Shown: in pieces, positions 1-43,627 of the stretch
Numbering within the stretch: the first letter of the stretch is position 1
Layout: every line of letters begins with the position of its first letter
From: a virus
Length of the DNA stretch: 43,627 bases
Virus record (IMG/VR): IMGVR_UViG_3300045922_000165
Location: 1-43,627 of that record
Direction: 5' to 3' (one strand)
Translations under genes and position numbers: made by a program
The notes under the pieces: generated by a model
Seen by the model: only the letters and a program-made list of their open reading frames with translations
Databases searched by the model: none
What the model was told of the DNA's origin: nothing

Positions 1-1875
1 ACCGCCAAGTGCAGAAGCAAGAATAAATTTCTTAGCGTATCCACCACCACCACCAGAGCTGCCCTCAGCACCTTGACCGGTGCTAGTAGAAGCGGCACCA
101 CCACCACCACCTCCACCACCAACAACCTCAACCTCAACCGCTCTAAGTCCAGCAGGTTTTGTCCATGTGCCTGAAGTTTCAAAGTATTGGGTTTGTCCTT
201 CTACATAAGTGCCCGGCGATCTGACCGCGCCCAGGACGGTGAAGTCGGGCATTGCAGAGGCTTCAAAATAAGATTGGACGGCACTACCATTCATAGTAAG
301 TTGGTTTGAGGAGTTATTTCCACCACCAAACAAAAATACTTCTAAAAAATCCCCTGCGTTTAAATTTATTATCCCACTTACCGTAGCTCGAAAATCTGTG
401 TTTGCCGCCGGTCGGTTAAGTTGCCCCAAAGCTACTGAGCTACTATTATTAACCCTGAGAATGGCGGTGTACTCATTGGTCACTACGTTTGTGCTATTGA
501 TTAAGATAGACGCTGCTACATATAAACGCACACTCCTGTTTGCTACAAACCTTGAGTTTGCGGTATCGTAAGTGAATCCTCCACGAACGTAATCCGTAGA
601 AGCAGAAACAGAATTAAAAAGTATCTTTACCCTTGAAGCATTTGGATTCACTCCAGTCTGGTCAACGCCATTCCTACTCGCCCTGAAAGCACCTGCCTGC
701 AACCCCAGCTCGTTTGTAGTGAGGACTTGAGACTGAGTGTCTTCAACGAGATAAGAAATTGATTGACCAACAGTAAAAGACGTAACATTGGCTCCGGTAC
801 CATTATAGTCCCTACTAACCTGCCTAAAGGTGCCATCTGCCCAAGCCTCCATCGTATTTAAAGTCGTTGCGCCGTTAAAAGACGTATTTATTCGATTTAC
901 GGAGGGTCTCGCCCAAATTGGTATCAGTCCTGCAGCACTTGCCCCAGTAGCAGCACTGGCTAAAGTAGGAGTAGTTTCAGTCGTAATCAACACTTGATTG
1001 CCATGACGAGTAACCCGAATAGACCCGCCAGTAAAGTTCCCACTGCCAGTTAAATTAATAACCTCACTTCGTCGATAAGCAACATTAACACTCGCCGCAG
1101 GGCCAAGTCTGAACTCATCAAAAAATGCCACATAAGAGTTTGTGTTCGTGTTCGCGCACTTTAATTTAAACTCAATAACCTGAGTGGTTTCCTCAGTGTG
1201 GACAATAAAATCAAACTTTCCTCTCCCTTTTGGAATCTTGGTTGACTCTTCTGGGCCAGTATTTAAAACCGCAGAGTTTGTGAAATCGTAAGCCTCAATA
1301 ACAATGTCACCTGACTCATAACCAGCGTCAGTCGTGTCAAAAGAAAAAGAACCAAAAAGAGTCTTTCCTCTATCCACCCTGTCAATAGTTTCAAGTAAAT
1401 CAGATACCTTTGCGCCATTTGCGTTTGCTGCGGCTTTTGTTATTTTTAAAGACTTAGACCCTTGCAAAACCTCTGTCGCAATCTGTGTAATCGACATATT
1501 AAAGTTTGCATTGTCGGGCGCCCATGTGTTTGTGCCAGCGTCTTCAAAATTAGAAGACTGAATGGTAAAATAGTTTTTTCCACCGCCACTTGGCACAGGC
1601 TCCCATGTCGCAGTTGTTCCGTTAGTCTTTAGGTACTTGCCAGCGTTTACAGTCTGGTCAGGCAGGGAGTCCCCAGAAAGCTCAGTCCAGTCGCTATTGG
1701 TTGTGCCTCCCTTTAGAGTGTAGTGGGTTGTGTCGCTTTCAACGTAGACGACCATTCCCTCGTAGCGAACACCCGCAGGAATGGCGTCTCTAGCAGTCAG
1801 GTCCGCAACCCTCATACGCGAGTCAATCGGTTTGGCTACGATTAAGTCAAACTCTGATCCAAGCTGAATACCCAT
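1..1875 (-). CDS. Tail fibre/spike protein with glycine-rich C-terminal region (3' end cut off)
   Basis: The frame is open from an ATG at 1875 to the window edge (625 codons, no stop), so the gene is partial. An AGGT-type ribosome site lies 5' of the ATG and the upstream fibre gene ends 7 bases away. The N-terminus (MGIQLGSEFDLIVAKPID, then a region with RYEGMVVYV and YTLKGGTTNSDW) resembles the attachment segment of many phage fibres. The middle is Thr/Ser/Asn-rich beta-type sequence. Near residues 575-617 come GTWTKPAGLRAVEVEVV and two glycine runs followed by GGYAKKFI. Glycine-rich ends of this type are common in fibre tips and adhesins. Inference: a receptor-binding fibre docked on the anchor protein encoded just upstream. 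Receptor and full length are not visible. Confidence 0.8.
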   Translation of the reverse strand, partial: MGIQLGSEFDLIVAKPIDSRMRVADLTARDAIPAGVRYEGMVVYVESDTTHYTLKGGTTNSDWTELSGDSLPDQTVNAGKYLKTNGTTATWEPVPSGGGKNYFTIQSSNFEDAGTNTWAPDNANFNMSITQIATEVLQGSKSLKITKAAANANGAKVSDLLETIDRVDRGKTLFGSFSFDTTDAGYESGDIVIEAYDFTNSAVLNTGPEESTKIPKGRGKFDFIVHTEETTQVIEFKLKCANTNTNSYVAFFDEFRLGPAASVNVAYRRSEVINLTGSGNFTGGSIRVTRHGNQVLITTETTPTLASAATGASAAGLIPIWARPSVNRINTSFNGATTLNTMEAWADGTFRQVSRDYNGTGANVTSFTVGQSISYLVEDTQSQVLTTNELGLQAGAFRASRNGVDQTGVNPNASRVKILFNSVSASTDYVRGGFTYDTANSRFVANRSVRLYVAASILINSTNVVTNEYTAILRVNNSSSVALGQLNRPAANTDFRATVSGIINLNAGDFLEVFLFGGGNNSSNQLTMNGSAVQSYFEASAMPDFTVLGAVRSPGTYVEGQTQYFETSGTWTKPAGLRAVEVEVVGGGGGGGGAASTSTGQGAEGSSGGGGGYAKKFILASALGG

Positions 1876-1882
1876 TCTTTAC

Positions 1883-3349
1883 CTACCTAATAAACGTATA
1901 GTTGGTTGTGCCGCTAACACCCGCAGGGTTGTTGAACTCATATATTCTATAGGAAACTGGGTTCCCGTCTAGACCAGTAATGTTTTCAGTCCTTAGTGTA
2001 AAGTTGCTAAGGTTCTCAAACCCGTTAATATCGAGAATAGAAACAAGGGCCGAGATTGAGGCCGGATAAGCAAAGTAAAACACATCACCCACCGAGAAGG
2101 TAAATGTTCTAAGAGCGGAACTTTGCGGGCCGATGATCTGCTTAGTAAGACCAGCGACTTGAGCAGGCGTTCGACCAGGCAGGGCAGCGCCAAAGTAATA
2201 CGGGTAAACAAACGAGTAGGTCAAAGACACATCCCTGTTCTGAGGAGTCCCGCCGTTACTTGTACCATCGTCCCTTACCCTCACGTTAAAGGTAAAGTTG
2301 TTGTTAAAAGAACCAGTCCAGGCCTGTGTCCTTACCCCAGAGTTGGGATTGCCCGTCTGGGTTGCACCAATTATGTTGGCAGGATTGATCGTCCCCGCAT
2401 AGAATGTTACGTCCAAAATGGGGTCGGAGTTACGAGTAACGCTTGAACTTAGGGTCATCGAAGTAACCGCGTCCCCCCTTTCTCTAAGTGCTGTGGATAC
2501 GTTCGATGTGAGAGTTGCGCCCGGCAGTACATACTGAAAGTTAAAAATAGCTGTGATCGCTTCCCTAATACCGTTGATGTTAAAAAAGGCGTTACCAAAG
2601 CGCGCACTAAACCCGGTGAACTGAGCCGACTGCCAAATAGGAAGCAAGGTTATGTCGTCGGCCTCCAAGAATTTCTTTTCGTCACCGGCAGTCAAGGGCG
2701 GAAGACTGCCGCCTCCGGTCGTTAGGAAGACGACAATCTCGTCTATCGCGGCTTGCACGTCGACCGCCGTAAGCCCGCTTACAGAGTTATCGTATCCGAT
2801 GTCAATTGCCTGAACGTTCTCAAGCGCCGATATGCGGTTTAGTATGTCAACGTACGACGGACCCAAAACAAAGCCGTCACCTGTAGCGTTAAGCGCCACA
2901 ATCTCATCGCCCAACGCACTAAAATAATCTTTAGGAAGGCGCGTATCAAACTCGCCAGGAATAAAACCTTCGCCAAGTTTTACATAAGAGGCCAGCTTCT
3001 CATAGATCAAGCGTATTTGGGTATAGATCCGGTCCAGCTCTTGATCGAGAGCAAAAGGTGCTATGCGCGGACTCGAACCAAACTGAGCATTTCTGAGCGG
3101 GTTAAGCTCATGGTAAAGAAATATATTTTCTCCCGCAGTAATAGGTGTGGTTAGAGTCACCACACCGCCAACGCTAAGACCTACGCCGGAAACCGTGTAG
3201 TCTATGTTGAGCTGCAAAACAGTCGACACCGCGTTGGCGTCTCGCTTTATGACCCGTATATGAGACGCATTAAAAATCTGAAAGTTGTAGGCAAACTGAT
3301 TGTTAGAGCCAAGCGGGTTAAAGCCGTAGGATTGTTTTGTTGCGCTCAT
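1883..3349 (-). CDS. T7 gp17-like tail fibre anchor protein
   Basis: A 488-aa protein. Residues 1-125 match the N-terminal domain of T7-type tail fibres (Phage_T7_tail family): NNQFAYNFQIFNASHIRV, then IDYTVSG, a VVTLTTPITAGENIFLYHEL stretch, and ALDQELDRIYTQIRLIYEKL, the helix that precedes the shaft. In T7 this domain attaches fibres to the portal/tail junction. The remaining 360 residues are beta-rich, low in cysteine and unrelated to the T7 tip. The gene lies 3 bases after the giant internal protein and just before the glycine-rich fibre, so the two fibre genes probably form a branched or two-part adsorption apparatus. The anchor assignment is firm; the function of the C-terminal part is unknown. 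Confidence 0.85.
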   Translation of the reverse strand: MSATKQSYGFNPLGSNNQFAYNFQIFNASHIRVIKRDANAVSTVLQLNIDYTVSGVGLSVGGVVTLTTPITAGENIFLYHELNPLRNAQFGSSPRIAPFALDQELDRIYTQIRLIYEKLASYVKLGEGFIPGEFDTRLPKDYFSALGDEIVALNATGDGFVLGPSYVDILNRISALENVQAIDIGYDNSVSGLTAVDVQAAIDEIVVFLTTGGGSLPPLTAGDEKKFLEADDITLLPIWQSAQFTGFSARFGNAFFNINGIREAITAIFNFQYVLPGATLTSNVSTALRERGDAVTSMTLSSSVTRNSDPILDVTFYAGTINPANIIGATQTGNPNSGVRTQAWTGSFNNNFTFNVRVRDDGTSNGGTPQNRDVSLTYSFVYPYYFGAALPGRTPAQVAGLTKQIIGPQSSALRTFTFSVGDVFYFAYPASISALVSILDINGFENLSNFTLRTENITGLDGNPVSYRIYEFNNPAGVSGTTNYTFIR

Positions 3350-3352
3350 AAA

Positions 3353-6300
3353 TTACCGCCGTTGCCTTGTTTTGCGTCTTCGTGTCATTGGCTGCCCCCT
3401 CAAATTCTCACCCTTGCCGCGCAACAAATCAAGTAGCAAACCGCTATCAGATAAGTTGTCTTGGTCTGATGCCAAGTTAAAGATAAACTTAGCGGCATTT
3501 CTAGGTCCAGGTCCAGCCGGAATCGGTAGCTGAGACATGTTTGCAATAGCCATAAGATCACTTACAACATCGCCAGGAGACGCTGGCGTGTAGCGCGTTC
3601 GCCCCATAAACTCGTACGCCCGTTGGTACTCGCCTTCAGTCCCGTAGGTAAAGAGACCTGTGCCTACTTTTGCCACAGTGTCTACAACTTGAGCGGCGGG
3701 TAGGTTGACAAAGTCGCTGAACTCAAGCGGTTTATTCACCCCGTAAACATTGTAGAGATAGCCTGGGTGCTGCCCGTCCTCGCCAAAAAGCGAGTTGATG
3801 GCGGCGTTCGTACCTCGCAGCCAAAGTTTTTTAAGGCCAGAGCCTGCGCCGGGGATAAGCTCAAACGGCGAGCCCGCCATCTGCGAGGTCAGCCGTGTGG
3901 TCGCAAGTAAAGGGTCGCTTAGGAAATCGTCCGCAAGACCTTCCAAGTCGTTACGCCCACTCAGCAACCCACGCGAAGTGTCCTCAAGCGCCTGGGGTAA
4001 AAAGATCGCAATAAAAGCCATGGGGGCCAAAGCGCCCCAGCGTTTAAGCATGCTATCAGCAAACTGAAAATCGACCTCGCGCTTTCTGCCTGTCGCGTAG
4101 TTAAGGCGCTTGACTGACCAGTTCGTGTACATAAAGGCTGCTCGCGCCATGTTGCTTCTCAGCGCCCCATAGACTTCACTGGCAAAGTAGCCGGGCATGA
4201 CACGCTCAACGTCTCGCTCGGCCAAACGAATTGCCTCATTAAAGTCGGCACCGCGTCGCATGTGGCCGTCCATAAACAGCGAGAAGGCGGCGGTCTCAAC
4301 AACCCCTTGTGTGTAGTGGTCAGCAAAACGAGACACGCTATCGAAATAGGCGTTCACTTGCGCCGCCAATTTAGCGACCGGAAGACCAGCTCGCATAGCG
4401 GCAGTCTGGCGCAAAGACGCATCAAGAGCTTGCCTTGCGTAATTGATATTGTTTTGTTGCCGCGCCTGAAGGTAGGGCGAGAGCGACTGTAAATAAAGAT
4501 ACTTGTTACGGTGTAGAATCAAGTCGGCAGCGGTCATGCCGAACTGAAGGGCTTTTGCCACCCTCTGAGTCGTAGGGCGCACAAGACCGGACTCGGCCTG
4601 AACTCCGCCAGCATCCTGAACCACGATAAGGTCCGCCACTTTACCGGCTTCAAACGCGTTCAACACGGGTGAGATAAAGTTCCACGCAATTTGCAGCTTG
4701 GACGTAAGCCCCGTGATCGCTGTCGTAAGTTTACTGGCCGCTTCGTAAGCGGACTCCATGCGGATGTCACCAAGCGCACCACTATGGATACTCTGGTCAT
4801 TAAAGGCGCGCACCGCAGGCCAGATAGTGTTTTCCATAACTCCAGGACTTATCGAGTCCAACAAAGTGTATATGTTTTTATCTAAGAACACTTCGGATGT
4901 GACTACCGAGGCCTCGCGAATGTGGTTAATACGCTCAATCTTAAGTAAGTGATTGACGTAGGAGCTGGCGTCTAAGGACAGCCGCTCTCCCTCGATTGTC
5001 GAACGCGACTTCTCATAAGACGCCACAACCGGGGTTTCGCTTAAAAGATCCGACAAGCTTTCCATGTAGCCACTACGTGCGAACTGTTCCTGGGCCTTCT
5101 CAATAGACACCGCCGATTTCTTCTGAAACAAACTCTTCTCGGATATCGGAGACATGTTTGTTTTTATGGGGGCGTACCAGCCAGACTTGATCCACTCTTT
5201 TGGTACGACATCGCCAAAGGGGAAACGTTTGTCGGAAAGCTTTACATAGCGACCAAAAGTTTTCTTGTGCTCGCGTTGCACGTCCTTAAACTTAACCTCG
5301 TATCGGTCACCCATGACTTGAGCAAATTTAAAATGAGCTTCAGTAAGCACACCATTTTCAATGGCCTCGCGCACGTATGTTTTTAACCCGTCGATGTCGG
5401 TATTAAAATTTCTTCTCGCCAAGCGAGCAGCGTTTTCCATGTTGCCTAAGTTAAGCGCAATCGAAATTAACTCCGGTGCGGTAAACATCTCACTAGCAAA
5501 TTGCTTCTTGCCTTTAAAAGACAAAGACTCTGAGTTTAAGTTAACAAGTTGGTTAAGCTGAGTAAGAAACTCAACGTGACCGCCGGGGCCGTTAACCGAG
5601 TTAATCAGATTTGATGTCGACTCTCTCACTAAGTCCGCAACTTTAGAGAGCTCCGGCACGTTAAGCGAATATATAAAGTCGGAGAACAAACTAAAATTCT
5701 GCGCCGTTCTTCGAGCGATACCGCTCAACGAATTAGGGTCTTCTCTTAAGCCAAGCTGACCGCGCGTGCGGTCAAGAGCGGCCAAGATATTGTCGTTGAC
5801 CGAAATTTTAGTGGGGTCTTCGGCGCGCTGTTCGCGGATAGCTCTAGCAAACTCCGCCCGATACGTAGGCCCAAACCGTCCGCCCGTCTTCCTGTCGCCA
5901 AGCTCAATTTCTCGCTTAAGCAAGGAATTAAATATATCTGACCGTACGTCAGCAACCGGCTTCCCATCTACTTTGTAGACAATAGGCTCGTTCTTTGCGG
6001 CGGTTACTCGGTCAGCCAAAGAGGCGACCATGTTCATATACTCAATTGCGCTTAGGCCTTCGCGGACCTCCGGAACGTAAGGGTCGAACTCGTAAACAAG
6101 TCGCTCGTATTTGTACGGATCAAACTGAGCCAGGGAATCAAGCTGGTCCTGGACAAAAGCGGACGCCCTAACCGCGCCAGATCGCTCAAGGACTAGGCGC
6201 GCACCCAAAACGTAATCAGTATCGTAGCCTTGCTGATTGAGCTCGGTTAAATCTGACTTTACTATCCAGTCTACAACTTTTTGCGTGTCCTTAATCGCGC

Positions 6301-9300
6301 GGATAGCTTTGTATTGGGCGCGGACGTACTCGCGCATCTTAAGACTCTGAGTCTTATAGCGGTACGCTTGCGGGAAGTTACCATTCTTAACCATCTCCGC
6401 AGACTTGTTGTTGTAAAAATTCTCAAGCGACAAAGCGTCTCTGATGAACCCACTCTTCTGCACATACTTGTAGTCGAGGTTTAAAATCTCACGTTCAATA
6501 TCGGCTTTGGCTTCGTTAGTTAGCCTTCCGCCTTTGATAAGCGGCGACTTTTGTCGGGCAAACTCTTTAGTGAGACGCGTCTCGATTTCGTTTAATTCTT
6601 TAGCGCGGACAGCGTCCATAGTGCTGCTTAGGTGCTTATCAATAACGCTATTGGCCTCGCCATCTCTGAGCCACTTTTCATACGCAACGCGCGTGGGGTC
6701 CACATCTGAACTCGCCATAGCGTTGTATTGCTCGAGGTTTCGCATGACCGATTTAGAAAGCCTCTGCGATTCACTAATTGCGTACTGTTCTACGCCCCCG
6801 GCCTTAACAACTCCGCGAATGTCAGAGTCACTAAGCAAATTGTAGAAGACCTCGGGAGTAAACCCAAGCTCAGTTAAGGCTTGCTCAATAGGGATGCCAT
6901 CTTTCTTTTTAGTAAAAATAGTTTTTCTCAAGCCACGGGAAAGGCGAGCAGCAGCTTCTTTGCCGTATAAATTCTGAAAACTTTGGTAGTTAATCTTAAA
7001 GGGCTGCCCGGTTAACTCTGATACTGGAGCATTAGGCCCACCAAGTAAAAGATCTGCGGCCTCTTGTAGAGTGCTGTCAGACATAATGCTTTGGTAAATA
7101 TCGAGCTGAACTTTAGCTGCGTTAAAGTTCTCTGACTCAATCCCGGTCAGAGTTTCGCTCGCCAGACCCTCAAGCCCAGTTTTAATTCGATAGCTCTCAG
7201 TAAACTGTTGATACTCGCGGTTAAGCTCGCCGCGTATTAGCTGCGCCTGAGCCAAGTCGGTCACAATACGTTCAGGAAACGCTTGCGCTGGGTTAACGTC
7301 ACTTGTGAAAGAGTCAGGCATCGTCTTTAACGTAGCGCCAGGAATAGGTACATCAGGAACTAGCGTTGAAGTAAAGTCTACTATAGGCGCTCGCGTCTGC
7401 GGACCTTGCACTTCGATGTCACGCTTTTTAAATTGATCGCGTACGCGAGTAATCGAAGAGTTCCATATAGATTTTGAATAGGTTATCACACTCCTTGCAA
7501 GGCTGTCAGAAGACCTTGTAGGTGCCACATCCTTAAGGCGAACACGGGCCGCCAGCTCGTCAACCAAAGTGCCAACCTTAACTGTGCGACGTAAAACGCC
7601 ACGATAAAAAGAATCTACCGCGTCTATATAAGCCGCAGATTCCTGGGCCGTGGGCCCGTCAGGCGACATCTTCATCGGCCTAAAATCAAGACCTTTAGGG
7701 TTTTCTGCCATCTGACGTAAAGCCACGTCGATTGGTATAGCCACGCCAAGACCAGCTTCTCGCGCACCTGAAATGACCTCAAGAGGCGTTCCTGTAGCTG
7801 AGCTTAATTGGGCCTCGGTCATGCCCAACGAAGGGCCAAGGTCTTTGGGGTTAACAAATACTTGAGTCGGCATTTGAGCGTTGTCACGCATGAGTGTGGC
7901 AACCGCGTCCCGCATACGCGGATTCGGTATATCCGACATCATGTTATAAAGATCAGCTAGGGCCATCGTCTGATCCACATGAGACTGTGCGCGAACATTT
8001 CGGTTCCTAAACGCCGCATAGCGCGAGGGTACACCAAGAACTCCGCCTGTAAGCGCGCCCAAAATAAAACCGTTACCCGTTCTTTTTAAGGCGGCCTCGT
8101 AGTCAAACTCCGATTTAATCCCGGTTAAATAATCAGCCGTCTCAAGCAGCCCCTCTGAAGTCGCCATAGCCGCACCATCAAACGCCATAGTCTTGGCTAA
8201 ATTGACAAGGGCATTAGTGGCAAACTCTCTCCCAGTCTCGACACCAAAGTCGCGCGACGTAAGGCGTGTCATGTGGCGCAGTTTCTCAACCACTACATAC
8301 TCGGACAGTACGGCGTTGACCGTCCCGTAGATTGCCGAGTTTACTGTGGCACGTTCGCGCGGGACCCCCTCTTCAAGAAGCTCTTGTTGCCTTCGCTCCG
8401 CTGCCAAGCCGCCGAGTGCGACTGACAAACGTGGAGCTCCTATCTTAAGCGCCTTAAGCCCCACCCCCGCCCCGAGGGTCCCGCCCAACTCACCGATCAG
8501 CCCAGACAGCATATACGCCGCCTGTTTACCCGCACCCGCAACATCGCCTTGGCGTACTCGACCAAAGATATCACCATCAAAGTCCGTGGGCGCTTCAATC
8601 AATCCCTTGAGGTAGGTAGCAAATCGGTTCCCTCTAAATGTATTTCTAATATTGTTTCGGTAATCCTTAAGCGAGTCGTCTAAAAATATCCGCATGGGTC
8701 CAAAGAACGGGTCTTCGTCGGGCGAAACAAAAATCGCCGGGTCCCACATGTTGTCTTCAATTCTTTTAGCCTCCTCTGGCGTCATTATAAGAAAGGACTC
8801 CGCCAAATCGACAGCAAACGCCGGGGACTCAGTTAAAAAAGCAAGCGCATCAAGCGCCGATTTTGTGCCAAATTTAAGTATGTCTAAAGACGACGCCGCC
8901 ACGCTAACGCCAGTGGCTTCCTCAATGGACGGAAACGGATTGCCCAGCTCTAAATCAAATGGGTTTATAGTGTCGCGCGAACGGTTGGCCTCAAGCAAAG
9001 AGTCGCCCAACGTTTTAAAAGACTCAAGCTCGCTAAACGTTGTCTCGCCTAATATTCCGCCGTCTCTGTACAAAATAGACGCGGGGTTGCCGCGAAACTC
9101 TTCCTGCCGAATGACTTCACTAACCGTATCAGAAAGCTCCTGAAAGTCCGGCTCCGACTCAACACCTGGGTAAAGCTCGGACAAACGCGACTTAACTTTA
9201 GCCTCAAGAACTTGCGGGTCTTGGTTGACAAAATCTTGAGTTGGTTCGCCACCAAATTCCTCAAGTATCTGAAGCCTAGCGGCATCAAGACCGACTCGCT

Positions 9301-9556
9301 CTTTTAAGACTTCAGCGGTCACTACATCGTCTTGAGAGTTTAAAACATCAATATCTTCTTGGCTAAAGCTCGAAAAATTCTCGAGCACATACTCCTGCAT
9401 AGCCGATGGCAGCTTATCCAAATTAGGAAGAGTGGACGCTATATCGACGTAATTAACCTCCGGTACTTCTCCGGCTGGCGTAAGCGCCACGGTGTCTAAA
9501 CCGGGGGTGGGCTGGTCTGCTTTAGGCGCTTTGGGATTTAGATCATTGACTATCAT
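3353..9556 (-). CDS. Giant internal virion/DNA-ejection protein (T7 gp16 position)
   Basis: A 2067-aa protein, the largest in the window and clearly longer than T7 gp16 (about 1300 aa). It is mostly helical. Gly/Ala-rich stretches that could insert in a membrane occur near residues 345-370 (AAYMLSGLIGELGGTLGAG) and 500-515 (NGFILGALTGGVLGV), and a hydrophobic one near 1825 (WGALAPMAFIAIFLPQAL). The extreme C-terminus is very basic (RRRKTRQRR). The segment with RAAFMYTNWSVKRLNYATG recalls the C-terminal part of large polyvalent phage proteins carried in virions. I could not find a transglycosylase signature like that at the N-terminus of T7 gp16. It follows the gp15-like gene with an ATGA-type overlap. 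Inference: it is ejected with the DNA and helps form a trans-envelope channel. Confidence 0.7.
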   Translation of the reverse strand: MIVNDLNPKAPKADQPTPGLDTVALTPAGEVPEVNYVDIASTLPNLDKLPSAMQEYVLENFSSFSQEDIDVLNSQDDVVTAEVLKERVGLDAARLQILEEFGGEPTQDFVNQDPQVLEAKVKSRLSELYPGVESEPDFQELSDTVSEVIRQEEFRGNPASILYRDGGILGETTFSELESFKTLGDSLLEANRSRDTINPFDLELGNPFPSIEEATGVSVAASSLDILKFGTKSALDALAFLTESPAFAVDLAESFLIMTPEEAKRIEDNMWDPAIFVSPDEDPFFGPMRIFLDDSLKDYRNNIRNTFRGNRFATYLKGLIEAPTDFDGDIFGRVRQGDVAGAGKQAAYMLSGLIGELGGTLGAGVGLKALKIGAPRLSVALGGLAAERRQQELLEEGVPRERATVNSAIYGTVNAVLSEYVVVEKLRHMTRLTSRDFGVETGREFATNALVNLAKTMAFDGAAMATSEGLLETADYLTGIKSEFDYEAALKRTGNGFILGALTGGVLGVPSRYAAFRNRNVRAQSHVDQTMALADLYNMMSDIPNPRMRDAVATLMRDNAQMPTQVFVNPKDLGPSLGMTEAQLSSATGTPLEVISGAREAGLGVAIPIDVALRQMAENPKGLDFRPMKMSPDGPTAQESAAYIDAVDSFYRGVLRRTVKVGTLVDELAARVRLKDVAPTRSSDSLARSVITYSKSIWNSSITRVRDQFKKRDIEVQGPQTRAPIVDFTSTLVPDVPIPGATLKTMPDSFTSDVNPAQAFPERIVTDLAQAQLIRGELNREYQQFTESYRIKTGLEGLASETLTGIESENFNAAKVQLDIYQSIMSDSTLQEAADLLLGGPNAPVSELTGQPFKINYQSFQNLYGKEAAARLSRGLRKTIFTKKKDGIPIEQALTELGFTPEVFYNLLSDSDIRGVVKAGGVEQYAISESQRLSKSVMRNLEQYNAMASSDVDPTRVAYEKWLRDGEANSVIDKHLSSTMDAVRAKELNEIETRLTKEFARQKSPLIKGGRLTNEAKADIEREILNLDYKYVQKSGFIRDALSLENFYNNKSAEMVKNGNFPQAYRYKTQSLKMREYVRAQYKAIRAIKDTQKVVDWIVKSDLTELNQQGYDTDYVLGARLVLERSGAVRASAFVQDQLDSLAQFDPYKYERLVYEFDPYVPEVREGLSAIEYMNMVASLADRVTAAKNEPIVYKVDGKPVADVRSDIFNSLLKREIELGDRKTGGRFGPTYRAEFARAIREQRAEDPTKISVNDNILAALDRTRGQLGLREDPNSLSGIARRTAQNFSLFSDFIYSLNVPELSKVADLVRESTSNLINSVNGPGGHVEFLTQLNQLVNLNSESLSFKGKKQFASEMFTAPELISIALNLGNMENAARLARRNFNTDIDGLKTYVREAIENGVLTEAHFKFAQVMGDRYEVKFKDVQREHKKTFGRYVKLSDKRFPFGDVVPKEWIKSGWYAPIKTNMSPISEKSLFQKKSAVSIEKAQEQFARSGYMESLSDLLSETPVVASYEKSRSTIEGERLSLDASSYVNHLLKIERINHIREASVVTSEVFLDKNIYTLLDSISPGVMENTIWPAVRAFNDQSIHSGALGDIRMESAYEAASKLTTAITGLTSKLQIAWNFISPVLNAFEAGKVADLIVVQDAGGVQAESGLVRPTTQRVAKALQFGMTAADLILHRNKYLYLQSLSPYLQARQQNNINYARQALDASLRQTAAMRAGLPVAKLAAQVNAYFDSVSRFADHYTQGVVETAAFSLFMDGHMRRGADFNEAIRLAERDVERVMPGYFASEVYGALRSNMARAAFMYTNWSVKRLNYATGRKREVDFQFADSMLKRWGALAPMAFIAIFLPQALEDTSRGLLSGRNDLEGLADDFLSDPLLATTRLTSQMAGSPFELIPGAGSGLKKLWLRGTNAAINSLFGEDGQHPGYLYNVYGVNKPLEFSDFVNLPAAQVVDTVAKVGTGLFTYGTEGEYQRAYEFMGRTRYTPASPGDVVSDLMAIANMSQLPIPAGPGPRNAAKFIFNLASDQDNLSDSGLLLDLLRGKGENLRGQPMTRRRKTRQRR

Positions 9557-11409
9557 TCATTACTCTTTTGCGGAGTGTTCATGCGCAGCTTCTTAGCCGC
9601 TTCTAACAAACGCTTAGCTCTGCGCGCAGTCTCTTCCCGACCTTCGCGCGTTGGTGGTAAGGCGTTGCTATTGTCCGGGCGAGGCGGCGCAACAAACTTA
9701 CGGTCCTCCAAGAGCTGAAGCCGCTCAGCCGCTGGTCGCTCCGAGGGGCTCCCCTTGAACCACAGAAAAGACCAGCCGGGCTTTGTGGCAAAATCCGGGT
9801 TGGCCTCTTTGAACCTGTCCGCATACTTACCTATCTTTTCCTCAAGTAGCTTGCGGTTTGCGGCAATGTTGGCAATGGTGCTGGAGTCTTTAAATTCCGC
9901 GCCGATGTTGTACGACTCGCGCATGGACACTAAATCGTCAAAGAACTCTGATGCTATCATGTCGACTAACGCTTTGTTGCTCTCTTGTACCTGGACTCTG
10001 TTTCGTGCAGGCACACCGTCAATAGACTGGAGCAAACCACGGCTGCGAAGTGCGTCTTCAATAACCCCATAATACTCGGCGTTAGCACTACGGATGGCCT
10101 TTAACGAAGACGCGTCGCCTTTTAGCATAGACTTTTGTAAACCAATAAACGCCTTAGAATCCGCTGGGCTCAGACGTGAATGGTCAATGTTAAGGATGGA
10201 AAACTTTTCTATGTCATTTGACATACGCGTAAGCTCCGCTTTGTACGCAGGGTCAGACAATTTTTTACCTGGCTTAACCTTAGCATCAAGCATCGCTTGC
10301 ATTTGCTGCTTTAACGTCTGCGGGCCGCCCATGTTGTTGAGCTTATCTGATATTGTGCTGATGTAAGACCGCACATCCTCAACCTGAGACTGCATATTAT
10401 CTGAGCCCGGCGTCACGTTGTCTAAGAGTCGGTGAAAGCCAGACCAAGATTCCGCACGCCGAGCTTGGGTGTTCTGCTTATCAATGGCGACGATACGAGA
10501 GAACTCTTGCAAGGCTGCGCGTTGAAACTCAGGGTTAGGTATCTTGGCTATCTCGCCATAGCCACGCGCGGGGTTATCTGGGTGTGCAGAAAAGGCCTCT
10601 TTAGCGTAGACCTCGGCTTGGTCTTTAAGGTTTGCTGCACGAACCTTAGACTCAACCGCTGTGCGGTCCTCGGTTGTCAGTAAATTCTCGTTGTCTTGAA
10701 GAAACTTCTGCGCAAATATGCCGTCGCCAGGGCGGCTAGATAAAAACTCCAGCTTTTGCCGCAAGTATGCAGAGTATTTTTTTGCCGAATTTACGTCAAT
10801 AGTTGCTTGGCGCTCCGGTGTATCCGGCACGCCAAGACTGTTAGCGGCTAACGTCTCTTCATTGTATATCGCAAAAGCGACCTCTTTATCCGCATTCTTA
10901 TCGTACGGATTAAGCAGGGCTTCCTGAACAGATAGCTGCACATTAACGCGGGCATTGTTCTTCCCGGTCTTAACAAATTCCCGCGCCAGATGCTCTTGGC
11001 TTTCTTGCTCTAACGTTACGGCATAGTTACCTAGCTTAAGGTCATAAATCTTTTTTGCTTCAGGAGAAAGATCCTTAGCGTATTCCTGGGCCGCCTTTTG
11101 TATTGTGGCTATATAATTCGGATAGGCTGCCTTAGCGCCCTCAAGCCCAGTTACTTTAAACTGTGCTCGCGCTTCTTGAATGGATGCTCTAAAAGCGTTA
11201 TACGCGCCTTCGGCCTCTTGCTTGTGAGTCTCTTGTTTAACGTCAGACTCAAGTACGGCGTAAGCGCCTGTAGCCACAAAGCGAGTAATGGCGTCGACAA
11301 GAGCGGACTCGGCTCTTTCTGTGCCGCGCATGTCACGAACGTCTGGCGCGCGGGGTGTGTTAAACGGGGCGCGCGCCCTCACGTCAGATTTAAAAATATC
11401 TCGGGCCAT
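9553..11409 (-). CDS. Internal virion protein (T7 gp15-like position)
   Basis: A 618-aa, charged, almost wholly helical protein with long Ala/Glu/Lys/Gln-rich segments and no signal peptide or membrane span. It lies between a small gp14-like protein and the giant protein, the order seen for T7 gp14-gp15-gp16. Its N-terminus (MARDIFKSDVRARAPFNTPRA) begins with an Arg/Pro-rich stretch. No enzymatic motif was seen. The call rests on gene order, length and helical character rather than on a recognised domain. Inference: core or ejection-tube component loaded inside the head. Confidence 0.65.
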   Translation of the reverse strand: MARDIFKSDVRARAPFNTPRAPDVRDMRGTERAESALVDAITRFVATGAYAVLESDVKQETHKQEAEGAYNAFRASIQEARAQFKVTGLEGAKAAYPNYIATIQKAAQEYAKDLSPEAKKIYDLKLGNYAVTLEQESQEHLAREFVKTGKNNARVNVQLSVQEALLNPYDKNADKEVAFAIYNEETLAANSLGVPDTPERQATIDVNSAKKYSAYLRQKLEFLSSRPGDGIFAQKFLQDNENLLTTEDRTAVESKVRAANLKDQAEVYAKEAFSAHPDNPARGYGEIAKIPNPEFQRAALQEFSRIVAIDKQNTQARRAESWSGFHRLLDNVTPGSDNMQSQVEDVRSYISTISDKLNNMGGPQTLKQQMQAMLDAKVKPGKKLSDPAYKAELTRMSNDIEKFSILNIDHSRLSPADSKAFIGLQKSMLKGDASSLKAIRSANAEYYGVIEDALRSRGLLQSIDGVPARNRVQVQESNKALVDMIASEFFDDLVSMRESYNIGAEFKDSSTIANIAANRKLLEEKIGKYADRFKEANPDFATKPGWSFLWFKGSPSERPAAERLQLLEDRKFVAPPRPDNSNALPPTREGREETARRAKRLLEAAKKLRMNTPQKSNE

Positions 11410-11420
11410 TTATATCCTCA

Positions 11421-11927
11421 CTATCTTGAAGCTCTATTTGCCAATATATTGGTGCCCATACTAAAGAGTCCAGTTAGCCCACCGAGCATAACATCACGAT
11501 TACGACGAGAGCGAATTTCGTCAATAGTTTGTCGCGCAGCTTTCATATTCATGCGGCCTTGAACGCGAAAATTAGACGCTTCCATATACGCATTGCTGAC
11601 TACGGTATTGACTGCGCGCAATACAACTGAGGTTTCTCTGCTATCTGCGGATGAAGAAGACGGTGATGTTGGGCTAATGCCGCGAGCCGCCATAGAAGCT
11701 ACGCGATCGCCTCGCACTTCCGCCGCTCGGTCAAACAAACCACCAGCTTCCGTAGACGCTACTGCCGCCAATTGACTAACCCTAAGCTCGTACAAAGCCG
11801 CCTGGGCCTGAGCATTTTGCAAATTGCGTTCAGCCGCTCTACGGTCCTGGTTGTTAGATAAACCCCCTTGAATGGCGCCACCAATTAGTCCGGCACCTAA
11901 CGCTACTAACGCCGCTGGTAAAGGCAC
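11421..11927 (-). CDS. Small internal virion protein (T7 gp14-like)
   Basis: A 168-aa protein. It starts with a hydrophobic Ala/Gly segment (LPAALVALGAGLIGGAIQGG), continues with a long Ala/Gln/Arg-rich helix (RRAAERNLQNAQAQAALYE), and ends in a second Gly/Met-rich hydrophobic patch (LGGLTGLFSMGTNILAN). T7 gp14 and its relatives share this form: a short helical protein with a membrane-active N-terminus, ejected first into the outer membrane. Its place directly after the tail nozzle gene and before the two larger internal proteins supports the call. Sequence identity to gp14 itself was not established. Confidence 0.65.
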   Translation of the reverse strand: MPLPAALVALGAGLIGGAIQGGLSNNQDRRAAERNLQNAQAQAALYELRVSQLAAVASTEAGGLFDRAAEVRGDRVASMAARGISPTSPSSSSADSRETSVVLRAVNTVVSNAYMEASNFRVQGRMNMKAARQTIDEIRSRRNRDVMLGGLTGLFSMGTNILANRASR

Positions 11928-11936
11928 ACAAACCCC

Positions 11937-14669
11937 CTACATGTCCACACTAGCCTCGTAGCCCAGAATTGTAAATGGGGCTGCGCGGACTTGGCGGAAG
12001 AGAACACGTGCGTGCTGATTAGCTTCACCACGCACCGGTATATTAAAGCGACCCGTATAGTAGTCTTTCTCGAAAGTGTCGGTGAAGTCTTTCACTTTGC
12101 TCATTTCCCGAGGAGTAACGTCTTCTGGCTCATACCCAGAGATAAACAAGTCTTTAGTATGCTCAAACTCAACATCAATAGAGTGAAGCCGTTTCTGCAC
12201 GTCCACATTCGGAACGTCAAGTGGCGGCACATAGCTAACACTCTGAACCTCCGAAACAAAATTAAACCCAATGATCCAATAATCAAACCACACAGGAAGC
12301 GTCAGCGGGCCAGTAACCGGGTTCGGGACTACAATGCGCGGTAAACCGGAGCCTGGATTGCTGTTGGCTAGCTCCCGGCCATCGACCATTAGCCCTACGT
12401 CGAAACCCCAATACTCAGGCCCTATATTGAAACTATTGGCCAACTGGATAAGCTCAGCACCGACCAACGTGCCGCTAAACGGACAATCCTCGTCACTCAA
12501 AACATCAACAGCGTTAAGCGTGCTAGATACGATTTCCGCGTCCCATGTGACCGCACCAAACTTTATTCTAACTTTAGCTCCTGGCGTAAGAGTAAGCCCG
12601 TGAGCTGTGGCTGTAACAGTAAACACGTTACCCTGTTCAGTGCCGGAGTTTGGGACAACAACGCTGCCAGTAAAACGATCAGCCACACCCTCTGTAAAGC
12701 AATCATAGAAGCGGTAGTTAAAGCGCGGCTCCACATCTACGAGGTTATTCTGCGCTTCCCGACTAAACATACGTTCAAGGAATATGCGGGGGTTTCCACT
12801 GCGATCTGTACGCTCAGTCAGCATATACATGCGGTCTTCTTTATCCGAAGAACTTAAAGAAATGGCGTCAATTATTTTAGCGTTAAAATCGTGGCGGTGT
12901 ACCCCAATTCTTTGATCGCCGTCCCGCAAAGTGCATGCTGTAACGATGTCAGTAGGTTGATCTTCGATACCTCGGTGAAAACACCATAGCGTATTATAGT
13001 TTCCCCTAGTGTAACACATGTTGCGGATTCCTGCGCCACGCTGAAACAAATCCTTTGCGGTAAAAGACACGTCAAAAAACGAGTACCCGTTAATCTCGCG
13101 TTCAAATTGGGCGCGCATAACAGAAGACACTCGAGCCGTAGCAAAGTATACTTCGTTACCTGCTACTACAGGCTCAACATCAATATCCGCAACATACCCA
13201 TTAGAGTCTCCGATGTTTGCGGTCTCCCGTGTCAACAATCCGTCAGAAGAAATAGACCCCACCGTGTGAACACCCTTATCAGTAAACAACAACAGTCGCT
13301 TATGCGGAACGACGTGATAAACCTCATTAACGCCGAGAACATCCAAAGAAAAGGGTTCTTCCGCTGAAACAGCCTCGGCAGGTAAGTGCATGGTCAAGCG
13401 CGGACTTCGAGATGTCGGGATGTTGCTAAACGCAACTCTATTAGTGCCAAAGAAACGCCCGATATCGGTCGGAAAATCGTCAAGACCAAAGCCCGCCGTA
13501 ATCAGCCTTCCGTCCTTCCACGCAAAAGTCTGCGCCACCGTAGTGGCGGATAAACCAAGCGCAAACACAGCGGGGGCGCCTGAGGTAAATGGGAAGTCGT
13601 TTACTGTGTGGCTAGCAAGAAGAGACGAGTTTAAGTAGTTCTTGGTGTTGGCTCCCGTGATAAGGAAATCATTAAGAACCCGGTAGTTCATCGGAAACGA
13701 ACGGCCCTCATCAAGAGGTTGGCCAATATAAATTAAAGCGTTAGCCGTTCCTGTAGCAGATATACTCCCAAGAAGTTTAGCACTTCTCGCTCGGTCATCG
13801 CGCGCTAGATACACGCGAACCTCAAAACCTGCGGGGATAGCAGGCGTTGTAGACATAGAGAATAGGTAATGGTTGGTCGCGCTAAACTCAGGCGGCACTG
13901 TATTGCTTGGGTAAAAAACGCCGCTAAGAACAAGTTCCTCTCCGGTAATCTTACTGTACAATGTATAAATCAAAGTCATAGCGCCACCACCGGTGGCCGT
14001 ACCTACTTTAGTTGCGGTGGCGGGCGTAGGTAAAGTTGCGCTAAGATAGGTGGCGGGGCTTGCTGCATCCAGGAATACAAACTGCGCAAAATATCCAATG
14101 ACCGCCGGATCGCCAAAAGCATTAGTGCCTGTGAATGGTAGTATGTTTAAGAAACCGCGAGTGAGGAAACCTAACTGTGTTGAGTGCTCTTTTGTTAAAT
14201 ATTTCCCGTTTGAAACAGCTTTGCGTAAAGTGTCGGGTACTAAAAAATCAGCAAGAGATTGCACATCAGCGTCTAAACCCCCGGGGCCTGAAGGGTGAAA
14301 ACCTATGGTCGGAACCACGCCAAACAAATTGGGCTTAGGCCTTACATCCACCGAAATAAAGTCAAAGGGCCCTGCCTTGCCTGTCTCATATACTTGGCCT
14401 GGAAGTATCAATAAGCTATCTGACTTTAGCCGAGAAGGCAGTTCGGCTAGGCGAGCTTTGCGCGTAATCCCAAGACCGCCCGAGCTTAAAATCTGGCAGT
14501 CGTACACAAGCTGTGTACCAAGCCTATTTGTAACCCCGCCTTCAGGGCGCACTATAGTGTTACGGCAAATCCTTAGACTTTGCGTATAGGCTTCGCTTGA
14601 GCTTGCCGCTTGAATAGCGCGCGAAACCTCGCCGTACACAAAAAAATGTCTGCGATTTTCTATAGCCAT
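11937..14669 (-). CDS. Tail nozzle protein (T7 gp12, tail tubular protein B-like)
   Basis: A 910-aa protein whose start region (AYTQSLRICRNTIVRPEGG followed by VTNRLGTQLVYDC) is the typical opening of stubby tail nozzle proteins in podoviruses: conserved Cys-Arg-Asn and a PEGG(V/A)xxRxGT pattern. The rest is beta-rich, as expected of a propeller. A later segment, VLGVNEVYHVVPHKRLLLFTDKG, also resembles this family, in which the nozzle blades contain LLLFT. It overlaps the adaptor gene upstream by 10 bases, the T7 gp11-gp12 order. It would form the distal tail tube that contacts fibres and lets internal proteins through. Confidence 0.85.
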   Translation of the reverse strand: MAIENRRHFFVYGEVSRAIQAASSSEAYTQSLRICRNTIVRPEGGVTNRLGTQLVYDCQILSSGGLGITRKARLAELPSRLKSDSLLILPGQVYETGKAGPFDFISVDVRPKPNLFGVVPTIGFHPSGPGGLDADVQSLADFLVPDTLRKAVSNGKYLTKEHSTQLGFLTRGFLNILPFTGTNAFGDPAVIGYFAQFVFLDAASPATYLSATLPTPATATKVGTATGGGAMTLIYTLYSKITGEELVLSGVFYPSNTVPPEFSATNHYLFSMSTTPAIPAGFEVRVYLARDDRARSAKLLGSISATGTANALIYIGQPLDEGRSFPMNYRVLNDFLITGANTKNYLNSSLLASHTVNDFPFTSGAPAVFALGLSATTVAQTFAWKDGRLITAGFGLDDFPTDIGRFFGTNRVAFSNIPTSRSPRLTMHLPAEAVSAEEPFSLDVLGVNEVYHVVPHKRLLLFTDKGVHTVGSISSDGLLTRETANIGDSNGYVADIDVEPVVAGNEVYFATARVSSVMRAQFEREINGYSFFDVSFTAKDLFQRGAGIRNMCYTRGNYNTLWCFHRGIEDQPTDIVTACTLRDGDQRIGVHRHDFNAKIIDAISLSSSDKEDRMYMLTERTDRSGNPRIFLERMFSREAQNNLVDVEPRFNYRFYDCFTEGVADRFTGSVVVPNSGTEQGNVFTVTATAHGLTLTPGAKVRIKFGAVTWDAEIVSSTLNAVDVLSDEDCPFSGTLVGAELIQLANSFNIGPEYWGFDVGLMVDGRELANSNPGSGLPRIVVPNPVTGPLTLPVWFDYWIIGFNFVSEVQSVSYVPPLDVPNVDVQKRLHSIDVEFEHTKDLFISGYEPEDVTPREMSKVKDFTDTFEKDYYTGRFNIPVRGEANQHARVLFRQVRAAPFTILGYEASVDM

Positions 14670-15238
14670 TCATCCTCATTTCTGCGGGAGCCGCGCAGGC
14701 GAGTGTCCATAACCCGAGCTTTTCTTAAATACCGTTGGGCCATGTTAATATACATCTGCACCGTCTCTTTAGAATTACGTGACTTAACGCCCTCTAAATC
14801 TGGCGCTAAAAAGCTGGCTAGGAAGTATTCTACACCCATGCGGAAATAGATCGGGAATAGGTGGGGTTCCTCACTAATGTCACGAACGTAGGAGAACTCA
14901 AACCCGCCCGTTGCAGTAAACATAATAGAGCTTGTGCTGTCAGATCCCACAGTCCAGCGGGGCATACACCAATTGTCCGCCGGGTGAAGGTAGTCGCCGG
15001 GCAAGCGAAACGCGAACGTAAACGGGGGCGGGATTGTCACACCAATAGCCAGAGCCGGGGTTATAGTAGTCGTGGCAAAAGAGTAAGAGAACTCCGCAAG
15101 CGACGCTCGTACACTGTCCGGGTAATACGTACGCAAAAGGTCGGGTATTAAACCAACCTCGGAATCATAGTCGTTTAGCCGGTACTTATGCTTAACAAGC
15201 GTCAGAGCTTTGTTACAAATATCAATCTTAAGCGCCAC
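14660..15238 (-). CDS. Tail adaptor protein (T7 gp11, tail tubular protein A-like)
   Basis: A 192-aa protein with the standard gp11-type layout: ICNKALTLVKHKYRLNDYDSE near the N-terminus, LLRTYYPDSVRASLAEFSYSF at about 33-53, then FAFRLPGDYLHPADNW, the conserved 'LP.D.L.' turn. The C-terminal half has helices ending in a basic tail. In T7-like phages this protein forms a dodecameric ring joining portal and nozzle. It sits immediately before the nozzle gene with a short overlap. Family assignment is firm from motif order and length. Confidence 0.85.
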   Translation of the reverse strand: MALKIDICNKALTLVKHKYRLNDYDSEVGLIPDLLRTYYPDSVRASLAEFSYSFATTTITPALAIGVTIPPPFTFAFRLPGDYLHPADNWCMPRWTVGSDSTSSIMFTATGGFEFSYVRDISEEPHLFPIYFRMGVEYFLASFLAPDLEGVKSRNSKETVQMYINMAQRYLRKARVMDTRLRGSRRNEDEWL

Positions 15239-15277
15239 AAAAAACCTCTCTGTAACTAAGAAGCCTCAGACCGCGCG

Positions 15278-15556
15278 TTAAGACTCCTGTTTGTTTTGCC
15301 GAGCGATTGGAGGGTCCCCGTAAGGGTTCTCCGAAAACTGCGGCTCAATTCGTTTGCTTGTAGCTTTAGAATCCACCAGCAAAAAATGGGGCAAAAGTTT
15401 CCCGTCCTCGTCAACAACCTGATGCCTAGCCGTTTCAAAGACTTCGCCCGCTTCATACAAACGCCCAAGAAAACAATTCTTGAGCGCGCGTACACGAACA
15501 ACTTCAGCTTGCTTTGGGCCAGCTTTCGCCAGCCCTTGGGTACTTCCGCCGGACAT
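15278..15556 (-). CDS. Small head-region protein of unknown function
   Basis: A 92-aa protein. Its core VVRVRALKNCFLGRLYEAGEVFE resembles the short beta-barrel-like peptides (pattern V-x-V-x-A-L-x-x-x-x-x-G-x-x-Y-x-x-G-E-x-x-E) often found next to capsid genes and sometimes called head-completion or accessory head proteins. The remainder is polar. The ATG shares one base with the stop of the cement-like protein (TAATG), so translation is probably coupled. No enzymatic function is suggested. Confidence 0.6.
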   Translation of the reverse strand: MSGGSTQGLAKAGPKQAEVVRVRALKNCFLGRLYEAGEVFETARHQVVDEDGKLLPHFLLVDSKATSKRIEPQFSENPYGDPPIARQNKQES

Positions 15557-16002
15557 TAGTTACCTACAGCGGACGGTGTTGCTGGGTGATGTTGTACACG
15601 CTCAAGGTAATCGAGGCGCGCAGAAACGAACCCGGCAGGCGCATTGCCAGCGATGACCGTCTTAAGACGATACCAACGACGGTACAGAGGCTTTGGCATA
15701 ACCGCTGCGATGACCATAGTACCAGCGGGCAGAGAAGCTCCGTTGATAGCGTGAGTCGACGCAACGATTTCTGCGTTAGTGCCGGTGTCGGTGTCGGCCA
15801 TCTCTAGCTGGAACTGATATGTCTCCGCTGGTGTCCCGCCGTTAGCCAAGGCTTGCTTGGTAGTTACAACAAGAGCCAGCGCGTGACCTGAACCAAACAA
15901 GGAGAGGGGGCTAACCCCTTTTCCCAGGTCCAGCCATGCGCTCTCGTTGCTGGCATCGACTTCAAAGTTGTCGGAAAAAACTAATGACTGATCGACTTGC
16001 AT
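15556..16002 (-). CDS. Bbp16-like capsid cement protein
   Basis: A 148-aa beta-rich protein directly downstream of the major capsid protein, where decoration proteins are usually encoded. Features seen: SLVFSDNFEVDASNESAWLDLG near the start, a middle ALALVVTTKQAL and TYQFQLEMADT, then LPAGTMVIAAVMPKPLYRRWYRLKTV. This order (short N-arm, 'lfs..qavt..a.st..idlg', a long beta domain ending in 'rY.Rl.y...g') is that of the capsid cement family named after Bbp16 of Bordetella phage BPP-1. Inference: trimers at capsid three-fold axes that stabilise the shell. The match is from memory of the family pattern. Confidence 0.65.
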   Translation of the reverse strand: MQVDQSLVFSDNFEVDASNESAWLDLGKGVSPLSLFGSGHALALVVTTKQALANGGTPAETYQFQLEMADTDTGTNAEIVASTHAINGASLPAGTMVIAAVMPKPLYRRWYRLKTVIAGNAPAGFVSARLDYLERVQHHPATPSAVGN

Positions 16003-16013
16003 AACTGTCTCCC

Positions 16014-17024
16014 TTAGAAGCCGGTAATTTGGTTCATGTTAGTCAAGATGGCGTCGCTCTCGTAAACCATGGCGTTGTCAAACATCAACACGCGTTGACC
16101 GTTGATAACTTCATAGCTCAATTGACCGCCGGCGCTTACTTCACGACGCTGTTGGAGTCTCCAAGCAGTGCGCAAAGATTTAGGCATGAAGATACCCACA
16201 GGGCCTGTAGCAGTACTGCGATCCATGCTTTCCATGGCTCGAATTACAAGCTCAGTGATGTTGATAAAAGATGAGTTGGTAGGCGCAAGCAACACGCGGT
16301 CAGTGTCTACGTTGATGACGTGGGCAACACTGCGCCAGTCGTCGATAGCCAAACCAACACAACCGTGGACAACATCGTCCAGCATATACTTGATACGTTG
16401 GTTTCCACCGCCGTCAGTGTAGTGCTCAGCGCGAGGAGGGAAAGGCGTGTGCTGCATACCCGCAGTTTCGTTATCTGGATATACGATACGCGCGCCACCT
16501 TCGCCGGTTTTAATAATCCAGATAGATGTCTGTTTACCGGCAGCCGTACCAGTAGCGTTTACGACCTGAGTTGCCGCTGCGCTAGCGGGGTCAGTAAAGC
16601 GGCGGTGCAACCCGTCAAAACCATCTTGGTTAACTGCAACTTGCTCATAGAAAAGCTTTTGCTCAATAGTGTCCATCAAACCGCGAGACAAGCCCATAAC
16701 GTTTTGGAAACGGAAAAGCTCAGGGTTGCGAACATCTTTGGCCAGCTTTTGCTCGATAGTAGTGGCCACTTCCAATTTTGCGGTCTTTTCTTTAATAGAA
16801 ACGCCGCCAACTTTGGAGAGCAAATACCCCTCGTTATAGCGAGAGTAAGCCGCCGGAGGATTACCTGCGGTCAGCGAAACAATGCGCTCTTTACCGTCAG
16901 CACTGTTGCCAGGAACCCACTGAAGAAAAGACGCGAGTCCGTTTACTTTGGATGAAACGTCGATAAGCGCCTGGACTGTGTTATCCTTGGGAATCCGAGC
17001 CGCCAAATCTGCGAGAGTGTACAT
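16014..17024 (-). CDS. Major capsid protein
   Basis: A 336-aa protein between scaffold and cement genes. It starts MYTLADLAARIPKDN after a strong ribosome site (AGGGGGG, 5-6 bases before ATG). The centre has SIKEKTAKLEVATTIEQKL and a long helix ELFRFQNVMGLSRGLMDTIEQ, like the spine helix of HK97-fold shells, followed by FYEQVAVNQDGFDGLHRRF, the pattern of podovirus major capsid proteins of the BPP-1 type. The C-terminal half contains a beta P-domain and ends with NMNQITGF. The length fits a capsid protein without a large N-terminal delta domain, which agrees with a separate scaffold gene. Confidence 0.85.
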   Translation of the reverse strand: MYTLADLAARIPKDNTVQALIDVSSKVNGLASFLQWVPGNSADGKERIVSLTAGNPPAAYSRYNEGYLLSKVGGVSIKEKTAKLEVATTIEQKLAKDVRNPELFRFQNVMGLSRGLMDTIEQKLFYEQVAVNQDGFDGLHRRFTDPASAAATQVVNATGTAAGKQTSIWIIKTGEGGARIVYPDNETAGMQHTPFPPRAEHYTDGGGNQRIKYMLDDVVHGCVGLAIDDWRSVAHVINVDTDRVLLAPTNSSFINITELVIRAMESMDRSTATGPVGIFMPKSLRTAWRLQQRREVSAGGQLSYEVINGQRVLMFDNAMVYESDAILTNMNQITGF

Positions 17025-17106
17025 TAAACCCCCCTAAAGAGTTTTCTAGTTGCCTGCAAGTTAGAGTGTGGCTTGCGCTGCAATAAAAAATCAAGAAGAA
17101 AATCGT

Positions 17107-17790
17107 TCACATTAGTCCTTTATACACGTTGGCAACGGTTTTCTCGAGCGACGCCTGGACTGAAGGCCTAGAATTAAACCCGGTTGACGAGTCGTCCGCA
17201 ATACTTGCCCCCTGTTTTATCAAATATTTTACAACTGAAGGGTGGCTTAAGAGACCTGTTTCCTTAAGCGCATCAACAAATCCAGGGCTCTGAACAGCCA
17301 AGTATCGACGGACAAGCTCGGTGTTTTTCCCATACTCATTCATAATCTCAGGGTCCTTGCGCAATTGCTCGTCCCACTTTTGCACCCGCTGTTGAATTAC
17401 CTGATTGGCCGCCTCAATTGTCTGCCGAGTTACACCCTCAACATAATCATGCACTTTTTCAGCAACTTCTTTTGGCACCTTTGATCCAACAAAAAGTTCT
17501 TGAAGAGGCTTTAACTCGTCAGCGCCAAGCAGACCTTTTTCTTTTGGCATAAGCTCATAGGGCTCAAACTTTGGCGGCTCATCTTTTGTAGCAGGTGGTG
17601 TCGCTGCCGCAGTTTCATCTTTTGCGGCGGGCGGTGTTGCTGGCGCAGCCGCATCTTTTGCGGCTGGTGGCGCCGCTGCCGCAGCCTCCTTTGATGCTGG
17701 CGCAGCCTCAGAAGGCAGCATGTCTTTTTGCATGCCCTGCCCGCCAAGAATAGCAAGCCCGTTAGCGATGGCGTTCATTACGTTATCCAT
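17107..17790 (-). CDS. Scaffolding protein
   Basis: A 227-aa acidic protein. Residues about 28-75 are a Pro/Ala/Lys repeat in which PPAAKDE-like units recur four to five times. The remainder is helical and coiled-coil-like (LQELFVGSKVPKEVAEKVHDY, then EAANQVIQQRVQKWDEQLRKD). It ends with a conserved-looking short helix (ASLEKTVANVYKGLM). Disordered-plus-helical architecture and its position just upstream of the capsid gene are typical of podovirus scaffolds. No protease motif was seen, so scaffold is probably released rather than cleaved by a phage protease. Confidence 0.7.
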   Translation of the reverse strand: MDNVMNAIANGLAILGGQGMQKDMLPSEAAPASKEAAAAAPPAAKDAAAPATPPAAKDETAAATPPATKDEPPKFEPYELMPKEKGLLGADELKPLQELFVGSKVPKEVAEKVHDYVEGVTRQTIEAANQVIQQRVQKWDEQLRKDPEIMNEYGKNTELVRRYLAVQSPGFVDALKETGLLSHPSVVKYLIKQGASIADDSSTGFNSRPSVQASLEKTVANVYKGLM

Positions 17791-17800
17791 GTTCTACTCC

Positions 17801-18064
17801 TTAGTTCTCTGTGTCGGCGCCAAGAATCTCAGCGATGTACTCTATATGTTTACGTCTCAATATTTGAAGCATCTTACGACCGTAAAGTCTACGGCCTTCA
17901 AGATAGCTATTCATAATCGGGTCAGTCGTAAAACTCGCCCCCATACCATCAAGGACAAAGTATTTCAAAACTTCTTTACCGCCCTCAGACTTAAGTAGAG
18001 TTTCCACCACAAGCTCAAGCCCTCGGTCTTTCTCCGAGTTCATTCTTATTTCTTTTCCGCGCAC
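17801..18064 (-). CDS. Bbp19-like small head protein
   Basis: An 87-aa protein. The segment from LVVETLLKSEGGKEVLKYF through GMGASFTTDP to YLEGRRLYGRKMLQIL matches the Bbp19 family pattern as I remember it: a helix with 'F..TpeGrrVL..LL', 'FtgDp...afneGrR..G..Ll'. The family is common between portal and capsid genes of BPP-1-like and other podoviruses; its role is not known to me. The start is uncertain: a GTG at 18064 overlaps the portal stop (TAGTG) and has AGGGG upstream, whereas the ATG at 18043 has a weaker ribosome site. Confidence 0.65.
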   Translation of the reverse strand: MRGKEIRMNSEKDRGLELVVETLLKSEGGKEVLKYFVLDGMGASFTTDPIMNSYLEGRRLYGRKMLQILRRKHIEYIAEILGADTEN

Positions 18065-19758
18065 TAGCCACCCCTGCTTAGCGTATCAATTATCTGGGCT
18101 TGCTGAGTTTGCATCTGCATCTGTCGCTGTTCCTCAAGTTGCTGAGCTCTCTGTTGGCGTATTGCATTTACCGCTTGCTCATCTCTCAAAATTTCACTCG
18201 GCACATTATTGCTCTCAGCTTTCCACTTAACAAACTTATCACGGTCAACCCAGTCCAAAGATTGTTGTATCGGATCTTGAGCCAGTTGGTCAAGAGACGC
18301 CACTGTAGCGAAAAAGTCGTTAATGCCTTCTTGCCCAAGGGACTGCATAGCCATCATAACCAATGACGTATAAACCGGCACTAAGCGAACTGAGGACTCG
18401 CCAACATCTTCAAAGCCCGGCTGGTCAGATAAAGCGACACGAACGTCATCAACTGTCGGAATAAGTCTTGCGCGCTCAAGAATAAGGGTTGCGTCTCTTA
18501 GCATGGGGTTGAGGAAGTCTATCATCAACCGACCCATTACTGGGTTAAGCTGAACAAGTTTTTCCTCGTACTTACGAATAATCTCTTCACGGGTTTTTTC
18601 AACTTGAGAAGACTGTAAGAACGCCATAAACATATTGTTAAAGTAGGCTTGGCGTATTCTGTTTTCAATACGTTCGATTTTAGCCTCGCACTCGGTGTAC
18701 GGGTACATCATGCCGCCGAACAAAGGCTCCAGTCGTTCCGAATCCCAGTCGTCAACATAGACTACGCCGCCGTGTCGCCTACGGTTGTAATCGCTCAAAT
18801 CAATCCCAGAAGTCACTTTAAGCGTGGGGTCGGCTTTTTGTTTGTAGCCAGACATCAACCCCTTCTCCAGCTCCTGCATGTAATCGTTTGAGTGATACAC
18901 CTGCATTCCGGGACAGTCTTGCGCGTAAGGTTCGCCTTGGCGCTTGACCCATCTGAAAAAGTAAAACGGAAAATAGCTATAGTCTTTCTTACTTAAAAAC
19001 TTATCGCGGTGATTCTCTTTAACAAAGTAGCAGGACTCAAACTTATCGTCCTTTGGTAAAATGGAATGAAAAACTTCATGTGGTGTGTACCAATCGTCAG
19101 CCTCAAACTTTTGTTTAAGACCGATAGGCGCAATACTCCAGTCTATATTCCCATCTGGTTGCTTAAGGAAGCGATCAACAATCTGCCAAGTGGTAAGCGT
19201 CATGCGCCGAATAAACCCGTTTACGTTACCGTACCCGTTTTCAATCGCGACAAAAGTACCAAGAGGCACGTACTCATAGACAAGGCTTCCGTCTAACTCA
19301 GGCCCTTCGTCCATAAGCATCCCAGCATTACCAAAATCCAAAGCGTCTCGATAAAACTCACTTAAGGTCGAGTAGAAATTTGACGTGTACAGAGCTAACC
19401 TTAAAGCTTCTGTTCGCAAATCAATAAGCTGTTTTGGTAATACACCAACACTCTGAAGCGAAAGCAATTGCCCGTCCAATGAAATGCCGGTGGAAAACCA
19501 CGGCGTTTCTCTTGGCGTCATCCCCGCCATAAGCCCAGAAACGGCGATGTTTCTTGCGTCTACAATCATATCGTTATAGATGTTCCGCCGCTGACCCGAC
19601 TTCACCCGGCGAGTTTCTTCGCCAGACTCTTCGATGGAACGGATTACTGTCGGCGAAGATATGCGCGCGATCTGATTCCAAAAATCCAAATGCTCCGCTA
19701 ACACCGATTTGTGGTGCTCAAAGAGTTTAAGAATCCGTGACGGTGTATCTATATGCAT
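18064..19758 (-). CDS. Portal (head-tail connector) protein
   Basis: A 564-aa protein of the podovirus head-tail connector family (Head-tail_con type). It shows the opening RILKLFEHHKSVLAEHLDFW, then YNDMIVDARNIAVSGLMAGMT followed by PRETPWFSTG, the hallmark near residues 65-95. The middle includes NAGMLMDEGPEL and VFHSILPKDD. The C-terminus is a long Gln-rich helix (RQQRAQQLEEQRQMQMQTQQ), as in other long portals with a barrel. The length fits the T7 gp8/P22-like class. It would form the dodecameric DNA entry pore and bind the terminase. The ATG directly follows the stop of the preceding gene (TAAATG). Confidence 0.9.
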   Translation of the reverse strand: MHIDTPSRILKLFEHHKSVLAEHLDFWNQIARISSPTVIRSIEESGEETRRVKSGQRRNIYNDMIVDARNIAVSGLMAGMTPRETPWFSTGISLDGQLLSLQSVGVLPKQLIDLRTEALRLALYTSNFYSTLSEFYRDALDFGNAGMLMDEGPELDGSLVYEYVPLGTFVAIENGYGNVNGFIRRMTLTTWQIVDRFLKQPDGNIDWSIAPIGLKQKFEADDWYTPHEVFHSILPKDDKFESCYFVKENHRDKFLSKKDYSYFPFYFFRWVKRQGEPYAQDCPGMQVYHSNDYMQELEKGLMSGYKQKADPTLKVTSGIDLSDYNRRRHGGVVYVDDWDSERLEPLFGGMMYPYTECEAKIERIENRIRQAYFNNMFMAFLQSSQVEKTREEIIRKYEEKLVQLNPVMGRLMIDFLNPMLRDATLILERARLIPTVDDVRVALSDQPGFEDVGESSVRLVPVYTSLVMMAMQSLGQEGINDFFATVASLDQLAQDPIQQSLDWVDRDKFVKWKAESNNVPSEILRDEQAVNAIRQQRAQQLEEQRQMQMQTQQAQIIDTLSRGG

Positions 19759-20166
19759 TTAAACCCCAAACGATGATCTACCGCTGTAGATGTTGACCCG
19801 AGCTGAAACTCTATCACCAAAACCGCCCGCTGCCGCAAGTGACATTCCAGCATCTTCTGCCCTGGACAAACGACTTTGGCGCTGTTGAACTAGAAAACTA
19901 AAGGCGCGCTCGAAGTTAATTTTATTATCAAACTCGCCGCCAATACCGTCATTCATTAACTGGTTGGTACGAACAAAAAAGTCGGCTTCAAGGCGGCCAC
20001 GATCGCTTAACGACGCTCCGTAAGCCATCTCGTAAAAAGACGACAACCGATTAACCTCGGGAGCCCTGCCAATCTGCGCTGCTTCTTCAGCTTGTCGCAC
20101 ACGTTCCATAATGGGAGCAAGTTCTGACGATCTGGAGCGGTCAAACAGCCGAAAAATCCATCTCAT
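19759..20166 (-). CDS. Unknown protein between terminase and portal
   Basis: A 135-aa basic protein, MRWIFRLFDRSRSSELAPIM onward, helical, with several Arg/Glu-rich segments (MERVRQAEEAAQIGRAPEV) and a Gly/Ser-rich end (INIYSGRSSFGV-like). I chose the ATG at 20166 because GGGAGG lies 8 bases upstream; a longer reading to 20196 has no such site. No known domain was recognised. Its position between large terminase and portal suggests a head or packaging accessory role, but nothing in the sequence proves it. Confidence 0.65.
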   Translation of the reverse strand: MRWIFRLFDRSRSSELAPIMERVRQAEEAAQIGRAPEVNRLSSFYEMAYGASLSDRGRLEADFFVRTNQLMNDGIGGEFDNKINFERAFSFLVQQRQSRLSRAEDAGMSLAAAGGFGDRVSARVNIYSGRSSFGV

Positions 20167-20241
20167 TGTTGTCCCTCCCGCCCGCAAAGTAATCAATTTT
20201 ATATTGACAAATTTACAGTCTTTAAGTCAAGATCAAACAGT

Positions 20242-21777
20242 TCACGACCTTGGATCGTAGTCATCATAAGAATGTCTGGCCGTCCGTCCACCTAATATAT
20301 AGTCACTTGCCGTCCAGGTTTCCGCTAAGGGTTTCTTTTTAATTTTCTTGTGAAAGGTCATCATCAGCGAGTCTAAACGCCCTGGCGACTTATACGCCGA
20401 CTTTAGTCGCGATTTCATATCGTCTTTGCTTTCAACTAAGACCAGACCTTTTTTAGTCGTACGACGCTCGGGCATTTGAATTTCTTCGGCCAGCTCCCTA
20501 TCGCCACCTAAAGATCCTCCATCCTTTAACCACTTCTTAAGTTCGGTCATTAGGTGCGCCCTCAAATTTGCGTGCGTCGGGCTTGGGCTTGAGGACCCAA
20601 ACGCCACAAGTTCCCACTTTCGATTCATTTGATCGCCAACGGTTTTAACCCCAGTACCCCAGCCCATATCAATGAACACTTTATCTGCTTGGTATTCATC
20701 TTCCCAGAAGGCTAACTTATTGGCTATAATCTCATCATTCTGCCCGTCACGTTTAGTAAACACTTCAAGGACTTTGCACCACAGCCCTTGTCGCACAGTG
20801 ATCACCACTTCATCCCGAGTCCAGGCGGGGTCGCAGCCAATAATAACTGGCGCTTTGTATTGGGTTTCGCGTAAAACTTCACGCGTAAGTGCGGCATCCA
20901 CGATGTCTTTTTCTACGTACTGTTCAAAACTTTGTGAGGGAAACTCACCTGCGACTGTGACTTTAAAGATGTCGGAGTCTTCGCCATGTTCGCGAATGAT
21001 CGAGTCAATGTTTGAGCGGTTAATGCCTTCCACCGTACGCGAATCAATCTTAAACTTATACCAATCGTTTTCATTGTGAAAGATGTCATAAAAGTAGCCA
21101 TATGTTTTCGTGGGGTTTCCAAACACAAAGACCAAGAGTTCGGTATTGTCGTCTGTTAAAAACCCCTTGATGCTATCAAACACCCCATCATCAACACCAC
21201 TTCCTTCATCCACAATTGCGATCAATCTTTTGCCGTAGTTGTGAAACCCGGCAAAGGCTTCAAGGTTTTGGGTTGACCAAGTCATTGCGTCCGCACGCCA
21301 GGTCTTTTCAAACCCCGGCAAACGCGAACTGACACTGGTTGCTGCGGCATCAAACCAGTGGGAGTTAATCCCCAGCCTATGCCACTTTAAAACTTCAGAC
21401 CAAACAACAAGGCGCAACTGTGTGTCGGTGTTTGCTGTCACCCGGATTTTAGTATCGACACAAGTCGAAAGCCCCCAGTGGATTAAAATGGATATCAAAG
21501 CTGTCTTACCAATCCCCTTACCAGAACCAATTGCGCACTTAAACGGAATGTAGCGAGTCGCTGGGTTCTGCAAGTGACTGCCAACAAGAGTCAGAATTTC
21601 GCGCTGAAAAGTCTTTGGCCCATTAAACCCAAGTAAATCGTCTGTGCCCCACGGGTAGTTAAAATTGGCAAACCCGAGGGGGTCCCAACGCAAAGACGCG
21701 ATGGTCTCAGCTAAAATGCGCTCCTCTTCTGGGCTTAGTGGTGACTCAAACCCCTTTGCTTTCCGCCCCCTGGCCAC
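20242..21777 (-). CDS. terL: Terminase large subunit (packaging ATPase/nuclease)
   Basis: A 511-aa protein. The ATPase half has a Walker A variant GSGKGIGKT (84-92) and Walker B LIAIVDE (D190, E191) followed by a probable coupling region with VFVFGNPTK (217-224). The nuclease half has the RNase H-like acidic residues D316 (VIIGCDPAW) and D370 (VFIDMGWGTG), and a distal acidic site near 475 (DSLMMTF). The length is normal for the family. The start is a GTG at 21777, four bases after the small upstream gene; an ATG start is not available nearby. Acts with the TerS-like gene to cut and pump DNA through the portal. Confidence 0.92.
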   Translation of the reverse strand: MARGRKAKGFESPLSPEEERILAETIASLRWDPLGFANFNYPWGTDDLLGFNGPKTFQREILTLVGSHLQNPATRYIPFKCAIGSGKGIGKTALISILIHWGLSTCVDTKIRVTANTDTQLRLVVWSEVLKWHRLGINSHWFDAAATSVSSRLPGFEKTWRADAMTWSTQNLEAFAGFHNYGKRLIAIVDEGSGVDDGVFDSIKGFLTDDNTELLVFVFGNPTKTYGYFYDIFHNENDWYKFKIDSRTVEGINRSNIDSIIREHGEDSDIFKVTVAGEFPSQSFEQYVEKDIVDAALTREVLRETQYKAPVIIGCDPAWTRDEVVITVRQGLWCKVLEVFTKRDGQNDEIIANKLAFWEDEYQADKVFIDMGWGTGVKTVGDQMNRKWELVAFGSSSPSPTHANLRAHLMTELKKWLKDGGSLGGDRELAEEIQMPERRTTKKGLVLVESKDDMKSRLKSAYKSPGRLDSLMMTFHKKIKKKPLAETWTASDYILGGRTARHSYDDYDPRS

Positions 21778-21781
21778 AAGA

Positions 21782-21913
21782 CTACTCGTCTAACTTTAAC
21801 ACTGGCACACCTTCTGACGGGGTGGCTGGCGTTACCACGGCAGTCGCGGTTGTCTTTGGCGGCGTGGGTACGGTTTGTGGCTGGGGTTGAGGTTGGGGTT
21901 CTTCATTCGACAT
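21782..21913 (-). CDS. Tiny Pro/Gln/Thr-rich protein between terminase subunits
   Basis: A 43-aa ORF beginning MSNEEPQPQPQPQ. A strong AAGGAG lies before the ATG at 21913, which overlaps the end of the TerS-like gene by 11 bases and reads into the TerL start region. The peptide is almost entirely low-complexity (PQ repeats, then Thr/Ala/Pro) with an acidic end (VLKLDE). It may be a real short product or mainly a translational bridge to the GTG-started terL. No function can be assigned. Confidence 0.5.
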   Translation of the reverse strand: MSNEEPQPQPQPQTVPTPPKTTATAVVTPATPSEGVPVLKLDE

Positions 21914-22502
21914 TACCAATCTCCTTATAAGTGTCCTCATGGTCTTGAGCGCCCCCAGGCAGCGAACCATAGTCGGATGGCATCTCAGATGAGCCCACCG
22001 CCTGAAGGCGCTCTAAACCACGTTTAAGACTGTCTACTATTAATATATTGTTAACTTGTTGTGGTGGCTGATCGGTGAACATCTTCTTATATTTACCCAG
22101 CATCTCACTTGCCGCCAGCTTATCCCAGAATTGAACTTCTTTAACTTCCCCCACTTTAACGCTTTGCGTCCCCACGCGCTCAAAGATTTCTTTAACTTTA
22201 ATTGAACGAATCGCCGCGCGCGTCTCAACCGGCATTTCTGCTATTGGAAGTACCGCACCATAGTCGTCAAACGCAGTTAAAGGGTCGACGTTGGCAATAG
22301 CGTCAAGTACCGCCAGCACCGCTCGCTTATCCACGTCCTCAAGTTTTGGCAAACTACGGCCGGCAGGCGCGGCTATTTCTTCTGATTTGATAGGCTTTTG
22401 CGCCAAAACGGGCTTTGGGCCAACTTTTTTAGGGTCAGCCCACGTCGTTTCGGCCTCATATTTCTTGAGTATGTCTTCTAAATCCGGTGTCTTTGCCATC
22501 AC
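21903..22502 (-). CDS. terS: Terminase small subunit-like protein
   Basis: A 199-aa protein. Residues about 105-140 read AIRSIKVKEIF, then VKVGEVKEVQFWDKLAASEML and GKYKKMF. This is the C-terminal signature of Terminase_2-type small subunits (a beta hairpin followed by 'DKL.A.E.LGKhl..F'). The N-terminal 100 residues are acidic and Pro/Lys-rich and do not show the usual helix-turn-helix clearly. Its location directly upstream of terL supports the role. Inference: recognises the packaging site and stimulates the large subunit. The call would be weaker without the neighbour. Confidence 0.7.
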   Translation of the reverse strand: MMAKTPDLEDILKKYEAETTWADPKKVGPKPVLAQKPIKSEEIAAPAGRSLPKLEDVDKRAVLAVLDAIANVDPLTAFDDYGAVLPIAEMPVETRAAIRSIKVKEIFERVGTQSVKVGEVKEVQFWDKLAASEMLGKYKKMFTDQPPQQVNNILIVDSLKRGLERLQAVGSSEMPSDYGSLPGGAQDHEDTYKEIGNVE

Positions 22503-22963
22503 TTCACGCGAGAGAGTCCTATTAGAACACTATCAGCGCCGTGTGAAGTCAAGCCTTTAAGCAAACCCGGCTCGGCGTCCTTAAATAATTGGCGCACACG
22601 CTTAATGCTTTCGCTCTTAGGCTTTTTAATGAGGTTAAACTGGGTTTTCCAAGTCATTGGACTTACGAACGAACCAAACAGGGAGTGTTCTTTAACCAAA
22701 CGCTCGACCTCACCTAAGATCACCCCATAGCTGACTCCATAAGTGAAGGCTGACACCACACCCATCTGGGGTGAGGCCTGAGCTTTCTCTAAACATACGA
22801 CTAGATTCGCGTGGGGCCCTTGGTGAATAAACCTAGACAAAAGGTTAGGGTCATAAGCCCCCACGTGTCTTAAAGACCACAGGCCAAACTCCATTTCCAA
22901 GTAACTGAGGCCAGAGTTGAGGCCTGAGCCTGGGTCAATACCGATTACGCGTTTTATGTCCAT
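22499..22963 (-). CDS. RuvC-like Holliday junction resolvase
   Basis: A 154-aa protein with the RuvC fold signature: VIGIDPGSG at the start (D10), CLEKAQASPQMG (E59), the conserved MTWKTQF, and HGADSVLIGL near the end (H141, D144). Length and acidic residues match bacterial and phage RuvC-type resolvases. It is the first gene of the leftward operon, with AAGGGGG before its ATG and a 4-base overlap with the TerS-like gene. Placing a resolvase directly before the terminase suggests that branched replication intermediates are trimmed before packaging. Confidence 0.85.
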   Translation of the reverse strand: MDIKRVIGIDPGSGLNSGLSYLEMEFGLWSLRHVGAYDPNLLSRFIHQGPHANLVVCLEKAQASPQMGVVSAFTYGVSYGVILGEVERLVKEHSLFGSFVSPMTWKTQFNLIKKPKSESIKRVRQLFKDAEPGLLKGLTSHGADSVLIGLSRVK

Positions 22964-23139
22964 AGAACCCCCTTAAGCGAGATTTTAGCGGATGTGAGTG
23001 TGAGAGGGAAGGGGTTGTGTGGTTTCAAACGCTGAGTGAATGTAGCTTTTGTACTGTAATTTTAGCCTGTTTTTTAAGCAAACAGCGTTTTGTCAAGAAA
23101 ACTATTTTTAACTACACCGCGTCCTATATTATGCGTCTA

Positions 23140-23380
23140 ACGCGCAATTTAATCGTGAAAATTCGCTAGTTTTTTTCTGAGAGCAGCGCGTTATGACGCG
23201 CAATTTAATCTAAAAATTGGTATTAATTTAAGGCGCAGTTAAAAATTTTATCCATTAATTTAGCTTATGTTGCGCTGAATTAATAAATCGGGATAAATCA
23301 TTTAAATTCGCCATAAATCGGCCAAAAAACGGGTAAAAATTAGCTAAATTTGGCCATAATTCGCTGCGCAATTTATTTTT
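23140..23380. other. AT-rich repeat cluster, candidate replication origin
   Basis: The 15-mer ACGCGCAATTTAATC occurs identically at 23140-23154 and 23196-23210, and a shortened form (GCGCAATTTAT) recurs near 23366. Between them are many short AT words such as ATTAATTTA, AAATTCGC/CGCC and TAAATCGG. The tract is much more AT-rich than its surroundings and lies in the divergent intergenic region of a phage with its own polymerase and primase. These traits fit an origin, but no DnaA or known initiator site was identified. Confidence 0.35.
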
Positions 23381-23447
23381 GGCTCCTGAGGTCGGGCTAA
23401 GCGATTTTGTAAGTAGTTGAAATTACAAGGTAAATAATTATTTTTAG

Positions 23448-24108
23448 CGCGTGGGGATTTTTCATACGAACTTTGCAATTTTTAAAATGGGGTCTCCCCA
23501 CGCGTTCAAACTTGACTTTACCCCCCCTCCCCCCCATCGCGCATCAAAAATCTGTGGGTTCAGCACAAAAGCTACATCAATTCGGCGTTGAAAATAGGGC
23601 ATCCCCACGCGGGATAGGACCCCCGTTTTCAGAGGAGAAACATACTTTTTTTGTTTAGTCGCGTGGGGAAAATCTCAGCGCGCGTGGGGGCTTTTTCTAT
23701 TTGTCAATAGGCGCGAAGAAAATAAAGTTTATGACGCAGTTGCTTGGCCACTTGATGCAACAAGTCATTGCAACATCATGCGTTATAAGTCAAAAACTAC
23801 TTATATGGCGCTTTAAGCACGGTGAGTCGTGCCTCTTTTTTGTGCATTAAACGCCATGTCATGTGGTTTTCCACCGATTTTGGTGGTCAGATCCAAGCTA
23901 TTGATTCGCGTGGGGAAAATGCTTACTATCCATTTTATCCATTTTGTCCTTAATAAAAAATAGATATGAATTTTACATTTTTAGCTATTTTTTTTTTTAG
24001 CGACTAGCTAACTATGTTAAAAGAAATACTTTTATAAACGACCCCCCAAATCCGGACACCCGCTGCGTCATGAAAAAAGATTACTTTTGGCTTGACTTTC
24101 CCCACGCG
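23448..24108. repeat. Seven dispersed CGCGTGGGG motifs
   Basis: The 9-mer CGCGTGGGG lies on the plus strand at 23448, 23660, 23681 and 23907, and on the minus strand at 23496-23504, 23603-23611 and 24100-24108. Several copies extend to TCGCGTGGGGAAA. By chance a 9-mer would be expected far less than once in 660 bp. More copies exist downstream at 30570-30578 and 30797-30805. Likely a binding site for a phage-encoded DNA-binding protein or an origin element (inference). Confidence 0.75.
23817..23841 (+). terminator. Hairpin plus T-tract, candidate rho-independent terminator
   Basis: GCACG (23817-23821) pairs with CGTGC (23828-23832) around a 6-base loop and is followed after three bases by TTTTTT. 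No gene ends just upstream, so it may end a short untranslated RNA or block read-through across the control region. The stem is only 5 bp. Confidence 0.4.
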
Positions 24109-24119
24109 ACTCTATTTGG

Positions 24120-24260
24120 GACAGAAACAAAAAAGGAACTGGCAGTAGTGGTGACAGCCACATAGAAGAACTGGCAGTAGTGGCGACAGAAACAAAAAAG
24201 AAGCCGGCAATGGTGACAGCCACATAGAAGAACTGGCAGTAGTGGCCACAGAAAGGAACA
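24120..24260. repeat. Tandem alternating 30-33 bp repeats before the first early gene
   Basis: Two unit types alternate: A units start GACAGAAACAAAAAAG (24120-24152 and 24185-24214) and B units start GACAGCCACATAGAAGAACT (24153-24184 and 24215-24246). All share a GGCAGTAGTGG-like end, which reads GGCAATGG in the second A unit. The two B units are identical over 32 bases. A truncated A-like unit (CACAGAAAGGAACACGC) leads directly into the ATG at 24265 and supplies its AAAGGA ribosome site. The repeats therefore lie in the leader or promoter of the gene. Confidence 0.8.
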
Positions 24261-24264
24261 CGCA

Positions 24265-24852
24265 ATGCTAACCCCAGAACAATGGTCCAGAGCCAAAGCA
24301 ATCCAAAACAAATACGTAGGCATCATTCCTTTGGACTTGGACAATCACACGTTAAGAGACGCTTACCCCAGCCTGTTTGAAGGAATGCCATTACGCCGAG
24401 CACAAGTAACTGAGCTCTATTTGCTCGGGCTCTGTACTCGGGCAATTGGCCATGTCTTGGGTATGGCCTATTCTACTGTGCAGAATCACGTAAAACTCAA
24501 TAAGCGCCTAGACCCAAAGAAAAAGCTGCGTGGAGTTTGGGTTATGGCTGTGCTTAGGGATTACCCGCCTATGGTCCCAGTTGCTCTGCGCCCAACTCAT
24601 TTCGTCTATCAACGAAGAGCTCGGGCCGCAGACTTTGACCACGAGAGATACCGTAAAGACAGAGCCTACTTCAATTCCCTTGGCTATACCTGGTATCGAC
24701 GCAGCTTTTTCCCCATCGAAAAACTTGAAAAAATCAAAGCCGAGCAAGCCAAGCGCCGCGAGATTCGCAAAGCTGATCGTTTGGCTAAGAAACTGGGCCT
24801 TGACTTAGGCGACGATCAATCATCAACCGACAAAGCGCCCGCCAAAACTTAA
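24265..24852 (+). CDS. Helix-turn-helix protein, probable early regulator
   Basis: A 195-aa basic protein. Residues about 45-80 (RRAQVTELYLLGLCTRAIG followed by HVLGMAYSTVQNHV) have the spacing of a LuxR/sigma-4-type helix-turn-helix, with the recognition helix in STVQNHVKLN. The middle is Arg- and aromatic-rich. The C-terminal third is a charged helix (EKIKAEQAKRREIRKADRLA) with an acidic tail. It is the first gene of the rightward block, directly behind tandem repeats and the CGCGTGGGG cluster. Inference: it binds DNA and may regulate the divergent region. It is not close to any classical phage repressor that I recognise. Confidence 0.7.
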   Translation: MLTPEQWSRAKAIQNKYVGIIPLDLDNHTLRDAYPSLFEGMPLRRAQVTELYLLGLCTRAIGHVLGMAYSTVQNHVKLNKRLDPKKKLRGVWVMAVLRDYPPMVPVALRPTHFVYQRRARAADFDHERYRKDRAYFNSLGYTWYRRSFFPIEKLEKIKAEQAKRREIRKADRLAKKLGLDLGDDQSSTDKAPAKT

Positions 24853-25029
24853 GCTCAGGACTTGGCCCAGCTTTCAACGCGGCACAAAAAATAAAACTTT
24901 CTTTTTGTCTAGTTTTTCGTTGACTTCCCGTTAATTGTGCGGCAATCCTTTGGGCACGCGGGCAGAGACCCCGCCAAACGAACAAAAACGGGCGCTGTGA
25001 CGTCCAAAAACGACAGGAGGTACCTACCT

Positions 25030-25305
25030 ATGGGTCTTAAGTTTTATCCTCGCCTTGGCCTTTATAGAGCGGGAAAAGAGACACGACTGGTAAGCAGATC
25101 AATAAGCGCGAATTTAATGTGCTTTTTTTTAAACGGCGACGACCTGAGCGAAAGTGACTTGGCCGCAATTGACGAGACACTGGCCGGATACAAGCATTTT
25201 CATGTTCGTATGCCAGACGATACAGTCGAGCCGTCTTTTCAGAGATGCGACATCACTGGGCTTTGGGACAATTGCTATGACTGTGAAGTGGAGGTGGCAA
25301 GATGA
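25030..25305 (+). CDS. Small acidic early protein, unknown
   Basis: A 91-aa protein starting MGLKFYPRLGLYRAGKETRL. The ATG at 25030 is preceded by AGGAGGT (25015-25021), the best ribosome site in the area, so I prefer it to an upstream in-frame start at 24937. The 177 bases before it contain a TTGACT box at 24920-24925 but no clear -10. The C-terminus has cysteines (RCDITGLWDNCYDCEVEV) that could bind a metal or be structural. No family was recognised. It overlaps the next gene by four bases. Confidence 0.65.
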   Translation: MGLKFYPRLGLYRAGKETRLVSRSISANLMCFFLNGDDLSESDLAAIDETLAGYKHFHVRMPDDTVEPSFQRCDITGLWDNCYDCEVEVAR

Positions 25306-25565
25306 AAACCGCCATGAAAGACTTCACTGCTTTAATCGACCTTGCTGTCAAAGCCAACGATCAAGCCTATGTCCCCTGTGACTTCCCGATTCAGGTCAAT
25401 GGGGAGACATGGGTCGCACATGAGGCAAGCATCTGTCACCGCGACATTCTTTTAAGTTGCGACAAGGGGACGGCGACCTTTCTGGTTGATTCCTATGGGG
25501 ACCGCCATGTTTGCGAGATCTTTGATTGGGAGAGTGACCAAGATGAGCAAGGCGGTGACCAATGA
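25302..25565 (+). CDS. Small early protein, unknown
   Basis: An 87-aa protein. It begins with an ATGA overlap on the upstream gene and ends with an ATGA overlap on ardC, so all three are probably translated as one unit. Features: FTALIDLAVKANDQAYVPCD near the N-terminus and an acidic end (DWESDQDEQGGDQ). No domain recognised. The tight linkage to an antirestriction gene suggests a role early after DNA entry, but this is only context. Confidence 0.6.
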   Translation: MKTAMKDFTALIDLAVKANDQAYVPCDFPIQVNGETWVAHEASICHRDILLSCDKGTATFLVDSYGDRHVCEIFDWESDQDEQGGDQ

Positions 25566-26428
25566 GCAAAGTCACTCCATACGATATCGTGGCGCAGCAA
25601 ATCACCGACATCATGGCTCAAGGTGAGATTCCTTGGTCTAAGCCTTACTTTACCGCCAAGCTTGGCAATCAATGCAATGGCATGACCAAGCGGCAATATA
25701 CCGGCTTAAATGCAATCATTCTGGCCTCGCGTGGCTTTGGCAACAATCACTGGCTCACATTCAAGCAAGCAAGTGACATGGGCCTCAAGATTCGCAAGGG
25801 CGAGAAGGCCACAAACATTCTTGGCTGGTTTTCAAAGCAAGTAAGGGAAGAAGACGCAAGTCCTGAAGACTACGAAACACGCATCTTCGCTCGCTACTTC
25901 AAAGTGTTTAATGCCGATCAACTGGACCAGGTCCCTGATAGCATGAAAATTGGCGCTTTGATCGACAACCCCTTGGATCTGCCACGCATTGCCGAGGCGG
26001 ATTCCCTAGCCAAAAGGACTGGCGCAATCATCGAGGTTTTCCCATCTTGCACACCTAGTTACTGGCCGCTTGCCGATAAAATCAAAATGCCATGCTACAC
26101 GACCTTTTCTAGCCGCGAAGAATATTACTCAACTCTCTTCCATGAGCTGGGCCACTGGACTGGGCACAAGACAAGACTTGATCGCTTTAAAAAGTCCGAG
26201 CGCGTGGCCTTTGGAAATGAAGAGTACAGCCATGAGGAGCTTGTGGCCGAATTGACTGCGGCCTTTGTTTGTACGTCACTGAGCATTTCTAGCGACACAA
26301 GCTTGCGCAATAGTGCTGCGTACATTCAGGGGTGGATGAAGTACATTAAAGACAACTCAAAGTCCTTTGCGATTGCTTGCCAACAAGCAAAGAAAGCATC
26401 GGACTTTATCATGGCATACAAAAAATGA
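25562..26428 (+). CDS. ardC: ArdC-type antirestriction protein
   Basis: A 288-aa protein with the two-domain ArdC layout. The N-terminal ssDNA-binding part (1-130) has IVAQQITDIMAQGEIPW, NGMTKRQYTGLNAIIL and LKIRKGEKAT, typical of the family. The C-terminal zincin-like metallopeptidase part has FHELGHWTGH (H194, E195, H198), followed by EELVAELTAAFVC. ArdC proteins bind ssDNA and protect incoming DNA from restriction. Length is standard. It follows two small genes with ATGA overlaps and lies early in the rightward block, as expected for a function needed at DNA entry. The stop lies in AAAAAATGAG; see the alternate-frame entry just downstream. Confidence 0.9.
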   Translation: MSKVTPYDIVAQQITDIMAQGEIPWSKPYFTAKLGNQCNGMTKRQYTGLNAIILASRGFGNNHWLTFKQASDMGLKIRKGEKATNILGWFSKQVREEDASPEDYETRIFARYFKVFNADQLDQVPDSMKIGALIDNPLDLPRIAEADSLAKRTGAIIEVFPSCTPSYWPLADKIKMPCYTTFSSREEYYSTLFHELGHWTGHKTRLDRFKKSERVAFGNEEYSHEELVAELTAAFVCTSLSISSDTSLRNSAAYIQGWMKYIKDNSKSFAIACQQAKKASDFIMAYKK

Positions 26429-26588
26429 GAGTGGTTCTGACCAGCATTGCTTGGTCAATGCCTCAACTGCGCGCGATGCGGTGGACCAAGTCCGCGCAGT
26501 TATGAATACCCTTTACGCAATTAAAAAAACTAACCAACAAAAGGAGTGGAATCATGCGAATAAAAACAACAAAAATAAATTGGCGTAA
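26429..26588 (+). other. Open +1 frame after the ardC stop, possible read-through or small gene
   Basis: Immediately after ardC ends (AAA AAA TGA), the +1 frame is open for about 53 codons and reads ESGSDQHCLVNASTARDAVD followed by QVRAVMNTLYAIKK, which looks protein-like (TARDAVDQVRA). No good ATG with a ribosome site exists in this frame; a TTG inside is possible. A +1 slip on the A-run at the stop would fuse it to ArdC. The end overlaps the next gene by 35 bases. It may equally be non-coding. Confidence 0.3.
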
Positions 26589-27051
26589 CGTGGCCGAGAA
26601 TTTCTGGGGACGTGGTGGCACGACCTCCTACAAAACTAACCGAAAGGGAGCGTACTACTATTCATGTTCTGGGCATGGCGGGTATCTTGTGCAAGAATCT
26701 GCGTTAACGCCGCAGGAATTGGAGTCACTTGCTCAAAGCGGGTTGGTCAAAAGAGACAAAATACCAGTGATTATGGGACCTGACGGGCTCTGCTATGGCG
26801 TGGATTATACCTATAACGCCAGGTATTGGAGCGGGCGTAAGCGCAGATTCTTTGTTCCGCCCGGCTCTACTTGGGTTGATGTTTTCTTTTATGCCTTCGA
26901 GGAGGACTGCGAATGGGCTGTGCTGGAGACATGTACCAGTATTCGCGTGGTTGAAGGCTCAAGCCTTAGCGAAGAGGACAGAATGGCGCACGCGCTTACT
27001 ACCGTGACACGACTAAAAGAGTGGCGTAACCAAACGGCGGCGAATGCCTGA
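26554..27051 (+). CDS. Unknown phage protein, DUF7007-like
   Basis: A 165-aa protein preceded by AAAGGAG. It contains SCSGHGGYLVQESALTPQEL near residues 38-57 and AFEEDCEWAVLETCTSIRV at about 113-131, two motifs that recur in phage proteins of unknown function (possibly the DUF7007 group, from memory). The centre is aromatic and basic (YNARYWSGRKRRFFVPPG). The 'FEED.dW' motif suggests a compact alpha/beta fold. The gene sits between ardC and the replication cassette. Function not known. Confidence 0.65.
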   Translation: MRIKTTKINWRNVAENFWGRGGTTSYKTNRKGAYYYSCSGHGGYLVQESALTPQELESLAQSGLVKRDKIPVIMGPDGLCYGVDYTYNARYWSGRKRRFFVPPGSTWVDVFFYAFEEDCEWAVLETCTSIRVVEGSSLSEEDRMAHALTTVTRLKEWRNQTAANA

Positions 27052-27071
27052 CCAAAGAGGAGGACTAGACA

Positions 27072-27350
27072 ATGGATGCACGACACGACACACTTTTCAC
27101 CCCGCCACCATGGAAAGTGGATAGCTATTGGGACGGGAGTTTTAAAATCACGCGCGACCTTGAGCCTGGCATTGAGCCACGCTACCGGAAAGAATACGAC
27201 AGGCGACTTATTGAAGCTGCGCCCGACTTGTTTCTAGCGGCGGAGCTTACAGTCTTGTCTTTAAAGCAGGGCCTAAAGCCGAGCGAGGATACCCCTTTGT
27301 GGCTTGTCGCACTTGAGTCCGCACTTAAGAAAGCCGGAGGTCAAACATGA
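27072..27350 (+). CDS. Small phage protein with LIEAAPDLFLAAEL motif
   Basis: A 92-aa protein with AGAGGAGG upstream of its ATG. The first part (FTPPPWKVDSYWDGSFKI) and the helix RRLIEAAPDLFLAAELTVL are the pattern seen in many small accessory phage proteins: 'W...... i......A..ArLIAAAPdLL.Al..l'. The helix is the recognisable piece. The function of these proteins is not established. It overlaps the next gene by four bases. Confidence 0.65.
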   Translation: MDARHDTLFTPPPWKVDSYWDGSFKITRDLEPGIEPRYRKEYDRRLIEAAPDLFLAAELTVLSLKQGLKPSEDTPLWLVALESALKKAGGQT

Positions 27351-27640
27351 AAACCTTTATCATTTGGATTTTGAGCGTGGCATTACTAAGTTTTGTTTTG
27401 CCCACGCGCTATGCGATAAGTTACGACTCTGATTTACAGGACGCAGTTGACAGCCTCAAATTGCCAGATAATCTCGACGAAACTCTGGACTCAATCAGCG
27501 CCTTAAAGTTTAGGCAGTTCTCCCCGGAAGATCAAAGCCCTAGCGAGTGGGATATAATCGACCAGGGCGAGCTTAATCGCGCCGTTGAGGATTGGGACCG
27601 ACAGTTTGAAGATGAACCAAACGAAAACTATTTTCAATAA
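27347..27640 (+). CDS. Small membrane-anchored or exported protein
   Basis: A 97-aa protein. The first 22 residues (MKTFIIWILSVALLSFVLP) form a signal peptide or membrane anchor: a positive residue, then a hydrophobic run. The remainder is strongly acidic (DSDLQDAVDSLKLPDNLDE and later EDWDRQFEDEPNE) and would lie in the periplasm or outside the membrane. No cysteine lipobox was seen. The start overlaps the previous stop (ATGA). Role unknown; superinfection exclusion or envelope-associated function is possible but unsupported. Confidence 0.6.
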   Translation: MKTFIIWILSVALLSFVLPTRYAISYDSDLQDAVDSLKLPDNLDETLDSISALKFRQFSPEDQSPSEWDIIDQGELNRAVEDWDRQFEDEPNENYFQ

Positions 27641-27652
27641 AGGACGGATAGG

Positions 27653-28408
27653 ATGGAAGTTAAAGTTAGAGTTGACGTGAACATTGGGCTTAATGAAGAC
27701 GCCAAGAGTTTCCTCATGGGCTTGGTTGAGGCCTTTGAAAACCGGCCGGCACCGGCACCAGCGCAAGAGGCAAAGCCTGCGCCTGCGCCTGAGCCTGAGC
27801 CTGCGCCTGAGCCTGAGCCTGCGCCTGCGCCTGCGCCCGCGCCCGCACAAGTGGTGACGCCAATACGCGGGCCTAACGAAGTGGAGATTGACCCAGACGC
27901 GCGGATAGTAAAGCCAAAACCCGCACCTGCGCCAAAGGCGGAGCCAAGTGTGGCGGCAAGCGCGCAGGACTTAAACCCTAAGCGCCGAGGAAGGCCCAAG
28001 AAAGACGCGGTGGTTGAGGATAGTGGCGCGCACCAAGGGGTGGCGTTCATTGCAGAGGTGGCGCAATCCGCAGCCCAGGAGTCAAGTGACATTGATCTTT
28101 TGGCCTCGACTCCAGATCCAGCACCGGCACCAAGTCCAGCTCCAGCACCGGCACCAAGTCCAGCACCGGCACCAAGTCCAGCACCGGCTTCAGCAAACGG
28201 GGGCGCTAAAGTTTTAGATGACACGGCGTTTAGACAAGAGGTCTCAAAAATCTACACGGCGGTAACAGGAGAGGCCAAGAATCAAGTGGCCAAAGCCTTA
28301 AGCGAGTTACTTGGTAAGCACAGTGCGGCCACCATTACCCAGGTGCCACAAGATCAGCGCGCCAAGTTCCTGGACGTGTTTAAATTCGTCGTTAAAGAAC
28401 TGGGCTAG
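27653..28408 (+). CDS. AT-hook, Pro/Ala-repeat protein of the replication cassette ('rrp5-like')
   Basis: A 251-aa protein in four parts: an N-terminal helix (VDVNIGLNEDAKSFLMGLVE), a PAPEPEPAP-type repeat (about 32-66), an AT-hook KRRGRPKK (about 110-117) and a second PAPSPAPAP repeat (154-182). A C-terminal domain follows (about 190-251; VSKIYTAVTGEAKNQVAKAL, ending FLDVFKFVVKELG). Small proteins with this form (helix, low-complexity linker, C-terminal '...Gak..sev......f'), sometimes annotated as rrp5-like, often precede DUF2800/DUF2815 genes in phages. Inference: a DNA-binding or annealing accessory factor. The linkers are encoded by hexamer and 18-mer DNA repeats, so length variation is likely. 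Confidence 0.65.
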   Translation: MEVKVRVDVNIGLNEDAKSFLMGLVEAFENRPAPAPAQEAKPAPAPEPEPAPEPEPAPAPAPAPAQVVTPIRGPNEVEIDPDARIVKPKPAPAPKAEPSVAASAQDLNPKRRGRPKKDAVVEDSGAHQGVAFIAEVAQSAAQESSDIDLLASTPDPAPAPSPAPAPAPSPAPAPSPAPASANGGAKVLDDTAFRQEVSKIYTAVTGEAKNQVAKALSELLGKHSAATITQVPQDQRAKFLDVFKFVVKELG

Positions 28409-28418
28409 GGGGGATGAG

Positions 28419-29717
28419 ATGCTAGACCCTATAGACCACGACACCGGCACAATTGCCCACTCGCTGCTTGGCCCAAGCAGTGCAGTGAGACGCTTGCAGT
28501 GCCCGGCAAGCTACAAAGCAGAACTTACTCACCTTTCTTTGTTTGGCCCAGAGGATTCAAGCTATGCGCGAGAAGGTACGATAGCGCATAAAGCACTTGA
28601 GCTTTGGGTTCTCTCCGGAGAAGCTGACTGCAACGCTTATCTTAAGGAAAACTTTGGCTCGCTTTGGGAGCAACATAAATATAACCTTCTCCCCACGGTT
28701 GAATGGATTGATGAGTGGATGAGTAAAGGATACGCTCTCAAGATTGAGTCGCGCTATGATCTTACCCACTTACACCCCACGTGCTTTGGGACCGCTGACG
28801 TGACCTTGATTCATGCGGGGCGAAAGCACCTGATTATCCTGGACTTTAAGTATGGGCAGGGCGTTGGCGTGGACGCAGAGTATGGCTCATTTGAGCGAGT
28901 AAAAGAAAAGAGTATTGTGGGCGTAGATGCCAACGTTCAAGGTGTCATGTACGCAAGCGGTGCACTCAAAGACATGGGCTTAAGCGACACCGATATACTG
29001 GACTGGACTATTGACATTGCGATTAGTCAACCAAGACACGGCGAGGAGTGGCTTAAAAGTACCACGATTGGTGGCTTCGAGCTGGTCTACGCGCAGGATT
29101 ATATACGCGATAAGTTTAGTACGCTTATGACAGACGATAACCCGGCCTATAGAATTGGTTCTCATTGCCAGTTCTGTAGCGCAAGACCTACGTGCCCAGC
29201 ACAAGCCAAGCGCGTACTCGATGCCTTTGAAGGTATCGCAGCCCTTACGGATACGGAGAAAGATATGGTTGAAAACCTTGATGTACCAACGGAACCAAGT
29301 GATGAGTTTGACAAGACTCTTGGCCGTCTTAGGGCGCTTTGGGATATGAAACAAGAGTGCACTCGGTTCTTTTCACAACTGGATAAGTTCATAACCGAGT
29401 GCATCCAGAAGGGACACAACGAAAAACTTGGCCTTGAGCTTATTCCAGGGCGTGGTAGGAGAGCTTACCCAGAGAGCATCCAAACCCCTGAAGACCTGGC
29501 CGAGATTCTTTCGGTCATGGGCGTGGAGATTGACGTGGATGCTATCACCAAAAAAGAGCTGTTGCCTTTTACTAAGGTGGCGCAGAAACTAAAGAAGCCA
29601 GAGCGCAAAATCCTTGAGGATCTTTTAGTCCAACTTCCAGGCAGCCCCAAGATTGCGGCCATGCGTGAGGGTGGCGACTTACTCATGGACTTTGGCAACG
29701 TTGAGATACTAGATTAA
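28419..29717 (+). CDS. DUF2800 family PD-(D/E)XK nuclease with probable Fe-S site
   Basis: I choose the ATG at 28419 (432 aa), with AGGGGGG at 28407-28413, over longer readings. Motifs: an N-terminal Cys in RRLQCPAS, then REGTIAHKALELW (the RecB-nuclease helix), FGTADVTLIH and HLIILDFKYGQGV (D and K of the active site). Three further cysteines follow in GSHCQFCSARPTC. One Cys upstream and three downstream of the nuclease core is the Cas4/AddB-like arrangement that usually holds a 4Fe-4S cluster. DUF2800 proteins stand next to DUF2815 and polA in many phages. Inference: a recombination or end-processing exonuclease. Confidence 0.85.
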   Translation: MLDPIDHDTGTIAHSLLGPSSAVRRLQCPASYKAELTHLSLFGPEDSSYAREGTIAHKALELWVLSGEADCNAYLKENFGSLWEQHKYNLLPTVEWIDEWMSKGYALKIESRYDLTHLHPTCFGTADVTLIHAGRKHLIILDFKYGQGVGVDAEYGSFERVKEKSIVGVDANVQGVMYASGALKDMGLSDTDILDWTIDIAISQPRHGEEWLKSTTIGGFELVYAQDYIRDKFSTLMTDDNPAYRIGSHCQFCSARPTCPAQAKRVLDAFEGIAALTDTEKDMVENLDVPTEPSDEFDKTLGRLRALWDMKQECTRFFSQLDKFITECIQKGHNEKLGLELIPGRGRRAYPESIQTPEDLAEILSVMGVEIDVDAITKKELLPFTKVAQKLKKPERKILEDLLVQLPGSPKIAAMREGGDLLMDFGNVEILD

Positions 29718-29753
29718 ATTAAACGAGCGCAACATCTAACAAAGGAGTTAACC

Positions 29754-30560
29754 ATGCGCATATTTGATATGAATAAAGAACAAATACAGGCCAATATCGT
29801 GGCTAAGATGTTCTCACCAGAGGGTCACATTAAGAGAACCATCTCTGACCTTAATCGTTTGCAGAAGGGGGATAAGGATGTCACAGTTCAAGTTCTCTTG
29901 CCAAAGTTTCGCTTGAGCTATCCCGCACTTGACGTGCCCAAGGAAGGCGAGTGGAAGGGACAGAAGCTAGACCCTAAGTACAGTGCGGTGGCAGTTTTTG
30001 ACCCTGAAGAAAGCCAAGCTTTATGGCCGTACTGGCGCGTGGTGTATGCACTGTGCTCAAAATACCTGGGCAAAAAAGCTCCCGCGTTCATTCTTAACGT
30101 GAACAACGGCGCTGTCTTGGTCAAGAGTAACGAAGATTATCTTGAGACCCAAATCGAAAAGGGTAAGGACATCAGCCAGACTCAAGACGTGTACAAAAAG
30201 GGCGGATCATTTCTTAACCTGAGTCGTAACGCAAAGTTTGGTCCGGTTTTACTTGTTGGTAAAGATCGCAAGGTCTTAACCGCTGCGGAAGCCAAGACGC
30301 AGATTTACGCTGGTTGTTACTGTCAAGCCACCGTTGAACTTTTTGCCATGAATAACGACAAGGTCGCCCAGCGATTACTTGGTGTTATGAAAGTGGGCGA
30401 GGGCGAACGCTTAACTGGGGGAGCTGTTGGTAGCGTTGACGCTTTTGAGAGTGTCAATATACTTGACCCTATTGAAGGCGGCGACTCCGCACCAAGTCTT
30501 GGTGATATGTTTGGCGGCCGTGCTGATGCAGACGCAGAGATGTCTAATCTTTTAGGTTAA
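29754..30560 (+). CDS. DUF2815 family ssDNA-binding protein
   Basis: A 268-aa protein preceded by AAAGGAG. Diagnostic pieces are VLLPKFRLSYPALDVPKEGE, KYSAVAVFDPEE, the middle KGGSFLNLSRNAKFGPVLL, and IYAGCYCQATVELFAMNND, which correspond to the family pattern 'RlSYp.lf.p...dg...kYs......p' and 'Y.GcyvRA.v..y.f'. The C-terminal 40 residues are acidic and flexible (ADADAEMSNLLG), as in single-strand binding proteins that recruit partners. It lies directly before the DNA polymerase. Role as the phage SSB is the accepted view for the family. Confidence 0.85.
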   Translation: MRIFDMNKEQIQANIVAKMFSPEGHIKRTISDLNRLQKGDKDVTVQVLLPKFRLSYPALDVPKEGEWKGQKLDPKYSAVAVFDPEESQALWPYWRVVYALCSKYLGKKAPAFILNVNNGAVLVKSNEDYLETQIEKGKDISQTQDVYKKGGSFLNLSRNAKFGPVLLVGKDRKVLTAAEAKTQIYAGCYCQATVELFAMNNDKVAQRLLGVMKVGEGERLTGGAVGSVDAFESVNILDPIEGGDSAPSLGDMFGGRADADAEMSNLLG

Positions 30561-30569
30561 ATTTAAACA

Positions 30570-30600
30570 CCCCACGCGTATCAACAATTGGTGCGCGTGG
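30570..30600. promoter_or_regulatory. Inverted repeat containing the CGCGTGG motif before polA
   Basis: CCACGCG (30572-30578) and CGCGTGG (30594-30600) form a 7-bp inverted repeat around a 15-base spacer. It lies in the 74-base gap between the DUF2815 and polymerase genes. The left arm is a full copy of the CCCCACGCG motif that fills the divergent control region. It is followed by TTTAGG, not a T-run, so an operator is more likely than a terminator. Confidence 0.5.
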
Positions 30601-30634
30601 TTTAGGAAGCCAGACTTCCACAGGAAATTACCCG

Positions 30635-32857
30635 ATGACTGAGACCAAAGTATTTATAGACTTCGAGACGCGCTCACCAGTTAACATACTCACAGCCGGT
30701 ATGTTTCCATATCTCAACGACCTGCAAGCTGGTGTGTTGTGTATGTCCTACACAGTTCAGCGTGGAGAAACTCTTGAACCGACTAGACGCTACAACCCCA
30801 CGCGCCAAGAAAGAAAGACGCGCAAGTACACCCCACCCCAAGACTTTATTGACCTGATTAATGAAGGTGCGAGTTTTGTGGCGCACAACGTGCTGTTTGA
30901 AGTCGAAGCCATGCGCACCTTCTTTAATATCGAGATACCTTTTAACAAGATTGAATGTACCATGGACATGTGTCGCTACCACAATTTGCCAGGTAGTCTC
31001 GAAAAAAGTTTGCAAGCACTTAATGCTGACGTGGTTAAGGACCTTGAGAATAAAAAGACCCTTGAACTTTTTAGCAAACCAAAAGCCATCGGTCTTAACG
31101 GCCATGCGATATGGAACGAGCCAGAAGATTACCCAGTGGACTTTGAAAACTTAAATGTCTACTGCGATAGAGACACCATATGCTCGGTTGAACTTTATAA
31201 AAGGCTGCCGCAGTTGCCGCCATTTGAGCGGGCAGTTCAGATACACACGTGGCTTACCAATATGAACGGGGTTAACTTTGATCGCGCCCCTAGTAAAAAC
31301 GTGCTCGAACTTATGGACGTTTACATTGACACTATGTCGCAAGAGTTAAGTCGGTTAACCGAGGGCGTGGTGTCTAAGCCAACTCAAACTGTGGCCCTTA
31401 AGAACTACATCATAAAGCGTTTTAATGTGCCGGTTAAAGGGGTGGATAAGGCAAGTGTGGCCGCCCTGCTTAGTAAGCCGGGGCTTGACCCCGAGCTCAG
31501 AAAGATCCTTGACGTTCGCCAAGCGTGCTCAAGCAGTGCGATTGCCAAACTTAAAGTGGTCCTCTCGCAAGGCGAGATAAAACCCCACGGGATTCTAAAT
31601 GTACGCGGCGCGCTTAACTATAGCGGTGCCATTACCAATCGCTTTTCATCTTATGGCGTGCAGATACACAACTTCCCCAGGCCGTCAAAGGACTACACCT
31701 ATAACGATGCTATAAACTTTGTTGAAGTCCTCAAAGACGACCCGCACATGGTCGAGGTTTTGTTTGAGGACCTGGCCCTGGCCGCGTCATCTTCCCTACG
31801 CGCCTTTATCAGACCCAAGACCCCGGACCACGTTCTCATTCAGTGCGACTTAAGTAACATTGAAGCGCGTGGGCTTGCCTACTTAGCCAAGCAGGAAGAT
31901 TTGCTCGATGCTTTTCGCTCTGGCGCTGACACGTATAAGCTGACCTACTCTAAACTCTCTGGCGTTCCGGTGGACCGGGTGACCAAAGCCCAGCGCGACA
32001 TTGGTAAAGTGGTGCAGCTCTCCCTTGGGTACGGTGGCGGGGTGGATGCACTCTTAGGCATGGCTCAAGGCTATGGCGTTGACGTAAGAGAGTTTGTTTA
32101 CAACGTGTTCTTTGAGTCGCGCAGCACGCAAGAGATTGCGCGCAGCGAGTACACCGATCTAATCTTAAAGTCGCGTTGGTATCGAACGGATAGTGAAAAC
32201 TATTACGCAGACAAGAACAGAACTAAGATCCAGGTCTATCTTAAAAGCGGCGTGCATGATCGCATCAAACAGGATAACTTTCTTTACACCACATTCACCG
32301 ACGACTTGATAAACAGTTTCATTACCCAGTGGCGGCAGACGCACCCAGCTATTAGCGGCATGTGGAGAGAGTGCGAGGATACGGCCAAAGCTGTGCTGCG
32401 TGACGGTAAGCCTAGAGCGTGGGCGTCAAAGTCCGGCAAAGAACTTTTTCGTTTTGCTCGGGGCGGTAACGACACCCTATATGTAGTGTTCCCCACGGGT
32501 ACCCGCCTAACCTATAGGGGGTGTCGCATTGAAAAGGAGCGCATTACCTACTTGAGTCCAGGTACAGGAGCCGCACTTTTCGTGCGCAAGAAGATGACAA
32601 CCGGTGGACTTTTGGTTGAGAATATTACTCAGGCCTGGGCGCGTAACGTGTTCTGCCACTATCTAATCCAAATCAAACTAAAGTTAGGACTTATCCCCGA
32701 CTTTCACGTTCACGATGAGGGTGTCTTCAGCGTCCTGAAAAGCGAAGCTGAAGCCACAGCCCATAAGATAGAGGCGATCATGTCTGAGCCCCCGGCGTGG
32801 GCAAGTGAAGCGCCCATAGGTAGCGAAGCCACAATACGTGAACGCTTCTGGAAATAG
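30635..32857 (+). CDS. polA: Family A DNA polymerase with 3'-5' exonuclease domain
   Basis: A 740-aa protein. The N-terminal exonuclease has motif I VFIDFETR (D9, E11), an exo II-like FVAHNVLFEVEAM, and exo III-like YCDRDT. The polymerase domain has motif A QCDLSNIEARGLAYLA (about 405), motif B QRDIGKVVQLSLGYGGG (about 452; R, K and the YG pair) and motif C HVHDEG (about 692). There is no 5' nuclease domain. Length and layout are those of polA genes beside DUF2815. It is the phage replicative polymerase. A roughly 60-residue insert between motifs B and C, rich in Tyr and Lys, is normal for this phage subgroup. Confidence 0.93.
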   Translation: MTETKVFIDFETRSPVNILTAGMFPYLNDLQAGVLCMSYTVQRGETLEPTRRYNPTRQERKTRKYTPPQDFIDLINEGASFVAHNVLFEVEAMRTFFNIEIPFNKIECTMDMCRYHNLPGSLEKSLQALNADVVKDLENKKTLELFSKPKAIGLNGHAIWNEPEDYPVDFENLNVYCDRDTICSVELYKRLPQLPPFERAVQIHTWLTNMNGVNFDRAPSKNVLELMDVYIDTMSQELSRLTEGVVSKPTQTVALKNYIIKRFNVPVKGVDKASVAALLSKPGLDPELRKILDVRQACSSSAIAKLKVVLSQGEIKPHGILNVRGALNYSGAITNRFSSYGVQIHNFPRPSKDYTYNDAINFVEVLKDDPHMVEVLFEDLALAASSSLRAFIRPKTPDHVLIQCDLSNIEARGLAYLAKQEDLLDAFRSGADTYKLTYSKLSGVPVDRVTKAQRDIGKVVQLSLGYGGGVDALLGMAQGYGVDVREFVYNVFFESRSTQEIARSEYTDLILKSRWYRTDSENYYADKNRTKIQVYLKSGVHDRIKQDNFLYTTFTDDLINSFITQWRQTHPAISGMWRECEDTAKAVLRDGKPRAWASKSGKELFRFARGGNDTLYVVFPTGTRLTYRGCRIEKERITYLSPGTGAALFVRKKMTTGGLLVENITQAWARNVFCHYLIQIKLKLGLIPDFHVHDEGVFSVLKSEAEATAHKIEAIMSEPPAWASEAPIGSEATIRERFWK

Positions 32858-32870
32858 TAGGGGTGGGGGG

Positions 32871-35210
32871 ATGAACTTATTAAAACCATTTATCGAAAGA
32901 CTCGCAGCCGAAGGCATAAAACTTTTTCCTGTGCGGCCAGACGAAAAGCTCCCTGCCGCTTACGAAGACTGGAAGAAGTTAGCCACCGATAACCTTGAGT
33001 CGCTTGACACAAACTTTATGCTCACCAATCAAGGGCACAGCACGTTTAACCTTGGCGTACGTTGTGGCGCTACAAGTGAGCCTGGTAAGTATCTCTTTGT
33101 GGTCGATGTTGACGTAGCCAAAGGCAAGCGCGGGCTCACCACACTTTTTGAATTGGAGTTAAGTGGCTATGAGTTCCCTGAAACTTTCACGGTTGAAACC
33201 CCGACCAAAGGCCTTCACTTTTATTACTTCACTTCGACGCCGTTTTCTTCTGGCACAAATTCCTTGGGCGAGGCTATCGACCACAGAGGAGAGGGCGGAT
33301 TCGTGGTCGGCCCTGGAAGTAAAATCTTTGGCTCGCCTTACTGGGTTAAGACTGACGCACCAATCGCCCGACTCCCTCACTGGATTGAAGAGTCGATGCA
33401 GCGCCGTAACTTGGTTAATAAAACCATACTGTCACGCGAGGAACTTGAAGAAGCCGCCAAGGATGTGGACTATGGAGTTAAGTTTGAGCTGGCTAAAAAG
33501 TTTCTTGAGTCAGTGGAGCCAGCTATCGAGGGCCAAGGCGGTAACGCCCACACGTTTAAAGTATTTGCTAGGCTTAAGGACTTTGGCCTTACACTTCAAG
33601 ACTCGGTTGTCCTTGCTGATAAGTACTGGAACCAAACGTGTCAGCCACCGTGGTCTTTGGTTGAGCTAACTGAAATTGCGCGCAACGCTTACAAGTATGG
33701 AGCCCAGCCAACTGACTCAGCCTACGAGAGCCTGAACGCCTTTGCCGAGATAAAGCCATCTTACTCTGGCGACTCTGCACTTGAGCGCATGGTCGCCGAC
33801 TTTAATAAACGCTTCGCAGTTCTGACAAACTATCGAAACGTACTACGCGTGGGCGAGTTTAGTGTTGACGGGGAGATGGTTAACGACTTTGGTATGCAAG
33901 ACTTCTCTACGCTATTTGGTAACAGCCAAGTCTTTGTTGTCAACGACCATGGTAGCTCCCGCTTTGTTGCCGCACCTGAGGTATGGGTTAAGAATCCGAA
34001 TCGAAGAACAGTCACGACTTTCTTTGACATGGACCCAAGCAAGATCGAGTTCACTGAAGAGAGCTCCCGCTACAATATGTTCCGCGGGTTTACCTTTAAG
34101 CCTTGTAGTTATGACGAAGCGTCAAGCGAGGCCAGGGAAGCTCTGCTTACCATACAAGAGCACATATTTGAAAACGTATGCGGAGCTAACACCGAGATAA
34201 ATAATCTTTTTTGGGCTTGGCTTTCACAGACAGTGTCCACACCAAAGAAAAAACTTATTACTGTCCCTTGTTTGATTAGCGACCAGCGCGGCACAGGTAA
34301 GAGTGTCATCTCTAATATGATGGCGCGCCTTCTTGACCCTTACTCAGCGACAGTTACAGCGGGCGCTTTGGTCGCTTCTTTTAACAGCGTGTTTTCCAAT
34401 AAAAAGTTTGTCGCTATTGAAGAAATGTATCGCACTGACAGCAAGTCTTTTAACTCTATCATTAGAGATATCGCTAGCTCCCCCACCATACTCATTAAAG
34501 AAAAGTATAAAGTAGAACGCATTGACCAGAACCTAATTAACCTGATGATAACAAGTAACTATCTTGACTGTGTCGAAGCGCACACCACAGAAAGGCGCTT
34601 CGCTATTCTCGAAGTCAAGCCCACATGGGTTGGCCAAAAGAAAAAGTGGGATCGTCTGATACCTTTTCTTGATCGGTACAATTTAGATAACGGCTTACTT
34701 GGCGGCGAGTTACTAGCGGACAAGTGGCTTTCATACGACACGTCTAAACTACTGTCCCTTGTGGATAACACCTACAACCGCACAGTCTCTCTTGACCCCG
34801 TCCGCAGTTTTCTTTTTGAAGCCGTTTCATCTGGCTTGGTTGTGGATTGTGTTGCAAGGTCCGTAACCAATGACGGCAAGTACCAGTACATTCTTAACAC
34901 CACAACCATGCACGAGTATTTTCTGCGCGAAAGTCACCACAACCGAAACACCCACATCAAAACTTTCAACCGAATCCTGACTGCGGTGCTGGCTCCGGGT
35001 TCTGAGCCCACGCGTAGAAGGATTAATGGTGTTCGCATTAACTGCGTAATCCTACCCGAGTACATCACGCGCGAATTAAACTCATCCCGCGACTATCGAA
35101 GTACTCTTAAGAACTATTTCATATCAAACTATAGACGCGACACAAATCTTAATCCAGATGTGTATGAGGATGAAGACAACGAGGTTTTAGATGATGTCCA
35201 AACCCACTAG
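32871..35210 (+). CDS. Primase-polymerase/SF3 helicase replication protein
   Basis: I choose the ATG at 32871 (779 aa), right after GGGGTGGGGGG, over an earlier start inside polA. The N-terminal prim-pol (archaeo-eukaryotic primase) domain shows GIKLFPVRPDEKLP, LGVRCG, FVVDVDVAKG (the acidic pair near 77), GLHFYY (His near 115) and EGGFVVGPGS. The C-terminal D5/VirE-like (DUF5906 type) helicase has Walker A SDQRGTGKSV (about 470-479), KKFVAIEEMY (Walker B) and NLMITSNYLD (motif C). A family of such primase-helicases usually follows polA in this cassette. It should prime and unwind at the fork. Confidence 0.9.
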   Translation: MNLLKPFIERLAAEGIKLFPVRPDEKLPAAYEDWKKLATDNLESLDTNFMLTNQGHSTFNLGVRCGATSEPGKYLFVVDVDVAKGKRGLTTLFELELSGYEFPETFTVETPTKGLHFYYFTSTPFSSGTNSLGEAIDHRGEGGFVVGPGSKIFGSPYWVKTDAPIARLPHWIEESMQRRNLVNKTILSREELEEAAKDVDYGVKFELAKKFLESVEPAIEGQGGNAHTFKVFARLKDFGLTLQDSVVLADKYWNQTCQPPWSLVELTEIARNAYKYGAQPTDSAYESLNAFAEIKPSYSGDSALERMVADFNKRFAVLTNYRNVLRVGEFSVDGEMVNDFGMQDFSTLFGNSQVFVVNDHGSSRFVAAPEVWVKNPNRRTVTTFFDMDPSKIEFTEESSRYNMFRGFTFKPCSYDEASSEAREALLTIQEHIFENVCGANTEINNLFWAWLSQTVSTPKKKLITVPCLISDQRGTGKSVISNMMARLLDPYSATVTAGALVASFNSVFSNKKFVAIEEMYRTDSKSFNSIIRDIASSPTILIKEKYKVERIDQNLINLMITSNYLDCVEAHTTERRFAILEVKPTWVGQKKKWDRLIPFLDRYNLDNGLLGGELLADKWLSYDTSKLLSLVDNTYNRTVSLDPVRSFLFEAVSSGLVVDCVARSVTNDGKYQYILNTTTMHEYFLRESHHNRNTHIKTFNRILTAVLAPGSEPTRRRINGVRINCVILPEYITRELNSSRDYRSTLKNYFISNYRRDTNLNPDVYEDEDNEVLDDVQTH

Positions 35211-36600
35211 CTTTCTTATGTGCGAACCCTTTCAAAAGAAAGGGGCCGATTTTCTGAGTCATCGTCGCTATGCTTTACTTGCCGACTCTATGGGCCTTGG
35301 TAAAACGGTGCAGAGTATAGCAGCCCTTGACATGGTTAAGGCTAAGAGCGTGGTGATCGTATGCCCAGGCGTTGCGCGAACCAATTGGAAGAAGGAGCTG
35401 GTTAAGTTTAAAAGCCAAATAGACTTAACAAACCTGCACGTTATCGAATCAAGTAAACAACTCGACCAAGTTATGCCGGGCGACAGCGTCATCCTCACCT
35501 ACAATCTGGCGAGCAAGCTGCCAGAGTATCTACGTTTTGATGTGGCTATTCTTGACGAGGCGCATTTTGTTAAGAACCGAGGTACTGAACGCACCGAGAT
35601 TCTTATGTTCCCTCCTGAGGAACGCGTTGGGAAACACCGAAGAAACCCCATACCAAGTCTCATGCAAAGAGTGACGCGGCTTTGGTGCCTGACTGGCACG
35701 CCAACTCCCAACGACCCTGTTGAGATGTACGTGTTTACCAAAGCGTTTAGGATTCATTACCTGAACCGGAGTGCTTTCATTGACTACTTCTTTCGCGTTA
35801 TCACCAGCGGCTTTGGCGGCATTGTGAATCTTGGTGTGCGAGATGAGCGCAAAGCGGAGTGGGATAAAATGCTCCACGCGTTCATGCTTAGACGCACACC
35901 CACAGACGCCGAGGTAACTCTGCCGCCACTTGTATTCAGCTCGGTGTACGTAGAGCCAGACGCTTCGATCAAACTTGACGCGGAGGAGACCGAGAGTGCG
36001 GCGCTGGCGGAAGGTAAACTGATTGAAGACATTCGGGGTGGCCGCCTAGAGAAAGCTCTTATGAACGAGGCTGTCAATGCTGGCTCGCTACGCCGCTTGT
36101 ACGGCACCCAGAAAGTGAAGGGGGCGGTCCGCTACATCAAGGAGCTCCACGACACTGGCCAGTTTAAAAAGGCCATTATCTTTTGCCACCATAGAGATGT
36201 CACTGAGGGTGTTGCCAAAGGCCTACAGGGTCTTGGCTGTGAAATGATTATTGGCGGTATGTCTAGGAAAGACCTTGACAAGAGTATAGACAGATTTCAA
36301 AGTGACCCCACGTGTTCAGCGATTTCAGCCAGTATTTCCATGAGCAACGCTGCAATCAACCTTCAGGCCGCCGACACCATTGTGTTTGTGGAAATGGATT
36401 GGGTGCCGGGCAACAACTCGCAGGCCGTGGGGAGAGCGCAAAGAAAAGGCCAAAAGAACAGTCACATTAACGTTGTGCTTATTAAACTTGAGGGTAATGA
36501 GGTAGATGAGGCCGTCATTGATACGCTAAAAAGAAAAGTGGAGATTGTCGGTCGCTACTTTAAAGAAGATGTACAAACTAAATTGGAGTATGGGGCGTGA
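35191..36600 (+). CDS. SNF2-type SF2 helicase/translocase
   Basis: A 469-aa protein overlapping the primase-helicase gene by 20 bases, with GAGG before the ATG. Motif I DSMGLGKTVQ, motif II DEAH (LDEAHFVKNRG), motif III LTGTPTPNDPVEMY, and at the C-terminal end IVFVEMDWVPG (V) with QAVGRAQRKGQ (VI) are all present. It is short for SNF2 proteins and lacks accessory domains, like the SMARCAL1-like helicases of phages. The common partner VRR-NUC gene is not seen next to it. Inference: fork remodelling or recombination. Confidence 0.9.
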   Translation: MMSKPTSFLMCEPFQKKGADFLSHRRYALLADSMGLGKTVQSIAALDMVKAKSVVIVCPGVARTNWKKELVKFKSQIDLTNLHVIESSKQLDQVMPGDSVILTYNLASKLPEYLRFDVAILDEAHFVKNRGTERTEILMFPPEERVGKHRRNPIPSLMQRVTRLWCLTGTPTPNDPVEMYVFTKAFRIHYLNRSAFIDYFFRVITSGFGGIVNLGVRDERKAEWDKMLHAFMLRRTPTDAEVTLPPLVFSSVYVEPDASIKLDAEETESAALAEGKLIEDIRGGRLEKALMNEAVNAGSLRRLYGTQKVKGAVRYIKELHDTGQFKKAIIFCHHRDVTEGVAKGLQGLGCEMIIGGMSRKDLDKSIDRFQSDPTCSAISASISMSNAAINLQAADTIVFVEMDWVPGNNSQAVGRAQRKGQKNSHINVVLIKLEGNEVDEAVIDTLKRKVEIVGRYFKEDVQTKLEYGA

Positions 36601-36698
36601 GGAAAGAGGAAGATAAGATAGACCGGGCGGCAGTTTTTTTATTTGGGCTGCTATTTTTGTACGCGTTGGGGCATTTGATCTACTGGAGCGGGCTATGA
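36597..36698 (+). CDS. Tiny single-pass membrane protein
   Basis: A 33-aa ORF with a GTG start overlapping the helicase stop (GTGA) and a stop overlapping the next ATG (ATGA). It reads VRKEEDKIDRAAVF then a hydrophobic helix LFGLLFLYALGHLIYW. Coupling on both sides and the charged N-terminus followed by a membrane span support a real gene. Function unknown. Confidence 0.55.
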   Translation: MRKEEDKIDRAAVFLFGLLFLYALGHLIYWSGL

Positions 36699-36979
36699 GT
36701 AGACAGTTTCAAAAGCACAACAAAGACGTGCCGACCTTTTTAAGTGAGGCCACCCATCAAATACTTGATGAGCTTGAAATGGAGTGGCGTTACTCGAAGG
36801 ATAATAGACCAAGACGCAGGTGCAATAATCCTTTTGACTATGGCCGCGATCTACTTGCAGGTTTAAGTGTTGTCCAAGTCGCAGAAAAATATGGGGTCGC
36901 ATCTTCTGGTGTGCGGACAGCACTTAAACGAATGTTACTAAGAGTTAAACTACACAAAAAGGAGAGGGGTTATGAGTAA
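36695..36979 (+). CDS. Small helix-turn-helix-like protein
   Basis: A 94-aa basic protein. Residues 48-85 (YGRDLLAGLSVVQVAEKYGV followed by ASSGVRTALKRML) fit a helix-turn-helix of the resolvase/MarR-like type: 'l..G.sv..vA..ygv..s.vr..l'. It is linked by ATGA overlaps to the upstream tiny membrane protein and overlaps the next gene by 8 bases. Inference: DNA-binding regulator. A target is not visible. Confidence 0.6.
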   Translation: MSRQFQKHNKDVPTFLSEATHQILDELEMEWRYSKDNRPRRRCNNPFDYGRDLLAGLSVVQVAEKYGVASSGVRTALKRMLLRVKLHKKERGYE

Positions 36980-37268
36980 CGAAACGGCAGAAGATGTGGC
37001 AAAAAAACTTGCGGACGCGTTGGGGTTTATGGAAAAGCGGGTAGAGCTTTCGTCCGAGATACTGCGTGGGGTAACTATATTCACCGCTGCGACTTACTCC
37101 ACATACATTGACGCATACAAAGACAAGGGCGCTTTGGCTGTGCTTAGAGCGCATAAAGCTTTAGCCCAAGCTGTAGCTGACGACGTTAAAACCCACAACA
37201 TTCAGGGCCTATCAATTGAGGTCGGAGAGGCCAAAGTCGAGAGCGAGAACGATGACAACTTGGCGTGA
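36972..37268 (+). CDS. Unknown helical protein
   Basis: A 98-aa protein, preceded by AAAAAGGAGAGG. It is helical and Ala-rich with an acidic tail (VGEAKVESENDDNLA) and a central hydrophobic region (ILRGVTIFTAATYSTYIDAY). No recognised domain. It overlaps the preceding HTH gene and the following 38-codon gene, so it is part of a tightly packed group. Confidence 0.6.
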   Translation: MSNETAEDVAKKLADALGFMEKRVELSSEILRGVTIFTAATYSTYIDAYKDKGALAVLRAHKALAQAVADDVKTHNIQGLSIEVGEAKVESENDDNLA

Positions 37269-37368
37269 TGTTGTGTTTGTAATGCTTCTTATGCTTGCCG
37301 CAGCGGTGGTGTCTTCTCACTTACCACTGGACTGCGAGCCTGAGTGCACTCAAGATTCGGGGCGGTGA
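37252..37368 (+). CDS. Tiny exported or membrane protein with two cysteines
   Basis: A 38-aa ORF starting within the previous gene and ending 3 bases before the cytosine methyltransferase ATG. It has a hydrophobic segment VVFVMLLMLAAAVV and a polar end with DCEPEC. This is a signal peptide or membrane anchor. The stop lies in GGTGAGCTATG, the same junction sequence that precedes other genes of this block. Confidence 0.5.
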   Translation: MTTWRDVVFVMLLMLAAAVVSSHLPLDCEPECTQDSGR

Positions 37369-37371
37369 GCT

Positions 37372-38181
37372 ATGCTTAGGTCGCTAGACCTATTTACAGG
37401 TTATGGGGGGATTACGCTGGCATTGGAAAACTATTGCCAGCCGATTGCTTATGTTGAAATCGAAGAATACGCACAGAGAATTATTGCAGAAAGAATGGCC
37501 GATGGCTCTCTCCCGAGAGCTCCAATTCTTGCAGATGTCAAAAACGTGCGAGGTAAATCTGGCGACTGTGACATCATCGTCGGAGGATTTCCATGCCAGG
37601 ACATTAGCGTTGCTAGAAATGGAAAGGGCTTGGCAGGAGAGCGAAGTGGACTTTTTTTCGAGATTGCTCGCCTTACCAAAGAAATTCAGCCCAGTTTTGT
37701 TTTTCTTGAAAACTCGCCAGCAATACGCACTAGAGGACTATATCATGTCGCCAATGAATTTACCGCTATGGGGTATGCTTGTCGATGGACGGTTGTTTCT
37801 GCCGGCTACGTTGGAGCCGCTCACGAAAGAAAAAGATTCTTCTTACTTGCCCACGCCAACAGCAAGACCATACGGAAACAACCAATCAAAAAGCAAAGGG
37901 AGCTCTGTAAGGCCAAGCCTTTCAACAATGGCCTCACACAACAAGTGGCCGACTCCGCTAGCGAGAGACTGGAAGGGGCCGGTCGGCAAAAACAGAGAAT
38001 GCCTATCGCTTCCAAGCTTAGTCGAAAAGAGTGGCTTAAGATTGAACCCGCAGTTTGTCGAGGCACTCATGGGACTAGCTATCGGGTGGACCGACTTAAA
38101 GCCCTTGGCAATGGCGTCGTGCCAGAGCAAGCAAGAGTAGCTTTTGAATATTTAATGGGGATTAAGGACGGTAAGCTATGA
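37372..38181 (+). CDS. dcm: C5-cytosine DNA methyltransferase
   Basis: A 269-aa protein with the ordered motifs of the family: I LDLFTGYGG (5-13), IV GGFPCQDIS (catalytic Cys75), VI LENSPAIR (ENS at 113-115 in place of the usual ENV), VIII-like HERKRFFLLAH (151-160) and X ALGNGVVPEQA (about 244-254). The variable region before motif X is short (about 70 aa), at the low end for target recognition. It would methylate cytosine in phage DNA to evade restriction. It overlaps dam by 4 bases. Its +1 frame carries another long, motif-like ORF; see separate entry. Confidence 0.92.
   Translation: MLRSLDLFTGYGGITLALENYCQPIAYVEIEEYAQRIIAERMADGSLPRAPILADVKNVRGKSGDCDIIVGGFPCQDISVARNGKGLAGERSGLFFEIARLTKEIQPSFVFLENSPAIRTRGLYHVANEFTAMGYACRWTVVSAGYVGAAHERKRFFLLAHANSKTIRKQPIKKQRELCKAKPFNNGLTQQVADSASERLEGAGRQKQRMPIASKLSRKEWLKIEPAVCRGTHGTSYRVDRLKALGNGVVPEQARVAFEYLMGIKDGKL
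37403..38140 (+). CDS. Overprinted ORF inside dcm (PTP/RDWKG family protein)
   Basis: In the +1 frame of dcm an ORF of 245 codons stays open for nearly the whole gene. Its second half does not look like a random shadow: PLWGMLVDGRLFLP (121-134), YLPTPTARPYG (148-158), KWPTPLARDWKGP (181-193) and LNPQFVEALMGLAIGWTDL (214-232). I recall this order from many proteins annotated as methyltransferase-associated ('WGmmrdGe', 'LPTPtA', 'WPTP.ARDWKg', 'LNP.fVEwLMGfPiGWTdL'). A shorter start at the ATG at 37619 (MERAWQE) is plausible. Product and function are unproven. Confidence 0.5.
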   Translation: MGGLRWHWKTIASRLLMLKSKNTHRELLQKEWPMALSRELQFLQMSKTCEVNLATVTSSSEDFHARTLALLEMERAWQESEVDFFSRLLALPKKFSPVLFFLKTRQQYALEDYIMSPMNLPLWGMLVDGRLFLPATLEPLTKEKDSSYLPTPTARPYGNNQSKSKGSSVRPSLSTMASHNKWPTPLARDWKGPVGKNRECLSLPSLVEKSGLRLNPQFVEALMGLAIGWTDLKPLAMASCQSKQE

Positions 38182-38986
38182 GCGAACCCCTGGCAATAAA
38201 ACGCCCAGTGCTTAGATATTTTGGGGGCAAGTTTATACTGGCTCCTTGGATTATCTCTCATTTTCCTAAGCACAAAGTCTATGTCGAGCCTTATGGCGGG
38301 GCAGCCTCGGTCCTTATGAGAAAGCAACGATCTTATGGTGAGGTCTACAATGACATTGACGACTCTTTGTATTCTCTTTTTAAGGTTCTCGCCGATCAAA
38401 AGAAACACCAGGAATTAAAAAAAGTCGTTGAAGCCACTCCGTTTTCAAGAAGAGAGTTTGAACTGGCTCATGTTTATCACCCCTGTGAAATTGAAAAAGC
38501 CAGAAGATTGATTGTCAGAAGTTTTATGGGCTTTAGCGCAGACTCGTCTACAAACGTAGAGAGAAAAACTGGCTTTCGCTCGAATTTAAATAGAAGTGGC
38601 ACCACCCCAGCCCATGATTGGGTAAACTGGCCTCAATATATCCCGACCTTTTATGAAAGGCTTAAAGGTGTAGTGATTGAGTGCAAAGACGCTTTTGATG
38701 TTATAAAAACCCACGACTCAAAAGATACTCTATTTTATGTAGATCCCCCTTATTCCCATCAGACCAGGCGCAGTGGTCGGTATAAGCATGAGCTTGATGA
38801 CCAAGACCACGTTGAACTTTTATCTCTACTCAAAACAGTACAAGGGAATGTCGTGCTTTCTGGCTACGACTCTGAGTTTTATTCTCAGTATCTAAGCGGA
38901 TGGAGGGTAGTGACAAAAGATACCTTTGCAGACGGTGCAAAAAAAAGAACAGAAGTACTTTGGATTAAGGACGGTGAGCTATGAGC
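38159..38986 (+). repeat. 25-bp direct repeat bracketing the adenine methyltransferase gene
   Basis: The stretch at 38159-38183 (it contains ATTAAGGACGGTAAGCTATG) recurs at 38962-38986 with a single A-to-G change, i.e. 24 of 25 bases. Each copy spans the end of a methyltransferase gene, the ribosome-site region and the next ATG. The repeats are 803 bp apart and dam lies exactly between them. The 11-bp core GGTGAGCTATG also occurs at the dcm start (37364-37374). Confidence 0.85.
38178..38984 (+). CDS. dam: N6-adenine DNA methyltransferase (D12/Dam class)
   Basis: A 268-aa protein with LRYFGGKFILAPWI (FGGK near 15-18, SAM binding), YVEPYGGAASVLM (EP.GG at 37-41), EVYNDIDDSLYSLF (ND.D at 58-61), and LFYVDPPYSHQTRR (catalytic DPPY near 190). 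Order and length match the D12 class. The start overlaps dcm by 4 bases. The C-terminus (WIKDGEL) repeats the end of Dcm (GIKDGKL) because of the direct repeat. Expected role: adenine methylation for restriction evasion or regulation. Confidence 0.93.
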   Translation: MSEPLAIKRPVLRYFGGKFILAPWIISHFPKHKVYVEPYGGAASVLMRKQRSYGEVYNDIDDSLYSLFKVLADQKKHQELKKVVEATPFSRREFELAHVYHPCEIEKARRLIVRSFMGFSADSSTNVERKTGFRSNLNRSGTTPAHDWVNWPQYIPTFYERLKGVVIECKDAFDVIKTHDSKDTLFYVDPPYSHQTRRSGRYKHELDDQDHVELLSLLKTVQGNVVLSGYDSEFYSQYLSGWRVVTKDTFADGAKKRTEVLWIKDGEL

Positions 38987-39025
38987 CGGCAAGAGCCAAG
39001 AAAGTTTAAAGAAAGGATGAAATGA
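38981..39025 (+). CDS. Very short ORF linking dam to the next gene
   Basis: A 14-codon ORF (MSRQEPRKFKERMK) whose ATG overlaps the dam stop and whose stop overlaps the next ATG. Its 5' end lies in the second copy of the direct repeat, and its first residues MSRQ match those of the 94-aa HTH protein at 36695. It may be only a coupling leader or the remnant start of a lost gene. Confidence 0.3.
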   Translation: MSRQEPRKFKERMK

Positions 39026-39249
39026 CAACGAAAGAGGCTGTAGTCCACTTAGTAAGTGAGCTTAAAAAAGACGAGGGTTATTATATGTCTTGGCAGGCAA
39101 ATATTGCCATGCAATTCAAGGACGAGTGTAAAAGACAGGGTGTTACATTGCCTGGCATTCACGAAATATCTAACAATGCAGCAAAGAATTTCATCGACCT
39201 TCTTTGTTACGATGTAGAGCTTAAAGAGGACAAACCAAAGGAGAATTAA
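39022..39249 (+). CDS. Unknown small protein
   Basis: A 75-aa helical protein with AAAGGA before its ATG. It contains YYMSWQANIAMQFKDECKRQ, which resembles a short motif in phage proteins of unknown function ('yy.sw..nIa..f.de'), followed by a helix with NNAAKNFIDLL and an acidic/Lys tail. No enzymatic site. The surrounding genes (methyltransferase, repeat gene) give no functional hint. Confidence 0.6.
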   Translation: MTTKEAVVHLVSELKKDEGYYMSWQANIAMQFKDECKRQGVTLPGIHEISNNAAKNFIDLLCYDVELKEDKPKEN

Positions 39250-39558
39250 ATGAGCATTTTAATTGTAAACGGAGTAGAGTATAAACCAGTTAATCAAGAA
39301 AAAGATGTCCGGATTGTCATACTGCAAAGGGGATGGGTTTTCGTCGGCAACTTTAAAAAAGTTTCAGACAGCGAATGTATCCTAACCAACGCAAAGAACT
39401 ATCGCCAACAGCGGTCTGGCAAAGGCTTTGGGTATGTCGCTAAACACGGTCCTACGGCAGAGTGTAAACTAGATGACTGTGAGCTGCCAGTGCGCTTTCA
39501 TCCGCTAACAATCATTGCAACCTTAGACTGCGAGGCTTCAAAATGGAACTTGGGCTAA
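39250..39558 (+). CDS. Unknown small protein, probable beta-sandwich
   Basis: A 102-aa protein with AAAGGAG before the ATG. The pattern RIVILQRGWVFVGNFKKV, then CILTNAKNYRQQRSGKGFG and LDCELPVRFHPLTIIATL, resembles a family of small phage proteins built as 'yv.VRtysAGvhiG.l....v.L.narriwyW.GA.sl'. The resemblance is loose. It overlaps the next ORF by 16 bases. Confidence 0.55.
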   Translation: MSILIVNGVEYKPVNQEKDVRIVILQRGWVFVGNFKKVSDSECILTNAKNYRQQRSGKGFGYVAKHGPTAECKLDDCELPVRFHPLTIIATLDCEASKWNLG

Positions 39559-39887
39559 TCGCAAGTCTTGGAGAGGACGCAAACAATAGTTTTGCAGATA
39601 GAGCCGACGATGACGGATACCCCTACGGTGAAGGTGACGACTACAGCTACGGCAACGTCAACGGCAACGTCAACGGCAACGGCCACGGCGACGGCCACGG
39701 CGACGGCTACGGCAACGGCCACGGCTACGGCTACGGCAACGTCAACGGCAACGGCTACGGCTACGGCAACGTCAACGGCAACGGCTACGGCAACGGCCAC
39801 GGCTACGGCTACGGCAACGGCCACGGCTACGGCTACGGCAACGGCGACGGCGACGGCGACGGCAACTGTGACGGCAAAGGGTTTTAA
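39543..39887 (+). CDS. Gly/Asn/Tyr/His repeat protein encoded by a hexanucleotide repeat
   Basis: A 114-aa ORF. The first 35 residues are ordinary and acidic (MELGLIASLGEDANNSFADR). The remaining part consists of G-X dipeptides, X being Y, N, H or D, with occasional VN (YGNGHGYGYGNVNGNGYG). The ATG at 39543 lies inside the previous gene after GAGG. The protein is predicted to be disordered or fibre-like, with many histidines and tyrosines. Two other frames through the repeat are also open as (Ala-Thr)n and, on the minus strand, (Val-Ala)n, so the frame is not proven. I prefer this frame because of its ATG, ribosome site and coupling. Confidence 0.5.
   Translation: MELGLIASLGEDANNSFADRADDDGYPYGEGDDYSYGNVNGNVNGNGHGDGHGDGYGNGHGYGYGNVNGNGYGYGNVNGNGYGNGHGYGYGNGHGYGYGNGDGDGDGNCDGKGF
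39648..39866. repeat. GGCNAC hexanucleotide repeat tract
   Basis: About 219 bp, 36 units of 6 bases: GGCTAC, GGCAAC, GGCCAC, GGCGAC and some GTCAAC. Only one base of each unit varies freely, and all four bases occur there. Longer repeats of two to five units also recur (for example GGCTACGGCAACGTCAAC). Expansion and contraction by slippage or unequal recombination is expected. Confidence 0.95.
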
Positions 39888-39923
39888 GCTAATTCAAACA
39901 CAAATAACCAAAGGAGACACAAA

Positions 39924-40088
39924 ATGTGGCGACACCAAAAGTATAAAACACCATTCATCGGTCGATACAACCGAACCAAAAAAGGCGCAGAGCGAGTCTT
40001 TGAGCTGGTCAACACCAAGACTGGCAGAGTAATAACCTTTGAAAGCTTTCACGCAGCCAAAAAAGCCGGATGGGAAAAAACAAAATGA
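39924..40088 (+). CDS. Small basic protein
   Basis: A 54-aa basic protein with AAGGAG upstream and a clean ATG. It reads MWRHQKYKTPFIGRY, RVFELVNTKTGRVITFES and FHAAKKAGWEKTK. The 'V.....TGr.i.fesh.aAk..GW' pattern is common in small phage proteins that may bind nucleic acid. It is the last substantial gene before the terminator. Function unknown. Confidence 0.65.
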   Translation: MWRHQKYKTPFIGRYNRTKKGAERVFELVNTKTGRVITFESFHAAKKAGWEKTK

Positions 40089-40126
40089 CTCGGTGGCTGG
40101 TTTTACTTTTGTTGGCGTTTAACTAA
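40085..40126 (+). CDS. Very short hydrophobic ORF
   Basis: A 13-codon ORF, MTRWLVLLLLAFN, with an ATGA overlap on the preceding gene and a terminator just after. It resembles a minimal membrane peptide. Such short frames often occur by chance, so this is a weak call. Confidence 0.25.
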   Translation: MTRWLVLLLLAFN

Positions 40127-40129
40127 CAC

Positions 40130-40156
40130 AAAGGGGATTAAGCCCCCCTTTTTATT
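40130..40156 (+). terminator. Rho-independent terminator of the rightward block
   Basis: AAAGGGG (40130-40136) faces CCCCCTTTTT (from about 40145) across a short ATTAAGC loop, and the T-rich run TTTTTATTTT follows. It lies between convergent genes. The minus-strand copy is a weaker terminator because only three Ts follow. Confidence 0.75.
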
Positions 40157-40397
40157 TTCTCTCTAAATAATCCATCGACTCAATCCATGCTAGCGGAATA
40201 GTCATGGTCATTGAGACGTTGCCGTTTTCCATGTCCAGATTCATGCAAAGAGTAATCGACTCCTGATCTTCGGCAATAATAAATCCAACCGTGTGAATGG
40301 TGGTAAGCCTATGTTCTGCGTCTGCATCAATCCATGCATCACAAGATACGGCGTCCTTCCAGACCACATAAACCAAGGGGTAATTGATGCTATCCAT
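40152..40397 (-). CDS. Small phage protein, unknown
   Basis: An 81-aa acidic protein. The opening YPLVYVVWKDAVSCDAWID and the later TIHTVGFIIAEDQESITLCM follow a pattern seen in many small phage proteins: 'v.W.Da....gW.......e......vvtvGwl....d..v.la.s'. The last part (IPLAWIESMDYLE) fits the same pattern ('iP..ai..i..L'). I chose the ATG at 40397, which overlaps the end of the phosphoesterase gene, over a TTG at 40409. The family has no proven function. Confidence 0.65.
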   Translation of the reverse strand: MDSINYPLVYVVWKDAVSCDAWIDADAEHRLTTIHTVGFIIAEDQESITLCMNLDMENGNVSMTMTIPLAWIESMDYLERK

Positions 40398-41109
40398 AGA
40401 TTTTCCCAACCCATCTTCCGCGCTTGTTTAACACCATTGGAACAAGCCTTGGATGTCCTTTCTCAATAATCAGCGAGCCAAGTATTGGACGCTTTAGGTT
40501 TGTATTGTTGTAGCTCATGGCCATGGAATCATCGTCCACAAGGCAGCCTGTCTGGGCCGCAAAGTAAAGTCCCAAAGAATTTGCCCAGTAATGAACACCA
40601 AAAAGCTCATGGAAATGCCCTTGAACAGCACTCATCCCCATGCTTTGTGAAAGCTTCAAAACGTTGCTGGTCTTGCCGTGGCAAAGGTAAAGCGGTTGAC
40701 TGTTGCTCATCTTGATGGTCATGTCCATGTGCCACTTCCACTTGGGGCTAACACTATAGATCTCGTTGTATGACTTAAATACCGAGCGAGGAAGGCCAAC
40801 TGCTTGCTGCTTTCTGTAGACAAGAGAGCCGTGGTTACTCTCGACAACATCCATCTCTGGGAACATTGCCTCAAGCCACTTGATGTACTTGATTGATGTG
40901 GTTAGCTCGTCACTTGGGGAAAGCAAATCTGGTGAATGGGTATGGAAACTGATTGAGTGCCAGTCTACCTCATCACCTATGCTTATAATCTTGTCTGGCT
41001 TAAACCTGGTCGAGAGTGCGTCCAAGAAGTTAAAGGCGTCCCGATGGTGGTAGGGGATGTGAATGTCGCCAATGACGAGGATCTTGCTATTCACACCCCC
41101 AAGTGTCAT
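40390..41109 (-). CDS. Calcineurin-like metallophosphoesterase
   Basis: A 239-aa protein with the five metal-binding motifs in order: LVIGDIHIPYHH (D-x-H), SIGDEVDWHS (GD), VESNHGSLVYR (NH), YLCHGKT (H) and VQGHFHELFG (GHxH). This is the family pattern of cytosolic phage phosphoesterases. Substrate cannot be deduced. It forms a minus-strand pair with the next small gene and lies between two plus-strand groups, so it is probably an independently acquired module. The start ATG has only a weak ribosome site; a GTG inside GGGGGTGTG is an alternative. Confidence 0.88.
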   Translation of the reverse strand: MTLGGVNSKILVIGDIHIPYHHRDAFNFLDALSTRFKPDKIISIGDEVDWHSISFHTHSPDLLSPSDELTTSIKYIKWLEAMFPEMDVVESNHGSLVYRKQQAVGLPRSVFKSYNEIYSVSPKWKWHMDMTIKMSNSQPLYLCHGKTSNVLKLSQSMGMSAVQGHFHELFGVHYWANSLGLYFAAQTGCLVDDDSMAMSYNNTNLKRPILGSLIIEKGHPRLVPMVLNKRGRWVGKIYG

Positions 41110-41186
41110 GCGACTTTAAAGAAACCCCCAGTTATTTTTATGTTTTACTAGACTAACGGAGAGAATTTAAGTACGTTTTCTCGGTC

Positions 41187-41411
41187 ATGGCTAACGAGTT
41201 AACAGTAGAAAGCATGTTTAAAGAAGAAGGCATTGACCTGCCTTGGCTTGAGGAAAACTTTTTAGGCTTAAGTCCGTATGCCAACCGAGGATACTCTTTC
41301 CTAGAACAAGTCTGGACGGTGGACTATTGGGATCTTACCGATAAGCAGAAAGACTGGGTTGATAAAATCTTAGAAGACGTGACTGAATTAAAAATAGAGA
41401 GCCGACGATAA
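41187..41411 (+). CDS. Unknown small acidic protein
   Basis: A 74-aa acidic protein (LTVESMFKEEGIDLPWLEEN at the start, then WTVDYWDLTDKQKDWVDKIL). The central segment with WD-LT-KQ-WV is a short helical pattern often found in phage proteins of unknown role. Its stop overlaps the next gene's ATG by one base, so the two are probably coupled. The 77 bases upstream, shared with the divergent phosphoesterase gene, must contain both promoters; none is clear. Confidence 0.6.
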   Translation: MANELTVESMFKEEGIDLPWLEENFLGLSPYANRGYSFLEQVWTVDYWDLTDKQKDWVDKILEDVTELKIESRR

Positions 41412-41767
41412 TGAACGACGCCGATATTTACGCCAGACTTTCGAACCTTACGCCTAAGCAAGCTGTCGTCTTGCGGGTTGTGCTAGACACTGCCTCCATT
41501 GAGCAAGCCGCCACTATTCTCAAGTGCAGTGTAGGTAACGTTAAGTTCCACATGACTGCCGTCTACAAACTTTTAGGCATAACCAAGGACTCTAAGGGTA
41601 GCCTGATACAACTCTTGTTTATGCTGCTTGATATGAAACCTAGAACAGTTACCCGACGTGTGATTAACGAGCGGGTGGCTGCTAGGCAATGGCGACGAAG
41701 CCCAGCTAATCCTCAGTATCTTTCATTTGCCTATCCGCCTCCCACGCCTGAACACGTTGGCGAATAA
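41411..41767 (+). CDS. LuxR-type helix-turn-helix protein
   Basis: A 118-aa protein. Residues 11-58 (LSNLTPKQAVVLRVVLDTAS then IEQAATILKCSVGNVKFHMT and AVYKLLGI) are a full GerE/LuxR DNA-binding domain: LT.kq..Vl, the A..L..S..tVk.H recognition helix, and a final Y.kLgi. No sensor or receiver domain is present. The basic C-terminal tail (RVINERVAARQWRRS) may add DNA contacts. The last 62 bases overlap the lysozyme gene tail-to-tail. Inference: late or middle transcription regulator. Confidence 0.8.
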   Translation: MNDADIYARLSNLTPKQAVVLRVVLDTASIEQAATILKCSVGNVKFHMTAVYKLLGITKDSKGSLIQLLFMLLDMKPRTVTRRVINERVAARQWRRSPANPQYLSFAYPPPTPEHVGE

Positions 41768-42539
41768 ACTGAAGCTGTTTGGATAGTGGGGCCGTCACTC
41801 CAGGCCATTCCATCAGCTTGTACCGTTCAGCGTAGGGCTTTTGCCTTTGCTGAGATCGCTCGACTTCAGGCATGGCTTCTTCAGGGAAATCTAAAGGTGT
41901 TTCTTCGGCAGGCACACCGGCGGAAATTGCCGACTTAAGTGACTCCACCACGTTACCAACACCTTGTGTGACCCGAGATGCGACATCAGCAACCGCAATG
42001 CTTGCTGTACGGGCCAGGGAATCAATGTCACTAAAGGTTGAGTCAATCCGCATATCGCCAGGTGTATTAAAAAGAGCAAAGTCATCCCGTCGGCGCTTTT
42101 CAAGGCCGCCAATGCGCTGGCCGTTTGAGTAGACCCAACGGGACATTTCTCCTGACACACTCTCAAGGTCACCTTCGTTTATTTTCTTTAACAGAGTGCT
42201 ATCAAGAAAGGCCTGATCGCCCACGTTGTAGGTGAAGCTAATTAATGCAGCCACTTGATTATCGTTAAGTGGGGTCTTCACATTATTATGAATCATTTCA
42301 AGCGTGGGCAGCACACTTAAAAGCAGCTCGTTTAAGGCTTGCTCCTCTGTAATTGTGTCACCCCTACGAATGGGCTCCCCTGATGAGGGGTAGCGATAAG
42401 CCGTACCATAACCAATCGTGGGCGCTTTCCATTTGTATCCGGCGTCAGGGTAGGCTTCAGACCTAAAATCTTCCGACCGCTTTAGGTGGTCGACTGCAAT
42501 TTGCAAAGCATTACTGTAGTCTCTACCACCAATAACCAT
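41706..42539 (-). CDS. GH24 (T4-type) lysozyme endolysin with long C-terminal extension
   Basis: A 277-aa protein with AAAGGA before its ATG. The muramidase domain spans about 10-150. The opening RSEDFRSEAYPDAG has E23 and D32, separated by 9 residues as in T4 lysozyme E11/D20, and PTIGYGT supplies the Thr. ALISFTYNVG and GLEKRRRDDFALF are the usual C-terminal lysozyme motifs. The last 120 or so residues are not lysozyme: Ala/Val helix, acidic and Gln-rich parts. No signal peptide or SAR anchor was seen, so holin-dependent release is likely. It cleaves peptidoglycan glycan strands at lysis. Confidence 0.88.
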   Translation of the reverse strand: MVIGGRDYSNALQIAVDHLKRSEDFRSEAYPDAGYKWKAPTIGYGTAYRYPSSGEPIRRGDTITEEQALNELLLSVLPTLEMIHNNVKTPLNDNQVAALISFTYNVGDQAFLDSTLLKKINEGDLESVSGEMSRWVYSNGQRIGGLEKRRRDDFALFNTPGDMRIDSTFSDIDSLARTASIAVADVASRVTQGVGNVVESLKSAISAGVPAEETPLDFPEEAMPEVERSQQRQKPYAERYKLMEWPGVTAPLSKQLQFIRQRVQAWEADRQMKDTED

Positions 42540-42542
42540 AGG

Positions 42543-42851
42543 TTAGTCCTTTGATCGTCTATTCATGTCAAAGATCCGATCACTCAGTATACGGATGTTT
42601 GTGTTCGTCTCGGCTTGGCCAGTCTTGATAAAGACAAGTTCGCTTTTAACTAGCTCAATGTTAGCCGACACCACATCATAGCGTCTATCCACATAGACAA
42701 GAGCCGCTTCATGTTTGGCCTTGATCTGTGTTTCAAGACGCTGCTCCATGACACCTAAGAGCATCGTGATTGAAGCGATTGATCCTCCAGCCGCAGCTCC
42801 CGCAGTTTTTGCCGCTTGTGAGTGCAAAAGCCAGTCGATAAACATCTTCAT
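42543..42851 (-). CDS. Holin-like small membrane protein with coiled coil
   Basis: A 102-aa protein. I take the ATG at 42851, 5 bases after GGGGTGA, in preference to upstream in-frame starts. The short amphipathic start (MKMFIDWLLHSQ) is followed by one hydrophobic Ala/Gly segment (AGAAAGGSIASITMLLGVM) and a charged coiled coil (EQRLETQIKAKHEAALVYVD). Single-span proteins beside lysozymes commonly act as holins or as spanin-like partners. Location between a CHAP-like hydrolase and GH24 supports a lysis role, but holin function is inference. Confidence 0.6.
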   Translation of the reverse strand: MKMFIDWLLHSQAAKTAGAAAGGSIASITMLLGVMEQRLETQIKAKHEAALVYVDRRYDVVSANIELVKSELVFIKTGQAETNTNIRILSDRIFDMNRRSKD

Positions 42852-42855
42852 TTGC

Positions 42856-43518
42856 TCACCCCACATGGTTACCGAATAAATCGGAGGTCCCTTTAGTCCT
42901 AATTGTATGGGCAATGCGCGCAAGATTCTCCCTCACCTCTTGCGTGATGGGCTCATGCTGAGAACTTCTGCGGATGTCTAAGAGCTGGCTTTTAGCATAT
43001 CGCCTTACGTTCACCGCATTTGATTGATTGCCACCTAAGACAAGAATATGAGTTGCGTCCTCAGCAACATAAAAACCAACGTGACCTTGCCAAGAAGTAG
43101 GGCTAACTCTCCAGAACACAACGATGTCTCCTGGCAGTGGCGCACTCTTAAAGGATCTACCCCACTTAAGCCAACTACGTGCGGCCATGGAGTTTGTCGA
43201 AGTGCGCCCGATCATCTCCATGACAAAGCAGACGAAAGATGAGCACCAAGCAACACTATCACTCTCTCCCTTAGTTATGTCGTTATCTACCCTTGCATAG
43301 GCATGATACCTTACAATCCTGGGGTTGCTAGCAGTGCCAGCCACCTCTTTGACACCAATTTCCTGAGAGGCCATCACAAGGGCCCGCTCATTGATTGTGA
43401 AATTGCGCTGAGACTTTACTTCTGCGGGCTTAATTAACACAGGACCACTGTCCTGCTTGTGGCTAAGACTTGCTAAAAAGCTTTTAAATATGTCTAAAAG
43501 GTTCTCCCAAAAACTCAT
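42856..43518 (-). CDS. TIGR02594/CHAP-like peptidoglycan hydrolase
   Basis: A 220-aa protein of the NlpC/P60-CHAP-like group. The region from ALVMASQEIGVKEVAG to IVRYHAYA, then VAWCSSFVCFVM (catalytic Cys92), LPGDIVVFW, QGHVGFYV (His146) and VLGGNQSNAV (Asn164) is the family pattern of TIGR02594 proteins. The first 40 residues form a short helix and a basic linker. It stands first in the lysis cluster, 4 bases from the holin-like gene. Inference: cleaves peptide cross-links, as a second lysin or as a virion-associated hydrolase. Confidence 0.82.
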   Translation of the reverse strand: MSFWENLLDIFKSFLASLSHKQDSGPVLIKPAEVKSQRNFTINERALVMASQEIGVKEVAGTASNPRIVRYHAYARVDNDITKGESDSVAWCSSFVCFVMEMIGRTSTNSMAARSWLKWGRSFKSAPLPGDIVVFWRVSPTSWQGHVGFYVAEDATHILVLGGNQSNAVNVRRYAKSQLLDIRRSSQHEPITQEVRENLARIAHTIRTKGTSDLFGNHVG

Positions 43519-43625
43519 CGCCTAGCCCCCTGTGCGCGGTTTAAAAACTCTTTCTCCATGATATCAAATATCTTTTTGTAGTAAGACTGTAGGCGCACAT
43601 AATCATCGTGGGGAGTCCCCACCAT
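43515..43625 (-). CDS. Small ORF at the right edge, possibly partial
   Basis: A 36-codon frame from an ATG at 43625 (2 bases from the window end) reads MVGTPHDDYVRLQSYYKKIF followed by a helix and ends with a TGA overlapping the start of the hydrolase gene (CGATGAG). The frame is open to the edge, so a longer gene may begin outside. No function is visible. Confidence 0.45.
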   Translation of the reverse strand: MVGTPHDDYVRLQSYYKKIFDIMEKEFLNRAQGARR

Positions 43626-43627
43626 GT

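Follow-up and report, generated by a model that had tools for sequence, protein, structure and literature searches.

The sequence analysed here (the window) comprises the whole 43,627 bases of IMG/VR record IMGVR_UViG_3300045922_000165, in which the gene under study, dcm, lies at positions 37372..38181 of the plus strand. The list of open reading frames (ORFs) gives 269 amino acids for its main frame (alpha) and an ATG-initiated ORF of 245 amino acids at 37403..38140 in the +1 frame (beta). An earlier note on this DNA had claimed that the +1 frame of dcm is open, which was confirmed: no stops occur over 37388..38137 (250 codons), and the open frame with its terminator covers 37388..38140 (+). 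All peptides quoted in that note were also located, in the +1 or main frame as it had said. The alpha frame presents motif I (LDLFTGYGG, 37384..37410, placed on invariant columns of alignment A2), motif IV with the catalytic Cys (GGFPCQD, 37582..37602), motif VI (ENSPAI, 37708..37725) and motif VIII (GAAHERKRF, 37813..37839), followed by a variable stretch and motif X (ALGNGVVP, 38101..38124); the main-frame stretch VADSASERLEGA is found at 37945-37980. The conserved and constrained part of beta runs on the same strand from approximately motif IV (about 37556) to the stop codon at 38138-38140. It includes the block PLWGMLVDGRLFLP (37763..37804; family consensus WPxWGMMxxG), a variable region (37844..37981) with YLPTPTARPYG (37844-37876) and KWPTPLARDWKGP (37943-37981), and a motif-IX-like block, LNPQFVEALMGLAIGWTDL (38042..38098). 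Motif X of alpha overlaps the end of the conserved block of beta (GWTDLKPLA). Directly downstream, a D12-class adenine methyltransferase gene (38178..38984, +; PF02086, E 1.8e-22) shares a 4-nt overlap (ATGA) with the alpha stop.

Database matches identify alpha as the large domain of a C5-cytosine methyltransferase. It was matched by PF00145 (E 2.9e-37, amino acids 3-199 only), by phrog_363 over its full length (E 2.2e-61) and by M.HhaI over amino acids 2-176 (E 3e-18). The SAM motif I, the catalytic PCQ of motif IV, motifs VI and VIII in order, and motif X are all present. No canonical motif IX was found on this chain, and the PF00145 match ends at amino acid 199. Because motif IX and the recognition domain are missing from the chain, alpha alone was not classed as a complete enzyme.

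For beta, the match obtained was to phrog_1008, labelled ‘DNA methyltransferase’ (E 5e-15). Neither beta nor its alignment matched a Pfam or NCBIfam family, or a PDB entry by sequence, and PADLOC gave no match to beta. When viral contigs were searched with the window beta as a single sequence, no matches were returned, and profiles were required. AlphaFold models of beta alone were poor (pTM 0.26 and 0.24). The core shared by 117 relatives reads ...SWKTxQxSL...WPxWGMM.xG...LWPTPxA...GGxLNPxWVEWLMGWPIGWTDL, within which LNPxxVEWLMGxPxGWT is the motif-IX-like element supplied by beta. Residue spacing in this last block is that of canonical motif IX (L-N-P-x-W-V-E-W-L-M-G-W, against L-T-P-R-E-C-A-R-L-M-G-F in ordinary enzymes); the sequences compared with it were RRLTPRECARLMGF (canonical) and RLSARFAEWMMGWPEGWVT...IGNGV (fused). 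Profile-profile comparison with canonical enzymes also placed the block on motif IX, a weak match (E 4e-4, probability 33%) that was not used as support. In PHROG, beta is gathered in phrog_1008 and alpha in phrog_363, both labelled DNA methyltransferase; no record there links the two frames, and pieces of beta are spread over phrog_26627, 35493, 27243 and 31772.

The nested overlap is kept in related genes of many bacteria and phages. Six phages with a dcm 30-42% identical to alpha all carried a +1 ORF with the same motifs. Sampling was then extended with a profile of the +1 protein, which found 80 loci in viral contigs and another 80 in genomes of many phyla, and with an alpha profile, which found 80 loci in viral contigs. 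A +1 homologue overlapped dcm in the relative frame +1 in every viral locus sampled through the +1 protein (80/80), in every genome locus (80/80) and in every viral locus sampled through dcm (80/80, some on the same contigs as those from the +1 profile). Alpha identity to the window was mostly 30-50% in these relatives. Among the loci with a scorable motif IV, the +1 match reached the C-terminal half of the beta profile in 203/203, this being the diagnostic half, as the N-terminal part is partly mimicked by the +1 frame of an ordinary dcm (phage MM1). A canonical motif IX in the main frame was seen in 0/203 of the same loci. The suggestion of a family-wide dual-coding locus was thus supported, the +1 homologue occupying the same relative frame in all sampled relatives.

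The beta domain was also encountered outside a full overlap with dcm, an occurrence that the earlier note had asked to be looked for. In LHTSCC, Smooch and ArV1, alpha stops shortly past motif VIII, and the recognition region, an IX-like block and motif X are encoded by a +1 ORF that partly overlaps it (pairs gp81/gp80, gp7/gp6 and 067a/067b, respectively). A set of 83 actinobacterial phage loci, some of them near-identical, includes 38 in which a single ORF encodes both alpha and beta and 41 whose beta lies in the +1 frame and carries motif X. The HMM built on window-type beta matched 32 of the 38 fused ORFs, and within phrog_116 the split beta proteins match the C-terminal part and alpha the N-terminal part. 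On account of these matches, beta is regarded as the C-terminal half of a C5-methyltransferase, found either within a single-chain enzyme or encoded by a gene of its own that partly overlaps alpha.

These observations suggest a two-chain C5-cytosine methyltransferase read from two frames of the same DNA, a reading to which we assign a probability of about 0.83. The main frame would provide alpha, a large catalytic domain with motifs I-VIII together with motif X, and the +1 frame would provide beta, a small domain that contains motif IX and the target-recognition region. Together, alpha and beta would form one complete enzyme, which would methylate a specific site in the phage DNA. A target-recognition/motif-IX domain of such an enzyme is the most likely identity of beta, which we infer from the sequence evidence to be translated. 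The proposed recognition region is the variable region of beta, assigned by position, because it lies between VIII and IX in the fused relatives. Splits of methyltransferases between VIII and the recognition domain are functional, in natural as well as artificial cases (PMC3404938, PMC5944983). Methylation would most likely protect the phage DNA from host restriction, as suggested by the adenine methyltransferase directly downstream and by an ArdC-type anti-restriction gene in the genome. The latter lies at 25562-26428 of the window and its product has ArdcN and zincin-like metallopeptidase domains.

A programmed +1 frameshift from alpha into beta, giving one single-chain methyltransferase, is an unlikely alternative. 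Fused single-chain forms do exist in actinobacterial phages, and in the split relatives beta has motif X and overlaps the end of alpha, such that a shift there would produce a complete enzyme. In nested loci such as the window, however, the DNA that encodes the end of the beta block also encodes motif X in the alpha frame, so that a shifted product would lack this motif. Moreover, the +1 frame of the FAGAGG clade (88 loci) is stop-free from the alpha start and has a conserved ATG, which fits independent initiation. This ATG lies 4 nt downstream of the alpha start and is retained in 86/93 loci of the clade, and alpha codon 2, when it encodes Asn, is always AAT, although AAC is equally common across these genes. 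Both features fit a separate initiation of beta, and the joining of frames by shifting, as had been proposed, is disfavoured for the nested type. In 15/93 loci of the same clade (e.g. L024, L019 and L038), the conserved alpha start position is occupied by a codon that does not usually serve as a start (TTA, CTT, CTA or CTC), with the beta ATG 4 nt downstream kept in at least some of them.

In the window, three candidate start codons for beta were found on the plus strand. An ATG (37535..37537) lies 17 codons before the motif IV position with a weak Shine-Dalgarno sequence upstream, a GTG (37568..37570) lies 6 codons before motif IV with GAGGT about 13 nt upstream, and a TTG (37610..37612) lies 8 codons after motif IV with AGGA 8 nt upstream. 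The TTG candidate is present in the near relatives examined and is partly fixed by the alpha PCQDIS codons. Over all loci, the combination of Shine-Dalgarno sequence and ATG at the beta N-terminus was not enriched (52 vs 41 expected). Close to the N-terminus of beta, 22/214 loci (L116, L136, L107, L146, L011 and others) have a QLTLF-like pentapeptide that resembles the consensus for binding the bacterial sliding clamp, against 0.4 expected from synonymous shuffles.

Beta might alternatively be a separate regulator or anti-restriction protein acting outside the methyltransferase, which we consider very unlikely. The missing Pfam, NCBIfam and PADLOC matches would agree with such a role, and the alpha-beta complex is itself a prediction. 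Against it, single-chain enzymes ending with an IX-like block and then motif X have a C-terminal half homologous to beta, and in all scored loci beta carries the motif missing from alpha. Of the two roles put forward in the earlier note for a +1 product, that of a target-specificity-type partner agrees with this homology, the recognition region being placed by position, and that of an antirestriction partner with a separate activity found no support.

By every sequence test available, the +1 frame is under selection as a second coding frame. For the window gene, none of 5000 synonymous shuffles that kept the dcm protein and its codon usage was stop-free in +1 (mean 6.8 stops), and the single stop counted in the real sequence is the terminator of the ORF itself. 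Stops were then counted from motif IV-12 to motif IV+140 in 149 non-redundant loci, with synonymous shuffles as the expectation. Only 10 stops were observed in the +1 frame vs 515.6 expected, in loci that are related by descent and hence do not represent independent events; 143/149 loci were stop-free against 5 expected. The +2 frame was at chance, with 1085 stops vs 1128 expected. Plotted by position, the stops separated two classes of loci. In the FAGAGG clade (the 88 loci above), the +1 frame had 0 stops over most of the gene, beginning at the dcm start and reaching the motif X region. In the other loci, including the window, stops occurred at about chance upstream of motif IV; between the approximate position of motif IV and a point shortly before motif X they were nearly gone. 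The limits of constraint coincide with the start and end of beta. The +1 HMM scored 155 bits on real sequences vs 55 on synonymous shuffles, and the real sequence scored better in 205/208 loci.

Synonymous change was measured per pair of sequences as third-base agreement at 4-fold sites coding the same amino acid. Window-type loci gave 0.51 inside the overlap vs 0.31 upstream, and the window with its 8 near relatives gave 0.62 (n 258) vs 0.20 (n 89). The FAGAGG clade, in which the whole gene is overlapped, gave 0.59 and 0.59, and canonical genes gave 0.28 and 0.28. Identity of the +1 translation between the window and the 8 near relatives was 0.33-0.43, compared with 0.20-0.25 for shuffles. 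As a further control, canonical genes were collected from 20 host genomes with nested loci: between motifs IV and X, each of 19 single-chain enzymes with motif IX had 5-30 stops in +1, and one further, atypical gene had 2. In five genes of these genomes that lack motif IX, 0-1 stops were counted in +1. Stops in +1 are accordingly almost absent among homologues, and substitution patterns, judged by shuffles and 4-fold sites, are not accounted for by constraint on the dcm frame alone; these were two of the checks that had been proposed for this locus. That the +1 frame is untranslated, its openness and conservation being only a by-product of the conserved dcm protein, is scarcely tenable: dcm conservation does produce some +1 similarity (the 55 bits of the shuffles; in phage MM1, which has an ordinary single-chain enzyme, the match of a +1 ORF to the N-terminal half of the profile), but shuffles keeping protein and codon usage have 50 times as many stops and score a third as high, synonymous constraint is seen only inside the overlap, the +2 frame and canonical genes are without signal, and the beta domain is also found fused or as a separate gene. 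An overlap merely induced by dcm conservation was rejected by the synonymous shuffles and the canonical controls.

A tree of the alpha core showed a branch (support 99) dividing the canonical enzymes from every member of the nested, split or fused type. The split and fused types group together (100) and are placed among nested loci; a separate branch (97) holds the nested members of Bacillota, Bacteroidota, Balneolota and Synergistota. The simplest reading of this tree, in which many inner branches are weak, is that nesting is the older state. We tentatively suggest, as one possible history, that nesting was ancestral and predates the spread of the lineage over many phyla, and that un-nesting later gave rise to the split and single-chain forms of actinobacterial phages, in which motif X passed from the alpha to the beta frame. 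If so, the overlap would be an ancient and obligate one inside a single enzyme.

The two-chain enzyme proposed here has precedents. M.EcoHK31I has its beta-chain gene in an alternate frame of its alpha gene and requires both chains; the small chain of the window likewise lies in an overlapping alternate frame. M.EcoHK31I is a naturally two-chain C5-methyltransferase (YGGCCR), in which alpha has motifs I-VIII and X and beta has IX (PMC3404938). The window shows the same division of motif content, with I-VIII and X on the large chain and IX on the small one, the identity of IX being backed by the fused forms. The predicted recognition domain is assigned to alpha in M.EcoHK31I, whereas in the window family it is assigned to beta by its position in fused relatives. 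Furthermore, M.EcoHK31I is part of a restriction-modification system, whereas no recognised endonuclease partner adjoins the window gene; no restriction-modification neighbours were found in the few genome loci examined. By architecture alone, the window locus is best filed with the M.EcoHK31I kind. M.AquI (CYCGRG) is naturally split after VIII in the variable region, with IX and X on the small chain (PMC3404938). The split pairs of actinobacterial phages resemble it in having IX and X together on the small chain; the window differs, with X in alpha and beta nested inside alpha.

In the streptococcal phages of the MM1 and 5093 group and in Tn5252, a pair of methyltransferase ORFs has been reported to occupy one stretch of DNA in different frames (PMC5601072). 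In the MM1 record, ORF14 lies inside ORF13 in the +1 frame. The MM1-type overlap was rejected as the same arrangement on reading its frames: ORF13 is a complete single-chain enzyme with its own IX and X, and the +1 ORF ends before the recognition/IX region. The Paenibacillus larvae phages Lily (gp63) and Diva (gp50) do belong to the nested family, and their depositors annotated the beta ORF inside dcm as an ‘internal gene’. The product is given there as hypothetical or DNA methyltransferase, and neither its function nor the family-wide pattern is stated. A literature search, which covered few subscription papers, returned no description of that pattern. The principle of a nested two-chain methyltransferase has precedent; the novelty lies in how widely the overlap is conserved and in the series of fused, split and nested forms.

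Long same-strand overlaps with both proteins conserved are unusual, and here both frames appear to code conserved parts of one enzyme. The natural coexistence of fused, split and nested versions makes the origin and cost of overprinting testable. Many annotations of ‘complete’ cytosine methyltransferases in phages and genomes probably describe half an enzyme, and recoding the main frame for expression would silently destroy the other half. Gene callers, Pfam and NCBIfam miss the second protein.

A few further observations were made on individual loci. A prophage of E. coli PCP07014 (L290, 3000-3761) contains a dcm copy classified as a pseudogene in RefSeq, with one stop in each frame, close together. 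In a Flavobacterium MAG (L234), a homologue of the DNA polymerase III beta clamp (3397-4509) is encoded directly downstream of the nested dcm. In Phytohabitans and Micromonospora (L232, 2677-4422; L233, 2677-4803), the beta frame is open far past the end of alpha, and the extended frame of L232 continues into a DUF3631 domain. Downstream of dcm in the window, positions 39649-39877 hold a tandem array of about 38 copies of the 6-base unit ACGGCA. The array lies within ORFs on both strands, which encode simple Gly-Asn/Asp-rich or Ala-Val/Ala-Thr repeats.

Follow-up and report, generated by a model that had tools for sequence, protein, structure and literature searches.

In this study, we have described a direct repeat of 25 bases that brackets the dam gene of a virus, each copy being a complete coupled gene junction. 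Both copies probably descend from a single junction, the one that ends the upstream cytosine methyltransferase gene dcm, which would have been copied onto the 3' end of dam when this gene was inserted or during a remodelling soon after. The window, that is, the whole stretch of DNA that was analysed, comprises 43,627 bases (IMG/VR virus record IMGVR_UViG_3300045922_000165), and the features concerned are the following:

25549..25567, + strand: related extended Shine-Dalgarno/start AAGG-CGGTGACCAATGAGC of the ArdC-like gene, gapped score 13 to junction copy 2
25562-26428, + strand: ArdC-like anti-restriction gene (N-terminal ArdC domain, zincin-like domain)
28311..29717, + strand: phage exonuclease (phrog_69, DUF2800), a possible strand-annealing recombination partner
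29754..30560, + strand: Gp2.5-like ssDNA-binding/annealing protein (phrog_112, Enc34_ssDNA-bd)
37252..37368, + strand: 38-residue ORF upstream of dcm, with its stop codon inside the third junction copy
37354..37374, + strand: third, partial junction copy before dcm, 18/21 to copy 2, core CGGTGAGCTATG exact
37372..38181, + strand: dcm, C5 cytosine DNA methyltransferase of 269 residues (PF00145, E 2.9e-37; phrog_363)
38159..38183, + strand: junction copy 1 (dcm end GIKDGKL and stop, AAGGAcGGTaA, spacer GCT, ATGA overlap, ATGAGC start of dam)
38178..38984, + strand: dam, D12-class N6-adenine DNA methyltransferase of 268 residues (PF02086, E 1.8e-22), usual C-terminal tail missing
38962..38986, + strand: junction copy 2 (dam end WIKDGEL and stop, AAGGAcGGTGA, ATGA overlap, ATGAGC start of the 14-codon ORF)
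38981..39025, + strand: 14-codon ORF (MSRQEPRKFKERMK) after junction copy 2, with an ATGA overlap with the start at 39022
39022..39249, + strand: next full-length gene, 75 residues, no family assigned

The gene set of the window is podovirus-like, with Pfam or phrog matches to a head-tail connector, a DNA polymerase A, a primase and an SNF2-type helicase, and with a weak match to a nozzle protein that falls below Pfam's cut-off. The nearest annotated phages are distant: the connector is about 25% identical to those of Pelagibacter phages and epsilon15, and the polymerase about 27% identical to those of the APSE and BPP-1 phages. The methyltransferase genes are consecutive in a rightward operon with 4-base ATGA overlaps, followed by the 14-codon ORF and, again through ATGA, by the 39022 gene; according to the ORF listing and Pfam, the segment between the copies (38178-38984) holds dam alone. 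The G+C content of dam (0.426, compared with 0.480 for dcm and 0.486 for the window) is suggestive at most of a foreign origin and was left out of the argument. Repetitive coding sequence of other kinds is present in the window as well, namely an array of 12-base units shortly 3' of the methylase genes (39543-39887), which encodes a peptide rich in glycine that also contains Asn, Asp, His and Tyr, and a GC-rich stretch of GCCTGCGCC-type units (27745-28190) in the ORF 27653-28408.

The junction copies GGATTAAGGACGGTAAGCTATGAGC and GGATTAAGGACGGTGAGCTATGAGC are identical at 24 of 25 bases (96%) and lie 803 bases apart. A sequence-only reading of this DNA had already reported a 25-bp repeat precisely bracketing dam, and both its coordinates and its degree of identity were reproduced, as was the description of each copy as a gene's last codons, the junction and the next ATG, the coupling junction lying inside the repeat. 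Read 5' to 3', the repeat is built as GGATT-AAGGAcGGTRA-GCT-ATGAGC, and it encodes the IKDGKL and IKDGEL ends of dcm and dam, two consecutive genes that thus share their C-terminal codons at the DNA level. Beyond the repeat, identity falls to 13 of 50 bases upstream and 17 of 50 downstream, and a tandem gene duplication is therefore not the explanation. The single mismatch divides the repeat into perfect runs of 14 and then 10 bases, which makes it a poor substrate for efficient homologous recombination. The core also precedes dcm, as had been noted earlier, in the third copy (37353-37377 and 68% identity in the register of the repeat search, with the best register at 37354-37374). There the frame is a different one, CGG TGA closing the 38-residue ORF before GCT and then ATG, so that a common peptide does not account for the common core, and for this core the idea that convergent coding of IKDG was the only cause was rejected. 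At the mismatch position both other copies carry G, and the A of the copy before dam is therefore probably a later change.

The consensus complement of the 16S 3' end is AAGGAGGTGA. The middle of the repeat resembles it, plus one extra C, and the repeat is in fact a coupled gene junction made of an extended Shine-Dalgarno sequence (AAGGAcGGTgA), the spacer GCT and an overlapping stop/start ATGA; that the core is such a sequence had been overlooked before. Predicted pairing with the anti-Shine-Dalgarno amounts to -9.7 kcal/mol for the copy before dam, where the mismatch lowers it, -14.3 for the copy after dam and -12.5 for the third copy before dcm, none of which falls outside the values of the other starts of the window. 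Among all ATG sites of the window, four score at least 10 against the motif, two of them being the dam-flanking pair; the start at 25562, with its score of 13, exceeds all 1278 junctions of other loci, and that of a tail gene at 3349 (minus strand) scores 10, a value reached about 0.45 times per shuffled window. The extended Shine-Dalgarno, a flavour used at other starts of this virus (25562), accounts for part of the similarity between the copies. The junctions were no more stable as RNA structures than shuffles (z -0.02, -0.50 and -0.36), and a structured RNA element was dropped from consideration; promoter-like sites were as frequent as in shuffles, and no internal promoter is argued for. 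The architecture of ATGA coupling is present, with the stop/start overlap and a Shine-Dalgarno in the upstream coding end, and from it each junction copy would be expected to act in linking dcm, dam and the ORF behind them translationally. Coupling by termination-reinitiation at ATGA overlaps has been measured in 14 gene pairs (PMC6728339); at the dam locus it is predicted from the DNA sequence.

Several comparisons indicate how unusual the match is. Taken in register (-18 to +6), the two dam junctions agree at 23 of 25 positions. In other loci, 4 of 880 adjacent coupled junction pairs reach at least 20 of 25 (L065, L057, L030 and L129, the best with 23), while 110 of 992,973 cross-locus pairs reach at least 20 and 19 reach at least 23; these sets derive from 181 non-redundant loci, kept of 196 after removal of near-duplicates and with the window's own DNA (L001) excluded, which had been fetched around dcm, dam or helicase relatives and are not a random phage sample. 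When the two ends of dam are compared without gaps, the best match scores 22 in the window and at most 16 among 88 other Dam loci. Among 485 adjacent stop-junction pairs, the window included, its value of 22 is tied for best with an apparent paralogue array (L019). The 12-base core has no counterpart with at least 10 matching positions among 1278 coupled junctions of other loci, in a set of 180 loci from which those found by junction patterns (L198 and above) were left out. When the window was dinucleotide-shuffled 20 times, exact direct repeats spaced 30-2000 apart reached at most 15 bases. The ninR region of lambda, with its chains of small ATGA-linked genes, its Shine-Dalgarno-bearing junctions and its differing gene content, resembles the dam locus in the overlapping genes and the type of junction, and served as a control: its best shared run has 10 bases (ninB/ninC), much shorter than the 24 of 25 at dam. 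Thus, chance and selection for ribosome binding explain only part of the match.

One of the junctions retrieved by these comparisons, that of L057 (GAAGCCAAGCTAAAGGAGAAGAACACATGA, at 4148, 4354 and 5006), encodes the C-terminus KLKEKNT with the next start in the same ATGA. As AAAGGAGAAGAACACATGA/GAAGCCAAGCTAAAGGAGAAGAACACATGA it is found in at least 120 viral contigs (loci L201-L320), up to 7 times per locus. Among the matches listed, the downstream genes belong to 72 families, and the upstream genes come mostly from one homologous region, with 141 in one family; judged from these sequences, it resembles an extensive mosaic family made up of small phage genes, or a paralogue array. As its upstream genes mostly share a homologous region, we have not used it as a parallel to dam.

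The direction of copying is suggested by the C-termini. Dam relatives continue past the TEVLWI motif with a tail of median length 19 residues, and the residue after LW[ILMVF] is N in 70 of 85 and K in one (of 88 Dam loci, 87 include the stop codon, and the motif is present in 85 of these). The Dam of the window has K at this position and ends in KDGEL, a tail of 5 residues; a tail of 5 residues or fewer occurs in 1 of the 85, the L170 Dam, which ends WIK and shows that copying is not a necessary reading of a short Dam end. Dcm relatives, in 18 loci aligned of 80 fetched, end a few residues past LMG, with LMGIK in L003 and L004 and LMGIKG in L013, and L004 carries before its own ATGA the sequence TTTAATGGGGATTAA, whose 15 bases are identical to the window. 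By these alignments, the KDGEL-type ending appears Dcm-like and foreign on Dam, in the same frame as in Dcm. Since IK is a normal ending of Dcm and N is usual in Dam, we infer that the copying went from the end of dcm to the end of dam. Of the two origins that the sequence-only reading had offered, exchange of methyltransferase cassettes in a phage group or arrival of dam by duplication of the junction, the latter is the better supported, by the K in place of N, the shortened tail and the Dcm-like end. The edges of the repeat, in turn, coincide with short homologies that could predate the event. GGATTAA is found at the WIN codons in 2 of 85 dam relatives, one of which (L117) is the best of the viral-contig scan (56%), and the dam of LagS-V1, the closest annotated relative among the matches listed (54% identical), also starts ATGAGCGAACC, so that ATGAGC is plausibly native to dam.

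In the sequence of events that we propose, dam would have been spliced in behind dcm, or its 3' end remodelled soon after, and the dcm 3' end with its junction (GGATTAAGGACGGTGAGCT-ATGAGC) would have been copied onto the end of dam via very short homologies. On the left, this homology would be GGATTAA, present at the dcm end (GIK codons) and plausibly at the native dam end (WIN codons), and on the right ATGAGC, the first codons of dam and of the next ORF. The native Dam tail would have been lost, with KDGEL in its place, one substitution would have followed, and each copy would now act as the ribosome-binding and ATGA stop/start site serving dcm, dam and the following ORF. The exonuclease and the Gp2.5-like annealing-type protein of the virus would suit strand annealing. 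Efficient exchange usually needs a minimum of some 20-30 bases of homology. A deletion of dam between the copies is possible and should be rare, because the perfect identity extends over only 14 and 10 bases. The clean removal of dam envisaged by the sequence-only reading stands insofar as dcm would keep a proper end, and the next ORF its start, in a recombinant with one copy. Two points are corrected here: the "next gene" is only the 14-codon ORF, and the repeat is a poor substrate for efficient exchange. A dam-less variant, if one exists, would read dcm, then a single junction, then ATGAGCCGGCAA.

Other occurrences of the two genes give some idea of how they come together. In viral_contigs and genome_contigs, where the virus's own lineage is without a close relative, the exact 22-base junction had no match and neither an empty site nor a single-junction relative was found, and the insertion itself is therefore put forward as an inference. 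Searches of viral_contigs with Dam as a single query and with the head-tail connector returned no relatives, and the SNF2 helicase matches (27 loci at 22-32% identity) are not syntenic and were discarded as relatives. A DNA search of annotated phages with the 4 kb region gave two records, with a 72-base match inside a cytosine methyltransferase. The LagS-V1 pair was rejected as an ancestral dcm-dam arrangement: its annotated cytosine methyltransferase, directly before dam, is without detectable similarity to the Dcm of the window. The dcm relatives comprise 160 loci, 80 viral and 80 genomic (the best 80 of 600 and the best 80 of 460 confirmed), and in 2 of the 149 from these best-80 sets with at least 1.2 kb downstream (L344 and L400) dam lies directly behind dcm. 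A dcm match is also present in 8 of 88 Dam-match loci, at its nearest 258 bases before dam, measured between matched segments (L192). The linkage of dcm and dam is rare. In L344, an Acinetobacter sp. A47 prophage, dam begins in the dcm ATGA (4445), and in the viral contig L068, whose dcm segments are 93-97% identical, an unrelated 137-residue ORF begins at the same ATGA (6915), where the DNA similarity stops. This pair of sequences shows the replacement of a gene exactly at the coupled dcm junction, with no second copy of the junction. A further dam, that of L129, has a start-associated repeat of 20 of 25 bases at its start and end.

Not all observations favor the copying of the dcm end. GGATTAA is present at the end of dam in only 2 of the 85 relatives, the L344 dam carries no second junction copy, and the common use of ATGAGC (16% of coupled starts) together with the preference of the virus for this extended Shine-Dalgarno (score 13 at 25562) means that part of the match can be convergent. 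Carried to its end, this last argument becomes an explanation of its own, which we consider unlikely: the same Shine-Dalgarno, ATGA coupling and common MS- start would have been selected independently at both junctions, with GGATT native to Dcm (GIK) as well as to Dam (WI). Pairing of the core with the 3' end of the 16S RNA is predicted at -9.7 to -14.3 kcal/mol, and the same flavour recurs at 25562 and, weakly, at 3349 on the minus strand. Moreover, an 18-base stretch at the heart of the junction recurs exactly at three other places in viral_contigs, where the neighbouring genes listed are not dam, and two of these matches (L198 and L199, with AAGGACGGTGAGCTATGA) are ATGA junctions between open frames of unrelated viruses. 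In L198, the coupled junction AAGGACGGTGAGCTATGAG joins a 73-codon frame ending LGIKDGEL to a frame of at least 706 codons (around 4518), and in L199 the upstream frame ends YKDGEL. For a collection of about 40 billion bases, a size that is an estimate, chance would yield some two such matches; those found show that a junction of this kind can arise independently in a large collection, and convergence was therefore kept alive as a rival. However, other starts of similar predicted strength in the window use different Shine-Dalgarno letters (25302, -14.1), and ribosome binding thus does not dictate the letters of a junction; a core match of at least 11 of 12 is seen in just 0.012% of cross-locus pairs, and the match takes in bases that have no Shine-Dalgarno role, namely the C, GCT and GGATT.

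Possible, although on the unlikely side, is a template switch by which dam, already behind dcm, received the 25-base junction alone on its end while its old tail was deleted. The breakpoints (GGATTAA and ATGAGC) and the loss of the Dam tail would be the same, and this is in effect the late-remodelling variant of the explanation that we favor, set apart here since the relatives it predicts differ; it would leave the repeat silent on how dam arrived. It needs a separate event to place dam behind dcm, and no sequence distinguishes the order of the two events. A more general proposal, which we regard as distinctly improbable, takes the Shine-Dalgarno-bearing junction itself as the copied unit: phage operons would gain genes by capping each newcomer at its end with a ready-made module of stop, ribosome-binding site and start, so that neighbours come to share junctions, and here the module would have been reused for dcm, dam and, in diverged form, ardC. 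The excess of adjacent over cross-locus pairs at 20 of 25 or better (the 4 of 880 against 110 of 992,973 given above) speaks for it; against it, two of those four (L065 and L057) resemble arrays of paralogues, and methyltransferases plus one helicase were the starting points from which the loci had been sampled. Very unlikely, finally, is the group-wide view of the sequence-only reading, in which dam, already flanked by two such junctions in another phage, was transferred from there through homologous recombination at conserved boundaries. Short conserved boundaries have a precedent in the published Island3 comparison (PMC3029335), the swap at the dcm ATGA between L344 and L068 and the bracketed dam of L129 are in line with it, but the 22-mer is absent from viral_contigs and genome_contigs, the flanking genes listed for the three 18-mer matches are not dam, and the shared perfect run has just 14 bases.

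The copying of the dcm junction onto dam has its closest precedent, among the published cases considered, in gene 68 of the Cluster I mycobacteriophage Island3, whose C-terminal codons copy those of gene 67 and which is lacking in Brujita; recombination between the shared 3'-terminal copies adds or removes one gene with the reading frames kept, and the authors likewise invoke short boundary sequences (PMC3029335). Both systems have consecutive genes with shared 3'-terminal DNA, but in Island3 the shared DNA spans 60 bp and Brujita is an actual single-copy relative, whereas at the dam locus it spans 25 bp with one mismatch, overlaps the next start and has no such relative among those searched. 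The start-associated sequences of Cluster K, a 13 bp motif present in 11-19 copies per genome, are similar in being repeated at the ribosome-binding position beyond what 16S pairing needs, sometimes with the upstream stop codon (PMC3203893). They differ in their dispersal, and the window, where a strong pair is joined by one weaker copy and by a distant relative at 25562, falls short of such numbers. According to a study of phage mosaics, exchange is mostly homologous recombination by phage recombinases, not illegitimate events (PMC3945230), a picture that, given the short runs, fits a homology-guided event at dam only loosely.

All together, a short sequence is common to both boundaries of dam, at 24 of 25 bases, and on present evidence the duplication fits as one more instance of known boundary-sequence mosaicism. 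The duplicated junction is most likely a scar of how dam was spliced in beside dcm. Such a scar suggests that a gene can be added without breaking a coupled operon, the tail of the incoming gene being trimmed and capped with the stop, ribosome-binding site and start of its neighbour. If relatives with and without dam were found, the locus would record, base by base, how a DNA methyltransferase was gained or lost, and genes of this type are linked to escape from restriction.
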